In this document: in pieces, positions 1-46,615 of the stretch | How positions within the stretch are numbered: position 1 is the first letter of the stretch | Layout: the number at the start of each line of letters is the position of its first letter | Source of the DNA: Candidatus Avilachnospira avicola | GTDB taxonomy: Bacteria > Bacillota > Clostridia > Lachnospirales > Lachnospiraceae | DNA length: 46,615 bases | Direction of reading: 5' to 3' | NCBI GenBank assembly: GCA_018714245.1 | Contig: DVNQ01000113.1 | Coordinates: 1 to 46,615, forward strand | Position numbers and translations under genes: made by a program | Notes under the pieces: generated by a model | Told to the model about the DNA's origin: nothing | Databases searched by the model: none | Seen by the model: the letters and a program-made list of their open reading frames with translations, nothing else

Positions 1-117
1 TCTTCCCGATTCCGCTCTCTTGAGCTTCTTCGCTTTTGGAATCTTCAGGGTCTGTGCATTAATCGTTGTTGCTTTTTCAAGGTGCTTCGCTCTCAGCTCC
101 TCGCTGACAGCCTGTAT
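1..117 (-). promoter_or_regulatory. Leader of a presumed rRNA operon (boxA-like)
   Basis: No protein gene is visible between 1 and 345. Read on the minus strand, this stretch lies just downstream of two strong tandem promoters and contains a CACCTTGAAAA element at about 75-86 that resembles the boxA/pre-16S leader element of Clostridia. A small GC-rich stem (CAGC...GCTG) lies ahead of it. Tandem promoters plus a non-coding leader with boxA is the usual layout upstream of a 16S rRNA gene, which would lie left of position 1. No rRNA sequence itself is in the window, so this assignment is inference. Confidence 0.5.
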
Positions 118-147
118 ACTCTATCACATCCGCTATCGCGTTGTCAA
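118..147 (-). promoter_or_regulatory. Promoter P2 of the presumed rRNA operon
   Basis: On the minus strand a perfect TTGACA (142-147) is followed after 18 bases by TAGAGT (118-123). The -35 is consensus; the -10 is imperfect. It lies downstream of a second, better promoter and directs transcription off the left edge. Paired TTGACA promoters are typical of rRNA operons. Confidence 0.55.
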
Positions 148-232
148 GAGGTTTTTTGAACTTTTTTTCAGATCCCTGTAGGAGCCTGTCCCAAAAGTTC
201 GTTTGCTTCTCTTTTTCAGAGACAGCTTGCTT

Positions 233-261
233 ATGATATCGCATCATCCTTCCGTTGTCAA
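233..261 (-). promoter_or_regulatory. Promoter P1 of the presumed rRNA operon
   Basis: On the minus strand TTGACA (256-261), a 17-base spacer and TATCAT (233-238) make a near-consensus sigma-A promoter pointing left. It starts just after the terminator of the serine tRNA unit, so it begins a new transcription unit rather than serving the tRNAs. The interval to P2 (148-232) holds no gene. Confidence 0.7.
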
Positions 262-312
262 GAAGTATTTTTATCTTTTTTTACTCCTTAATTTTACCCG
301 GATGATGAGGAT

Positions 313-342
313 AAAAAAGAGGCGTCCTAAGCGCTACGCCTC
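313..342 (-). terminator. Intrinsic terminator of the tRNA-Ser pair
   Basis: Inverted arms GAGGCGT (319-325) and ACGCCTC (336-342) form a seven-base-pair stem. On the minus strand it is followed by six T residues (313-318). It begins three bases past the 3' end of tRNA-Ser(GGA), so it ends the two-tRNA transcript. Confidence 0.85.
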
Positions 343-345
343 TTA

Positions 346-434
346 CGCAGAAGAAGGGATTTGAACCCTTGCGCCGCTATTAACGACCTAATCCCTTTCC
401 AGGGGATCCCCTTCAGCCTCTTGGGTACTTCTGC
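346..434 (-). tRNA. tRNA-Ser (anticodon GGA)
   Basis: The minus strand folds as a class II tRNA of 89 bases. The acceptor arms are GCAGAAG and CTTCTGC (347-353 paired with 428-434), with discriminator G at 346. The anticodon loop is CTGGAAA (anticodon GGA, reading UCC/UCU). There is a long variable arm and the T-loop GTTCAAATC. The long variable arm and G discriminator are serine identity features. CCA is not encoded (TAA follows), so the 3' end needs endonucleolytic trimming and CCA addition. It is six bases downstream of a second tRNA-Ser and followed by a terminator. Confidence 0.95.
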
Positions 435-440
435 TGAAAG

Positions 441-526
441 CGGAAAGGATGGGATTCGAACCCATGTGCCCTTGCGGACAAACGGTTTTCAAGACCGCCT
501 CGTTATGACCACTTCGATACCTTTCC
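441..526 (-). tRNA. tRNA-Ser (anticodon TGA)
   Basis: A class II tRNA of 86 bases on the minus strand. The acceptor arms are GGAAAGG and CCTTTCC (442-448 paired with 520-526), with discriminator G at 441. The anticodon loop is CTTGAAA (anticodon TGA, reading UCA and, with wobble modification, other UCN codons). It has a long variable arm and the T-loop GTTCGAATC. CCA is not encoded. It is the first gene of a two-tRNA unit that starts from a promoter at 577-605. Confidence 0.95.
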
Positions 527-576
527 GTACCTGCACGTTATATGGCTGAACCTCTTAGGTTTTAACGTGCTCAACT

Positions 577-605
577 ATCTTAATAAAAAACCTTCTGCTT
601 GTCAA
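577..605 (-). promoter_or_regulatory. Promoter of the tRNA-Ser unit
   Basis: TTGACA (600-605) and TAAGAT (577-582) are separated by exactly 17 bases on the minus strand. The -35 hexamer contains the TGA stop codon of ispD (602-604), so the promoter is embedded in the end of the upstream gene. Between it and the first tRNA, about 533-570, an imperfect hairpin with arms GCACGTTA and TAACGTGC may help 5' processing. It has no T-run and so is not a terminator. Confidence 0.8.
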
Positions 606-1378
606 TCATTTTTTTTGGACAGATACAGGGCCTTTGCGACTATCAGATCCTCCGGAGTGGTGATCTTAATGTTTGATCTGTCCCCGTTTACTATCTTCAC
701 CCTGTAGCTGGACATGCTCTCCACTATCACTCCGTCATCAGTTATTTTGCTCTCATCGGAATCATAGGCATTTATGGTAACGAAGAGCTTGTCATAGGCA
801 TCCATGATAAGCGGATAGAAAAACGCCTGCGGTGTCTGCACAATGAACAGGTGGGTTCTGTCCAGAGTCTCCGTCGCATATCCGCTTAAGTCCACGGCCT
901 TTATGGTGTCGGTCGCAGGGATCGCTGCCACACAGGCCTTATATCCGGTCACAAAATCACAGCACCTGTTTATCAGACCTTCAGACACCAGGGGCCTGGC
1001 ACCATCATGTATCAGAACATAATCAGTGCCCTCAGGGACTGACCTTATGCCGTTGTATACGGATCTGAATCTGGTATCCCCGCCCTCTGCAATGTCACGG
1101 ACCTTCCTGATCCCGTACTTAATGCAGATATCCCTGGCATATTCCATATCATCCTTTGCGGTAACCAACACGATGGATCCGATATTTTTATTTTCATCAA
1201 AGGCCCTCAGGCTGTGGATGACCACCGGAGCATCCTCGAGCATCATGAACTGTTTTTTTACATCGGAATGCATCCTTATGCCGCTTCCGGCAGCAAGGAC
1301 TATGGCTGTATAAAACGGATGCTCATCTGTTCCGTTTTCATTTTCTTCTTTTAAATGTAACCTTTCAAAACTATCCAT
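602..1378 (-). CDS. ispD: 2-C-methyl-D-erythritol 4-phosphate cytidylyltransferase
   Basis: IspD joins CTP and 2-C-methyl-D-erythritol 4-phosphate to give CDP-ME, the third step of the MEP isoprenoid pathway, in the cytoplasm. The 258-residue product has the nucleotide-binding loop AAGSGIRM near residues 29-36 followed by KKQF (Lys42 corresponds to a CTP-contacting lysine), HDGARPLV in the middle, and the family ending ITTPEDLIVAK. It is about 20 residues longer at the N-terminus than typical IspD (about 230); residues 1-22 are charged and look dispensable, so a later start is possible, but this ATG sits one base from the tsaD stop. It is the last gene of the secA operon. dxs and ispA of the same pathway lie at 33-36 kb. 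Confidence 0.93.
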   Translation of the reverse strand: MDSFERLHLKEENENGTDEHPFYTAIVLAAGSGIRMHSDVKKQFMMLEDAPVVIHSLRAFDENKNIGSIVLVTAKDDMEYARDICIKYGIRKVRDIAEGGDTRFRSVYNGIRSVPEGTDYVLIHDGARPLVSEGLINRCCDFVTGYKACVAAIPATDTIKAVDLSGYATETLDRTHLFIVQTPQAFFYPLIMDAYDKLFVTINAYDSDESKITDDGVIVESMSSYRVKIVNGDRSNIKITTPEDLIVAKALYLSKKND

Positions 1379-1379
1379 A

Positions 1380-2414
1380 TCATCTACCGGCTTTCATGCC
1401 TAACTTAAGATTTGGTGAAGCATTGAGCTTCATATCCGCGAAGTCTCCGCGCAGATATGAGTGATAAGCTGCAGCTGCGATCATCGCAGCATTGTCGGTG
1501 CAGTATATCGGTTCAGGAAAATAACTATCCATCCCTCTCTTTCTGCATTCTTTCTCCAATTCCTTACGAAGGGCAGAATTTGCACTCACGCCTCCGGCAA
1601 TGGCTACCTTTGTGAATCCCAGTTCCTCAGCACATGCCACCGTCCGATCTACGAGCTGTCTTATCACCGCCTTCTGAAATGAAGCGGAAAGATCAGGAAC
1701 ATTTATCTCTTCTCCGGTCATATGTGCCTTGTTTATATAATTCAGCACCGCCGATTTGAGCCCTGAAAATGTAAAATCATAAGGCCTGTCCCTGACTTCT
1801 CCGATAGGGAAGCTGATCGCATTCGGATCTCCTGTCCTTGCAGCCCTGTCTATCTTGGGACCTCCCGGATAGCCAAGACCTACCGCCCTTGCCACCTTAT
1901 CATAGGCTTCACCGGCAGCATCATCCATGCTTCGTCCTATTATCTCAAAATCATCATAGTCCCTGACCACGCAGAGGTGGGTATGTCCTCCTGATACGAT
2001 CAGGCATACATATGGAGGTTCCAGTTCCTTATGGGAGATGTAATTTGCTGCCACATGGCCTTCTATGTGATGTACGGCTATAAGGGGCCTGTCAATCGCA
2101 TAGGAAAGAGCCTTGGCCTCGGATACCCCGATAAGCAGGGCCCCCACAAGTCCAGGACCTGCAGTGACCGCTATCGCATTCAGGTCCTCAAATCCTATGT
2201 CCGCATCCCTGAGTGCCATTTTTATGACTCCATTTATATTTTCACAATGGAGCCTGGATGCTATCTCAGGAACTACTCCTCCATATACCGTATGTATGTC
2301 TATCTGTGATGAAATGATATTCGAAAGGACTTCCCTTCCGTTCCTTACCACTGAGGCAGCAGTCTCATCGCAGGAGCTTTCTATGCCCAGTATCAATACA
2401 TCATTTTTATCCAT
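1380..2414 (-). CDS. tsaD: tRNA N6-adenosine threonylcarbamoyltransferase
   Basis: TsaD transfers the threonylcarbamoyl group from TC-AMP to A37 of ANN-decoding tRNAs, working with TsaB and TsaE (both encoded at 3781-5082). The protein opens with [13 protein letters not shown], the ASKHA phosphate loop, and has the metal-ligand motif HHIEGH (two His four residues apart), then [17 protein letters not shown] and [10 protein letters not shown]: the full Kae1/TsaD pattern at normal length. I prefer the ATG at 2414. The ATG at 2423 overlaps the upstream gene by four bases, and the GAGG ribosome-binding sequence is too close to it but correctly spaced for the later one. It lies between rnz and ispD and is clearly cotranscribed. 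Confidence 0.94.
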
Positions 2415-2419
2415 CAGAA

Positions 2420-3343
2420 TCATCCCTCGTCAAACATAAGCTCCTTATGCATCCCATCCTTGCCGCAGAAGGAATTCGGAAATATCTTCCTTACATCCTC
2501 AAGGTACTGCTTGGGCCTGAGCATGGAGGGGCTGTAGTGAGTAAACCAGAGCTCTCTGGGCGGTACCTCCGCCTTTGCCGCCATGGCAGCAGATTCCTGC
2601 ATCGTCATGTGCTTATATGCCCTGGCCTTGTCCTCCATACCCGGCTCTCCGTACATACCCTCACAGATAAACAGGTCTGCATCAGAAGCCGCTCTGATTA
2701 TGTTGTCACAAGGACGGGTATCCGTGGTGTAGGTCACCTTGATCCCCCTCCGGTCCTCGCCCATGACCATGGATGGCTTATATGTCCTGCCGCTAAGCTC
2801 ATCCTTAACGGTCTCTCCATGCTGAAGGGCATTCCAGTATTTTACGTCTATACCCTGTTCCTTAGCCCTTTCCACGTCAAATCTTCCCTTCCTCGGGACG
2901 GTGACGGAATATCCGTAGCAGGTAATGTTATGACTCACCCGGAAGCAGTTTATTATATATTCTCCGAGCCTGTATTCCTCAGTATTCTGATCCAGCTCAA
3001 TGAACCTGAGCTCAAAAGGAAGCTCGGGAGCTATGCATCTCAGGGATCTGGTGACATTGAAAAGTCCCTTCGGGCCTATCATGACCACGGGCTCAGTCCT
3101 TTCCGCATTTGCCATGGCAAGAAGCATTCCAGGAAGCCCGGAAATATGGTCCGCATGCATATGGGTAAAGCACATTATGTCTATGGGCTTCGGAGATATC
3201 CCCGCCTCCTTTAGGGCTATCTGGGTACCTTCGCCGCAGTCTATTATGATATTGGATCCTCCGCATCGCAGCATAAGGGAGGTAAGCCAGCGCTTGGGCA
3301 TCGGCATCATGCCTCCAGTGCCCAGCAGACAGACATCAAGCAT
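2420..3343 (-). CDS. rnz: Ribonuclease Z
   Basis: RNase Z is a metallo-beta-lactamase-fold endonuclease that cuts 3' trailers from tRNA precursors lacking an encoded CCA. The 307-residue length is standard for the short form. The zinc motif [14 protein letters not shown] places His61, His63, Asp65 and His66, and later [11 protein letters not shown] and YTTDTRPC supply further ligands; a final HYSP motif is present (WFTHYSPS). The start has a good AAGGAG site and overlaps the end of rimI by eight bases. The two serine tRNAs in this window lack CCA, so they are the kind of substrate this enzyme handles in Bacillus. Confidence 0.93.
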
Positions 3344-3815
3344 CTCCTGTCTCCTTTTCTTTTACGATAAGTTTTTCCATTATGACGGCATCCGTTATCG
3401 GATCCTTATAATAAGCCTTTCTTCTGTATATCTCCTTAAAGCCTGCCGAGGTATACAGACTTAATGCAGGGACATTGTCCTCCCTTACTTCAAGGAAAAG
3501 CCTTTCCCCTCCCTGCTCTCTGCAGAAGACTTCGGCAGTATCAAGAAGCAAGGTTCCTATGCCCTGTCTTCTGCAATTCGGGTCCACTCCTATCCGGTAT
3601 ATCTCACTGTCTGAGATGGCTGAAAATATCACATAGCCGAGAAGCCGTCCTGTATCCTTTTCTTCCGCAGTAAGGCAGCATTCGGGCCCGCAAAGAAGAC
3701 ATCTCTCAAAGCCCGGCTCTCCCCAGGGGCTGTCCGGGAACAATTCCTTATCCAATGCGGCCGCCGAAAGAAGTCCCCGCTTATCTGCCGGCTTCAGGCT
3801 TACGTTTTTTTCCAT
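3336..3815 (-). CDS. rimI: Ribosomal protein alanine N-acetyltransferase
   Basis: A GNAT-fold acetyltransferase of 159 residues. The acetyl-CoA loop RRQGIGTLLLD (about 82-92) and the C-terminal half ALSLYTSAGFKEIYRRKAYY are typical of RimI, which acetylates the N-terminal alanine of ribosomal protein S18. Its place among tsaB, tsaD and tsaE matches the common bacterial arrangement, which supports the name. The start is preceded by GGAGAG; the 5' end overlaps tsaB by 35 bases and the 3' end overlaps rnz by eight, so translation is probably coupled. Confidence 0.87.
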   Translation of the reverse strand: MEKNVSLKPADKRGLLSAAALDKELFPDSPWGEPGFERCLLCGPECCLTAEEKDTGRLLGYVIFSAISDSEIYRIGVDPNCRRQGIGTLLLDTAEVFCREQGGERLFLEVREDNVPALSLYTSAGFKEIYRRKAYYKDPITDAVIMEKLIVKEKETGDA

Positions 3816-4632
3816 GCTTCTCTCCGGTCATTTTTTTCAGGCTGTGTTCTCCCGGATCCTCCAGAAGCCCTGATTCCAGTTCTCTCTGTGCCTGGGGTTT
3901 TCTTATATAATGAGGGGCAAAATCATCCGGATCCATAACCTGATCGTCAAAAAAGTCAATGGCAGCTATCCCTTCCTCAAGCACCTCTTCAGCAGTCCTG
4001 CCATGCTCTATCAGCCATTTCTGATAGGCCCACAGCCCCAGCTGCGCGGTTGAGGCAGCTCTCTGAAGGCTGTTTTCTGCAGTTGCAAAAACATAGGAGC
4101 CCTTAAGCCTTTCCGTTATCTTTTCCCTGTATACCGGCACTCCATCTCCAAGGAAAATAAACTCCCCATTGCCATGACCAAGTCCGTTAAGTCTGTCAAT
4201 AAAATCATCCATGCTTTCCGCCCCATCTTCAATAAGGCGTATGCCCTCCCTGAATGCAGCCCTGTAGACCTGGCCTCTGCGGGCATCCATGATGGGACAG
4301 ACTGTGGCTCCGGAGGCATGGCAGAGATTGAATGCCAGAGCCTCCAGTGTGGATACCGAGATGATGGGCCTGCCAAGCCCCAGCGCCAGCCCCTTTGCAG
4401 TGGCCGCCCCTATCCTGAGTCCCGTAAATGATCCGGGGCCCGCCGATACTGCGATTGCATCTATAGAATGTTTGTCTATCCCGCAAAGCTCCAGCATCCC
4501 TGCAAGCATCGGCATCAGGGTCTCCGAATGTGTAAGCCCGTTGTTCAAGGTAAATTCGGCTCTGAGTACCTCATCTTCTATGACTGCCGTGGATGCCACA
4601 TGGCCTGAGCTTTCAATGCTAAGTATCTTCAT
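3781..4632 (-). CDS. tsaB: t6A biosynthesis protein TsaB
   Basis: TsaB is the catalytically inactive ASKHA partner of TsaD in the threonylcarbamoyl transfer complex. The product starts MKILSIESSG and carries AVSAGPGSFTGLRIG (about 61-75), the defining segment of the family, followed by STLEALAFN and CPIMDARRGQVY. At 283 residues it is longer than usual (about 220-240): the extra part is a basic tail (roughly 250-283) read through the start of rimI. The six-base gap to tsaE and the 35-base overlap with rimI indicate an operon. Confidence 0.93.
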   Translation of the reverse strand: MKILSIESSGHVASTAVIEDEVLRAEFTLNNGLTHSETLMPMLAGMLELCGIDKHSIDAIAVSAGPGSFTGLRIGAATAKGLALGLGRPIISVSTLEALAFNLCHASGATVCPIMDARRGQVYRAAFREGIRLIEDGAESMDDFIDRLNGLGHGNGEFIFLGDGVPVYREKITERLKGSYVFATAENSLQRAASTAQLGLWAYQKWLIEHGRTAEEVLEEGIAAIDFFDDQVMDPDDFAPHYIRKPQAQRELESGLLEDPGEHSLKKMTGEKHGKKRKPEAGR

Positions 4633-4638
4633 AAGATA

Positions 4639-5082
4639 TCACCGTCTTTCGATCTTTATGTCCCTGTGATCCATTCCCCTTGCAAGGTCCCTGGAAATGT
4701 ATATCCGGCAGGCCTCATCAGGTATCAGCTCCTCGATCATCTCCGGCCATTCTATGAGACATACCCAGTTTCCGAAAAAATAGTCTTCATATCCAAGCTC
4801 ATACATCTCATCCGGGTCATCGATCCTGTAGGCATCAAAATGCGCAAAGGGGATCCTTCCTCCCTCATATTCCCTAATTATGGTAAACGTAGGGCTGGTA
4901 ACATCGTCTTCTACCTGAAGCCCGCTGGCAAAGCCCTTGGCAAAAACGGTCTTCCCTGCCCCCAGATCTCCGGAAAGGAGATAGATCTCTCCCGGGGAAG
5001 CCTTTTCTCCAAGCTGTCTTCCGATAAGGAAGGTATCTTCCGCACTTTCGCTTTCAAAGCAAGTAATAAGCTGGTCCTTCAT
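4639..5082 (-). CDS. tsaE: t6A biosynthesis ATPase TsaE
   Basis: TsaE is the P-loop ATPase needed for turnover of the TsaB-TsaD complex. The Walker A motif GDLGAGKT lies at residues 38-45, followed by SPTFTIIREYEG, HFDAYRI and the LIEWPEM motif typical of the family. I place the start at the ATG at 5082 (147 residues, the usual length), preceded by GAAGGG. The frame stays open to a TTG at 5163, but that would overlap prfB and has its purine-rich site directly against the codon. It lies between prfB and tsaB on the same strand. Confidence 0.92.
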   Translation of the reverse strand: MKDQLITCFESESAEDTFLIGRQLGEKASPGEIYLLSGDLGAGKTVFAKGFASGLQVEDDVTSPTFTIIREYEGGRIPFAHFDAYRIDDPDEMYELGYEDYFFGNWVCLIEWPEMIEELIPDEACRIYISRDLARGMDHRDIKIERR

Positions 5083-5146
5083 ATTCCCTTCATATTCAAA
5101 AGTCGGTGCGATCCGCTGGACCGCACCGCCCGAAAATTCATAAGAT

Positions 5147-6289
5147 TTATTCGCTGTCAGCAACCCTTCTGTCAGGCTTTCCCAATTTGAGCCATCTGAG
5201 ATAGGCGCTGATAAAGTTGTCTATCTCTCCGTCAAGCACAGCCTGAGCATTTCCTGTCTCTTCGCCGGTACGCACATCCTTGACCATGGTATAAGGCTGA
5301 AGCACATAGCTGCGGATCTGACTTCCCCAGGCTATCTCCTTTACGTCTCCCCTGATGTCAGAAAGCTTTTCGGCATGGGCCTGCTGTTTGATCATATAGA
5401 GCTTCGAACGAAGCATCTGCATGGCTTTTTCCCTGTTCTGGAACTGGGATCTTTCCTCCTGACACGCAGTAACTATACCCGTCGGAATGTGTATGAGCCT
5501 TACTGCAGAGGAGGTCTTGTTTATGTGCTGTCCTCCGGCTCCCGATGAACGGTAGACCTCCATCTTGATATCCTTGGGGTCTATATCTACTTCTATCGTG
5601 TCATCCAGCTCCGGCATGACATCACAGGATACGAAGGAGGTCTGACGCTTGCCCTGAGCATTGAAGGGGGAGATGCGCACCAGCCTGTGGACTCCTGCTT
5701 CAGACTTCAAAAGCCCGTATGCATTCTGTCCCTCAACGGTAAAGCTCACTCCCTTTATACCTGCTTCATCGCCCTCCTGATAATCCATCACCTTGATCTT
5801 GAAGCCGTGCTTGTCACACCACCTGGTATACATACGATAGAGCATCTCATTGAAGTCCATCGCCTCTGTTCCGCCTGCACCTGCCGACAGAGCAATGATG
5901 GCATTGTTTGCATCGTATTCTCCAGAAAGCAGCTGGGCAGTCCTTTCGGTCTCAATATCAGTACGGAGTTTCTTAAGTGCTTCCCCGGTTTCCTCCGCCA
6001 GCTCTTCGTCATCCTCTTCAGAGCCCATCTCGATAAGTGTCTCTATGTCTTCATACTGGCTCACCAGGGAATGATAGGTCTCGACCGCATCCTTAAGCGA
6101 CTTAAGTTCCTTTACGATCTTTGTGGATTTCTGGGCATCATCCCAGAAATCCGGCTCTTCCATCTGTCTCTCCAGCTCTGTGATACGGTCCTTTTTGAAT
6201 TCCAGATCAAGCGATCCCCTAAGCTCCTCTATCGGAGCTTTGAGGCCTTCCAGCTCGGATTTATATGTTTCAAATTCAACTATCGCCAT
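5147..6289 (-). CDS. prfB: Peptide chain release factor 2
   Basis: RF2 recognises UGA and UAA and triggers peptide release. The stop-codon recognition tripeptide SPF is at residues 207-209 and the catalytic GGQ at 252-254 (SSGAGGQHINKT). The gene is a single uninterrupted frame of 380 codons. The site where many prfB genes carry an in-frame UGA and a +1 programmed frameshift reads AGG GGA TCG CTT GAT here (about 6204-6220): the slippery CTT and the upstream purine-rich sequence remain, but the extra T is gone, so no frameshift is needed. It lies 17 bases after secA, a common Firmicutes pairing. Confidence 0.95.
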   Translation of the reverse strand: MAIVEFETYKSELEGLKAPIEELRGSLDLEFKKDRITELERQMEEPDFWDDAQKSTKIVKELKSLKDAVETYHSLVSQYEDIETLIEMGSEEDDEELAEETGEALKKLRTDIETERTAQLLSGEYDANNAIIALSAGAGGTEAMDFNEMLYRMYTRWCDKHGFKIKVMDYQEGDEAGIKGVSFTVEGQNAYGLLKSEAGVHRLVRISPFNAQGKRQTSFVSCDVMPELDDTIEVDIDPKDIKMEVYRSSGAGGQHINKTSSAVRLIHIPTGIVTACQEERSQFQNREKAMQMLRSKLYMIKQQAHAEKLSDIRGDVKEIAWGSQIRSYVLQPYTMVKDVRTGEETGNAQAVLDGEIDNFISAYLRWLKLGKPDRRVADSE

Positions 6290-6306
6290 CTCTTACCTCT
6301 CATGGA

Positions 6307-8922
6307 TCAGACTGCAGGACTTGAAAAGTCGATCCTGTCTCCGGGTCTGTAATTCCTTCCGTGACACTGCTTGAACTTCTTTCCTGAACCGCAGGGGCAG
6401 GGATCATTGGGATATATCTTCCTTACCTCACGCTTTTTGGGCGCTGCCTTTGCGGTGTCATCCCTGTTGGTCCCGGTGATCTTTGCGGCAGGCTCTCTCT
6501 CCACCTTCTGCTGTACCTTTATATGATAAAGGATCCTTACCGTATCTTCCTTTATGGCAGCAGTCATGTCGTCAAACATGGCATAGCCCTCGGTCTTATA
6601 CTCCACAAGGGGATCCTTCTGTCCAAAGGCCACAAGTCCGATGCCTTCACGGAGCTGAGTCATATCATCGATATGGCTCATCCACTTGTTATCTATGACT
6701 CTGAGCAGTATGACACGCTCGATCTCTCGCATCTGTTCGGGATCGGGGAACTCGGCTTCCTTCTCCTCATACAGCTTTATAGCCTCTGACTTTAAGAGCT
6801 GCTTGAGTTCATCCCTCTTCATAGATGCAAACTGCTCGGCAGAAAGCTTAAGAGGGCTGAGAGGGATCACCGGCAGAAGCAGATTGTTAAGCCCCTGCAT
6901 ATCCCAGGTCTCCGGAGTTCCTTCCTCGGTGATAGTCATATCCACCGCATTGTCAACGATATCCTGGATGTATTTGATGATCACATCCCTCATGTTGACA
7001 CCGTCAAGGACCTTCCTTCTTTCTTTGTAAACGATATCCCTCTGCTCGTTGTTTACCTCATCATACTTGAGCAGCTGCTCACGTATTCCGAAGTTATTGC
7101 TCTCTATCTTCTTCTGTGCACCCTCAATGGCCTTGGAGAGCATCTTATGATGGATCTCCTCTCCTTCCTCCACGCCGAGCCTATTGAACATGCCCATGAG
7201 ATTGTCTGCACCGAAGAGACGAAGCAGATCGTCCTCCAGAGAAAGATAGAATTTGGATTCTCCGGGATCTCCCTGACGTCCTGAACGTCCTCTGAGCTGA
7301 TTGTCTATACGTCTGGACTCATGCCTCTCGGTTCCGACTATCCGGAGTCCTCCGGCCGCCCTCGCTTCTTCATCCAGCTTAATGTCGGTTCCGCGTCCTG
7401 CCATGTTGGTGGCTATCGTAACCGCTCCATGGCGTCCGGCTTCGGCCACTATCTCCGCCTCAAGCTCGTGGAATTTTGCATTGAGCACCTTGTGTGGTAT
7501 GCCTCTCCGATTCAGCATCCTGGAGAGCAGCTCCGAGGTCTCGATGGTGATGGTACCCACCAGCACGGGCTGTCCCTTTGCATGGGCTTCTTCCACCGCA
7601 TCGCATACGGCCCTGAACTTTTCCGTCTTGGTCTTATAGACCGAGTCATCATGATCGATCCTGATGACGGGGACATTGGTCGGAATAACCACAACATCCA
7701 TGCCGTAGATGCTTCGGAACTCATTTTCCTCTGTCTGGGCAGTACCGGTCATGCCCGCTTTTTTGTCAAATTTATTGAAGAAGTTCTGGAAGGTTATGGT
7801 CGCAAGGGTCCGGCTCTCCCTCTTTACGTTCACATGCTCCTTCGCTTCTATTGCCTGATGAAGTCCATCCGAATAGCGTCTTCCGGGCATGATACGTCCG
7901 GTAAACTCATCGACTATCAGAACCTCATCATCCTTTACCACATAGTCCTTGTCCCTGTGCATAAGGTTATTTGCCCTGAGAGCAAGGATGATATTATGCT
8001 GAATCTCCAGATTCTCCGCATCGGCAAGGTTATCGATATGGAAAAAGGCCTCGACCTTTGCCACGCCCTGTTCTGTAAGGCTGACGGTCTTTTCCTTCTC
8101 ATCAACGATGAAGTCTCCGGTCTCCTCTATCTCCTCGCCCATGATAGCATTGAACTTGGAGAACTCGGCAGAAGCCTCGCCTCTCTCCATCTGCTTTGCC
8201 AGCACGTCGCACATCTCATAGAGCTTGGTGCTCTTTCCTGACTGGCCGGAAATGATGAGGGGAGTACGGGCTTCATCTATAAGGACTGAGTCCACCTCAT
8301 CTATGATACAGTAGCTGAGCCCTCTGAGGACCAGCTGCTCCTTATATATGGCCATGTTGTCACGCAGGTAGTCAAAGCCCAGCTCGTTGTTGGTCACATA
8401 GGTTATATCCTTTGCATACTGAGCCTTACGCTCGGCATTGTCCATGGAATTGAGTACCACGCCCACTGAAAGGCCGAGGAACTCATGGACCTTTCCCATC
8501 CATTCCGCGTCTCGCTTTGCCAGGTAATCATTGACCGTGACTATATGAACTCCCTTGCCAGCAAGGGCATTGAGATATGCGGGACAGGTCGATACAAGCG
8601 TCTTTCCTTCTCCGGTCTTCATCTCAGCGATACGTCCCTGATGAAGCACCACTCCGCCTATCAGCTGAACGCGGAAATGCCTCATGCCAAGGACTCTTGA
8701 CGCCGCTTCCCTGACCGTGGCGAAGGCCTCCGGAAGGATGTCATCCAGGGTCTCTCCGTTTTCCAGCCTCTCCTTGAACTTGGGAGTCTGGGCCTTGAGC
8801 TCTTCATCGCTCATGGCGGCCATCCTGTCTGAAAGCGCCTCTATCTTATCCACTATGGGGTAGATATGCTTAAGTTCTCTTTCGCTGTGCGTACCGAATA
8901 CTTTTTCTATTAGATTTGCCAT
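6307..8922 (-). CDS. secA: Preprotein translocase ATPase SecA
   Basis: SecA drives secretory proteins through SecYEG at the membrane. The 871-residue protein has Walker A TGEGKT at 103-108, the Walker B region IIDEVDS, the second nucleotide-binding domain with the arginine-finger segment [14 protein letters not shown], and a C-terminal zinc-binding SEC-C motif [14 protein letters not shown]. The start ATG has AGGAG seven bases upstream. It is the first gene of the leftward operon running to ispD; a promoter candidate and an inverted repeat lie in the 276-base divergent region shared with hpf. Confidence 0.97.
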
Positions 8923-8985
8923 TTATTAGCTCCTGACATGCAAATTTAACGATATCTGTACATTTATGCATAAGATAACTAAAAT

Positions 8986-9014
8986 ATCTTATCACCACAC
9001 CGGGCTTAAAGCAA
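8986..9014 (-). promoter_or_regulatory. Candidate promoter of the secA operon
   Basis: On the minus strand TTGCTT (9009-9014), a 17-base spacer and TAAGAT (8986-8991). The -10 overlaps one arm of an inverted repeat, AAGATA (8972-8977) and TATCTT (8985-8990), which could be an operator. On the plus strand, immediately next to this -35, TTGACA (9016-9021) is followed after 18 bases by TTTACT and may be an additional hpf promoter. Confidence 0.5.
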
Positions 9015-9115
9015 GTTGACAGAGGGAATTTAGAAAGTTTTTACTCTTTATGCCCCGCCCTTCCGTTAAGCTGCACAAAATATCTTATCTTTATCCTTAT
9101 TTTTTATATAAACAG

Positions 9116-9144
9116 TCGAAAATATCCTTGGGTTATGCTATACT
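9116..9144 (+). promoter_or_regulatory. Candidate promoter of hpf
   Basis: TCGAAA (9116-9121), a 17-base spacer and TATACT (9139-9144). The predicted transcript would begin almost at a stem-loop with arms AGAGCAG and CTGCTCT (about 9150-9170), which precedes the ribosome-binding site of hpf. The -35 matches consensus at only four of six positions. Confidence 0.5.
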
Positions 9145-9198
9145 ACAGTCAGAGCAGTCCAGCTGCTCTTATATATTATACAGAAGGGGAGTGATCTG

Positions 9199-9729
9199 AT
9201 GAAGTTTACTATCACAGGACGCAACATAGCAGTAACAGAAAGACTCAAGGCCCAGGTGGAAAAGAAGCTGGGCAAGCTTTCAAAATTTTTCACTCCGGAT
9301 ACGACGGCCCTGGTCACCCTGTCCGTACAGAAGGACATGCAGACCATAGAAGTGACCATTCCCGTCAAGGGCTCCATCATCAGAGCCGAAGAAAGCTCTA
9401 CGGATATGTATGTATCCATAGATCTTGTGGAGGAGATCATCGAAAGGCAGATCCGCCGCCACAGGAAAAAACTGATAGACAAGACACAGCATGCTGAGTC
9501 ATTTTCATCTCTCTTCGAGGAGGAGGAATCTCCCGAGGAAGAGGCTGAGATAAAGATCGTAAAGATCAAAAAGTTCGACTTCAAGCCCATGGATCCCGAG
9601 GAAGCCTGCCTGCAGATGGAGCTGCTCGGCCACAATTTCTTTGTATTCAAGAATGCAGAGACCGACGAGACCTGTGTAGTCTATAAGAGAAAAGGAGATA
9701 CCTACGGGCTCATCGAGCCTGAAGGATGA
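9199..9729 (+). CDS. hpf: Ribosome hibernation promoting factor, long form
   Basis: Long HPF binds the small subunit and dimerises 70S ribosomes into inactive 100S particles in stationary phase or stress. The 176-residue protein has the N-terminal RaiA/YfiA-type domain (MKFTITGRNIAVTERLKAQV, about 1-100), an acidic linker (EEEESPEEEAE) and the C-terminal dimerisation domain (about 115-176, FDFKPMDPEEAC...TYGLIEPEG). The ribosome-binding site GAAGGGGAG precedes the ATG. It diverges from secA, a common Firmicutes arrangement, and ends at a strong terminator. Confidence 0.94.
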   Translation: MKFTITGRNIAVTERLKAQVEKKLGKLSKFFTPDTTALVTLSVQKDMQTIEVTIPVKGSIIRAEESSTDMYVSIDLVEEIIERQIRRHRKKLIDKTQHAESFSSLFEEEESPEEEAEIKIVKIKKFDFKPMDPEEACLQMELLGHNFFVFKNAETDETCVVYKRKGDTYGLIEPEG

Positions 9730-9753
9730 TGTTCAGGCTGTTCCAATATCAAA

Positions 9754-9790
9754 ACGGACACTGTAAAGCCCAGTGTCCGTTTTCTTTTTA
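9754..9790 (+). terminator. Intrinsic terminator of hpf
   Basis: Perfect ten-base arms ACGGACACTG (9754-9763) and CAGTGTCCGT (9771-9780) with a seven-base loop are followed by a T-rich tail (9781-9790). Read on the minus strand the hairpin is followed by TTTT, so it may also serve the converging NlpC/P60 gene. Confidence 0.9.
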
Positions 9791-9816
9791 TCCTGATATA
9801 TCTCCGGTCTTCGGGT

Positions 9817-10398
9817 TCAGATAAATGTTCCTATCTTCATCGGTGTCCGGTAATACATGCTGCTTATCTTTATGCCGGTGCGTTCATTGGATGCATGCAC
9901 TATCAATCCCTCTCCGATATATATACCCACATGATTGACTCTTCCTCCGGAGCCATAGAACACCACATCTCCCGGCATGATCTCCGATGCACTTTTTGTC
10001 CTTGCCACGGAGGCCTGGGTCCGGCTGTCCCGGCCGGTATTTATACCGAAGTTCTGGAATATCCTCATGACAAATCCTGAACAGTCCACTCCGCTTGTGA
10101 GAGAGGTCCCTCCATAACGGTACCTTCCTCCGACAAACTGCTTTGCATATGCAGCTATCTGGTCCCGGAGCCCTGATTCAGCCTGTTCCTGGACAAATGC
10201 CCCGTTCAGTATGCTTTCTCCGTTATTTCCGTATGCAATAAGATCTGCCAGCGCTTCCGCAGTATCTGCTGCAGCTGCAGCAGTTTCGGCAGTCTTTTCA
10301 GCCATATCCGTTTTTTCATCCGCATAGGCATTCACGGACATCATGGCCGCCATGGCTGTCATGAGCATGAATCCCGTTATCTTTCTTTTCAATGTCAA
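9817..10398 (-). CDS. Secreted NlpC/P60 family peptidoglycan hydrolase
   Basis: A signal peptide (Lys-Arg-Lys, then a hydrophobic stretch ending near Ala-Tyr-Ala) is followed by a short alanine-rich linker and a C-terminal NlpC/P60 domain. That domain carries the catalytic Cys of GVDCSGF (residue 106 from my start), the His of NHVGIYIG (156) and a third polar residue near VHASN (His168). Such enzymes cleave peptide stems of peptidoglycan outside the cell. No cell-wall-binding repeats are visible, so targeting is unclear. I choose the TTG at 10398, nine bases after GGAGG; the frame stays open to a GTG at 10425, but that codon lies inside a terminator stem. The next TTG at 10392 is also possible. 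Confidence 0.82.
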   Translation of the reverse strand: MTLKRKITGFMLMTAMAAMMSVNAYADEKTDMAEKTAETAAAAADTAEALADLIAYGNNGESILNGAFVQEQAESGLRDQIAAYAKQFVGGRYRYGGTSLTSGVDCSGFVMRIFQNFGINTGRDSRTQASVARTKSASEIMPGDVVFYGSGGRVNHVGIYIGEGLIVHASNERTGIKISSMYYRTPMKIGTFI

Positions 10399-10414
10399 TA
10401 ATACTGTCCTCCAT

Positions 10415-10447
10415 AAAAAAATCACACAGCGAAAAATCGCCGTGTGA
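10415..10447 (-). terminator. Terminator-like hairpin just upstream of the NlpC/P60 gene
   Basis: Arms TCACAC-A-GCGA (10422-10432) and TCGC-C-GTGTGA (10437-10447) pair with one mismatch around an AAAA loop. On the minus strand seven T residues follow (10415-10421). It follows the SDR gene, which ends at 10521, and lies only some 15 bases before the start of the hydrolase. It either ends the long operon or acts as an attenuator for the hydrolase. Confidence 0.8.
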
Positions 10448-10520
10448 CCAAGTCTACCACATGAAATTATTAATTTTTTTTCTTTTTAGCTACCGATTAT
10501 CTTACAAAAACCGAAAATGA

Positions 10521-11300
10521 TCATATCCAGGCACCGTCAAGTCTGATGATCTGACCCGTCAGATAAGGACCGCATTCGCAGAGATATGCACAGGCCTCTG
10601 CTGCCTCTTCCGGCCTTCCGAATCTCCCTGCCGGTATCTCGGAAGCAATAAGCTCCTTCTCCTCATCCGAAAAGCAGCTGTTCATATCCGTATCCATGGC
10701 TCCGAGGCTCAGGGCATTTACCTGTATGTTGCTGGGCGCCAGTTCCTTTGCCAGCGCTTTGGTAAAAGCGTCGACCCCACCCTTGGAGGCTGAATATGCG
10801 GCTTCGCAGGAGGCCCCTGCCTGTCCCCATACTGAGGAGATGTTTACGATATGCCCCCGCTTCCGGCCGAGCATGATCGGTACAGCCTTTCTCACTGTAT
10901 AGAACACGCTGCTGAGGTTTGTCTCTATAAGCTCATGCCAGGCTTCAATGTCCAGATCCTGTATCAGTCCCACACTGGATATGCCCGCATTATTTACAAG
11001 CACCAGCTCATCAAAGGAATCCGTCAGCCTTTCGGCTTCACTGAAAATACGCTCTGAGGTCTCGGGATCTCCTATATCCCCTGCAACGGGAACCACTATA
11101 CCTCCATATGCTTCAAGCTCTCCTGCCTTCAGGAGCAGCCTTTCTTCATTCCTTGCATTAATGATGAGGCCGTATCCTCTCTCTGCGAGCTCCTTTGCCA
11201 CGGCAGCACCTATTCCCCGCCCTGCTCCGGTAACTACCGCAAGCCTTTTAAGCTTTTCAGGCCTTCTCTCTTTTCCGTTTTTACTGTGCAAAGGCTCCAT
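10521..11300 (-). CDS. SDR oxidoreductase, possibly EF-P 5-aminopentanone reductase
   Basis: A classical short-chain dehydrogenase of 259 residues: the NAD(P) loop TGAGRGIG (24-31), NNAG (103-106), the catalytic serine in NISS (about 156) and YSASK (Tyr169, Lys173). The first 18 residues are an extra basic leader. It resembles FabG, but there is no fatty-acid gene nearby. The GAMDTDMN segment and the ending PYLTGQIIRLDGAWI recall the YmfI group, which reduces the 5-aminopentanol modification of elongation factor P in Firmicutes. That specific role is a guess; efp is not in the window. It is the last gene before the terminator at 10415-10447. Confidence 0.8.
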   Translation of the reverse strand: MEPLHSKNGKERRPEKLKRLAVVTGAGRGIGAAVAKELAERGYGLIINARNEERLLLKAGELEAYGGIVVPVAGDIGDPETSERIFSEAERLTDSFDELVLVNNAGISSVGLIQDLDIEAWHELIETNLSSVFYTVRKAVPIMLGRKRGHIVNISSVWGQAGASCEAAYSASKGGVDAFTKALAKELAPSNIQVNALSLGAMDTDMNSCFSDEEKELIASEIPAGRFGRPEEAAEACAYLCECGPYLTGQIIRLDGAWI

Positions 11301-11324
11301 GGCAATCAGACTCCTTATCGCTGG

Positions 11325-12533
11325 TCATCCCTGAAGGAGGAATTTTGTAAGCGGGAAATTGATGATCCCTCCTTTATTGACCTTGGTCTCAGTATCCATG
11401 GAAAGCACCATCTTGAAATAGTTGTCCCGGATCTTCACAAGGGGGTTGAATTCCTTTTTTATGGCCTCATTGCTGTTCAGGTATTCACAGCAGTTAAGAT
11501 AAGTCCTGTCCTCGGCCTTGACCGCCATAAAGTCCACCTGATAGCGTCCCTGCTTTCCCACATAGACCTTGAAGCCCCTTGTAAGCAGCTCGGTATGCAG
11601 CACGTTTTCCATGGCCTGAGACCTTCCCGCACCTTCGTCTCCCATGACCGCATTCCTCATGGCAATGTCACAGACGTGATATCTTTCCTGGGTCTCAAGC
11701 TCTTTGTCATTTTTAATGTCAAATCTGGGAACCTTCATGATCAGCCCCGACCCCAGAAGGGCTTCCAGTACCGAGTAGACCGTATCCACGGAGATCGTGA
11801 TGCCCTGTTCCCTGATGCTGTCTCTCAGCGCCTTCGGGGAATAGACCTTTCCGAGGTTTTCCATGATATATCCTGCGATCTTGTCGATATGGTTTATGTC
11901 CCTTAACTTTCTTGCACGCACCACATCCTTAAGTATGGCAGAGTTGTATGTATCCTTAAGCCAGCTCTCAGCCGTCTCCTCATCCATGGAATAAACCGCA
12001 GGAAATGCTCCTCTGCGCAGATAAATGCCAAAAAGCTCTTCTTCCTGAAGCCCGGTATATTTTTCATCCGATGCACAGAGTTCCACGAACTCGCTGAAAA
12101 TAAGCGGATAAACGTCTATGCGCACATATCTGTATGCGAGATCCTTCTGGAAGCCTTCATAAAATATGCTGTCGTTGGATGAGATCACATAGATATCACA
12201 GTCAAAAAGATTCATCATTTCCGAGCATACCCTGCCCCAGGATCTGATGTCCCCGGCCTCATCCAGGAATATGTAGCAGTGTCCGGCGGCTCCGTTCACG
12301 AATTCTGCCAGCATGTCCCGAAGTCCGTCCTCTGAAGTAAAGTAATTATAAATGAGCTTTTCAAAATCCAGATATATGATATTTTCCTCCGGAACTCCTC
12401 CATCCTTAAGTTCTTCAATAAACTGCCTGATGATGGTGGTCTTTCCGCAGCGGCGCACTCCGGTCACGATCTTACAGACATCCCTGCCGGTATACATCTC
12501 AAGCTTTTTCAAATACAGATCCCTTTTAAACAT
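11325..12533 (-). CDS. AAA ATPase with DUF4143-type C-terminal domain
   Basis: A 402-residue ATP-binding protein. Walker A is GVRRCGKT (25-32) and Walker B is YIFLDEAGD (87-95). A winged-helix-like middle (about 230-280) and a nuclease-like DUF4143 C-terminus follow, with YVGKQGRYQVDFMAV near residue 325. This matches the AAA_14/DUF4143 family, whose role is unknown. Two familiar segments differ from the usual pattern: the Walker B stretch is DEAGD rather than DEIQ, and the sensor segment reads ISSNDSIF rather than a TGSNS-type motif. The start has GGGGAGGGGG upstream. Members are often scattered singly in gut Firmicutes genomes; here it sits in an operon-like run between a GNAT-Maf gene and an SDR gene. 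Confidence 0.8.
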   Translation of the reverse strand: MFKRDLYLKKLEMYTGRDVCKIVTGVRRCGKTTIIRQFIEELKDGGVPEENIIYLDFEKLIYNYFTSEDGLRDMLAEFVNGAAGHCYIFLDEAGDIRSWGRVCSEMMNLFDCDIYVISSNDSIFYEGFQKDLAYRYVRIDVYPLIFSEFVELCASDEKYTGLQEEELFGIYLRRGAFPAVYSMDEETAESWLKDTYNSAILKDVVRARKLRDINHIDKIAGYIMENLGKVYSPKALRDSIREQGITISVDTVYSVLEALLGSGLIMKVPRFDIKNDKELETQERYHVCDIAMRNAVMGDEGAGRSQAMENVLHTELLTRGFKVYVGKQGRYQVDFMAVKAEDRTYLNCCEYLNSNEAIKKEFNPLVKIRDNYFKMVLSMDTETKVNKGGIINFPLTKFLLQG

Positions 12534-12556
12534 CCTGGCCCCCTCCCCATTTTATT

Positions 12557-13609
12557 CTACAGTCTTCTGCTGACCTCAGCTATCGGAAATCCCACTACGG
12601 TAAAGAAATCCCCGCGGATCTCCTTTACAAGCAGTGCGCCCTGATCCTGTATCCCATAGGCCCCTGCCTTATCCATGGGCTCTCCGGAAGCTGCATAATC
12701 CTCTATCTCCTTTTCCGAAAGAGGATAAAACTCAACTTCAGTAACTGAAGTAAAGCTCTGTTTTCCTTTTTTTGAAATTATCGTAACTCCTGTCCTGACC
12801 TCATGAGTCCTTCCGGACAGCTCGCGGAGCATCCTTTTGGCATCCTCTTCATCCCTGGGCTTTCCAAAGATCCTCCCGTCAAGCAGTACCACTGTGTCCG
12901 AGCCTATGACCGTAAGCTCTCTATCTCCGTATCTGTCATAGACCTCCTGAGCCTTTATGGATGAGAGATACTCGGCAGCCATGGAAGGATCCATACCCTC
13001 AGGCAGTTTTTCCTCCACCTTGGAAGGATCTGCAAAGAAGGGACGTCCAAGCTTCTTCATAAGTTCCCTTCGCCTGGGAGAATTTGACGCAAGTATAAGA
13101 TCCGCGGACTTCTGATAGGCTATCCTGGGGGTTCCGTCAGAAGCCATATGTACTGTCCCGCATCTTTTGAAGCCGCACTTTTCGATAAGCCTCTGCATGG
13201 GGATGTTGTCATTGTGGGTGTCTATGCGTATATTGCCGTAATATTTGAAACACTCATTTATGCAGAAGGCAGCTGCGCCCCTGCCCTTAGCCCATTTTGC
13301 CGTAGCGATCCTGTGGATCACTCCATATTCCGCATCATTGAGCCAGGCACCGTCCTCAATACTGAAATAGGAAGGGTCCAGGCCGATAAAAAACACAAAC
13401 ACACAGGCTATGTTCCTGGATCCGGCGCTGGATCTCGCCACATAAAGCTGTGAAAGCTCTATGTCATTAAGTATGTCCTCATCCGTGGGGTAGCCGCCAG
13501 TCCACTGTCCGGGATTGCCGTTTTCCGCCATAAAGGCTCTGGCCTGTGCATATATCTCCCTGATCTCCGGCAGATCACTGCGTCTTGCATTTTCAATGAT
13601 GAATTCCAT
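12557..13609 (-). CDS. GNAT acetyltransferase fused to Maf-type nucleotide pyrophosphatase
   Basis: Two domains share one 350-codon frame. Residues 1-167 are a GNAT domain with the acetyl-CoA loop KGRGAAAFCINE (about 108-119) and the terminal MQRLIEKCGFKRCG. Residues 170-350 are a complete Maf domain: LILASNSPRRRELM, the catalytic Asp of GSDTVV (Asp238), and DKAGAYGIQDQGALLVKEI. Maf proteins hydrolyse non-canonical or canonical NTPs to monophosphates, depending on the subfamily; YhdE-like members take dTTP and UTP. The GNAT substrate is unknown. There is one strong ribosome-binding site (GAAGGAGG) at the front and no frameshift or stop at the junction, so the fusion is genuine in this sequence. 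It lies between mntP and the AAA gene. Confidence 0.87.
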   Translation of the reverse strand: MEFIIENARRSDLPEIREIYAQARAFMAENGNPGQWTGGYPTDEDILNDIELSQLYVARSSAGSRNIACVFVFFIGLDPSYFSIEDGAWLNDAEYGVIHRIATAKWAKGRGAAAFCINECFKYYGNIRIDTHNDNIPMQRLIEKCGFKRCGTVHMASDGTPRIAYQKSADLILASNSPRRRELMKKLGRPFFADPSKVEEKLPEGMDPSMAAEYLSSIKAQEVYDRYGDRELTVIGSDTVVLLDGRIFGKPRDEEDAKRMLRELSGRTHEVRTGVTIISKKGKQSFTSVTEVEFYPLSEKEIEDYAASGEPMDKAGAYGIQDQGALLVKEIRGDFFTVVGFPIAEVSRRL

Positions 13610-13629
13610 CCATATCCTCCTTCAGGCCT

Positions 13630-14178
13630 TCAGGCCCCAATCAGAAGCTTTATGCCTATGAGTATAAGTATCATTCCCCCCAGAAGCTCTGCCCTGCTTT
13701 TATACCTGTCTCCGAACACGGTGCCTATCCTGACTCCGATAAACGAGATCACGAAAGTAGTAAGAGCGATCAGGAGGGCGCTTCCCAATATATCCACCTC
13801 ATAAGCTGAAAACGTTACTCCTACGGAAAGTGCATCTATGCTGGTGGCCAGAGCTGCAGGCAGCATGGCCGAAGGCCCCACATCGCTTCCATAGCTTTCC
13901 TCCTCATCCTTCCGGGCTTCCCTGATCATCCCGAATCCGATGAAGAACAGCAATATAAATGCCACTATGCCCGCATATCTGCTGATATATCCGCTTACTG
14001 CGCTTCCAAGCAGGAAGCCAAGGAGCGGCATAAGCCCCTGAAATGCACCGAACCAGGCACCTATCACCAGGGCTTTTTTTATATCAAAGCGTCCTATTGC
14101 AAGGCTTTTGCATATGGCTACGGCAAATGCATCCATCGACAGGCCTATGCCTATCATAAAAATATCAGTAAATCCCAT
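13630..14178 (-). CDS. mntP: Manganese efflux pump MntP family
   Basis: A 182-residue membrane protein with about six hydrophobic segments. It has the duplicated MntP signature: GLSMDAFAV near Asp16 and ATSIDALSVG near Asp115; the acidic residues are needed for Mn(II) export in the family. The charged loop KDEEESYGSDV separates the halves. It is preceded by a terminator-like hairpin rather than by the manganese (yybP-ykoY) riboswitch often found before such genes: the 54-base gap to the HicB gene is too short for that element. Confidence 0.87.
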   Translation of the reverse strand: MGFTDIFMIGIGLSMDAFAVAICKSLAIGRFDIKKALVIGAWFGAFQGLMPLLGFLLGSAVSGYISRYAGIVAFILLFFIGFGMIREARKDEEESYGSDVGPSAMLPAALATSIDALSVGVTFSAYEVDILGSALLIALTTFVISFIGVRIGTVFGDRYKSRAELLGGMILILIGIKLLIGA

Positions 14179-14191
14179 ATGAATCCAATGT

Positions 14192-14230
14192 AAAAAGACT
14201 GCCTTATATGGTTCCGGGAAAGCTGCAGTC
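14192..14230 (-). terminator. Terminator-like hairpin between hicB and mntP
   Basis: Read on the minus strand, GACTGC-ag-CTT pairs with AAG-GCAGTC (14197-14230), and five T residues follow (14192-14196). It begins two bases after the HicB stop and ends about 14 bases before the mntP start, so it ends the upstream transcript or attenuates mntP. The stem is short and bulged. Confidence 0.65.
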
Positions 14231-14232
14231 AG

Positions 14233-14511
14233 TTATTCATCATATCCTTCCATAAGTCTTATATTTACCGAGATATTCATCACACGTTCTCCCGGCTGAA
14301 GCCTGATCTCATGGAGCTCGCTCCTCGGAGGAAGTTCAAATTCCTCCTCGGAAAGCTCAAGCTCGATCCAGTTGCGCTCGGCCTCCTTGGCGTTTTCAAG
14401 AGCCTCTTCCAGGTCTCTGCCAATGGCCTCACACATCTCCAGGTCCGGAAAGCTGGCATGCACTTTTCCGTCTTCCTGCTCGTTTATAATACAAGGATAG
14501 CAAAATTTCAT
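14233..14511 (-). CDS. HicB-like protein without a HicA partner
   Basis: The 92-residue protein has the partial RNase H-like fold of HicB antitoxins: MKFCYPCIINEQEDGKVHA, then FPDLEMCEAIGRDLEEALENAKEA. The C-terminal third (NISVNIRLMEG) could be a short DNA-binding tail. No HicA toxin (a small double-stranded RNA-binding protein) is encoded on either side: the upstream gap to the histidine kinase is 65 bases and the downstream gene is mntP. It is therefore either an orphan antitoxin or a HicB-fold regulator. A good AGAGGTAGGA site precedes the ATG, and the leader is very AT-rich. Confidence 0.75.
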   Translation of the reverse strand: MKFCYPCIINEQEDGKVHASFPDLEMCEAIGRDLEEALENAKEAERNWIELELSEEEFELPPRSELHEIRLQPGERVMNISVNIRLMEGYDE

Positions 14512-14576
14512 TTTGATCCTACCTCTTTTAATATATTGATATTTATTTATATGTCAGTCGAAATATTTTACCAGAT

Positions 14577-15686
14577 CTACAGTGGAAATACAAGGCTTAC
14601 GGTGTGAAGATCCGGTTTTACCATCAGACTTCCACCATGAGAAAGCATGATGCGCTTCGCTATGCGCATGCCCATGACATGGGGCTTCTGTCCGCCTCTT
14701 TCGTCTTCCTCCTCCGAATACTCCAGGGCAGTCTCGTCCCAGAGCTCGCTTCCGTAAGAATTGATGCAGAAAGCCACGGGCTCAGGTATGCCCATCCCGT
14801 TGTCAGTTATATCCACGAAGGCCCTGTCCTTTGATCTGTGGGCAAAGATGACTATGCTGCAGCCATCAGGGTTATGTCTTACACAGTTTCCGATGATATT
14901 CCTGAGCACCCGGCGTATCAGGGCAGGATCCACCATGAGGCTGAGCCTTTCAAATTCCGGCATCAGCATAAGCTCCATGTCAAAGTCAGCCATGGTTACG
15001 CTCTCCTCCCTGCCGTCTCTGAGTATGGACTGTCCATTCATCATCTCCGCCGCTGCATTCCTTATGAGCCCGGCAGCCGCAGTCTCCCTTAGCCTGAGGG
15101 GATGACTGTCATATTCCAGCCTTGAGAGCAGATTCAGATCCTCTATAAGCTCCCTGATCCTCAGGGTCTGTTCCTTTATGAGCGAAGCCTCCTGCCTCTG
15201 TTCCTCAGTAAGGTCTTCATCCTCCTCAAGCTCCTCAGCATATCCCAGGGCAACTGAAAGAGGCGTGCGTATATCATGGGAAACTCCCCTGATCCATTCG
15301 ATGCGAAGGTCATCCCTCTTTTCCAGCATCCTTTTCTGTCTGGTCTGAATCTCCGATGCCTGATTGAGCCCCTTTGCAAGCTCTGAAATGATCCCCTCCT
15401 CGTACATGTGTACCGGTTCTCCCTCAGCCAGTCTCCTTATGCCTGAAAGAAGCTCCGAAAGCCTTCTGAAAAATGACAGGGAGGCTGCGATAAACATACA
15501 GCAGATCAAAAAGCACAGGAAAGCCATCAGGGCAAGGGCCGGGAGAAAATGAAGGACCTCTGTCTCCAGAAGCAGCATGATGCTCACTGCCAGGATCAGG
15601 ATCAAAAGGCTGAGCACCGCCGAGATCCAGATAAATCTCCTAAGCATGGCTGATCTGAATATGCGGTTTTCATCCTTTCTTTTCAA
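14577..15686 (-). CDS. Two-component sensor histidine kinase
   Basis: A 369-residue membrane kinase. Two transmembrane helices (about 16-40 and 47-71) have almost no extracytoplasmic loop between them, so it probably senses within the membrane or needs a partner. A HAMP-like linker follows, then the phosphoacceptor box GVSHDIRTPLSVALGYAEE with His137, the N box NIIGNCVRHNPDG, and the G1 box DNGMGIP; a G2-like segment GMRIAKRIM follows. Its start overlaps the response regulator by 17 bases, so the two are translated together. The input signal cannot be read from the sequence. Confidence 0.9.
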   Translation of the reverse strand: MKRKDENRIFRSAMLRRFIWISAVLSLLILILAVSIMLLLETEVLHFLPALALMAFLCFLICCMFIAASLSFFRRLSELLSGIRRLAEGEPVHMYEEGIISELAKGLNQASEIQTRQKRMLEKRDDLRIEWIRGVSHDIRTPLSVALGYAEELEEDEDLTEEQRQEASLIKEQTLRIRELIEDLNLLSRLEYDSHPLRLRETAAAGLIRNAAAEMMNGQSILRDGREESVTMADFDMELMLMPEFERLSLMVDPALIRRVLRNIIGNCVRHNPDGCSIVIFAHRSKDRAFVDITDNGMGIPEPVAFCINSYGSELWDETALEYSEEEDERGGQKPHVMGMRIAKRIMLSHGGSLMVKPDLHTVSLVFPL

Positions 15687-16440
15687 GCTTTTCTGCCATC
15701 TCCTCCGTATTCAGTCTGTAGCCTATCCCTCTCTGGGTCACTATCCATCTGGGGGAGGAGGGATCTTCCTCCACTTTTTCACGAAGTCTTCTCATGTGCA
15801 CCATGACCGTGTTTTCATAGGTATAATACTGGGCATCCCATACAGCCTTGCACAGATCATCGAAGGTCACTATCCTCCCCCGGCTCTTAAGCAAAGTCTC
15901 AAGGATCCTGAGCTCCTTTACCGTAAGATTGTCCACTCCTGATCCGGAGGTAACGGTCGCAGCATCAAGGTCTATGGTCTTTCCGCCAAGAATAAGCTTC
16001 CTGTTCTCCTCCTGCTCTGTCCTCACATGGGGATGGCTCCTTTTAAGTATGGCATACATCCTGAGCATAAGCTCCTTTTTAAGGAAGGGCTTGACCATGT
16101 AATCATCTGCTCCGAGCCCCAGCCCGAACAGCCTGTCCGCATCCTTATCCCTTGCGCTCAGAAAAAGTATGGGGATGTCCCCATAGCCCTCCGTCTCCCG
16201 TATCTCCTTCATCAGTGAAAATCCGTCTCCGTCCGGAAGGTTGATATCAAGGATTATGAAGTCTGCCCCGGAAAGCCTGAGCCTGGTCATGGCCTCCCTG
16301 CAGCTTCCGGCAGCCGAAACATTTTTATAGCCTTCCTTCTCCATCGCTTTTAAAAGCATGCTCCGAAGCTCTGCATTGTCATCTACCAGCAGTATCCTGC
16401 TGTCGTATATATCGTCCCTGTCCATAATCGATCTTTCCAT
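15670..16440 (-). CDS. OmpR-family response regulator
   Basis: A receiver domain (acidic pocket Asp20-Asp21, phosphoacceptor Asp65 in ILDINLPDGDG, Ser95, Lys117) is joined to an OmpR/PhoB winged helix (about 150-245, NLTVKELRILETLL...TVMVHMRRLREKVEEDP...RGIGYRL). It is the partner of the kinase downstream. The ATG at 16440 lies just past a GC-rich hairpin and has no ribosome-binding site; the ATG at 16425, with GGAAAG upstream, may be the true start. The pair lies directly after gdhA without a clear promoter of its own. Confidence 0.9.
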   Translation of the reverse strand: MERSIMDRDDIYDSRILLVDDNAELRSMLLKAMEKEGYKNVSAAGSCREAMTRLRLSGADFIILDINLPDGDGFSLMKEIRETEGYGDIPILFLSARDKDADRLFGLGLGADDYMVKPFLKKELMLRMYAILKRSHPHVRTEQEENRKLILGGKTIDLDAATVTSGSGVDNLTVKELRILETLLKSRGRIVTFDDLCKAVWDAQYYTYENTVMVHMRRLREKVEEDPSSPRWIVTQRGIGYRLNTEEMAEKLEKKG

Positions 16441-16451
16441 ATATCAAATAA

Positions 16452-16471
16452 GGCGGGGCCGAAGCCCCGCC
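16452..16471 (-). terminator. GC-rich hairpin after gdhA
   Basis: A perfect GGCGGGGC / GCCCCGCC stem (16452-16459 with 16464-16471) closes a tetraloop that reads TTCG on the transcript strand. The tail on the minus strand is TTATTTGATAT, so the T-run is weak. It lies 11 bases after the gdhA stop and 11 bases before the response-regulator start. It could be a leaky terminator or an mRNA-stabilising end. Confidence 0.65.
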
Positions 16472-16482
16472 CGAGTAAACGA

Positions 16483-17880
<1,398 letters not shown>

Positions 17881-20574
17881 TCAGAGAGATGAAAGCCTCT
17901 CTTCCACAGTCTTCAGCATATCCTCATACTTGAGCTTTTTCTGCCGTTCCTCCTCTACCTTTGCGGCAGGGGCCTTTGAGATGAACCTCTCATTTGAGAG
18001 CATGGATTCGGATCTCTTAAGCTCTGAAAGCAGCCTGCCCTTTTCAGAAAGCAGACGGGCCCTTTCCTTTTCCGTATCCACAAGCTCTGAAAGCGGCATA
18101 TAAACGGTTGCTCCGTCAATGACCGCGGAAACGGAATTGTCCGGTATATCCGAAGCCTCGCAGGTGACTGAAAGTCCGGATGCACCGCAGAGAAGACCGA
18201 ATATGTCCTCAGCTCCGTCAAAGGTCGAGGCGATGTCCCTGTCCTTTGCCAGTATGAAAACCTGGGCCTTTTTCTTTACGGGCACGTCCATCTCCTTACG
18301 TACGGTCCTTACTGCCCTTACGGCTGATTTTACGTTTTCTATGCTGTTCTCCTCAGCCTTAAAGCAGAACTCTTCCCTCTTTTTCGGATATTCGGAGATC
18401 ATGATGGACTCCTCATCCGTAAGGCTGTCAAATATCTCCTCAGTAATGAAAGGCATGAAGGGCTGAAGGAGCTTGAGCGAATCTACCAGCACGGTCTTGA
18501 GAGTCCAGAGCGCTGCTTCCTTCGAAGCCGGATCCTCTCCGTAAAGCCTGGGCTTTACCATCTCGATATACCAGTCACAGTATTCATTCCATATGAAATC
18601 CGTAACATTGTCAAGAGCTATGCCTAGCTCAAAGGAATCCATGTTGGAAGCTATCTTCTCATTCAGCTCATTGACCTTGGAAAGTATCCACTTGTCCGGA
18701 AGCTCCAGCTTCATACCCTCAGGTATGGAGCCTTCCCTGCCGCTCTTTCCCGCATTCCTTATCACGTCGCGGATGCCGTCTCCCAGCTCTTCCTCAGTTT
18801 TTTCTATGTTCATCATTATGAACCTTGCAGCATTCCATACCTTGTTTGCAAAGTTCCGTTCATTTTCCACCTTTTCCCAGTAGAAACGCATGTCATTTCC
18901 GGGGGCGTTGCCGGTAAGCAGCGACGCTCTCAGGGCATCAGCTCCGTATCTGTCGATGACCTCTATGGGATCTATGCCGTTTCCGAGGGACTTTGACATC
19001 TTCCTTCCCTCTGAATCCCTTACAAGACCATGTATCAGTACCGTATGGAAGGGACTCCTGCCGGTCTGTTCCACTCCGGAAAATACCATCCTGATGACCC
19101 AGAAGAATATGATGTCGTATCCCGTTACAAGTACGTCGGTGGGATAGAACTTTGAAAGGGTCGGTGTATCATGGGGCCATCCCATGGTAGAGAAGGGCCA
19201 GAGCGCTGAGGAGAACCAGGTGTCCAGCGTATCCTCATCCTGGGTAAAGCTCCTGCCTCCGCACTTGGGACATACTGAAGGCATCTCCTTCGAAACTACG
19301 ATCTCCCCGCAGTCATCACAGTAGTATGCAGGTATCCTGTGTCCCCACCAGAGCTGTCTGGAAATGCACCAGTCACGCATGTTGTTGACCCAGTTGAGAT
19401 AGGTCTTGGAATAGTTTTCGGGAACGAACCTCAGTTCTCCGGATTCAAGCACCTTCCTGCAGTCCTCTGCAAATTTATCCATCCTTACGAACCACTGGGG
19501 CTTGATCATGGGTTCTATGGTGGTACGGCACCTGTCATGGATGCCTACGCTGTGTGAGTGGGGAACCACCTTTACCATAAGCCCCTCTGCCTTAAGGTCC
19601 TCCACCATGGCCTTCCTGGCCTCATAGCGATCCATCCCGTCATATTTTGATCCGGGGCAGTCTATGGTGGCATCATCATGCATTATGCAGATCTCCGGAA
19701 GCCCATGCCTTCTTCCCACCTCAAAGTCATTGGGGTCATGAGCAGGAGTTATCTTCACGCATCCTGTTCCGAATTCCTTATCCACATATTCGTCGGCTAT
19801 GACAGGGATCTCCCTGTCAGTAAGTGGCAGCCTGAGCATCTTGCCCACAAGATCCTTATACCTCTCATCGGAAGGATTGACCGCAACCGCCGTATCTCCA
19901 AGCATGGTCTCCGGACGGGTGGTAGCGATCTCCACGTATCTGCCTTCCTCTCCGACTATCGGATAGTTTATATGCCAGAAAAATCCCTCCTGATCCTCAT
20001 GCAGTACCTCTGCATCCGAGATCGAGGTCTTGCATACGGGGCACCAGTTTATGATACGGCTGCCCTTATAGATATATCCTTTTTCATAAAGTTTGATAAA
20101 TACCTCGGTAACCGCCTCGGAACAGCCTTCATCCATGGTAAAACGGAGTCTGTCCCAGTCAGCGGATGCTCCAAGTTTTTCAAGCTGTCCGAGTATCCTG
20201 CTTTCGTACTCCTCTTTCCAGGCCCAGGCCTCCTTAAGGAAGCCTTCTCTTCCCAGGTCCTGCTTTTCTATGCCTTCCTTCTTAAGCTTCTCTATGACCT
20301 TGACCTCAGTGGCTATCGCAGCATGATCGGTGCCGGGCTGCCAGAGCACTTCATAGCCCTGCATCCTCTTATATCTACAGAGTGCATCCTGAAGGGTATT
20401 GTCCAGAGCATGGCCCATATGAAGCTGTCCGGTTACGTTGGGCGGCGGCATGACGATGGAGAAGGGCTTTTTGTCCGATGTTTCATCGGCATGAAAATAC
20501 CCCATCTTCTTCCATCTCTGATATATCCTCTTTTCCATCTCCTGAGGTTCGTATGTCTTTGAAAGCTCTGTCAT
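17881..20574 (-). CDS. valS: Valyl-tRNA synthetase
   Basis: ValS charges tRNA-Val and edits mischarged threonine. The 897-residue protein has the class I signature HMGH (52-55) within PPPNVTGQLHMGHALDN, the CP1 editing segment TTRPETMLGDTAVAV (218-232), zinc-type cysteine pairs (CPVC, CDDC, CPKC), KMSKS at 525-529, and a C-terminal coiled coil. No T-box leader is present in the 68 bases upstream, unlike many Firmicutes synthetase genes; it depends on the upstream operon for transcription. An unrelated three-gene set precedes it. Confidence 0.97.
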   Translation of the reverse strand: MTELSKTYEPQEMEKRIYQRWKKMGYFHADETSDKKPFSIVMPPPNVTGQLHMGHALDNTLQDALCRYKRMQGYEVLWQPGTDHAAIATEVKVIEKLKKEGIEKQDLGREGFLKEAWAWKEEYESRILGQLEKLGASADWDRLRFTMDEGCSEAVTEVFIKLYEKGYIYKGSRIINWCPVCKTSISDAEVLHEDQEGFFWHINYPIVGEEGRYVEIATTRPETMLGDTAVAVNPSDERYKDLVGKMLRLPLTDREIPVIADEYVDKEFGTGCVKITPAHDPNDFEVGRRHGLPEICIMHDDATIDCPGSKYDGMDRYEARKAMVEDLKAEGLMVKVVPHSHSVGIHDRCRTTIEPMIKPQWFVRMDKFAEDCRKVLESGELRFVPENYSKTYLNWVNNMRDWCISRQLWWGHRIPAYYCDDCGEIVVSKEMPSVCPKCGGRSFTQDEDTLDTWFSSALWPFSTMGWPHDTPTLSKFYPTDVLVTGYDIIFFWVIRMVFSGVEQTGRSPFHTVLIHGLVRDSEGRKMSKSLGNGIDPIEVIDRYGADALRASLLTGNAPGNDMRFYWEKVENERNFANKVWNAARFIMMNIEKTEEELGDGIRDVIRNAGKSGREGSIPEGMKLELPDKWILSKVNELNEKIASNMDSFELGIALDNVTDFIWNEYCDWYIEMVKPRLYGEDPASKEAALWTLKTVLVDSLKLLQPFMPFITEEIFDSLTDEESIMISEYPKKREEFCFKAEENSIENVKSAVRAVRTVRKEMDVPVKKKAQVFILAKDRDIASTFDGAEDIFGLLCGASGLSVTCEASDIPDNSVSAVIDGATVYMPLSELVDTEKERARLLSEKGRLLSELKRSESMLSNERFISKAPAAKVEEERQKKLKYEDMLKTVEERLSSL

Positions 20575-20642
20575 CTCAATGCCTCCGCCTGTAGATAATG
20601 TGTTTCCTTTTCATGGCTTACTGAAGGATCTCCGCTCAAGGA

Positions 20643-21449
20643 TCAGAGCATCCGCCTGTAAGCCTTTTTCATATCTCCCAGAAGCTTTGCAGCCTCCTGC
20701 TGAGCACTCCTGGAATCCTTTCTGAACATATCCTCCAGCTCTGAAATCTGCCGTCCGGATAATATCTTAAGTTTAAGTTCTTCTTTCCTGCTGTCAAGCA
20801 TTTTTTTATCATCATCGGAGATGTCAGCTTCACCGGTAAGCAGGTGTTTCATCTCCCTGGCCCGTTTTGTCTTAATGGAAAGTTCAGACTGAAGTATGAG
20901 CTCAAGGGCCTTTTTATCCTCAAACATAAGGATCTTTATGACTGCCATGTCAAGATAGCAGTCCGCCTTCAGGCGAAGCAGCTCCTCCCTCCTGGCCGGA
21001 TCCTGGGACCTTCTCAGCCTCTCATCCGCGCAGGCGGCAGCCTCACCATATTTTTCAAATGCAGGACCAAGTCTGTCTGCCTTGAAGTATCCGGCTGCAC
21101 AGGCCCGCAGATATTCCTCCCTGTCGTAGCGGCTTATCTCCACCAGCCTGTCCATATATGCATTTATCTCTTCCCTGCCGTAATACCCGAAATGGGTAAG
21201 TATCATAAGCAGCAGATTGTCCTCCGTCTCTCCTGAAGCCCTGGCTTCGGCAAGCTTTCCTGAAAGCTCCTTTTCCTGGAGTTCCTTTCCTATCCAGCTG
21301 ATTATGTCCTCGGAGACAGCACCGTCAGTGACCATCAGCGGGTAATTATAGATCAGATAACAGAGCTCCTGTGCAGACCATATGCGCAGATTGAGCTTTT
21401 CATAAAAAAACGGTATCAGTGCCTGTTGTTTGCAAAGTATAAGTGCCAT
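20643..21449 (-). CDS. Uncharacterised helical protein, third gene of the DUF5716/DUF5717 set
   Basis: I do not recognise a named family. From the ATG at 21449 the product has 268 residues and starts MALILCKQQALIPFFYEK. It is almost entirely predicted helix, with a TPR-like middle (about 100-200: EEYLRACAAGYFKADRLGPA, then a cluster of basic and acidic helices) and a charged C-terminal coiled coil. No signal peptide or membrane span is present, so it is cytoplasmic. Its ATG shares one base with the TGA of the DUF5716-like gene (TGATG), so translation is probably coupled. The frame stays open another 43 codons upstream, but that stretch is out-of-frame DUF5716 sequence. It probably acts with the two preceding products. 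Confidence 0.72.
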   Translation of the reverse strand: MALILCKQQALIPFFYEKLNLRIWSAQELCYLIYNYPLMVTDGAVSEDIISWIGKELQEKELSGKLAEARASGETEDNLLLMILTHFGYYGREEINAYMDRLVEISRYDREEYLRACAAGYFKADRLGPAFEKYGEAAACADERLRRSQDPARREELLRLKADCYLDMAVIKILMFEDKKALELILQSELSIKTKRAREMKHLLTGEADISDDDKKMLDSRKEELKLKILSGRQISELEDMFRKDSRSAQQEAAKLLGDMKKAYRRML

Positions 21450-22675
21450 CAGAAATCCATCTCCGATACGATCTCGGCTCCTGTAGCCGGGAAAAATTCT
21501 CCAAATCCCATGTCCCTGAGTCTGATCTCCATATCTGACTGTCCGATAAGGCTCAGATCCATGGATATCCTGGTACACCTTTCAGGCCTTACCGGAAGTT
21601 CCAGTTCCTTAAGCCCTACGGTCCTTGATATCCTTGATTTATGCCTGTCTGAAGGATAGATGTCTATCTCTATTCCATCCTGTCTGTAGGGTATGAACTC
21701 CACATGAGCACTGTACCCATACCAGGGGATGCCTGCAGGCGCCAGCACCAGTCTGCTCTGTCTTCCCGCCACAATGACATTCATGCCTATCTCCGAAGTC
21801 ATCCTGGAATCACAGAGCATCAGGATGTCCTCATTTGCCCCTGAAAGCTCTTTTGCTGCATAAATCTCTGCGCCTCTTGCAAAGAGCCCGTCCTCATATA
21901 TGACTCTTTTCCTCCTGCATATATATTCCTTGAATTCCTCTGCCCATTCAAGATCCTCAAAGCCTTTTCCTGTCAGAAATACGGAGGAGAATATCTTTTT
22001 ATCCATCAGCTTCCTGGCACATTCGGCAATGATATGATCTGCCAGTTTCCTTCCTGAGTCCGTCTTCAGGACATCCAGATGAAATGCCTCCTCCAGATCT
22101 GTCCCTTCACAGGAAGCATTCAGTCTGCTGAGCCCTCTTATGACCCTGAATTCATAATATGAAAAGGAATCCTCGGAAAGATCATAAAGGCCTACAAGGT
22201 TATTGTACAGCTCCTTATCCCCCTTAAGCACATAGTGCATGAAGGCCTCCGCATGGCTGGCTATCCTGAAGCTGCCCTTTTTGAGTCCCATCTCAGCAAG
22301 AGCCTCAGATACCGTATCCATAAGCAGCCTGTCCGGTCTGTGAAGGACCAGGCAAAGCCTGTCTATGTCTGCTATGGTCTGCTCGCCAAGGGCAGTCTCA
22401 ATGGCCATCCTGAGAAAAACCGTGCACAGCTCAACGGAGGTATACGTCCTGCCTCCGACCGTCGACCTGCCCTCCTTCTTCATAAGCGAAACCAGCTTAT
22501 CCGTAAGGACTCCCTGTCCTGACAGGGCTTTTCTGTAGGCCTCCTCGCCGATATACCAATATTCATTTTTCTTTTCCCTGCATATGACCGTCGGCATGTA
22601 CTCCGGAGCTTCCGCTCCTGACACATATACCATGGTATAGTCATCGCAAAGATCTATTCCAACTGTTAATGCCAT
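21449..22675 (-). CDS. Hsp70/actin-fold-like protein (DUF5716-like)
   Basis: A 408-residue cytoplasmic protein whose motif order follows the Hsp70/actin ATPase fold. A phosphate-1-like VGIDLCDDYT is at 5-14; RIASHAEAFMHYVL (137-150) matches the position of Hsp70 INEPTAAALAYGL; VGLYDLSEDSFSYYEF (161-176) matches the phosphate-2 strand; SVFLTGKGF (231-239) and GLFARGAEIYAA (263-274) match the adenosine region. The glycines of phosphate 2 (GGGT) are replaced by LSEDS, so ATP hydrolysis may be lost. A C-terminal beta-rich part (about 300-408) follows. I believe this is the family catalogued as DUF5716, from memory. It is three bases after the DUF5717-like gene. Confidence 0.72.
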   Translation of the reverse strand: MALTVGIDLCDDYTMVYVSGAEAPEYMPTVICREKKNEYWYIGEEAYRKALSGQGVLTDKLVSLMKKEGRSTVGGRTYTSVELCTVFLRMAIETALGEQTIADIDRLCLVLHRPDRLLMDTVSEALAEMGLKKGSFRIASHAEAFMHYVLKGDKELYNNLVGLYDLSEDSFSYYEFRVIRGLSRLNASCEGTDLEEAFHLDVLKTDSGRKLADHIIAECARKLMDKKIFSSVFLTGKGFEDLEWAEEFKEYICRRKRVIYEDGLFARGAEIYAAKELSGANEDILMLCDSRMTSEIGMNVIVAGRQSRLVLAPAGIPWYGYSAHVEFIPYRQDGIEIDIYPSDRHKSRISRTVGLKELELPVRPERCTRISMDLSLIGQSDMEIRLRDMGFGEFFPATGAEIVSEMDF

Positions 22676-22678
22676 AAG

Positions 22679-25198
22679 CTATTCCCTGATCTCAAATAAG
22701 CCTCTCCGCTCTCCGTCAGTAAGGATATAGTTCTTAAGATCCTCCTGAAGCTCTGAGAGCCTTGCTTCCTTCAGTTCCTTGGTCATACGGTCGAGCATCG
22801 AGTATCTGTCCTCTTCCCTGCTGTGCAGCTTCTTTACGCTGATGCTTCCCTCCTGTACCGTGGAGTCCGATATGCTGTCATCGTAGATCATATAGTGAAG
22901 CTCATCCTCCACGAAAAGGATGGTGCTCATCACATATATCCCTCCGTATACCCTTACCATCTCTTCCCGATGATATTCATCATCTTCGGGAGATATCTTT
23001 ACATAGAGCCTGGGAGCCGAATCCCTTTCTCCGTGATATTCGATATAGTACCGTTCGCATATCTCCTTGGGTATGGATATCTTTTTCTTAAGAGCCTTGG
23101 TATATCTGAATATCAGTCCCTGTCCTATAAGTATGTCACAGAGTTTCTGGCAGAGCTCCGCCTCATCATCAAGGAGCCTGTCCTTTTCCTCATAATGTTT
23201 GGTAAGGGCCAGCAGATAGATATCAGGAAGCTTTCCGTAGTCCTCTGCCGAGCTTACGTAGGAATAAAGTATCTCAAAGAACTGATCCGGAAGGCTGTCA
23301 TCCTCCCTTTCGAAATAATCATCGCACCTGATGGTGAGATATGCACGTATGATGGCTTCCTTCTGCTCGCATCTCCGGATGTATATCTCAAAGCTCTCAT
23401 CCAGATCATTGAAGGATGAGGCGAACAGCTTGGCCGTAAGTACTTTTTCCGGAAGCTCATATACCTCAAAGGAAAGAGCATCAGCCCTTCTGAGTATATC
23501 AAGCATCTCATCCGTAGGGCCCTCATATGCCCGGCATAAAAACTCCAGCACCTCCCGGTCTTCGCATCCGGCATCAAATGCCTCCTTGCACAGAGCCATG
23601 AAAAAGGTATCGGTCTCTCCCTTTACCGTGGGTATGCTGCCCGTCTTTATCAGCGATACCGCAAGGACGGAAAGATCCTTGCTTTCCGCCGTGGAAAGTC
23701 CATATCTCCTGAGCTTCAGATAGGCATCCTCAAAATAGCCGTCATAAAGGAGAGCATGGAAGAGAAGGCTCCTGATATCGCTGCCATAGGGATCAAGATC
23801 CAGGGACCTGAAGGTCGCAGAGCCTCCCTCTCTTTTGCAGAGGGCCTTTATTATCTCTTCCCTGAAGGACAGCGACAGCCTGAGCTTTTCAAAGCTGTCT
23901 CTCAGTATCTCCGCCTCAGTATCATTTTCCACACCCTTTTTAAGCACATTCCTTGCAGCTGCAAGCTTGAGCATTGGGTGATCCGGATATATCTCAAAGC
24001 ATCTCCGTAAAAGGTCAGGCCTCTCAAGGAGGCTTTCCTTTTTAAATGCTATGTCCTTAAGCACCCTTCCATTCCTGTCGGCAAAGCCTATCTCCGTATC
24101 CTCAAAATAGACAGGCACGTAAGCCGCACCTTTTTTTACGGGAAATCTCTCTTCGTAGGCAAGCTCCGGAAAATGAAGCACCACTGACCTTACCCGCTCA
24201 TCCTCCAGGGATATGCGGCAGGATTTCAGGATGTCCGGTAGTATCTCCGCCGCTTTCCTGTCTATCATGTTGGGATAAAGCACATGATCGTAGATCACCG
24301 CAAGCCTTTCATCGATACGTCTCTCAAAAAGGGCTGACATGCAGAGATCCCTTATCTGGGGCTCATAGGAGGCGAAAAGCTCAGAATCCTTATCCTGATA
24401 AAGAAGCACGTTTTCATATATCAGAGCCTTCCTCTCAGGATCAAGGGTATTGTCATAGGAAAAATACAGGAGCACGCTCCTTGGCATCTCCTCATGAAGC
24501 TCATCCGGATATGCATAGATATAGTATTCATAAAGCCTGGTAAGCTCTATGTCCCTTGCCACGGCCTCCTTATATACTGAAAATGCAAACCCATCCGTAC
24601 GGTCACCGTTTATGAGAATGCCGCAGAGCTCCTCAAGGAGCTCGTCATCCTCCGGAAGGTTGGACAGGATGAATCTGAGGAACTCTCTTTCTACGGTCTC
24701 CTCTTCGTCCGCAGCCGCATCCTCCAAGGAAGTCTCTGGTTCCACGGGATATGCTGCATCCTCCTTGAGGATATCCTGGGAGTTCACATCCGAAGCGGAG
24801 ATATCCGCCTCCTCTGCAGACTCCTCCTGCAGGGCTTCCTGCATCTGATCCGGCATAGATGCCACCTCAAAGCGATAGGGTATGGAAAACTCTCCCGCAT
24901 TGGTTATAAGGTGGAGTGCGCCTGTTATCTCACTTCCGGGTGCCTTGAAAGAGGTGTCCGCATAAAACACCACATGACAGCGTCTTCCCATAAAGGCCCT
25001 GGTCTCAAGGCCTATATCCGCGTCGTCGGAATAGCACAGGCCCTTGAGGCTCAGCCCCGAATCGGAATCTATGATCAGGTCATATTTTCTTTTTGTATCT
25101 GAAGGTATAACATCATCAAATCTCTCCGGATGAAGCCTGATCATCGGTTCATCCCGATCTATGATGCCCTTCGCAAGTCTGTTTATCTTTTCACGCAT
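22679..25198 (-). CDS. Large helical-repeat protein (DUF5717-like)
   Basis: From the ATG at 25198 the product has 839 residues. Residues 1 to about 110 look like a beta-sandwich domain (REKINRLAKGIID...GALHLITNAGEFSIPYRFEV). An acidic linker (about 115-165, many Glu/Asp/Ala) follows, then a long alpha-solenoid (about 165-730) and a small mixed C-terminal domain (LYVKISPEDDEY...). There is no signal peptide or membrane helix, so it is cytoplasmic. I recall this architecture under the name DUF5717, found in Lachnospiraceae next to DUF5716; no function is known to me. The TTG at 25219 is possible but has no ribosome-binding site. It is the first gene of a long leftward run; an AT-rich promoter region lies at 25220-25270. 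Confidence 0.72.
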   Translation of the reverse strand: MREKINRLAKGIIDRDEPMIRLHPERFDDVIPSDTKRKYDLIIDSDSGLSLKGLCYSDDADIGLETRAFMGRRCHVVFYADTSFKAPGSEITGALHLITNAGEFSIPYRFEVASMPDQMQEALQEESAEEADISASDVNSQDILKEDAAYPVEPETSLEDAAADEEETVEREFLRFILSNLPEDDELLEELCGILINGDRTDGFAFSVYKEAVARDIELTRLYEYYIYAYPDELHEEMPRSVLLYFSYDNTLDPERKALIYENVLLYQDKDSELFASYEPQIRDLCMSALFERRIDERLAVIYDHVLYPNMIDRKAAEILPDILKSCRISLEDERVRSVVLHFPELAYEERFPVKKGAAYVPVYFEDTEIGFADRNGRVLKDIAFKKESLLERPDLLRRCFEIYPDHPMLKLAAARNVLKKGVENDTEAEILRDSFEKLRLSLSFREEIIKALCKREGGSATFRSLDLDPYGSDIRSLLFHALLYDGYFEDAYLKLRRYGLSTAESKDLSVLAVSLIKTGSIPTVKGETDTFFMALCKEAFDAGCEDREVLEFLCRAYEGPTDEMLDILRRADALSFEVYELPEKVLTAKLFASSFNDLDESFEIYIRRCEQKEAIIRAYLTIRCDDYFEREDDSLPDQFFEILYSYVSSAEDYGKLPDIYLLALTKHYEEKDRLLDDEAELCQKLCDILIGQGLIFRYTKALKKKISIPKEICERYYIEYHGERDSAPRLYVKISPEDDEYHREEMVRVYGGIYVMSTILFVEDELHYMIYDDSISDSTVQEGSISVKKLHSREEDRYSMLDRMTKELKEARLSELQEDLKNYILTDGERRGLFEIRE

Positions 25199-25276
25199 CT
25201 TCGTTCTCTTTTTCCTCAAATGTAAAAATAAACAAAGTTAATATATTTTATCATACTTTATATCTTGCCGCCACAG

Positions 25277-25304
25277 AAAAAGGACGCAAGCCTGCGTCCT
25301 TTTT
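25277..25304. terminator. Bidirectional terminator between the HAD gene and the DUF5717-like gene
   Basis: Arms GGACGCA (25282-25288) and TGCGTCC (25293-25299) are flanked by five A and five T residues, giving a symmetrical hairpin. On the minus strand it ends the HAD phosphatase transcript, which stops at 25327. It isolates the DUF5717 operon from what is upstream. Confidence 0.88.
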
Positions 25305-25326
25305 AACATTGCCTGATCAAGTGCCA

Positions 25327-25995
25327 TCAGCCCTCGATAATATATCTTTCCACATCCTTGGGATCCTTTGCAAGGTAATCAGCCCCTGCCGAAATAAGCT
25401 CTTCTCCTGTCCCGTATCCGTACAGCACTCCCATGGTCTGTATTCCGAACTTCTTTGCCGAAGTTATGTCATAGGCCCGATCCCCGACCATGACTGCCTT
25501 TTCAGGATCCTTGATATCATTGGACTCAAGGATGTACTTTATCACATCCTCCTTGGTGGCTCTTATTCCGTCTCCTTCTGCCACAAAATCCGCATTTGTC
25601 CCGGCTATGAAGCAGAGATACTGGGAAAGCCCGAAGTGATCCGCCACTCTCTCCGCTATGGTCTGAGCCTTTGCAGTAGCGATCATGAGCTTTTTCCCAT
25701 GAGCGTAAAGAGTATGCAGCATATCTTCCACACCGTCATAAGGCCTGTTTTCAAACAGTCCCTTTTCGTCATAATACTCATGGAAAAACCTTATGGCCTG
25801 TTCGCTCTCGTCCTTTGACATGCCATACATGTCCATAAAGGTATGCCGAAGCGGCGGGCCTATAACCTCACTGAATCTTTCCGGTTTAGGCTCTATGCCG
25901 AACTGCTTAAGCGAGTACACGACAGCATTTATAATACCTTCGTAAGAAGCGGTAAGAGTACCGTCCAGATCGAAGAGTATATATCTCTTTTCCAT
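25327..25995 (-). CDS. HAD-family phosphatase, phosphoglycolate phosphatase-like
   Basis: A 222-residue HAD hydrolase with all four motifs. Motif I is FDLDGTLTAS (nucleophile Asp9), motif II is MIATAK, and Lys about 148 lies before the acidic motif VMVGDRAYDITSAKKFGI. The cap (residues about 18-85, CI type, KQFGIEPKPERFSEVIGPPLRHTF) is typical of the Gph/PpaX group. The exact substrate (2-phosphoglycolate, pyrophosphate or a sugar phosphate) cannot be told from sequence. It has its own promoter and terminator. GGAGGGGAC precedes the ATG. Confidence 0.87.
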   Translation of the reverse strand: MEKRYILFDLDGTLTASYEGIINAVVYSLKQFGIEPKPERFSEVIGPPLRHTFMDMYGMSKDESEQAIRFFHEYYDEKGLFENRPYDGVEDMLHTLYAHGKKLMIATAKAQTIAERVADHFGLSQYLCFIAGTNADFVAEGDGIRATKEDVIKYILESNDIKDPEKAVMVGDRAYDITSAKKFGIQTMGVLYGYGTGEELISAGADYLAKDPKDVERYIIEG

Positions 25996-26037
25996 GTCCC
26001 CTCCAGCTTATATTAATATACTGTCAAAACTCATTTC

Positions 26038-26066
26038 AGTATAACGCTAAACATTTCATTTTTCAA
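26038..26066 (-). promoter_or_regulatory. Promoter of the HAD phosphatase gene
   Basis: TTGAAA (26061-26066), a 17-base spacer and TATACT (26038-26043) on the minus strand, about 45 bases ahead of the ATG. There is no other gene in the 155-base gap. Confidence 0.75.
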
Positions 26067-26088
26067 CATTTTTAGTCAATTTTGCCCC

Positions 26089-26116
26089 AAAAAAGGCAGA
26101 ATTCAGCCATTTTTTT
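26089..26116 (-). terminator. Terminator after the PpiC-type lipoprotein gene
   Basis: A short GGC...GCC stem (26095-26097 with 26106-26108) is flanked by A and T runs of at least six, so the A/T pairs extend the stem and the minus strand ends in TTTTTT. It closes the long run that began at 38 kb. The stem is GC-poor, so efficiency is uncertain. Confidence 0.6.
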
Positions 26117-26150
26117 CTTATAAAAACAGGTTTTTCTCCCACTTTTCATT

Positions 26151-27140
26151 TTATATATGGAAATTTTCATCATAGAGCTCAAAAAAGTTGTCTGCATCCG
26201 CCTCGGTCAGCTCCGACAGATCTATCTCATCCCAGAATCTGTCCCTGAACCTTACGGGATGTTCGCTCTTGTAGCTGTCATAGACCTGGGAAAATGCCCT
26301 CGTGTTTATCGCTGACTCCAGGATCTCCTTACGTTCAGCAGTGGCACGTTCATCATAGCCGTTGGTACACTTTATAATATAGTACAGCCCTCCCACCTCT
26401 ATGATGTTGGATATCTCTCCTTCATCCAATGAAAAGGCGGTCTCTTCATACAGGCCTCCCCTGCTGCCGCGCTGAAGCTTTATCGTCACCTCCGACGCCT
26501 CGGTATATCTACTGGCAAGGCTGGCAAAATCATAGCCGTCTATCTTCGAGAGCTTCAATATGGCCAGGGCTTTTTTCAGGTCAGAGGTGCATATCTGCTG
26601 TATCTCTATGATCTTTGCCTCAGAATCACTGATATCGCTCTTTGCATCTGCTGTAAGCGTATCGATCAGCTTTTCAGCAAGGTAATAATCCTCATACACC
26701 TGCTGCACGTCTTCAGGGCTGCAGCCGATGATATCCCTGTCAGCCTCCGTAAGCCCTGAATAATATTCTTCACTCAGTTCCCGGAGTTCATCCCTCTCCT
26801 GACTCGTAAGGGCTACGCCTCTCTCCTCTGCCAGCATGCAGAGCAGCTTCAGCTGTTCCATGAACTCCTTTACATTCGAGACCAGCACATCCTCAAAGGT
26901 GCCTTTGGTCCCATCCACAGGGACATCAAGTATGGCATCCGTGTAGGCCTTTTCATACCTGCTGAGCTCATTCACCAGTACTATCCTTGCCTGGCTTTCG
27001 GTATAGCCTGCTATCTCCTCAGTCTTGTTTTCCAGTTCAAGACCGCGGCATCCTGACATGGAAAATGACGATACCATAAGCATCGTCATAAGAATGATCC
27101 ATAAATGCAGCTTTTTTTTCATATGTCTGAATCCGGTCAA
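26151..27140 (-). CDS. PpiC-type peptidyl-prolyl isomerase lipoprotein (PrsA-like)
   Basis: A 329-residue exported lipoprotein. Basic residues and a hydrophobic stretch lead to a lipobox ending SMSGC (Cys31). A SurA/PrsA-like helical N-terminal part (about 35-175) is followed by a diverged parvulin domain (about 180-275) recognisable by FASLASRYTEAS, GSRGGLYEETAF, LDEGEISNIIEVGGLYYIIKC. Such proteins fold secreted proteins at the outer face of the membrane. Several catalytic-core residues are diverged, so it may be a holdase only. The TTG at 27140 has AGGAG at good spacing; the ATG at 27122 (MKKKLHLW) is the alternative. It is 12 bases from the PAP2-like gene. Confidence 0.75.
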   Translation of the reverse strand: MTGFRHMKKKLHLWIILMTMLMVSSFSMSGCRGLELENKTEEIAGYTESQARIVLVNELSRYEKAYTDAILDVPVDGTKGTFEDVLVSNVKEFMEQLKLLCMLAEERGVALTSQERDELRELSEEYYSGLTEADRDIIGCSPEDVQQVYEDYYLAEKLIDTLTADAKSDISDSEAKIIEIQQICTSDLKKALAILKLSKIDGYDFASLASRYTEASEVTIKLQRGSRGGLYEETAFSLDEGEISNIIEVGGLYYIIKCTNGYDERATAERKEILESAINTRAFSQVYDSYKSEHPVRFRDRFWDEIDLSELTEADADNFFELYDENFHI

Positions 27141-27152
27141 ATGTTCCTGCTC

Positions 27153-27620
27153 CTATACGGAATAAACCGTAGTCCTCAGTAAAATAGCAATGATTATGCC
27201 AAGTATTGCTCCTGCCGTAACCTGAAGGGGGGTATGCCCAACAAGCTCCTTCAGCTTCTGATCCAGTACCTCGTCCTTCCATTCAAAGGGATTGTCCCTG
27301 AGCATGGCATTCAGGACCTTTGCCTGCTTTCCCGTCTCTCTTCTTACTCCTGCAGCATCATACATTACTACCATCGCCAAGATAAAGGTGACGGAGAACT
27401 GAAAGGATGCCGCTCCGTATTCCATCAGAGCCATCGTACACAGGGCACAGACAGTGGAAGAATGGGAGCTTGGCATGCCGCCAGATCCCACCAGTCTCTC
27501 CGGGTTGAAGCTCTTATACAGTACCAGGTCTATAGATGTCTTTATGAGCTGTGCCGCCAGCCATGAAAGGCTGGCAGCGATCAGCGTCTTATTTGATAAT
27601 ATGTCTAAAATCAGGTCCAT
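27153..27620 (-). CDS. Divergent PAP2 family protein (YuiD-like)
   Basis: A 155-residue membrane protein with about four hydrophobic segments. The motif GSGGMPSSHSSTVCAL (about 45-60) and YDAAGVRRETGKQA (about 88-101) are the hallmark of the divergent PAP2 (DUF212) family. In this group the PSSH and the downstream R/H residues resemble the phosphatase site of PAP2 enzymes, but no substrate has been assigned to my knowledge. It lies nine bases after glgA in the same direction and may be cotranscribed with it and with the PpiC-type lipoprotein. Confidence 0.85.
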   Translation of the reverse strand: MDLILDILSNKTLIAASLSWLAAQLIKTSIDLVLYKSFNPERLVGSGGMPSSHSSTVCALCTMALMEYGAASFQFSVTFILAMVVMYDAAGVRRETGKQAKVLNAMLRDNPFEWKDEVLDQKLKELVGHTPLQVTAGAILGIIIAILLRTTVYSV

Positions 27621-27629
27621 CTGTCAAGT

Positions 27630-29075
27630 TCATCCGTTTGTAAGCCAGTCATAAAGCTCCTGATATTTAAGTGCGGAGGAGGTCCAGGAGAAATCCTTTG
27701 CCATACCGCGGTCGATCAGCTTGTTCCATTCCCTCTTCCTTCCATAGTAAATGCTCTTTGCGTAATTGACTATGGAAAGCATCTCATGGGCATTGTAGTT
27801 GGCAAATGAAAATCCGGTGCCTGTGGAAGCATATTCGTTGTAAGGCTCCACGGTATCCTTAAGTCCGCCGGTCTCCCTTACTATGGGCACGGTGCCGTAT
27901 CTCAGGGCTATGAGCTGGGACAGTCCGCAGGGCTCAAAGAGCGAAGGCATCAGGTATGCATCGCAGGATGCATAGATACGGTGTGCCATATCATCCGAAT
28001 AATAGATCTGAGCCGACACCCTGTCTCCGTATTTCCAGGCATAATGGCGGAACATGTTCTCATAGCGGTCATCTCCGGTGCCGAGCACCACGAACTGGGT
28101 GTCCTCGCTGCAGAGCTCATCCATGACATACTGTATGAGGTCCAGGCCCTTCTGGTCCGTAAGCCTGGAGACCATGCCTATCATGAATTTGCCGCCGTCG
28201 ACCGTAAGTCCCAGGTCCTTCTGGAGCTGGATCTTGTTGTTTACCTTTTCCTTGCGGAAATTACGGGCATTGTAGCATTTTGTGATCTTCCTGTCGTGTT
28301 CAGGATCCCATTCCGTATAGTCAATGCCGTTGACTATGCCTCTCAGGGCATTGGATCTGGCCCTCAGAAGTCCGTCCAGCCCTTCACCGTAAAGCTCCGT
28401 CTTGATCTCCTCGGCATAGGTGTTTGACACGGTGGTTATCGCATCTGAATATACCACTCCGCCCTTTAACAGGTTGCCGTTTTTATATGACTCAAGCTTG
28501 TCGGGGGTAAAATAGTAATCCGAAAGCTCGGAAAGGTCACGGATGGTCTTTACGTCCCATACTCCCTGGAACTTCAGGTTATGTATGGTAAACACGGATT
28601 TTATGCCCCGATAGAAGTCTCCTCCGGCATATGAATCATGGAGGTAAACGGGTACAAGTCCGGTCTGCCAGTCGTGGCAGTGTATCACATCCGGCCTGAA
28701 GCCTATCAGCGGCAGGCTGTTCAGTGCCGCTTTCTGGAAGAAGCAGAATTTCTGTATGTCCCAGAGCCAGTCCCCATAGGGAGAATACCCCGAGAAATAA
28801 TACTCGTTATCGATGAAATAATACTTTATTCCATCCACTTCCGCCTTCAGTATGCCCACATACCTGTCCTGCCCAAGGTAGCGCATGTAAAAATGGGTGA
28901 CATACTCCATCCTGTCCCTGAGTTCCTGCTTGATGCAGAGATACTTGGGGATCATGATGCGGCAGTCAAAATACTCCTTATCCATGTACTTGGGGAGGGA
29001 GCCTGCAACATCCGCAAGTCCTCCGGTCTTGATAAACGGAACCGCTTCACTTGAAAGCATTAAGATATTCTTCAT
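27630..29075 (-). CDS. glgA: Glycogen synthase (ADP-glucose type)
   Basis: GlgA extends alpha-1,4-glucan chains from ADP-glucose. The 481-residue protein starts with MKNILMLSSEAVPFIKTGGLADV, containing the KTGGL substrate-binding motif near residues 16-20, and includes HCHDWQTGLVPVYL, VFTIHNLKFQG, NGIDYTEWDP, SRLTDQKGLDL and the C-terminal acidic motif MPSLFEPCGLSQLIALRYG. This is the GT5 bacterial pattern. No glgB, glgC or glgP is next to it, so it sits apart from a glycogen cluster. A TATAAT lies at about 29091-29096, but I see no convincing -35 ahead of it. The gene lies 77 bases after recN. Confidence 0.94.
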   Translation of the reverse strand: MKNILMLSSEAVPFIKTGGLADVAGSLPKYMDKEYFDCRIMIPKYLCIKQELRDRMEYVTHFYMRYLGQDRYVGILKAEVDGIKYYFIDNEYYFSGYSPYGDWLWDIQKFCFFQKAALNSLPLIGFRPDVIHCHDWQTGLVPVYLHDSYAGGDFYRGIKSVFTIHNLKFQGVWDVKTIRDLSELSDYYFTPDKLESYKNGNLLKGGVVYSDAITTVSNTYAEEIKTELYGEGLDGLLRARSNALRGIVNGIDYTEWDPEHDRKITKCYNARNFRKEKVNNKIQLQKDLGLTVDGGKFMIGMVSRLTDQKGLDLIQYVMDELCSEDTQFVVLGTGDDRYENMFRHYAWKYGDRVSAQIYYSDDMAHRIYASCDAYLMPSLFEPCGLSQLIALRYGTVPIVRETGGLKDTVEPYNEYASTGTGFSFANYNAHEMLSIVNYAKSIYYGRKREWNKLIDRGMAKDFSWTSSALKYQELYDWLTNG

Positions 29076-29152
29076 AACACACCCCTGAAAATAATTATAT
29101 CCTGTTACATCCCAACATGACTTTCTGAGTTATTTATAAGTATATCATATGG

Positions 29153-30859
29153 TCAGGCATTTGTGTTGCCATCTTTTCCATTTCCGGCTTCTGAAAGCCT
29201 TTCTTTCCTTATCTTTCCTGCAAGGGACTTCATCTCTCTGGCATTTTCATATACGGATTCGGTAAGCTCGGCTCCCGACAGAAGCCTGGAAAGCTCATGC
29301 ACCGATTCCTCCTCGGAAAGCTCATCTATGGTGGTCACATTCCTTCCATCCCTTTCGGATTTTCTGATGGCAAAATGACAATCCGCCATGGCTGCTATCT
29401 GGGGCAGATGGGTGATGCAGATCACCTGATGGGAACCTGATATGATCCCCAGCTTTTCAGATACCTTCTGTGCAGTCCTGCCGCTTATCCCGGTGTCTAT
29501 CTCATCGAATATGAGGGTTGGGATATCATCCGTTTTGGCAAGAACGGTCTTTATGGCAAGCATGGTACGTGAAAGCTCTCCTCCCGAGGCCACCTCCATG
29601 AGGGGCTTCATCTCCTCTCCCGGGTTCAGGGAGACCACAAACACGGCAGTATCATATCCGTCTGAAGAAGGAGCCTTCTCTCCGAAATCCATCCCGAAGT
29701 TCACTGAGGAAAAATTGAGGTCCTTCATCTCTGATTCCACCTCGCTGCAGAGCCTTCTGGCTCCTGCCCTTCGTCTTTCGCTCAGCTCCCTGCAGGCTTC
29801 AAGCAGTCTCTTTTCTGCCCTTTCTGCCTCCTGTCCGGCCTTCTTCCTGTTCTCATCATAGTCCTTCAGCATGGAAAGCCTGGATTCCCGCCTGTGAAGA
29901 TACTCCCTGATGGCTTCGGCATCCTGCCCGTATTTCTGTTCCATCCTGCGGACAAGTTCAAGCCTTTCCTCAGTCCGGGCAAGGCTCCTTTCATCAAGCT
30001 CCGTGTCATCCATCAGCTCTTCTATCTCATGGACCACATTTCCGACTATGCTGTCTGCATCCGAAAGCTCATCATAGATGGGACGTATATCCTCATCATA
30101 TCTTGCCGCAGACCTCAGTTCTTCCAGGGCCTCCCCGCAGCCTCTCTCCCCAAGAAGCGCTGCTGCTCTTCCAAGGCACTCCATGACGTTCCTCATGTTT
30201 GAGAGCTTTTTATATCTCTTTTTCAGCTCCTCTTCTTCTCCGTCCCGGATATCCGCTTCCCGGATCTCATTTATCTCATACTCACAAAGCTCTGCCTCCC
30301 GAAGGCGCTCTGACTCATCCATGTCAAAGCTTTCCGCGGCCTTTAAGGCAGCCCTGTACTCCTCATAGCGGAGCTCCGTCTCATGCTTGATGTCTCCGAT
30401 CTCCTCAATAAGGAAGTCATCCAGTATCCTCAGATGCTCCTTTTCAGACAGGAGGCTCTGATGTTCATTCTGACCATATATGTCTATAAGCTCCCTGCTT
30501 ATCTCCCGAAGTCTGGAGACAGTCACCGTCTCTCCGTTTATACGGCTTATGCTGTGTCCAGGGCTTATCTTCCTGCTTATCACAAGGGGATCCTCATCAG
30601 AAAGCTCTATCCCAAGCCCTCTGAGCCTTTCCCTCTCTTCCGGGGTCTCGGGTTCAAATACAAGCTCCACATAGCCATCCTTTGCACCCCTCCTTATCAC
30701 ATCTCCCCTGGCCTTTGCTCCGAGAGCCAGCATGCAGGAGCCTATGATCACGGATTTTCCCGTACCGGTCTCACCCGTAAGTATGTTAAGTCCCCTGCCA
30801 AAGCTCACCGATATCCTGTCGATGAGCGCTATGTCCCTGACATTAAGTTCTGCCAACAT
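29153..30859 (-). CDS. recN: DNA repair protein RecN
   Basis: RecN is an SMC-like ATPase that organises DNA ends during double-strand break repair. The 568-residue protein has Walker A GETGTGKS (29-36), a long central coiled coil (about 150-380), and a C-terminal ABC signature and Walker B (ASGGELSRTMLAIKT, then TLIFDEIDTGISGRTAQKV). It directly follows argR (three bases), the order also seen in Bacillus (ahrC-recN). A serine-rich, gene-poor tail has no extra domain. Confidence 0.95.
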   Translation of the reverse strand: MLAELNVRDIALIDRISVSFGRGLNILTGETGTGKSVIIGSCMLALGAKARGDVIRRGAKDGYVELVFEPETPEERERLRGLGIELSDEDPLVISRKISPGHSISRINGETVTVSRLREISRELIDIYGQNEHQSLLSEKEHLRILDDFLIEEIGDIKHETELRYEEYRAALKAAESFDMDESERLREAELCEYEINEIREADIRDGEEEELKKRYKKLSNMRNVMECLGRAAALLGERGCGEALEELRSAARYDEDIRPIYDELSDADSIVGNVVHEIEELMDDTELDERSLARTEERLELVRRMEQKYGQDAEAIREYLHRRESRLSMLKDYDENRKKAGQEAERAEKRLLEACRELSERRRAGARRLCSEVESEMKDLNFSSVNFGMDFGEKAPSSDGYDTAVFVVSLNPGEEMKPLMEVASGGELSRTMLAIKTVLAKTDDIPTLIFDEIDTGISGRTAQKVSEKLGIISGSHQVICITHLPQIAAMADCHFAIRKSERDGRNVTTIDELSEEESVHELSRLLSGAELTESVYENAREMKSLAGKIRKERLSEAGNGKDGNTNA

Positions 30860-30862
30860 ATC

Positions 30863-31315
30863 TTAATTCTCTTCCACTATCTTCCTGAGCTTTTTCATGA
30901 CCCGAAGGCAGTCCTCCGAGGTCCTGGTTATGACAAGTATGGTATCGTCGCCGGCTATGCAGCCCATGATCTCCTTCATGCTCAGCGCATCTATGGTGGC
31001 TGCCACGGCCATGGCAAGCCCCACTGCAGTCTTTACCACCAGCAGGTTCTGGGCCATGTCGCAGGACACAAACCCATCCCTCAGTATGTTTATCTTTTTC
31101 TGAGTCAGGTCCTGGGTATCGGCAATGAACCTGTAGCACTGGCGTCCCTCAGGAGTCACCACTTTCGTAAGCTTGAGTGACCTTATGTCCCTGGATACCG
31201 TTGCCTGGGTAACATCATAGCCGGACTTATTGAGCATGTCGCAGAGCTCTTCCTGGGTCTCTATGTCATATCTTCCCACAAGTTCAACTATCTTGGCCTG
31301 TCTTCCTGTTTTCAT
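30863..31315 (-). CDS. argR: Arginine repressor
   Basis: ArgR/AhrC represses arginine synthesis genes when arginine is bound. The 150-residue protein has an N-terminal winged helix (ETQEELCDMLNKSGYDVTQATVSRDIRSLKLTKV, containing the VTQATVSRDI recognition helix) and a C-terminal arginine-binding hexamerisation domain with GCIAGDDTILVI. It sits between nadK and recN, the usual Clostridia neighbourhood. A purine-rich AGGAGCTTTAGGAT precedes the ATG. No arginine genes are in the window, so its targets lie elsewhere. Confidence 0.95.
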   Translation of the reverse strand: MKTGRQAKIVELVGRYDIETQEELCDMLNKSGYDVTQATVSRDIRSLKLTKVVTPEGRQCYRFIADTQDLTQKKINILRDGFVSCDMAQNLLVVKTAVGLAMAVAATIDALSMKEIMGCIAGDDTILVITRTSEDCLRVMKKLRKIVEEN

Positions 31316-31328
31316 ATCCTAAAGCTCC

Positions 31329-32156
31329 TTATACGTAGGTCATCTTCTGTCTCAGCGTCTCAAGGAATGATTCCTGTTTGAGCCTTATGAACCGGGCGAC
31401 ATGATCAGATCTCGATATCTCTATCTCATCGCCCTCCCTGAGCTTAAGCATGGATTCTCCGTCACATGCGGCTATCTGTCCCTGACTTCCGGCAACTATC
31501 TTTATCCTGTCATCGGCTGAAAAGATGATGGATCTGGAATTCATCGCATGTGAGCAGATCGGTGTAAGTATGATAAGCCTTGCCTTGGGATCTGCGATCG
31601 GGCCTCCTGCTGACAGCGAATAGGCAGTGGAACCTGTAGGCGTTGCTGCCAGGATACCATCGGCAAAGTATTCATTCAGCATGGTATCATTGACATATAC
31701 ATCAAATCTCAGGCTCCGGGTGGTATTATACCTGGCAAGCATGACTTCGTTCAGAGCCACTTCCTCATAGAATACTTCCCCGTCCCTTCTGGCCACGGCC
31801 CGCAGCATCATGCGTTCCTCTATGAAGCAGTCATCCCGAAGGAGCCTGTCTATGGACGGGATTATGCTTTTCTCATCCGAAAGCTGGGTAAGGTAGCCCA
31901 TGTGTCCCCGGTTTATGCCTATGATCGGTACTCCGCTCCCCACCGTAGCCCTCGCTGCCTGGATAAGGGTCCCGTCTCCGCCTATGGTTATGATACAGTC
32001 GCATCCCTCCGGAAGCTCGTACCTCTCCCTGCGTCCCCGGTCCCAGAAGCTGTACCTGGCCTTGCCTTGAAACGAATCAAGATGCTCCATTATTGCCTGT
32101 CCGGTCTTTTCGGCAAGCTTTTTTTCAGAATTTATGATTATAAAAAAATTATTCAT
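31329..32156 (-). CDS. nadK: NAD kinase
   Basis: NadK phosphorylates NAD to NADP. The 275-residue protein has the GGDGT motif (59-63) in ITIGGDGTLIQAAR, then GINRGHMGYLTQL, NEYFADGILAATPTGSTAYSLSAGGPI, and PICSHAMNSRSII, the complete Ppnk pattern. It overlaps tlyA by four bases (ATGA). Bacillus has no nadK in this operon, but the position between tlyA and argR is common in Clostridia. Confidence 0.95.
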   Translation of the reverse strand: MNNFFIIINSEKKLAEKTGQAIMEHLDSFQGKARYSFWDRGRRERYELPEGCDCIITIGGDGTLIQAARATVGSGVPIIGINRGHMGYLTQLSDEKSIIPSIDRLLRDDCFIEERMMLRAVARRDGEVFYEEVALNEVMLARYNTTRSLRFDVYVNDTMLNEYFADGILAATPTGSTAYSLSAGGPIADPKARLIILTPICSHAMNSRSIIFSADDRIKIVAGSQGQIAACDGESMLKLREGDEIEISRSDHVARFIRLKQESFLETLRQKMTYV

Positions 32157-32998
32157 GCAAGTGTCTCATGGGCCCTTCCGACACAGGTCGAAATGGCCGC
32201 TGTCCTGTCTTCAGGCTTCCATATCCCTGAGCTTTTCTCAGCATCATTGGTAAAATAGATGAGATATTCTATGTTGCCCTCCGGCCCCTTTATGGGGCTG
32301 TGGTCAAAGCCTGTCACAAAAAATCCAAGTTCCTCTGCAAACTGCCATATATCATTTGCCACTCTCTCATGGATCCCGGGATCCTTCACAACTCCATGCT
32401 TGCCTACTTCTCCTCTGCCTGCTTCAAACTGAGGTTTTATCAGGCAGACCATGGATGCACTCCTGGAAAACAGGGGCTTCACTGCCGGAAGCACCTTCTT
32501 GAGGGAGATGAATGATACGTCACAGGAAGCAAAATCCAGCTCTTCTCCTCCAATGTCGGATGGAGTGATATATCTGATATTGGTCTTTTCCATACATACC
32601 ACCCTGGGATCGTTCCTCAGCTTCCAGTCCAGCTGTCCGTATCCCACATCCACTGAAAAGACCTTTGCCGCCCCGTTCTGAAGCATACAGTCCGTAAAGC
32701 CCCCGGTGGAAGCTCCCACATCCATGCAGCAGGCCCCCTTAAGATCTATGTCAAAGGAGGCTATGGCCTTTTCAAGCTTAAGCCCGCCCCTGGAAACATA
32801 GGGAAGGGCCCTGCCCCTTACTTCTATCCGGGTATTTTCATCATCAGGAAAAGCGGAGCCGGCCTTATCCTCACGCTGGCCGTTTACATAAATCAGACCT
32901 CCCATGATGGCAGCCCTGGCCTTTTCCCTGCTGGTAAAAAGTCCCCGTTCAAACAGCAGTATATCCAGTCGTTTCTTTTCGCTCTTATGTTCCTTCAT
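32153..32998 (-). CDS. tlyA: TlyA family rRNA methyltransferase / S4-domain protein
   Basis: A 281-residue protein with an N-terminal S4 RNA-binding domain (about 8-65, RLDILLFERGLFTSREKARAAI) and an FtsJ-type methyltransferase domain (GASTGGFTDCMLQNGA, about 95-110; then SVDVGYGQLDWKLR). TlyA 2'-O-methylates rRNA cytidines in Mycobacterium, and other homologues act as haemolysin-like proteins. The YqxC-type position next to dxs and the absence of frame problems support the standard name. It follows dxs by nine bases. Confidence 0.92.
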   Translation of the reverse strand: MKEHKSEKKRLDILLFERGLFTSREKARAAIMGGLIYVNGQREDKAGSAFPDDENTRIEVRGRALPYVSRGGLKLEKAIASFDIDLKGACCMDVGASTGGFTDCMLQNGAAKVFSVDVGYGQLDWKLRNDPRVVCMEKTNIRYITPSDIGGEELDFASCDVSFISLKKVLPAVKPLFSRSASMVCLIKPQFEAGRGEVGKHGVVKDPGIHERVANDIWQFAEELGFFVTGFDHSPIKGPEGNIEYLIYFTNDAEKSSGIWKPEDRTAAISTCVGRAHETLA

Positions 32999-33007
32999 CT
33001 TCCTTTG

Positions 33008-34873
33008 TCAGACTATCCCCTCTTCTTCAAGCTTTTTTATTATGCTGTCCGAATCTATCCCCAGCATGGCCCGAAGAGCCGTTACGTCTCCGTGTTCGAT
33101 ATATGCATCAGGCAGGGCTATGTTTATGACCCTGCAGGATGAGCCGCTGCTCTCTGCAAAGCAGCTCACCACCTGTCCGAAGCCTCCCCGCTCGACATTT
33201 TCCTCAAGCGTAACAAGATACCTGTGGGTCCTTAGGAGCTCTGCCGCCATATCCAGATCCACCGGTTTTGCAAACCTGGCATTTATAAGGCTGGGATCAA
33301 GGCCTCTGCCTTCCCTGAGCTTTGTACATATATGCTCAGCAGTGCTCACCATGGAGCCAAGGGCCATGAAGGCCAGGTCCCTTCCCCGGTGAAGCATTTC
33401 AGCCTTTCCGGTCATCACAGGGGCAAGCAGCCCGGTAAGGCCCTTGTAGGCTATGCCTCTCGGATACCTTATGGCGCAGGGGCCTCCCTGGGAAAATGCA
33501 TATTCAAGCATGAGCCGAAGCTCATCCGCATTTTTCGGTGCAAGTACCTTCATGTTTGGAATCTGGCAAAGATAGGACAGGTCAAATATGCCCTGATGAG
33601 TCTCTCCGTCGGATCCCACAAGGCCTGCCCGGTCAACCGCAAATACCACCGGCAGGTTCTGAAGACAGACATCATGTACTATCTGATCAAATCCTCTCTG
33701 CAAAAAGGAGGAATATACCGCCACCACCGGTTTTAATCCGGCGGCAGCCATGCCTGCAGCACTCGTTACCGCATGGGCTTCAGCTATGCCCACATCAAAA
33801 AATCTTTCCGGAAATTGCTTTGCAAATGCCGAAAGCCCGGTACCGTCAGGCATCGCAGCCGTAACGGCAACTATGGAGCTGTCCTTTCCGGCAAGCTCGC
33901 AGAGCTTTTCTGAAAACACCTCTGTGTATGTCTCTTCCCTTGTTTTAACAAGAGGCTTTCCTGTCTTTATGTCAAAGGGCTCCACCCCGTGAAAATGCTC
34001 CGGATCATTTTCTGCAGGCTCATAGCCCTTTCCCTTCTTCGTTATCACATGGACAAGGACCGCATGCTCCACCTTCTTGGCATCCTTTATGGCCCTCTCC
34101 AATGCCCGTATGTCATGTCCGTCTACGGGCCCCAGATAGGTGATCCCCATATCCTCAAACAGCATGCCGGGAATGATCATCTGCTTCAGGCTGTCCTTGG
34201 TCCTCTTGAGCCTTAGGGCAAGCCTGTCACCCACATTTGGTATGGAGCGCAGCCAGGACTCCACGTTCTGTTTCAGCCTGTTATAGCCCTCATCGGTCCT
34301 GAGACCGTTCAGATAATTGGACATGCCTCCCACATTGTGTGAGATGGACATATCGTTGTCATTTAGTATGATTATGAAATTCTTCTTCAAGTGGGAAGCA
34401 TTGTTAAGGGCCTCATAGGCCATGCCTCCCGTAAGGGCTCCGTCACCTATTACGGATACCACATGATAGTCCTCTCCGAGTATGTCCCTGCCCTGGGCCA
34501 TGCCGAGCCCTGCCGAGATGGAGGTTGAACTGTGTCCAGTATCAAAGGCATCAAAAGGACTTTCATTCCTTTTAGGAAATCCCGAGAGGCCGCCCATCTT
34601 CCTCAGACTGTCAAATTCCTCTCTCCTTCCGGAAAGTATCTTATGGGTATAGGACTGGTGTCCCACGTCCCAGATGATCTTGTCCTTTGGCATGTCGAGT
34701 ACTCTAAAAAGGGCTATGGTGAGTTCCACCACACCCAGATTAGAAGCCAGATGTCCTCCGGTATGAGAAGTTTTTTCTATGATGAAGGACCTTATCTCCC
34801 CGGCCAGCATATCCAGCTGCCTGTAGGTCATCCTGCGGAGATCTGAAGGATCCTTGATGTGTTCAAGGAGCAT
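33008..34873 (-). CDS. dxs: 1-deoxy-D-xylulose-5-phosphate synthase
   Basis: Dxs condenses pyruvate and glyceraldehyde 3-phosphate with thiamine diphosphate, the entry step of the MEP pathway. From the ATG at 34873 the 621-residue protein starts MLLEHIKDPSDLRRMTYRQL, the normal N-terminus. It has the ThDP motif GDGALTGGMAYEALNNA, the glutamate-containing FFDVGIAEAHAVTSAAGMA and DRAGLVGSDGETHQGIFDL. A TTG at 34912 would add 13 residues, but the ATG has GAAAGG upstream. ThDP is required: the same window has a thiamine transporter under TPP control at 39.5 kb. Confidence 0.95.
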   Translation of the reverse strand: MLLEHIKDPSDLRRMTYRQLDMLAGEIRSFIIEKTSHTGGHLASNLGVVELTIALFRVLDMPKDKIIWDVGHQSYTHKILSGRREEFDSLRKMGGLSGFPKRNESPFDAFDTGHSSTSISAGLGMAQGRDILGEDYHVVSVIGDGALTGGMAYEALNNASHLKKNFIIILNDNDMSISHNVGGMSNYLNGLRTDEGYNRLKQNVESWLRSIPNVGDRLALRLKRTKDSLKQMIIPGMLFEDMGITYLGPVDGHDIRALERAIKDAKKVEHAVLVHVITKKGKGYEPAENDPEHFHGVEPFDIKTGKPLVKTREETYTEVFSEKLCELAGKDSSIVAVTAAMPDGTGLSAFAKQFPERFFDVGIAEAHAVTSAAGMAAAGLKPVVAVYSSFLQRGFDQIVHDVCLQNLPVVFAVDRAGLVGSDGETHQGIFDLSYLCQIPNMKVLAPKNADELRLMLEYAFSQGGPCAIRYPRGIAYKGLTGLLAPVMTGKAEMLHRGRDLAFMALGSMVSTAEHICTKLREGRGLDPSLINARFAKPVDLDMAAELLRTHRYLVTLEENVERGGFGQVVSCFAESSGSSCRVINIALPDAYIEHGDVTALRAMLGIDSDSIIKKLEEEGIV

Positions 34874-34895
34874 CCTTGTTGCCTTTCTGTTCCGA

Positions 34896-35777
34896 TCAGT
34901 ATTTTCTGTCAACGAGCCTTAAGAGCAGTTCCCTGAGGAAACCGTCATCAGGGTATCCGTCTATGACGGAAATGGCTCTGTCCGTATATCTCTTTACATC
35001 CTTTTCCGACTGTTCAAGCCCATAGAAGCTCACCCAGGTCATCTTGAGGTTCCTGTCATCCGCATGGGCAGATTTGCCGAGTTCCTCCGTACTGGAGATC
35101 ACATCCAGGATATCATCCCTTATCTGAAAGGCCATGCCGATATCAAGTCCTGCAGCCTCAAAGCTGCTGATGGTCTCCTCATCTGCTCCCGCAGCCAGGG
35201 CACCCATCATGAATGAGGCTTCTATCAGTGCTCCGGTCTTTTTCTCATATATGAACTTCAGGGTATCAGGATCCGGTATGCTTCCGGTAAGCTCTACATC
35301 TACCGTCTGGCCGCCGACCATCCCGAATATCCCGGATTTTTCAGCAAGGATCGAGACCGCCTTAAGCCTGATATCCTCGGGAAGGCTGGACCTGCAAATG
35401 GTCTCAAAAGCATAGATCATGAGCCCGTCACCTGCCAGTGTTCCCATATCCACTCCGAATTCTGCCCAGGTGGAGGGTTTGCCTCTCCTGAGCCTGTCAT
35501 TGTCCATACAGGGCAGATCATCGTGGACCAGGGATGAGGAGTGCATTATCTCCATGGCTGCCATGAGAGGATATACTGCCTGAAGGTCAGTTCCTCCCAG
35601 AAGCCTGTATACCGACTCCATAAACAGAGGACGCATCCGCTTTCCGCCGTTCCTTACGGAATAATTGCAGGCCTTAAGTATCTTTGTCTGAGGTCCTGTC
35701 TCATCCGGAAGGAATGAAGCTATGGCTGAATTTATCCTGTCCGTACGCTCCAAAAGTTCTTTATCAAAATCAATCAT
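34896..35777 (-). CDS. ispA: Polyprenyl synthetase (farnesyl diphosphate synthase-like)
   Basis: IspA-type prenyltransferases join IPP and DMAPP into geranyl and farnesyl diphosphate. From the ATG at 35777 the 293-residue protein has the first aspartate-rich motif DDLPCMDND (86-94), GGKRMRP before it, and the second QIRDDILDV. A GAGGAGG site precedes this ATG; it overlaps xseB by eight bases. The frame also reaches a GTG-like start 30 bases earlier, inside xseB. It lies between xseB and dxs, as in Bacillus. Confidence 0.93.
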   Translation of the reverse strand: MIDFDKELLERTDRINSAIASFLPDETGPQTKILKACNYSVRNGGKRMRPLFMESVYRLLGGTDLQAVYPLMAAMEIMHSSSLVHDDLPCMDNDRLRRGKPSTWAEFGVDMGTLAGDGLMIYAFETICRSSLPEDIRLKAVSILAEKSGIFGMVGGQTVDVELTGSIPDPDTLKFIYEKKTGALIEASFMMGALAAGADEETISSFEAAGLDIGMAFQIRDDILDVISSTEELGKSAHADDRNLKMTWVSFYGLEQSEKDVKRYTDRAISVIDGYPDDGFLRELLLRLVDRKY

Positions 35778-36039
35778 GGCTTTCAGCCTCCTCTTCATCC
35801 TCACCAAGTATCTGAAGCCTGTGTTCTATACGGTCTATCTGGGCTCCGGCATTCTTTACGAGCTCCAGACCCTTTTCATAGAGGCTGAAGGCCTCTTCCA
35901 GAGGCGTATCCTCATCTTCCATTTTTGAAAGCAGCTCATCCAGCATGCGGAAGCTCTCCTCTATGCCCGGAGCTTCCTTCTTTTCCTTTTTTATCTCTTC
36001 TGCTGCCCCTTCCTTAGAAGCCGCGGATCTTCTTGCCAT
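35770..36039 (-). CDS. xseB: Exodeoxyribonuclease VII small subunit
   Basis: XseB associates with XseA to form the single-strand exonuclease that degrades DNA to acid-soluble oligonucleotides. The real start is the ATG at 36039 (AGAGGAGG upstream), giving 89 residues; a longer open frame reading back through xseA is not credible. The alanine/lysine-rich leader is followed by the helical-hairpin core IEESFRMLDELLSKMED, then PLEEAFSLYEKGLELVKNA. It overlaps xseA by 26 bases and ispA by eight. Confidence 0.92.
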   Translation of the reverse strand: MARRSAASKEGAAEEIKKEKKEAPGIEESFRMLDELLSKMEDEDTPLEEAFSLYEKGLELVKNAGAQIDRIEHRLQILGEDEEEAESHD

Positions 36040-37345
36040 GGTCTTCCTCCTCTTTGTTGATCGATGTGACTCTGGATTCAAAGCTTCCGTCCCTGAGCCT
36101 TGTATGCAGTATCTCTCCCTCATTAAGCTCCGATACGGAACGGATGCCCCTCCCCGCTTCATCTGAGATATATCCGAATCCCCCGGATATCCTCTTTAGG
36201 GGTGAGACTCCGTCAAGCCTTGCAGAAAGCAGGCTGATCCTGTGTCTGCGTTCTTTCAGGGAAGAACTTATGCTGCTGTACAGGTCAAAGGAATAGGCTT
36301 CCTGCCTTGCCCTTGCTTCCCTGAGTCCGGAATCCAGTATTTTTCCCATCCTGGCTCTGGCATCCAAAAGGCGCTTCCTTCTCTCGGAAAGCTCAGCCTT
36401 AGGGTCATGCCGAAGGATCCCAAGCCTCCTTGTCTCCAGCTGATTCCGCTTAAACTTAAGCTGTCTCTGCATGGCAGCCGTAAGCGCATCCCGGCGTCCC
36501 GAAAGCTCCTTTTCAAAGGTATCATATTCAAAAGTGCAAAGCTCTGCTGCTGCCGAAGGGGTCGGTGCCCTGAGATCGGCAACGAAATCTGCTATCGTAA
36601 AATCCGTTTCATGTCCTACTGCGGAAACTATGGGAGTAGCCGCATCAAATATGGCTCTTGCCACCTCAGGCTCATTAAAGGCCCAGAGATCTTCTATGGA
36701 TCCCCCTCCCCTTCCGACAATGATCACGTCAAGGCCCATATCATCAAGCTCCCGGATGCCCCTTACTATGCTTTCCTTTGCGGAATCCCCCTGAACCAGT
36801 GCCGGATACAGCACCAGCCTTACATAGGGATCTCTCCTTAAGGATATATTGCATATATCCCTTATGGCAGCACCGGTAGGAGCAGTGACTATGCCTATGC
36901 TCCTGGTATATCTTGGAATGGCCTTCTTATACATGTCATCGAACATGCCCATGTCCCTGAGCTCTTCCTTAAGCTTCTGAAAACGTTCAAAGAGCTCTCC
37001 CTGGCCTGAAAGCCTGAGGCTCTTTGCATAGAGCTGATATGTCCCGGCCTTTTCATATACTGATATCTGGCCTCTTGCCTCGACCTTCTGTCCGTCGGAA
37101 AGCCTGAACTGAAGTCCCGCTCTCTGGGAAGCGAACATCACGCAGGCTATGGCAGCCCCTTCATCCTTCAGCGTAAAATAAATATGACCGGCAGTGTGAT
37201 ACTTACAGTTGCTCACCTCCCCGGCAATGCAGATATTGGAAAGGGCGAAATCCCTCACAAACATATTTTTTATGTATGTATTGATCTGAGAAACTGTATA
37301 TACTCCGGTCATGATATCTTCTGCTGTATATTTACAAAGTGCCAT
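36014..37345 (-). CDS. xseA: Exodeoxyribonuclease VII large subunit
   Basis: XseA is the catalytic subunit. The 443-residue protein begins MALCKYTAEDIMTGVYTVSQINTYIKNMF with an N-terminal OB domain (ICIAGEVSNCKYHTAGHIYFTLKD), and the nuclease domain shows IGIVTAPTGAAIRDI, IIVGRGGGSIEDLWAFNE, SAVGHETDFTIADF and RAPTPSAAAEL, with a coiled C-terminus. I choose the ATG at 37345 (GAAGGGG upstream) over the GTG at 37360. It sits 17 bases after nusB. Confidence 0.94.
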   Translation of the reverse strand: MALCKYTAEDIMTGVYTVSQINTYIKNMFVRDFALSNICIAGEVSNCKYHTAGHIYFTLKDEGAAIACVMFASQRAGLQFRLSDGQKVEARGQISVYEKAGTYQLYAKSLRLSGQGELFERFQKLKEELRDMGMFDDMYKKAIPRYTRSIGIVTAPTGAAIRDICNISLRRDPYVRLVLYPALVQGDSAKESIVRGIRELDDMGLDVIIVGRGGGSIEDLWAFNEPEVARAIFDAATPIVSAVGHETDFTIADFVADLRAPTPSAAAELCTFEYDTFEKELSGRRDALTAAMQRQLKFKRNQLETRRLGILRHDPKAELSERRKRLLDARARMGKILDSGLREARARQEAYSFDLYSSISSSLKERRHRISLLSARLDGVSPLKRISGGFGYISDEAGRGIRSVSELNEGEILHTRLRDGSFESRVTSINKEEEDHGKKIRGF

Positions 37346-37362
37346 AAAAGGCCCCTTCACCC

Positions 37363-37791
37363 TCAGGCTTCGGCCTTCTCGTCATCCCGGACAAGCCTTG
37401 CCAGCACTCCGTTTATAAAAGCCGGAGCCTCATCCCCACAGTATTCCTTGGCAAGCTCCACGGCCTCATTGATCGCAACTCCCACCGGAACTTCATCATC
37501 GATCCTGATCTCATAAAGTGCCAGCCTGAGTATGCTAAGCTCAGCCCTGCCCATTCTTCTGGTGCTCCAGCCTTCCGCTGCCCCGTTAAGAGCCCGGTCC
37601 AGCTCAGGAGTCCTCATGGCTATGTCCATAACACGGCCCTTGATGAGGTCTTTTTCCTCTTCTGTCAGCTCATATTCGCAGGTCTCATTGAGATAGTTGA
37701 ACAGAGAGGCCTCTCTGTCCTCCTCATCCTTATAGAATTCCATGCCAAAAAGCATCTTAAATGTCTGTTCTCTGAGCTCGTGTCTAGTCAT
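37363..37791 (-). CDS. nusB: Transcription antitermination protein NusB
   Basis: NusB binds boxA RNA with NusE (S10) to promote antitermination, chiefly on rRNA operons. The 142-residue all-helical protein opens MTRHELREQTFKMLFGMEFY and has ELSILRLALYEIRIDDEVPVGVAINEAVELAKEYCGDEAPAFINGVLARL, the family core. A rRNA-type leader with a boxA-like element is present at the left end of this window. It lies between the Asp23 gene and xseA. Confidence 0.93.
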   Translation of the reverse strand: MTRHELREQTFKMLFGMEFYKDEEDREASLFNYLNETCEYELTEEEKDLIKGRVMDIAMRTPELDRALNGAAEGWSTRRMGRAELSILRLALYEIRIDDEVPVGVAINEAVELAKEYCGDEAPAFINGVLARLVRDDEKAEA

Positions 37792-37809
37792 CTCGTCTCC
37801 GAATATCAG

Positions 37810-38196
37810 TTATTTTGTCACACCGGTATTTACTCCGGCTATGTTGATCCCAACTCTTGTGACATGAAGTCCGGTCATATTTTCCAGGGTAGTCTTTACC
37901 CTGTCCTGGACTGCAGATGAGATCTCAGGAATGCTGTAGCCGTATTTTACGTTAAGTGTAAGGTCAAGGCTTATGTCATCCCCGTTTATGTCCAGCTTAA
38001 CACCCTTCTGCAGGTTCTTGGCTCCGAGCATGGAAAGGATATCCTTCGTGACATTGCCTGCCATGCTGTCGACTCCGTCTACCTCTGTGGCAGCAAGACC
38101 AGCTATACAGGCGATCACGTCATCAGCTATCTTTACGCTTCCAAGACTATCACTCTCATATACGACATGAGTACTGCGGTCATTATAGTCAGCCAT
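37810..38196 (-). CDS. Asp23/Gls24 family protein (YqhY-like)
   Basis: A 128-residue Asp23/Gls24 domain protein: VKIADDVIACIAGLAATEVDGVDSMAGN, then GVKLDINGDDISLDLTLNVKYGYSIPEISSAVQDRVKTTLENMTG. It starts at the ATG at 38196 behind TTGGAGG (the TTG inside that site is not a start). Its place before nusB corresponds to Bacillus yqhY, linked to control of acetyl-CoA carboxylase, though accBC is absent here. It is the first gene of a long operon, driven by the promoter at 38228-38256. Confidence 0.9.
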   Translation of the reverse strand: MADYNDRSTHVVYESDSLGSVKIADDVIACIAGLAATEVDGVDSMAGNVTKDILSMLGAKNLQKGVKLDINGDDISLDLTLNVKYGYSIPEISSAVQDRVKTTLENMTGLHVTRVGINIAGVNTGVTK

Positions 38197-38227
38197 AATA
38201 TCCTCCAATCAAAAAAATCTAAAGGTC

Positions 38228-38256
38228 ATTATACCCCAAGTAAGCCCAATAGGCAA
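38228..38256 (-). promoter_or_regulatory. Promoter of the Asp23-nusB-xseAB-ispA-dxs operon
   Basis: TTGCCT (38251-38256), a 17-base spacer and a perfect TATAAT (38228-38233) on the minus strand, 32 bases before the ATG at 38196. No other strong promoter is seen as far as recN, so this probably drives the run. Confidence 0.85.
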
Positions 38257-38295
38257 GTAAAGAGGCCCTGGCATCCCGTATCGCCCCGGGCCTCT
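38257..38295 (-). terminator. Terminator of the ROK gene
   Basis: Arms AGAGGCCC (38261-38268) and GGGCCTCT (38288-38295) pair perfectly. The minus-strand tail is TTTACTT, so it overlaps the next promoter's -35 region. It separates the ROK gene from the nusB operon. Confidence 0.72.
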
Positions 38296-38373
38296 GTTAT
38301 CTTTGTTATATGGTGCCTGTCTGTCTGCCTTAAGAGCTTCCGTCCCTTATGCCGGCCGCATCTTTTCCACAGG

Positions 38374-39420
38374 CTAAGCAAGATCCATGCTACCGGAAAA
38401 CAAATCAGCCACAGCGTTGCAGGCCGAACCTATGAGGGGTGCATCGAAGCCTAAGCCTGCTTTCTTCATATCAGCACCTGAAAGGCCTTTTCCCCTTAGC
38501 TTGAGATTCACCCCATCCTTAAAAAGCCCGATCTGATGATCATTCCATAAAACCGCATTCTCTCCAAGGAGTATGAGCTCGCTTCCAAGGACGCCTGCAG
38601 CGATCGACACTGCCTCACAAAGCTCATCGGCATCTTTCAGAAAGTCATTATCATCCAGTTCTTCCGGATGCTCATTGAGCCTGTCAGTAAGCCTAAGCCT
38701 TCCGATCTGCGGACATAATCCTCTGCGGCTTGTAAACAGCTTTCCGTTTGTGATGACGCCGCAGCCGGTATCCGGTCCGGCTCCGATATAGAGTACATCC
38801 TTAAAGCCTCTTGCATTGCCAAAAAGGGCCTCCGCCAGCAATGCGGACTGGTCATCATTGTTCATGTATACCGGAAGCCCGTATCTTTTTTCGATGGGGC
38901 CCTTTATGTCGACCCCGCTGATACCATGGAAAAATCTGGGATCAAGCAGTCTGCCGGTCACCACATTGACCGGTCCTACCGAGGCTATGCCTATCCCCGA
39001 TACTTTACCCTCAGATCCAAGAAGTCTGTCTAAAATAGAAAAGATCAGATCCATAAGCTCAGTTCCGTCCTGACATCTGATATCCTCGGAGATGCGCTCA
39101 TGTATGCTGAGGGACAGATCACAGAGTATGCCCTCACAGCGTCCCCTTGATATATAAACTCCTGCAAATTTAGGCCCTTCCGGGTTTATCCTCAATTTCA
39201 CCGGATTCCGTCCGGGGATATCATTATAAAGCATCTCAGTCTCTTCCAGTATCCCCTGCTCCATAAGCTCACCGACAATATTTGATATCGTCATCTTGCT
39301 GAGCCCGGTTTCCCTTACCATTTCACTTCGTGTGGAGCATCGTCCCGTCGAGATAAGTCTGATGCAAAGACCGCGGTTTGATCTTCTGTTGTCTCCACTG
39401 TTTCTGCCTGCGCGATCCAT
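38374..39420 (-). CDS. ROK-family transcriptional regulator, degenerate
   Basis: From the ATG at 39420 (AAGGAGGG upstream) the product has 348 residues. A winged-helix DNA-binding domain (about 10-75, STRSEMVRETGLSKMTISNIVGELMEQGIL) is joined to a ROK sugar-kinase-fold domain with GIGIASVGPVN, NNDDQSALLAEALFG and IGAGPDTGCGVITNGKLF. The usual GEIGH and CxCGxxGCxE zinc motif are missing: the equivalent stretch reads GLCPQIGRLRL followed by a shortened segment. It is therefore probably a ligand-sensing repressor or activator without kinase activity. It has its own promoter (39458-39486) and a terminator. No sugar genes are adjacent to indicate its ligand. Confidence 0.82.
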   Translation of the reverse strand: MDRAGRNSGDNRRSNRGLCIRLISTGRCSTRSEMVRETGLSKMTISNIVGELMEQGILEETEMLYNDIPGRNPVKLRINPEGPKFAGVYISRGRCEGILCDLSLSIHERISEDIRCQDGTELMDLIFSILDRLLGSEGKVSGIGIASVGPVNVVTGRLLDPRFFHGISGVDIKGPIEKRYGLPVYMNNDDQSALLAEALFGNARGFKDVLYIGAGPDTGCGVITNGKLFTSRRGLCPQIGRLRLTDRLNEHPEELDDNDFLKDADELCEAVSIAAGVLGSELILLGENAVLWNDHQIGLFKDGVNLKLRGKGLSGADMKKAGLGFDAPLIGSACNAVADLFSGSMDLA

Positions 39421-39457
39421 ATAAAAAGCCCTCCTTGCTCCTGAAACAAATATCTGT

Positions 39458-39486
39458 ATTTTAGAATCAGAGTCAGGATGTGTCAA
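39458..39486 (-). promoter_or_regulatory. Promoter of the ROK gene
   Basis: A perfect TTGACA (39481-39486), a 17-base spacer and TAAAAT (39458-39463) on the minus strand, about 40 bases ahead of the ATG. The 120-base gap to thiT contains nothing else clear. Confidence 0.85.
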
Positions 39487-39540
39487 GGATAGGGCTTATT
39501 TTTTAAGGTAAAAGAAATGTACTAATATTTTGATATCTTT

Positions 39541-40200
39541 TTAGGCTGTAGCCTCACGTTTGATCCTTTTAAGTGCAGAATTAACTGCAGGTATGCTGAT
39601 TATGATCACTGTAATGATCACCTCAGCCCCTATATATATAATGTTATATACCATGGAATAAGGAACAGGATACCAGCCCTCCCAGATCACGCTTCCAAGA
39701 GCCACCCATACAAGTCCGGCTATGGTCGCCATCAGCCATCTTCCGAAGGCAGCCACCAGATATCCGATGAGGAGCCCGTTTTTCATCCTGCTGAAAAATC
39801 CGGCTACACCCATGATCATAAATGCAAAGATATAGTCAAACAGGAACTGGGGCACCGTAAGGAAATAGGGCCCGAGAAGGAACTGGATAAGTCCATAGAT
39901 CAGTCCGCAGAGTATGCCTGTGGAAGGTCCGTAGAACCAGGCAGGAAGCATGGCAAAAAGCATGCTGCAGAGAGTGACTGAGCCGCCGTAGGTAAACTCA
40001 AAGACCTTTATCATGCTGGTCACTGCGGCAAGAGCTATGCACATGCTGCAGAAGGTAAGCTGCTTTGCAGCAGAAGCCCCGTGCTCTCCGTGCCCCTTGA
40101 GTACGGCAAACACACAGATCAGAAGCAGCAGTATCAGGGCAACGGCAGCCGTATATCCGGCACCGGTGAGCCCGCCTTCAGCATTAATAAACATTGACAT
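39541..40200 (-). CDS. thiT: Energy-coupling factor thiamine transporter S component
   Basis: ThiT is the thiamine-binding membrane subunit of a group II ECF transporter; the ATPase and T subunits are shared and must be encoded elsewhere. The 219-residue protein has about six membrane segments and the family core FEFTYGGSVTLCSMLFAMLPAWFYGPSTGILCG, followed by GLIQFLLGPYFLTVPQFLFDYIFAF, with the aromatic residues that bind thiamine. The TPP riboswitch directly upstream confirms the substrate class. The start ATG is five bases after AAGGAGG. Confidence 0.92.
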   Translation of the reverse strand: MSMFINAEGGLTGAGYTAAVALILLLLICVFAVLKGHGEHGASAAKQLTFCSMCIALAAVTSMIKVFEFTYGGSVTLCSMLFAMLPAWFYGPSTGILCGLIYGLIQFLLGPYFLTVPQFLFDYIFAFMIMGVAGFFSRMKNGLLIGYLVAAFGRWLMATIAGLVWVALGSVIWEGWYPVPYSMVYNIIYIGAEVIITVIIISIPAVNSALKRIKREATA

Positions 40201-40205
40201 AAAAA

Positions 40206-40345
40206 ACCTCCTTCGAAACTAAGGAGGGGCATGAAACATGGACTCGCAAAGCAAATCCATAAGCTTCCCTACGCAGGCATTATCCTGTTCAGGTCATGAG
40301 GGACCGAGGCAAAAGCCTCCATCTCAGCATAAAGCGCCCCTAGCC
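40206..40345 (-). promoter_or_regulatory. TPP riboswitch (THI element) of thiT
   Basis: The minus strand carries the conserved THI-box parts: GGGGCGC (40334-40340), CTGAGAT (about 40320-40326), CCTGAACAGGATAATGCC and GCGTAGGGAAG (ending near 40262). These form the two sensor arms of the TPP aptamer. Downstream, a hairpin with arms CCTCCTT and AAGGAGG (40206-40226) both holds the ribosome-binding site of thiT and is followed by five T residues. The element should switch thiT off when thiamine pyrophosphate is bound. The promoter lies at 40370-40397. Confidence 0.95.
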
Positions 40346-40369
40346 TTGTATGTGATTATTTACATGACA

Positions 40370-40397
40370 ATTATATTACCATAAGCTTCTTTGTCAA
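40370..40397 (-). promoter_or_regulatory. Promoter of the thiT riboswitch transcript
   Basis: Perfect TTGACA (40392-40397) and TATAAT (40370-40375) on the minus strand with a 16-base spacer. Transcription would start near 40363, about 20 bases before the aptamer. It lies just past the sdaAA stop. Confidence 0.9.
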
Positions 40398-40421
40398 GAA
40401 AAAATGATGATCCCAGGATGC

Positions 40422-41297
40422 TCAGGTCTCAGATCCCCGGCACATACGGCATAGAGCAGAGGGGGCTGCGGCACAGCCGCCAAGGGCCGTTTCCCTGAGC
40501 TCCGGAGGGAGCTTTCTTCCTACCTGATACATGGTGGAAAGCATTTCATCAAACGGTATCATGGAGCCTATGCCGCACAGTGCCGCCTCTGCAGCACAAA
40601 GGGCAGCTGCGGCCCCGGAAGCATTCCGCTGCTGGCAGGGACATTCCACCAGTCCGCCCACCGGGTCGCAGACCAGACCCAGCATATCCATAAGGCAGAT
40701 CGATGCCGCACAGAGCGACGCCTCAGGACTTCCTCCCATGAGCTCGACTGCTGCGGAAGCAGCCATGGCGGAGGCAACTCCTACCTCTGCCTGACAGCCG
40801 CCCACCGCTCCTGCGACTGTAGCGTTGCGCATGGCGATATAACCTACTGCGGCAGCATTGAAAAGAGCATTCGCCACTGCCTCATCAGAAAGCCCGTATT
40901 CATCCTGGATCGAAAGCAGCACTCCCGGCACCACTCCTGAAGATCCCGCAGTAGGGGCAGCCACTATAAGTCCCATGGAAGCATTGACCTCAAGGACTGC
41001 ATAGGCATAGGCCATGGCCCGGGAAAGCACTCCGCCGCAGATGCTCTTTCCGGAGTTCATATGATCCCAGACCTTTTTGGCTTCCCCGCCTATCAGGCCG
41101 CCCATGGATCTTTTGGGCTCCGAAAGAGGCTCGGAAGCAGCTTCCCTCATGATCGAAAGGGCTTTTTTCATACGCTCTTCCATATCTCCGAACTCAGTTC
41201 CCGCACAGTCGTGCTCCCGCTGCTTCATGGCTCCGGAAATAAGAATCCCCTCATCTCTGCATATGGAAAGAAGCTCAGCTCCATTTTTAAAATCCAT
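40422..41297 (-). CDS. sdaAA: L-serine dehydratase, iron-sulfur-dependent, alpha subunit
   Basis: Together with SdaAB this makes the oxygen-sensitive [4Fe-4S] enzyme that deaminates serine to pyruvate and ammonia. From the ATG at 41297 (GGAGG upstream) the 291-residue protein has the alpha-subunit core (GLIVAAPTAGSSGVVPGVLLS) and three or more cysteines likely to bind the cluster (CLMDMLGLVCDPVGGLVECPCQQRNASG). It is 22 bases after sdaAB. An open frame extends 12 codons further upstream, but has no ribosome-binding site. Confidence 0.93.
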   Translation of the reverse strand: MDFKNGAELLSICRDEGILISGAMKQREHDCAGTEFGDMEERMKKALSIMREAASEPLSEPKRSMGGLIGGEAKKVWDHMNSGKSICGGVLSRAMAYAYAVLEVNASMGLIVAAPTAGSSGVVPGVLLSIQDEYGLSDEAVANALFNAAAVGYIAMRNATVAGAVGGCQAEVGVASAMAASAAVELMGGSPEASLCAASICLMDMLGLVCDPVGGLVECPCQQRNASGAAAALCAAEAALCGIGSMIPFDEMLSTMYQVGRKLPPELRETALGGCAAAPSALCRMCRGSET

Positions 41298-41319
41298 AAA
41301 CCGATCCTCCAAACCTGAT

Positions 41320-41988
41320 CTATGCCTGTACAAGCATTACTTCCTTTACATATCCGTTTTCCCGGATCTGATCTGCCAGTTCCTCCGGAAGCCTGTCATC
41401 TGACTCTACGATACTGTAGGCAGTCTCGCCTCTTGCCTCACGGAAGAGCTTCATGAAAGCGATGTTTATCCCTCTGTCGCTAAGGCACTTTGTGATATGG
41501 GCCACCACACCGGGCTTATCCTTCTGTACCACTATCACGGTGCTGTACTCTCCGGAGAAGTCCACATCAACTCCATTGATACGGCTTATGCGTACCTTTC
41601 CTCCTCCAAGGGATTCTCCCCTGACAGAAAGCTCAAAGCCCTTTTCCCCGGTCATGAATATGTCCACCGTATTGGGATAGATATCATCCTCCGAGGTATC
41701 ATAGGAAAACTCATAAGCAAGGCCGGTTTCATCCGCAATGGCATAGGAATCCGGTATCCTGCGGTCATCGGTCTGAAAGCCCATGATCCCTCCAAGAAGG
41801 GCCCTGTCAGTTCCATGTCCCTTCCCGGTCTTTGCAAAAGAACCATATAGCAGGAAGCGGACCTTAGCTATGGTTTCCGGCATCATCTTCCTGGCAAGCA
41901 GTGCTATGGAACAGGCTCCAGCAGTATGGGAGCTGGAGGGACCTATCATGTTTGGCCCTATCACGTCAAATGCACTTATGAACGGCAT
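41320..41988 (-). CDS. sdaAB: L-serine dehydratase, iron-sulfur-dependent, beta subunit
   Basis: The beta subunit: from the ATG at 41988 (AGAGGAG upstream) it has 222 residues and starts MPFISAFDVIGPNMIGPSSSHTAGA, the substrate-binding motif of the family. A C-terminal ACT domain (about 148-222, TVIVVQKDKPGVVAHITKCLSDRGINIAFM) may sense serine or another amino acid. It is the first gene of the pair. The longer frame to 42030 lies in the untranslated leader. Confidence 0.93.
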   Translation of the reverse strand: MPFISAFDVIGPNMIGPSSSHTAGACSIALLARKMMPETIAKVRFLLYGSFAKTGKGHGTDRALLGGIMGFQTDDRRIPDSYAIADETGLAYEFSYDTSEDDIYPNTVDIFMTGEKGFELSVRGESLGGGKVRISRINGVDVDFSGEYSTVIVVQKDKPGVVAHITKCLSDRGINIAFMKLFREARGETAYSIVESDDRLPEELADQIRENGYVKEVMLVQA

Positions 41989-42047
41989 AATTTCTCCTCT
42001 TAAGGCTGAACGTAAATTGATCCCCGTCACCAGGGATATCTCTGACC

Positions 42048-42076
42048 ATTATACTTTTAAAATCATAAAAATGCCA
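42048..42076 (-). promoter_or_regulatory. Candidate promoter of sdaAB-sdaAA
   Basis: A perfect TATAAT (42048-42053) on the minus strand, with TGGCAT (42071-42076) 17 bases upstream as a poor -35. A hairpin in the 60-base leader (about 42018-42040, CCCTGGTGACGGGG) is too weak to call a terminator. Confidence 0.45.
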
Positions 42077-42097
42077 TATCCTATACGGATTTAGGGC

Positions 42098-42126
42098 TTG
42101 CAGCCCGGCCCGTCTTGGTTTATCTT
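42098..42126 (+). promoter_or_regulatory. Candidate promoter of the cytidylate kinase-like gene
   Basis: TTGCAG (42098-42103), a 17-base spacer and TATCTT (42121-42126) on the plus strand, about 75 bases before the ATG at 42202. It is divergent from, and close to, the sdaAB promoter. Confidence 0.55.
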
Positions 42127-42201
42127 ATGTTTAAGGATTTTCACTGATCCGGGGCAGACTGACAAATGCCCTGTCAGCGAAGAATGGGAGGTGCAGACTA
42201 T

Positions 42202-42804
42202 ATGAATAAGATCATCACTATAAGCCGTGAATTCGGAAGCGGAGGAAGAGAGCTCGGACGGCGTCTTGCAGAAGAGCTCAGCATAGCCTATTACGATCAG
42301 GAGATAGTAACGGAGCTCATCGAGCGTACCGGCTTTGCCAAGGAATATGTAAAGCAGGCTGAGGAGCGGATACCGCTGCCCCTGCTTCCCATCACCACCG
42401 CACACACCTTCGGCATAGGTTCAAATATTGCGATAGAGCAGCAGCTGTCTATCTATAACCACGAGAGCGACATCATAAAGGAGATGGCTGAAAAATCAGA
42501 CTGTGTCATAGTCGGACGCTGTGCTGATTATGTGCTTCGTGATATGGATCCCTTCAGGATCTTCGTATACGCCGATATCGATTCCAAGATGAAGAGATGC
42601 CGTGAACGCGGTGATGACGCAAAGGACATGTCAGAAAAGGAGCTTAAACAGAAGATAAGCTCAGTAGACAAAAAGAGATCCAGATATTACCAGTTCTATA
42701 CGGACAATAACTGGGGTGACAGGATCAACTATGATCTCTGCATAAACACAAGCTCAAAGGACATCAAGGTACTGGCCAAAAAGCTGGCGGATTTCATATC
42801 CTGA
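42202..42804 (+). CDS. Cytidylate kinase-like family protein
   Basis: A 201-residue P-loop kinase-like protein starting MNKIITISREFGSGGRELGRRLAEEL, with the nucleotide loop GSGGRELG (about 11-18) and DCVIVGRCADYVLRD, FRIFVYADIDSKMKRCRERG, a lid with KQKISSVDKKRSRYYQFYTDNNWG. It resembles the AAK/CMK-like family (Cytidylate_kin2) that is common and often multicopy in Clostridia; its true substrate is not established, so it should not be called cmk. A GGGAGG site precedes this ATG. It ends at a strong terminator. Confidence 0.87.
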   Translation: MNKIITISREFGSGGRELGRRLAEELSIAYYDQEIVTELIERTGFAKEYVKQAEERIPLPLLPITTAHTFGIGSNIAIEQQLSIYNHESDIIKEMAEKSDCVIVGRCADYVLRDMDPFRIFVYADIDSKMKRCRERGDDAKDMSEKELKQKISSVDKKRSRYYQFYTDNNWGDRINYDLCINTSSKDIKVLAKKLADFIS

Positions 42805-42828
42805 CGGATGTCCATCCTGCAAAAAACG

Positions 42829-42857
42829 GGACTGCCGGAATTACGGCAGTCCTTTTT
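42829..42857. terminator. Bidirectional terminator between the kinase-like gene and the ABC module
   Basis: Perfect arms GGACTGCCG (42829-42837) and CGGCAGTCC (42844-42852) are followed on the plus strand by five T residues (42853-42857). On the minus strand a six-T run (42821-42826) follows too, so it ends both the kinase gene and the converging ABC genes. Confidence 0.9.
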
Positions 42858-42881
42858 CTGATTCGTTCATGTATGAATAAA

Positions 42882-44624
42882 TTATCTCAGCCGCCACTTT
42901 GCACTCTCACTCTGAAGCTCCACCATGCGGCGGTAGAGGCCGCCCTGCTCCATCAGCTCCGCCGGGGTGCCCTGCTGGGCCACATGTCCGTCCTCCAGCA
43001 CCACGATGTGGTCAGCCCCTGCCACGGTACGCATTCGGTGGGCGATGACCAGCACCGTCTTGCCCTGAAGCAGACGGGAAAGAGCAGACTGCACCTTTGT
43101 CTCGTTTTCCACATCCAGGGAGGCAGTGGCTTCATCCAGCAGCACGATGGGCGCGTCCTTGAGTAGAGCTCGGGCAATGGAGATCCGCTGCCTCTCCCCG
43201 CCGGAGAGTTTGGTGCCGTTTTCCCCAATGGGCGTATCATAGCCCTGGGGGAGCCGCTGCACAAATTCATCGCAGTTGGCAGCCTTAGCGGCGGCGCGCA
43301 CCTCATCATCTGTCGCGCCGCGCTTGCCCAGGCGGATGTTTTCCATGACAGTATCATCAAACAGAACGACATCCTGGAACACCATGGAGTAGTCGGTCAA
43401 CAACACCTCCGGGTCCACCGTGGAAATGTCCACGCCGCCCACGGTAATGCGACCAGCCGTAATATCCCACAGGCGGGCGGCTAGACGCGCACAGGTGCTT
43501 TTGCCGGAGCCGGATGGTCCCACCAGAGCTGTGACTTCTCCTTCTTTTGCGGTGAAGCTTACATCCCGGAGCACCTGCTTTTTGTCATAGGCAAAGCCCA
43601 CAGTTTCAAATACGATGTCATGGCCCTTTGGCTGAAATGTATCGGCCCCCGTTGCGGTGGGAGTCTCGTAGATCTCATTGATACGGTCGGCGGATACCTG
43701 GGAAACAAACATCTCCGCGATGAGGGCCAGGCTCTGGTCGAAGGGGGCGTACACCCGGGTGATGACCAGCAGGAACAGGAACAGCAGCATGAAGTCGATC
43801 TGCCCGGACAAGATCAGGCTGGCACCCGTCAGGATGGTAGTCGCTACGCCCAGGCGCATGATCACGCTGGCGGCGTTTACGAACAGGCCGGTGGTGAGTT
43901 CGCCCCGAATGGTGACTTTTTCGTGCTGGTCGATCTTCTCATAGAGGCCGGCCAGATACCGCTCCTCCTGGTTAGCGGCCCGGATCTCCCGGACGTTCTC
44001 CAGCGCCTCCTGGATTCCGTCGGAAACCCGAAGGGCGGCTTTCTTTGTTACCTCGGAACTCCGGGCCGCGATCTTCCGGCTGCCGAACAGCAGTCCAAAG
44101 GCCACCGGCACGCCCCACAGACAGGCGATCATCAGCCGCCAGTCGTAGATCAGCAGGCACACGGCGATGATGGCGGTGGATATGTAGGCTCCATATAGGT
44201 ATCCAAGCACATGGCTCCACACATGCTCCATCCGGTTCACGTCCCCCATGATGGTCTCGGTCAGGTCCGCCAGGTCCCGCTTGCCAAAGTAGCCCAGGGG
44301 CAGTTTCCGCAGCCGCTCCGCCAGACGCAGGCGGGTGGTCTTGACCTCGCCGTACACCAGGCCATAGGTGGCCCGGTATTGCTGCAGGTGGGTCACAAAG
44401 GACAGCAGGACGAACCCCACCGTCAGGGCAACCGGCAGCACCGCCCCCGGCAGAGGCGCCCCATCCGTCAGGGTCTCCATAAAGGCTCCCATCAGCAAGT
44501 ACAGGATACCCATGCCGCCCATAACCACCAGGTTAGTGATGACAGTCCAGAATGCGCCTGTCTTGGTATTCTTTAGGCCCTGGTCGGTCAGGGCATATTT
44601 GCGCTGAAATTTTTTGCTGAACAT
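42882..44624 (-). CDS. ABC transporter ATP-binding/permease half-protein (second of pair)
   Basis: From the ATG at 44624 (AAAGGGG upstream) the product has 580 residues. An N-terminal membrane domain of about six helices (1 to about 310) is joined to an ABC ATPase domain with GPSGSGKSTCAR (Walker A), LSGGERQRISIARAL (signature), IVLLDEATASLD (Walker B) and VIAHRM (switch). This is the ABC-B exporter type, usually working as a heterodimer with its neighbour; siderophore- or peptide-related IrtAB/YbtPQ-like and multidrug systems look alike, so the substrate is open. The upstream half-gene (44641-46435) is 16 bases away. Base composition is far more GC-rich than the rest of the window. Confidence 0.88.
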   Translation of the reverse strand: MFSKKFQRKYALTDQGLKNTKTGAFWTVITNLVVMGGMGILYLLMGAFMETLTDGAPLPGAVLPVALTVGFVLLSFVTHLQQYRATYGLVYGEVKTTRLRLAERLRKLPLGYFGKRDLADLTETIMGDVNRMEHVWSHVLGYLYGAYISTAIIAVCLLIYDWRLMIACLWGVPVAFGLLFGSRKIAARSSEVTKKAALRVSDGIQEALENVREIRAANQEERYLAGLYEKIDQHEKVTIRGELTTGLFVNAASVIMRLGVATTILTGASLILSGQIDFMLLFLFLLVITRVYAPFDQSLALIAEMFVSQVSADRINEIYETPTATGADTFQPKGHDIVFETVGFAYDKKQVLRDVSFTAKEGEVTALVGPSGSGKSTCARLAARLWDITAGRITVGGVDISTVDPEVLLTDYSMVFQDVVLFDDTVMENIRLGKRGATDDEVRAAAKAANCDEFVQRLPQGYDTPIGENGTKLSGGERQRISIARALLKDAPIVLLDEATASLDVENETKVQSALSRLLQGKTVLVIAHRMRTVAGADHIVVLEDGHVAQQGTPAELMEQGGLYRRMVELQSESAKWRLR

Positions 44625-44640
44625 TTCGCTCACCCCTTTC

Positions 44641-46435
44641 TCAACCTTCGCTGGTGATCTTCCACTGGACCGCCCGGTTGTAGTCCGCCCACATCCTGGC
44701 ATACAGTCCGCCGGCGGCGGTCAGTTGCTCGTGGGTCCCCTGTTCTACCAAGCGCCCTTGGTCCAATACCAGGATCTTATCTGCTCCCACCACGGTGGAC
44801 AGACGGTGGGCGATCATGATGACGGTGCGGCCCTTCGTCAGCTGGACAAAAGCTTTCTGGATCAGGGCCTCGTTCTCCGGGTCGGCAAAAGCGGTGGCCT
44901 CATCCAGCACCACGATGGGGGCGTCCTTCAAAATAGCCCTGGCCAGAGCGACGCGCTGCTGCTCCCCGCCGGAAAGATAGGTGCCCTCCGTGCCGATTAT
45001 AGTGTCCATGCCCTTTGGCAGTTTTTCTAGAATGTCACCGCACTGGGCAGCCATGAGGGCCGCTAGCACCTGCTCCCGGGTGGCCTCCGGCCGGGCTGCC
45101 CGGACATTTTCTAAAATAGACGCCTTGAACAGCCGGCTGTTCTGGAACACAAAGGCGATCTGATCCATGAGCACATGGGGGGGCCATGTCCCACACGTCC
45201 ACGCCGCCCACAGTGACGCTGCCGCTGTCCACATCCCAGAACCGTGGGATCAGGCTGGCCGCCGTGGTCTTGCCGCCGCCGGAGGGGCCCACCAGGGCCA
45301 CCGTCTGCCCCGGCTCCGCCGTGAAAGTGACGTGGGACAGGGCGGGGGTCTCCGACCCGTCATAGGTGAAACTCACGTCCCGGAACTCTACCCGGCTGCC
45401 TTGCGGCGTTTTGGGATGCTCCGGCGCCTTCAGCTCCGGGGCTTCCATGACCATGCGGATACGGCCCAAAGCGGTGCCGGCCAGCATGATGCCGGACGAA
45501 GCGAACATGATCCGCGCCAGGGCGGTAGAGATGATGGCAGAGAACACCGCGTAAAAAGCGAAGTCGGTCACAAACCCGGCAAAGCTTCCCCCAGCCAGGG
45601 CGCCTGGGGCCAGGAAAAGGGCCGCCGGCACCAGGAACACGAAAGCTCCCTCAGTAACAGTCAGATTGATGGACTGGGGAACCCGGCAAACATCCGCCTG
45701 ATAGTGCTCAGCCTTGGCGCTGTACTCCTCAATAGCCTCCTGGAATGCCTTGAAAGAGTACACCGTCTGCTGGAAGATCTTCACCACCGGGATGCCCCGG
45801 ACATACTCCGTGCCAGCCTTGGTCATGCGGTCTTGGGCTGCCTGGTACTCCACCATAATCTGGGCATTCTTGCCGCCCATCATGGCGAACATAGTGAGAA
45901 TAGAGATCACTGCTGCCAGCAGGCAGGCGCAGCCCATCCGCCAGTCAAAGACGAACATCAATACCAACATGGCAATGAACAAGGTGATGGTGCCTACGAT
46001 GTCCGCCAGATTGTGGGCCAGCAGTGTCTCAGTATCAGCGGCGGCCGCATCCAGCCGCCCGCGGATCAAGCCGGAAGCGTTGGCATCGAAAAAGCCCAGC
46101 GGGGCCTCCATCACATGGGCTACGCCCCTTTTTCGGATGTTGGCCGCTGTGCGGAAGGCCGCCAGGTGAGTACACATCAGCCCGATAAAATACAGCACGA
46201 TGCCGCCCACCGCCGATGCAAAGGCCAGCCAGCCATACCGGGTGATACTTTGCGCCTCCGTCCAGTTTGGAGCCGCCTCGATCAGATCCCGGGCGACCAG
46301 CCAGATACAGATGTAGGGGGCCATGCTCAGCAGCATGGATACCGCCGACAGGAACAGTCCTAAAAAGGTCAGCCCCCTGTGGCTTCCCGCATAATCCAAC
46401 AGGACAGCCACATCGCTTTTTTTCTTTTGCTTCAT
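44641..46435 (-). pseudogene. ABC transporter half-protein gene with a one-base frameshift
   Basis: The first half of the pair is split. The N-terminal part (46435 leftward) has the membrane domain and Walker A GPSGGGKTTAAS and runs on to VGGVDVWDMAP, where the frame is lost. The C-terminal part (to 44641) continues as HVLMDQIAFVFQN, with signature LSGGEQQRVALARA, Walker B IVVLDEATAFADPENE and VIMIAHRL. The break coincides with a run of seven G on the plus strand (45177-45183); six would restore the reading frame exactly. It may be a sequencing error, a recent mutation, or a phase-variable tract. The start has AGAAGGAGG upstream. Without correction the product would lack the signature and Walker B. 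Confidence 0.85.
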
Positions 46436-46454
46436 GCAAAAACCTCCTTCTGTA

Positions 46455-46497
46455 AGTTAGCGATAACTAACTAATTTTCAAAAAAGATAGGGGTCAA
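46455..46497 (-). promoter_or_regulatory. Promoter and palindromic operator of the ABC genes
   Basis: On the minus strand TTGACC (46492-46497), an 18-base spacer and TAGTTA (46468-46473) form a promoter candidate. An 18-bp palindrome AGTTAG-N6-CTAACT (46455-46472) overlaps the -10 and the likely start site. A TetR-type repressor gene lies directly upstream, so this is a likely binding site for it. Confidence 0.6.
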
Positions 46498-46615
46498 TCC
46501 CCCATCAATTTCAGCCATCCGGCAGTATAGAAGTCCCGGAGGTGATCCACATCCCGCAGGGCCTGCTCCCGGGGCATATCGTGGACCACGATCTCAAAGA
46601 TGCCGCTCATCATCC
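46494..46615 (-). CDS. TetR-family regulator, C-terminal end (partial)
   Basis: The minus-strand frame open at the right edge reads 39 residues and ends at the TGA at 46494-46496. The visible part (FEIVVHDMPREQALRDVDHL, then RDFYTAGWLKLMGD) matches the end of TetR/AcrR regulators of the kind with C-terminal YTAGWL-type segments. The DNA-binding part is off the window. It lies directly upstream of the ABC pair in the same direction and probably represses it through the palindrome at 46455-46472. Confidence 0.75.
   Translation of the reverse strand, partial: MMSGIFEIVVHDMPREQALRDVDHLRDFYTAGWLKLMGD

Follow-up and report, generated by a model that had tools for sequence, protein, structure and literature searches.

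Three adjacent genes, here called S, B and T, in the 46,615-nucleotide stretch of DNA that we analyzed (the window) appear to be the remnant of a locus that held four Hsp70s, one of them a vWA fusion, and a GrpE-domain protein. This remnant is near-universal in the Lachnospiraceae, a major family of gut bacteria, and its recognition goes beyond the first-pass annotation of the window. The homology of B to Hsp70 is firm, whereas we infer the mechanism of the gene set. On a slim balance of probability, we propose that S-B-T is the core that survives from an ancestral machine with several Hsp70s and that B acts in a complex as an ATP-independent, Hsp70-shaped scaffold or adaptor. A dead Hsp70 is a near-universal, nearly always single-copy gene of the family, with two steady neighbors, and stands at the end of a rare evolutionary series that leads from catalytic Hsp70s, through a dead paralogue alongside them, to the dead one alone. 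This series makes the capacity of an Hsp70 without an ATP cycle directly testable.

Layout of the locus

The three open reading frames of the set proved real, and all of them lie on the minus strand of the window. The features of the locus are as follows.

22679..25198, minus strand: gene S (DUF5717), 839 amino acids from the ATG at 25198, with the frame open up to a TTG at 25219
21449..22675, minus strand: gene B (DUF5716), 408 amino acids, a degenerate Hsp70 consisting of an NBD without subdomain IIB, a linker and an SBD-beta, with no lid
20643..21449, minus strand: gene T, 268 amino acids from the ATG at 21449; the longest open reading frame starts from a GTG at 21578
17881..20574, minus strand: valS (PF00133, 6e-144), 68 bases 3' of T and not in the proposed complex
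16483..17820, minus strand: gdhA (PF00208/PF02812), last gene of the putative transcription unit
25277..25304, minus strand: intrinsic-terminator-like hairpin 5' of S, just past the preceding HAD gene, with a 12-bp stem, a 4-nt loop and Ts at its end
16451-16472: strong hairpin 3' of gdhA, found by folding

The coupling of the genes is as tight as had been described, S and B being separated by 3 bases and B and T overlapping by 1 base (TGATG). The accompanying proposal that S-B-T starts a transcription run that would also feed valS and gdhA fits the sequence: hairpins lie at both ends of the putative unit, and folding of the T-valS and valS-gdhA gaps gave no hairpin with a T-run. The hairpin at 25277-25304 was itself found by folding and is absent from the output of the terminator scan, perhaps because its stem absorbs the Ts. 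The products are probably cytoplasmic, as anticipated, since hydropathy over 19 residues peaks at 1.07-1.13 in S, B and T and reveals no transmembrane segment in any of them. Control of valS by a T-box acting through S-B-T was discarded, because no T-box reaches the gathering score in the window. At one other locus (L035), a T-box is present 5' of valS.

A degenerate Hsp70 and its two neighbors

The names DUF5716 and DUF5717, which the first-pass annotation had given, are correct: B matches PF18980 (3.4e-74, 249.9 bits, curated cut-off 34.7), and S matches PF18984 (1.1e-104, 351.5 bits) and PF18983 (4.1e-62, 210.5 bits), with a curated cut-off of 25. The available portions of the Pfam entries describe them just as a "family of unknown function", and S, B and T are without an NCBIfam match up to E 1. 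All the Hsp70-type motifs quoted for B were located in the protein, and the reading of B as a degenerate Hsp70 fold that has lost the phosphate-2 loop is borne out by the profile alignment, the predicted model and the residue counts. The model (pLDDT 94.9) contains an actin-type NBD, superimposes on the NBD chains of DnaK and Ssz1 with an rmsd of about 3 across 260-280 residues and aligns 380 of its 408 residues to 7kru; its top 50 structural matches include Ssz1 (5mb9, 6sr6, 4gni and 7x3k) and the Hsp110 Sse1 (3c7n, 3d2e and 2qxl). The profile alignment to Hsp70 extends through the hydrophobic interdomain linker and SBD-beta, which narrows the suggested ASKHA relation from a general actin fold to Hsp70 itself. 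An ASKHA fold in a confident model and gene neighborhood in related genomes, the two points on which that suggestion depended, were both observed.

The Hsp70 homology is visible with profiles only. As a single sequence, window B (P0002) has a best E of 0.93 against PDB sequences, and 0 of 34 DUF5716 members of the family match PF00012 at E 0.01; the cluster orthologue of B in Defluviitalea does match it (1.8e-14). A profile built from family B proteins alone reaches the Hsp70-A profile described below with 83.5% probability, over the NBD half only.

What B shares with DnaK, the actin-type NBD and an SBD-beta on a hydrophobic linker, is set against the absence of the ATPase residues, the GGGT loop, subdomain IIB and the lid. 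The positions of DnaK K70, E171 and T199 are occupied by V, H and S in window B, each canonical residue being found in 0 of 16 family B proteins, and the GGGT phosphate-2 loop reads SEDS. Residues D8 and D194 are kept in window B (and in 15/16 and 12/16 family proteins, respectively), so that ATP could still bind; as an ATP motor, B can hardly act. Opposite subdomain IIB, about residues 224-317 of DnaK (4rtf_D), the alignment of B shows a gap. The loss is uneven: the span holds 7 residues in window B and 5-42 over the 16 family rows, with at most 7 in 11 of them and 15-42 in the other five, compared with 52-59 in 13 B rows from the cluster. Subdomain IIB is retained in Ssz1.

Gene S consists of an N-terminal block, an acidic linker, a body and a C-terminal DUF5717 domain. 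Its match to PF18984 falls into two pieces, profile positions 1-114 (N-terminal) and 527-871 (body), with the middle absent, a pattern seen across the genus (24 of 25 genomes); the exception (G010) has an N-terminal fragment only, at a contig edge. Searches of S against the PDB gave weak matches only, to TPR proteins and non-catalytic protein 1, and the best of these, a designed TPR at E 0.044, speaks indirectly and weakly for the proposed alpha-solenoid with a beta-sandwich front. The TPR-like nature of T is better documented. Window T, which has a conserved N-terminal block and a shortened TPR-like region, shows no Pfam match above cut-off by itself, TPR included; a profile of 31 family T proteins finds a designed TPR protein with an E-value of 5.6e-27, and the T homologues of full clusters have TPR Pfam matches among the matches listed.

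Descent and distribution

Related families carry a cluster that encodes S, Hsp70-A, a GrpE-domain protein (X), Hsp70-B, Hsp70-C, an Hsp70-vWA protein (D) and T. The full order S-A-X-B-C-D-T occurs at 21 of 51 A loci, the rest being cut by a contig end or containing less, and three loci (L084, L092 and L098) have Hsp70-A alone. Hsp70-A, -C and -D retain the catalytic residues, leaving B as the only dead Hsp70 of the cluster. The adenosine-site residue R345 of DnaK is kept in 0/10 A, 0/10 C and 0/9 D proteins and consequently does not set B apart. Lachnospiraceae B derives from cluster B with tree support of 100/100, in a careful tree made without seven rows, chiefly long branches (L108_B, L109_B, L110_B, L114_B, L037_B, L129_B and L129_C); in a quick tree of 69 rows that includes these seven, the B rows without those of Lachnospiraceae do not form a single clade. 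The groups compared in the AU tests were picked after a tree was seen. In the 15 Lachnospiraceae genomes checked, neither the live Hsp70s (A, C and D) nor the GrpE-domain gene was found, and S-B-T remains.

DUF5716 is present in 295 of 298 Lachnospiraceae genomes, nearly always in single copy, with no match in the other 3. The order S-B-T recurs at 34 of 36 family loci, the remaining two being cut by contig ends. The next labelled gene after T is valS at 20 of these loci and U, a two-TM coiled-coil protein, at 7; at 9 there is none or the locus ends. Distance correlations over 66 non-independent pairs, which a shared fast rate may explain, indicate that S, B and T are co-inherited. Median identity within the genus is 38% for S, 45% for B and 34% for T, versus 75% for valS. 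In the closest pair (L045/L055), dN/dS is 0.26 for S, 0.19 for B, 0.22 for T and 0.11 for valS, at dS values of 1.11, 0.99, 1.61 and 0.72, respectively; for S, B and T, the remaining pairs listed have dS of 1.33-2.11 and did not enter the dN/dS comparison. Such fast divergence within a genus is unusual for a universal scaffold and counts against our proposal.

A correlation with spore traits, which had been suggested as a check, failed in this genus, where SpoIVA is found in 0/25 genomes versus 24/25 for PF18980; in other genera of the family the figures are 7/12 and 12/12. Because the presence of DUF5716 does not follow SpoIVA there, a role in sporulation is unlikely and was rejected for this genus.

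Proposed role and alternatives

In this view, the loss of the ATPase residues of B dates from the ancestral cluster. In the Lachnospiraceae genomes checked, Hsp70-A, -C and -D and gene X are gone, B has further lost most or all of IIB, and S-B-T is kept together in order, with B nearly universal. B would no longer run an ATP-driven grip-and-release cycle. It may instead be a fixed Hsp70-shaped module, made up of an NBD core and an SBD-beta with no lid, that forms a stable complex with S and T and in which SBD-beta and the former docking surfaces hold or present a putative client. By analogy with Ssz1 in the ribosome-associated complex, B would be a scaffold or adaptor and not a motor. Tentatively, and with slightly more doubt than conviction, we extend this to a family-defining core complex built on an Hsp70 that shed its ATPase, its lid and the subdomain that contacts GrpE, persisted after the catalytic Hsp70s and the GrpE-domain protein beside it had gone, and turned into a chaperone or assembly scaffold that works without ATP and that essentially all Lachnospiraceae rely on.

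Ssz1 is an atypical Hsp70 of an obligate ribosome-associated complex (PMC8476630, PMC7083937, PMC9197937) and has been solved with ATP (PDB 4gni). It ranks third among the structural matches of the B model, within 1 Z of the top. Its partner is the J-protein Zuo1, whereas the neighbors of B are a DUF5717 and a TPR-like protein, and the parallel is incomplete because the matches listed for the three window proteins and for ten cluster proteins include no J-domain. The same likeness could make S-B-T a co-chaperone of housekeeping DnaK, with B binding clients or nascent chains in an Ssz1/Hsp110-like manner and passing them on. DnaK is the only true Hsp70 found in the own genome (the other PF00012 match is weak, partial and of MreB-like length), Ssz1 and Sse1 are both in the top 50, B retains its linker and SBD-beta, and the frequent adjacency of valS is a weak hint of translation. 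We nevertheless consider this unlikely: neither a J-domain nor a GrpE domain is among the matches listed for S, B and T, the Hsp110 exchange mode relies on a helical extension that B lacks, and valS adjoins at just 20/36 family loci.

We regard a role of S-B-T in assembling the envelope or the cytoskeleton, with U as its anchor in some species, as distinctly improbable. U comes after T at the 7 family loci noted above and also in part of the full clusters, and in L046 its product shows a pair of hydrophobic stretches. S, B and T, however, have no transmembrane segment. None of the 25 genomes of the genus yielded U; 8 genomes from other families carry U yet have no DUF5717 match, one of these 8 occurrences of U being weak and containing stops. 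U is thus an independent gene, and we rejected it as an obligatory partner.

Two conflict systems resemble the cluster in part. In GAP1-N2 GTPase systems, one theme combines HSP70, GrpE, a second HSP70 without a peptide-binding domain and FN3 fused to DnaJ/TPR (PMC7159879); HSP70 with GrpE and a second HSP70 are common to both, the theme's second HSP70 being shortened. CnuD of CoCoNuTs is described as an Hsp70-like NBD/SBD with degenerate Walker-like motifs, accompanied by HEAT-like repeats (PMC11090510). CoCoNuTs have a McrB-type GTPase/nuclease, whereas none is seen among the window and cluster proteins scanned, and no GTPase or GAP1 is among the matches listed for 6 window, 10 cluster and 8 further window proteins; B, moreover, is near-universal in its family and not sporadic. 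That S-B-T is a domesticated defence module, a remnant of such NTP-dependent systems that senses invaders or damage, would accord with these likenesses and is very improbable, given that S-B-T is near-universal, nearly always single-copy and co-inherited whereas defence genes are typically patchy, and that no GTPase, nuclease or MoxR domain is among the matches listed for the ten cluster proteins.

With three intact Hsp70s (one vWA-fused), a GrpE-domain protein and TPR-type proteins, the ancestral cluster has the appearance of a dedicated chaperone machine not yet described. Our literature search found no paper describing a four-Hsp70 cluster; by name, it returned none for DUF5717 and, for DUF5716, a single paper, which deals with MMR pathways and curcuma. 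As a separate observation, Hsp70-A ends in a conserved C-terminal tail, ELSVDELY, that resembles a TPR-binding tail in position only.

Gene layout in the window

S (a DUF5717 protein), B (a degenerate Hsp70 of the DUF5716 family) and T (a TPR-like protein) are encoded by adjacent genes:

25277-25304: terminator-like hairpin, between an upstream HAD gene and S
25198-22679, minus strand: S, DUF5717 by Pfam
22675-21449, minus strand: B, DUF5716 by Pfam
21449-20643, minus strand: T
16451-16472: strong hairpin after gdhA

The first-pass annotation had placed and spaced the three genes correctly (S-B gap of 3 bases, B-T overlap of 1 base, TGATG), and Pfam bore out the family names that it gave, DUF5716 and DUF5717. 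T gave no Pfam match above the cut-off, and no membrane segment was found in S, B or T. The earlier proposal that the trio starts a run feeding valS and gdhA fits the hairpin layout: since hairpins stand before S and after gdhA, while the T-valS and valS-gdhA gaps showed no hairpin ending in a T-run, S-B-T-valS-gdhA plausibly form one five-gene transcription unit, as far as the sequence can tell. Elsewhere, the gene for a YuaJ-type thiamine transporter (39541-40200) is preceded by an Rfam TPP riboswitch (40249-40351, minus strand), and one genus member has a Clostridiales-1 RNA match (L063:11-172) a few kb upstream of its S locus.

Retention of S-B-T in Lachnospiraceae and loss of its partners

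Among 298 family genomes at least 90% complete, 295 carry PF18980 (DUF5716), representing 277 of 280 genera; four of them have two copies and the rest one. Across a phylum sample it was found in 5/398 genomes, all five (the window's own included) from Lachnospiraceae. The relatives sample gave PF18980 in 36/37 family genomes and 11/24 from other families, and DUF5717 in 37/37 and 12/24; the lone family genome in that sample without DUF5716 carries no more of S than a fragment, at a contig edge. We take the family in these counts to be Lachnospiraceae because, among the eleven genomes behind named loci, the match was strong in 3/3 from Lachnospiraceae/Eisenbergiella, weaker in 3/3 full-cluster carriers and missing from the other five. 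S-B-T stand in this order in 34 of 36 family loci, the other two stopping at a contig end.

The three proteins are inherited together. Their trees (21 loci) have 12 to 14 of 18 splits in common and each recover the genus as a clade (support 100/100, 100/99 and 100/100 for S, B and T), and, with valS taken into account, their distances are still correlated (partial r 0.69-0.74 over 66 non-independent pairs). They evolve far faster than valS, with median identities within the genus of 38% (S), 45% (B) and 34% (T) versus 75%, and are under purifying selection (dN/dS 0.19-0.26, closest pair). S leaves the central part of its profile unmatched in 24/25 genomes of the genus (profile positions about 115-526 for the window's S), in line with S frames of 816-903 aa in most of the genus versus about 1100-1230 elsewhere in the family. 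The two-TM coiled-coil protein U, a neighbor of T in some loci, was not found in any of these 25 genomes.

An HSP70 search of the window's own genome found DnaK as the sole true Hsp70. In fourteen further family genomes, where short fragments were judged only by score and place, seven long matches, candidates for the cluster proteins Hsp70-A, -C or -D, scored best as DnaK-like or HscC-like. The GrpE-domain protein X gave best matches of only 19-25 bits, in 4 of the same 15 genomes (compared with 655 and 257 in two cluster genomes, G059 and G039), and most of these adjoin DnaK matches, as expected of housekeeping GrpE. The living Hsp70 partners and X have been lost from the genomes checked.

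Descent of B from a multi-Hsp70 cluster

The locus is larger in other families of the same order than in Lachnospiraceae. We ran Pfam on ten cluster proteins from Defluviitalea phaphyphila (L042, which coincides with the named locus L068) and L032; the order of genes in the retrieved loci was read from mechanical ORF calls and purpose-built profiles.

Pfam matches in the scanned clusters
S: DUF5717, split into two genes
Hsp70-A: HSP70, 6.2e-78
X: GrpE at the C-terminal end, 7.1e-11
Hsp70-B: DUF5716, 2.2e-33; HSP70, 1.8e-14
Hsp70-C: HSP70, 1.6e-63
Hsp70-D: HSP70, 8.1e-92; VWA, 7.1e-10
T: TPRs, 2.7e-20

In Hsp70-D an NBD and SBD-beta are followed by a von Willebrand A domain fused at the C-terminus (L042:4787-6862 and homologs). 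Named carriers among the matches listed include D. phaphyphila, Petrocella sp. FN5 and Ca. Epulonipiscium MAGs. True Hsp70-A (identity at least 58%) marks 51 loci among these matches. The full order S-A-X-B-C-D-T stands in 21 of them, and S adjoins A in 37; others are truncated by ends or hold a smaller gene set, and in L084, L092 and L098 A stands alone despite 10 kb on either side. The conserved Hsp70-A tail TELSVD(E/D)LY (judged from 12 of the 63 tails; e.g., L042:12037-13716), beside TPR-type proteins, recalls the eukaryotic Hsp70 TPR-binding tail in position but not in sequence. In family f4 (L032:5788-6384, 4340-5824, 3205-4231 and 2099-3238) the cluster looks as if in decay, to judge from Hsp70-D and T each being two frames and a stop within the U match.

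A, C and D each form one clade in both a quick tree (69 Hsp70s) and a careful one (62, seven rows dropped). In the latter, the Lachnospiraceae proteins are a single clade (100/97), sister to B of f4 (100/100) and nested within B (100/100), with C as the sister of B (100/100). Grouping them with one Hsp70-C (AU p 2.3e-6) or with DnaK (AU p 1.9e-10) was rejected.

By E. coli DnaK numbering, with the own genome's DnaK as reference row, D8, T11, K70, E171, D194, G196-198, T199 and D201 are intact in A (10/10), C (10/10) and D (9/9), whereas K70, E171, T199 and D201 are kept in none of 13 B rows; B therefore died while beside living paralogs. Lachnospiraceae rows keep K70, E171 and T199 in 0/16 and D201 in 2/16. 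D8 persists in 11/13 B and 15/16 Lachnospiraceae rows and D194 in 11/13 and 12/16; B may still bind ATP, judging from sequence. In the Lachnospiraceae proteins the lid is lost, as is most of NBD subdomain IIB: over the stretch taken to represent IIB, B rows have 52-59 residues, 11/16 Lachnospiraceae rows 5-7 and the other five 15-42. Since GrpE contacts IIB, the joint loss of X and IIB in Lachnospiraceae is suggestive.

Possible mechanism and related systems

The analysis establishes the Hsp70 fold of B. We propose that B would serve as a static Hsp70-shaped module, held in place by S and T, in which SBD-beta is probably where a client binds. The main alternative is that S-B-T acts as a co-chaperone of DnaK. 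For B as a static module, Ssz1 appears, from the parts of its literature available, to be the closest working parallel, although no J-protein was found for S-B-T. Among published systems, the excerpts available place those GAP1-N2 GTPase systems that include HSP70 and GrpE (PMC7159879) and the CoCoNuT Hsp70s (PMC11090510) nearest in parts list; the GTPase hallmarks that these excerpts describe are absent among the matches listed here.

A second type of multi-Hsp70 cluster occurs in several phyla, in Peribacillus (L119), Desulfobacterales (L122), Oscillibacter (L125), Selenomonadaceae (L126) and Lachnospiraceae SIG304 (L127). In the quick tree ten Hsp70s from L119, L122 and L126 branch apart from A, from D and from the clade of B and C. 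In L126 an AAA ATPase accompanies four Hsp70s, of which one has a match to a PIN domain.
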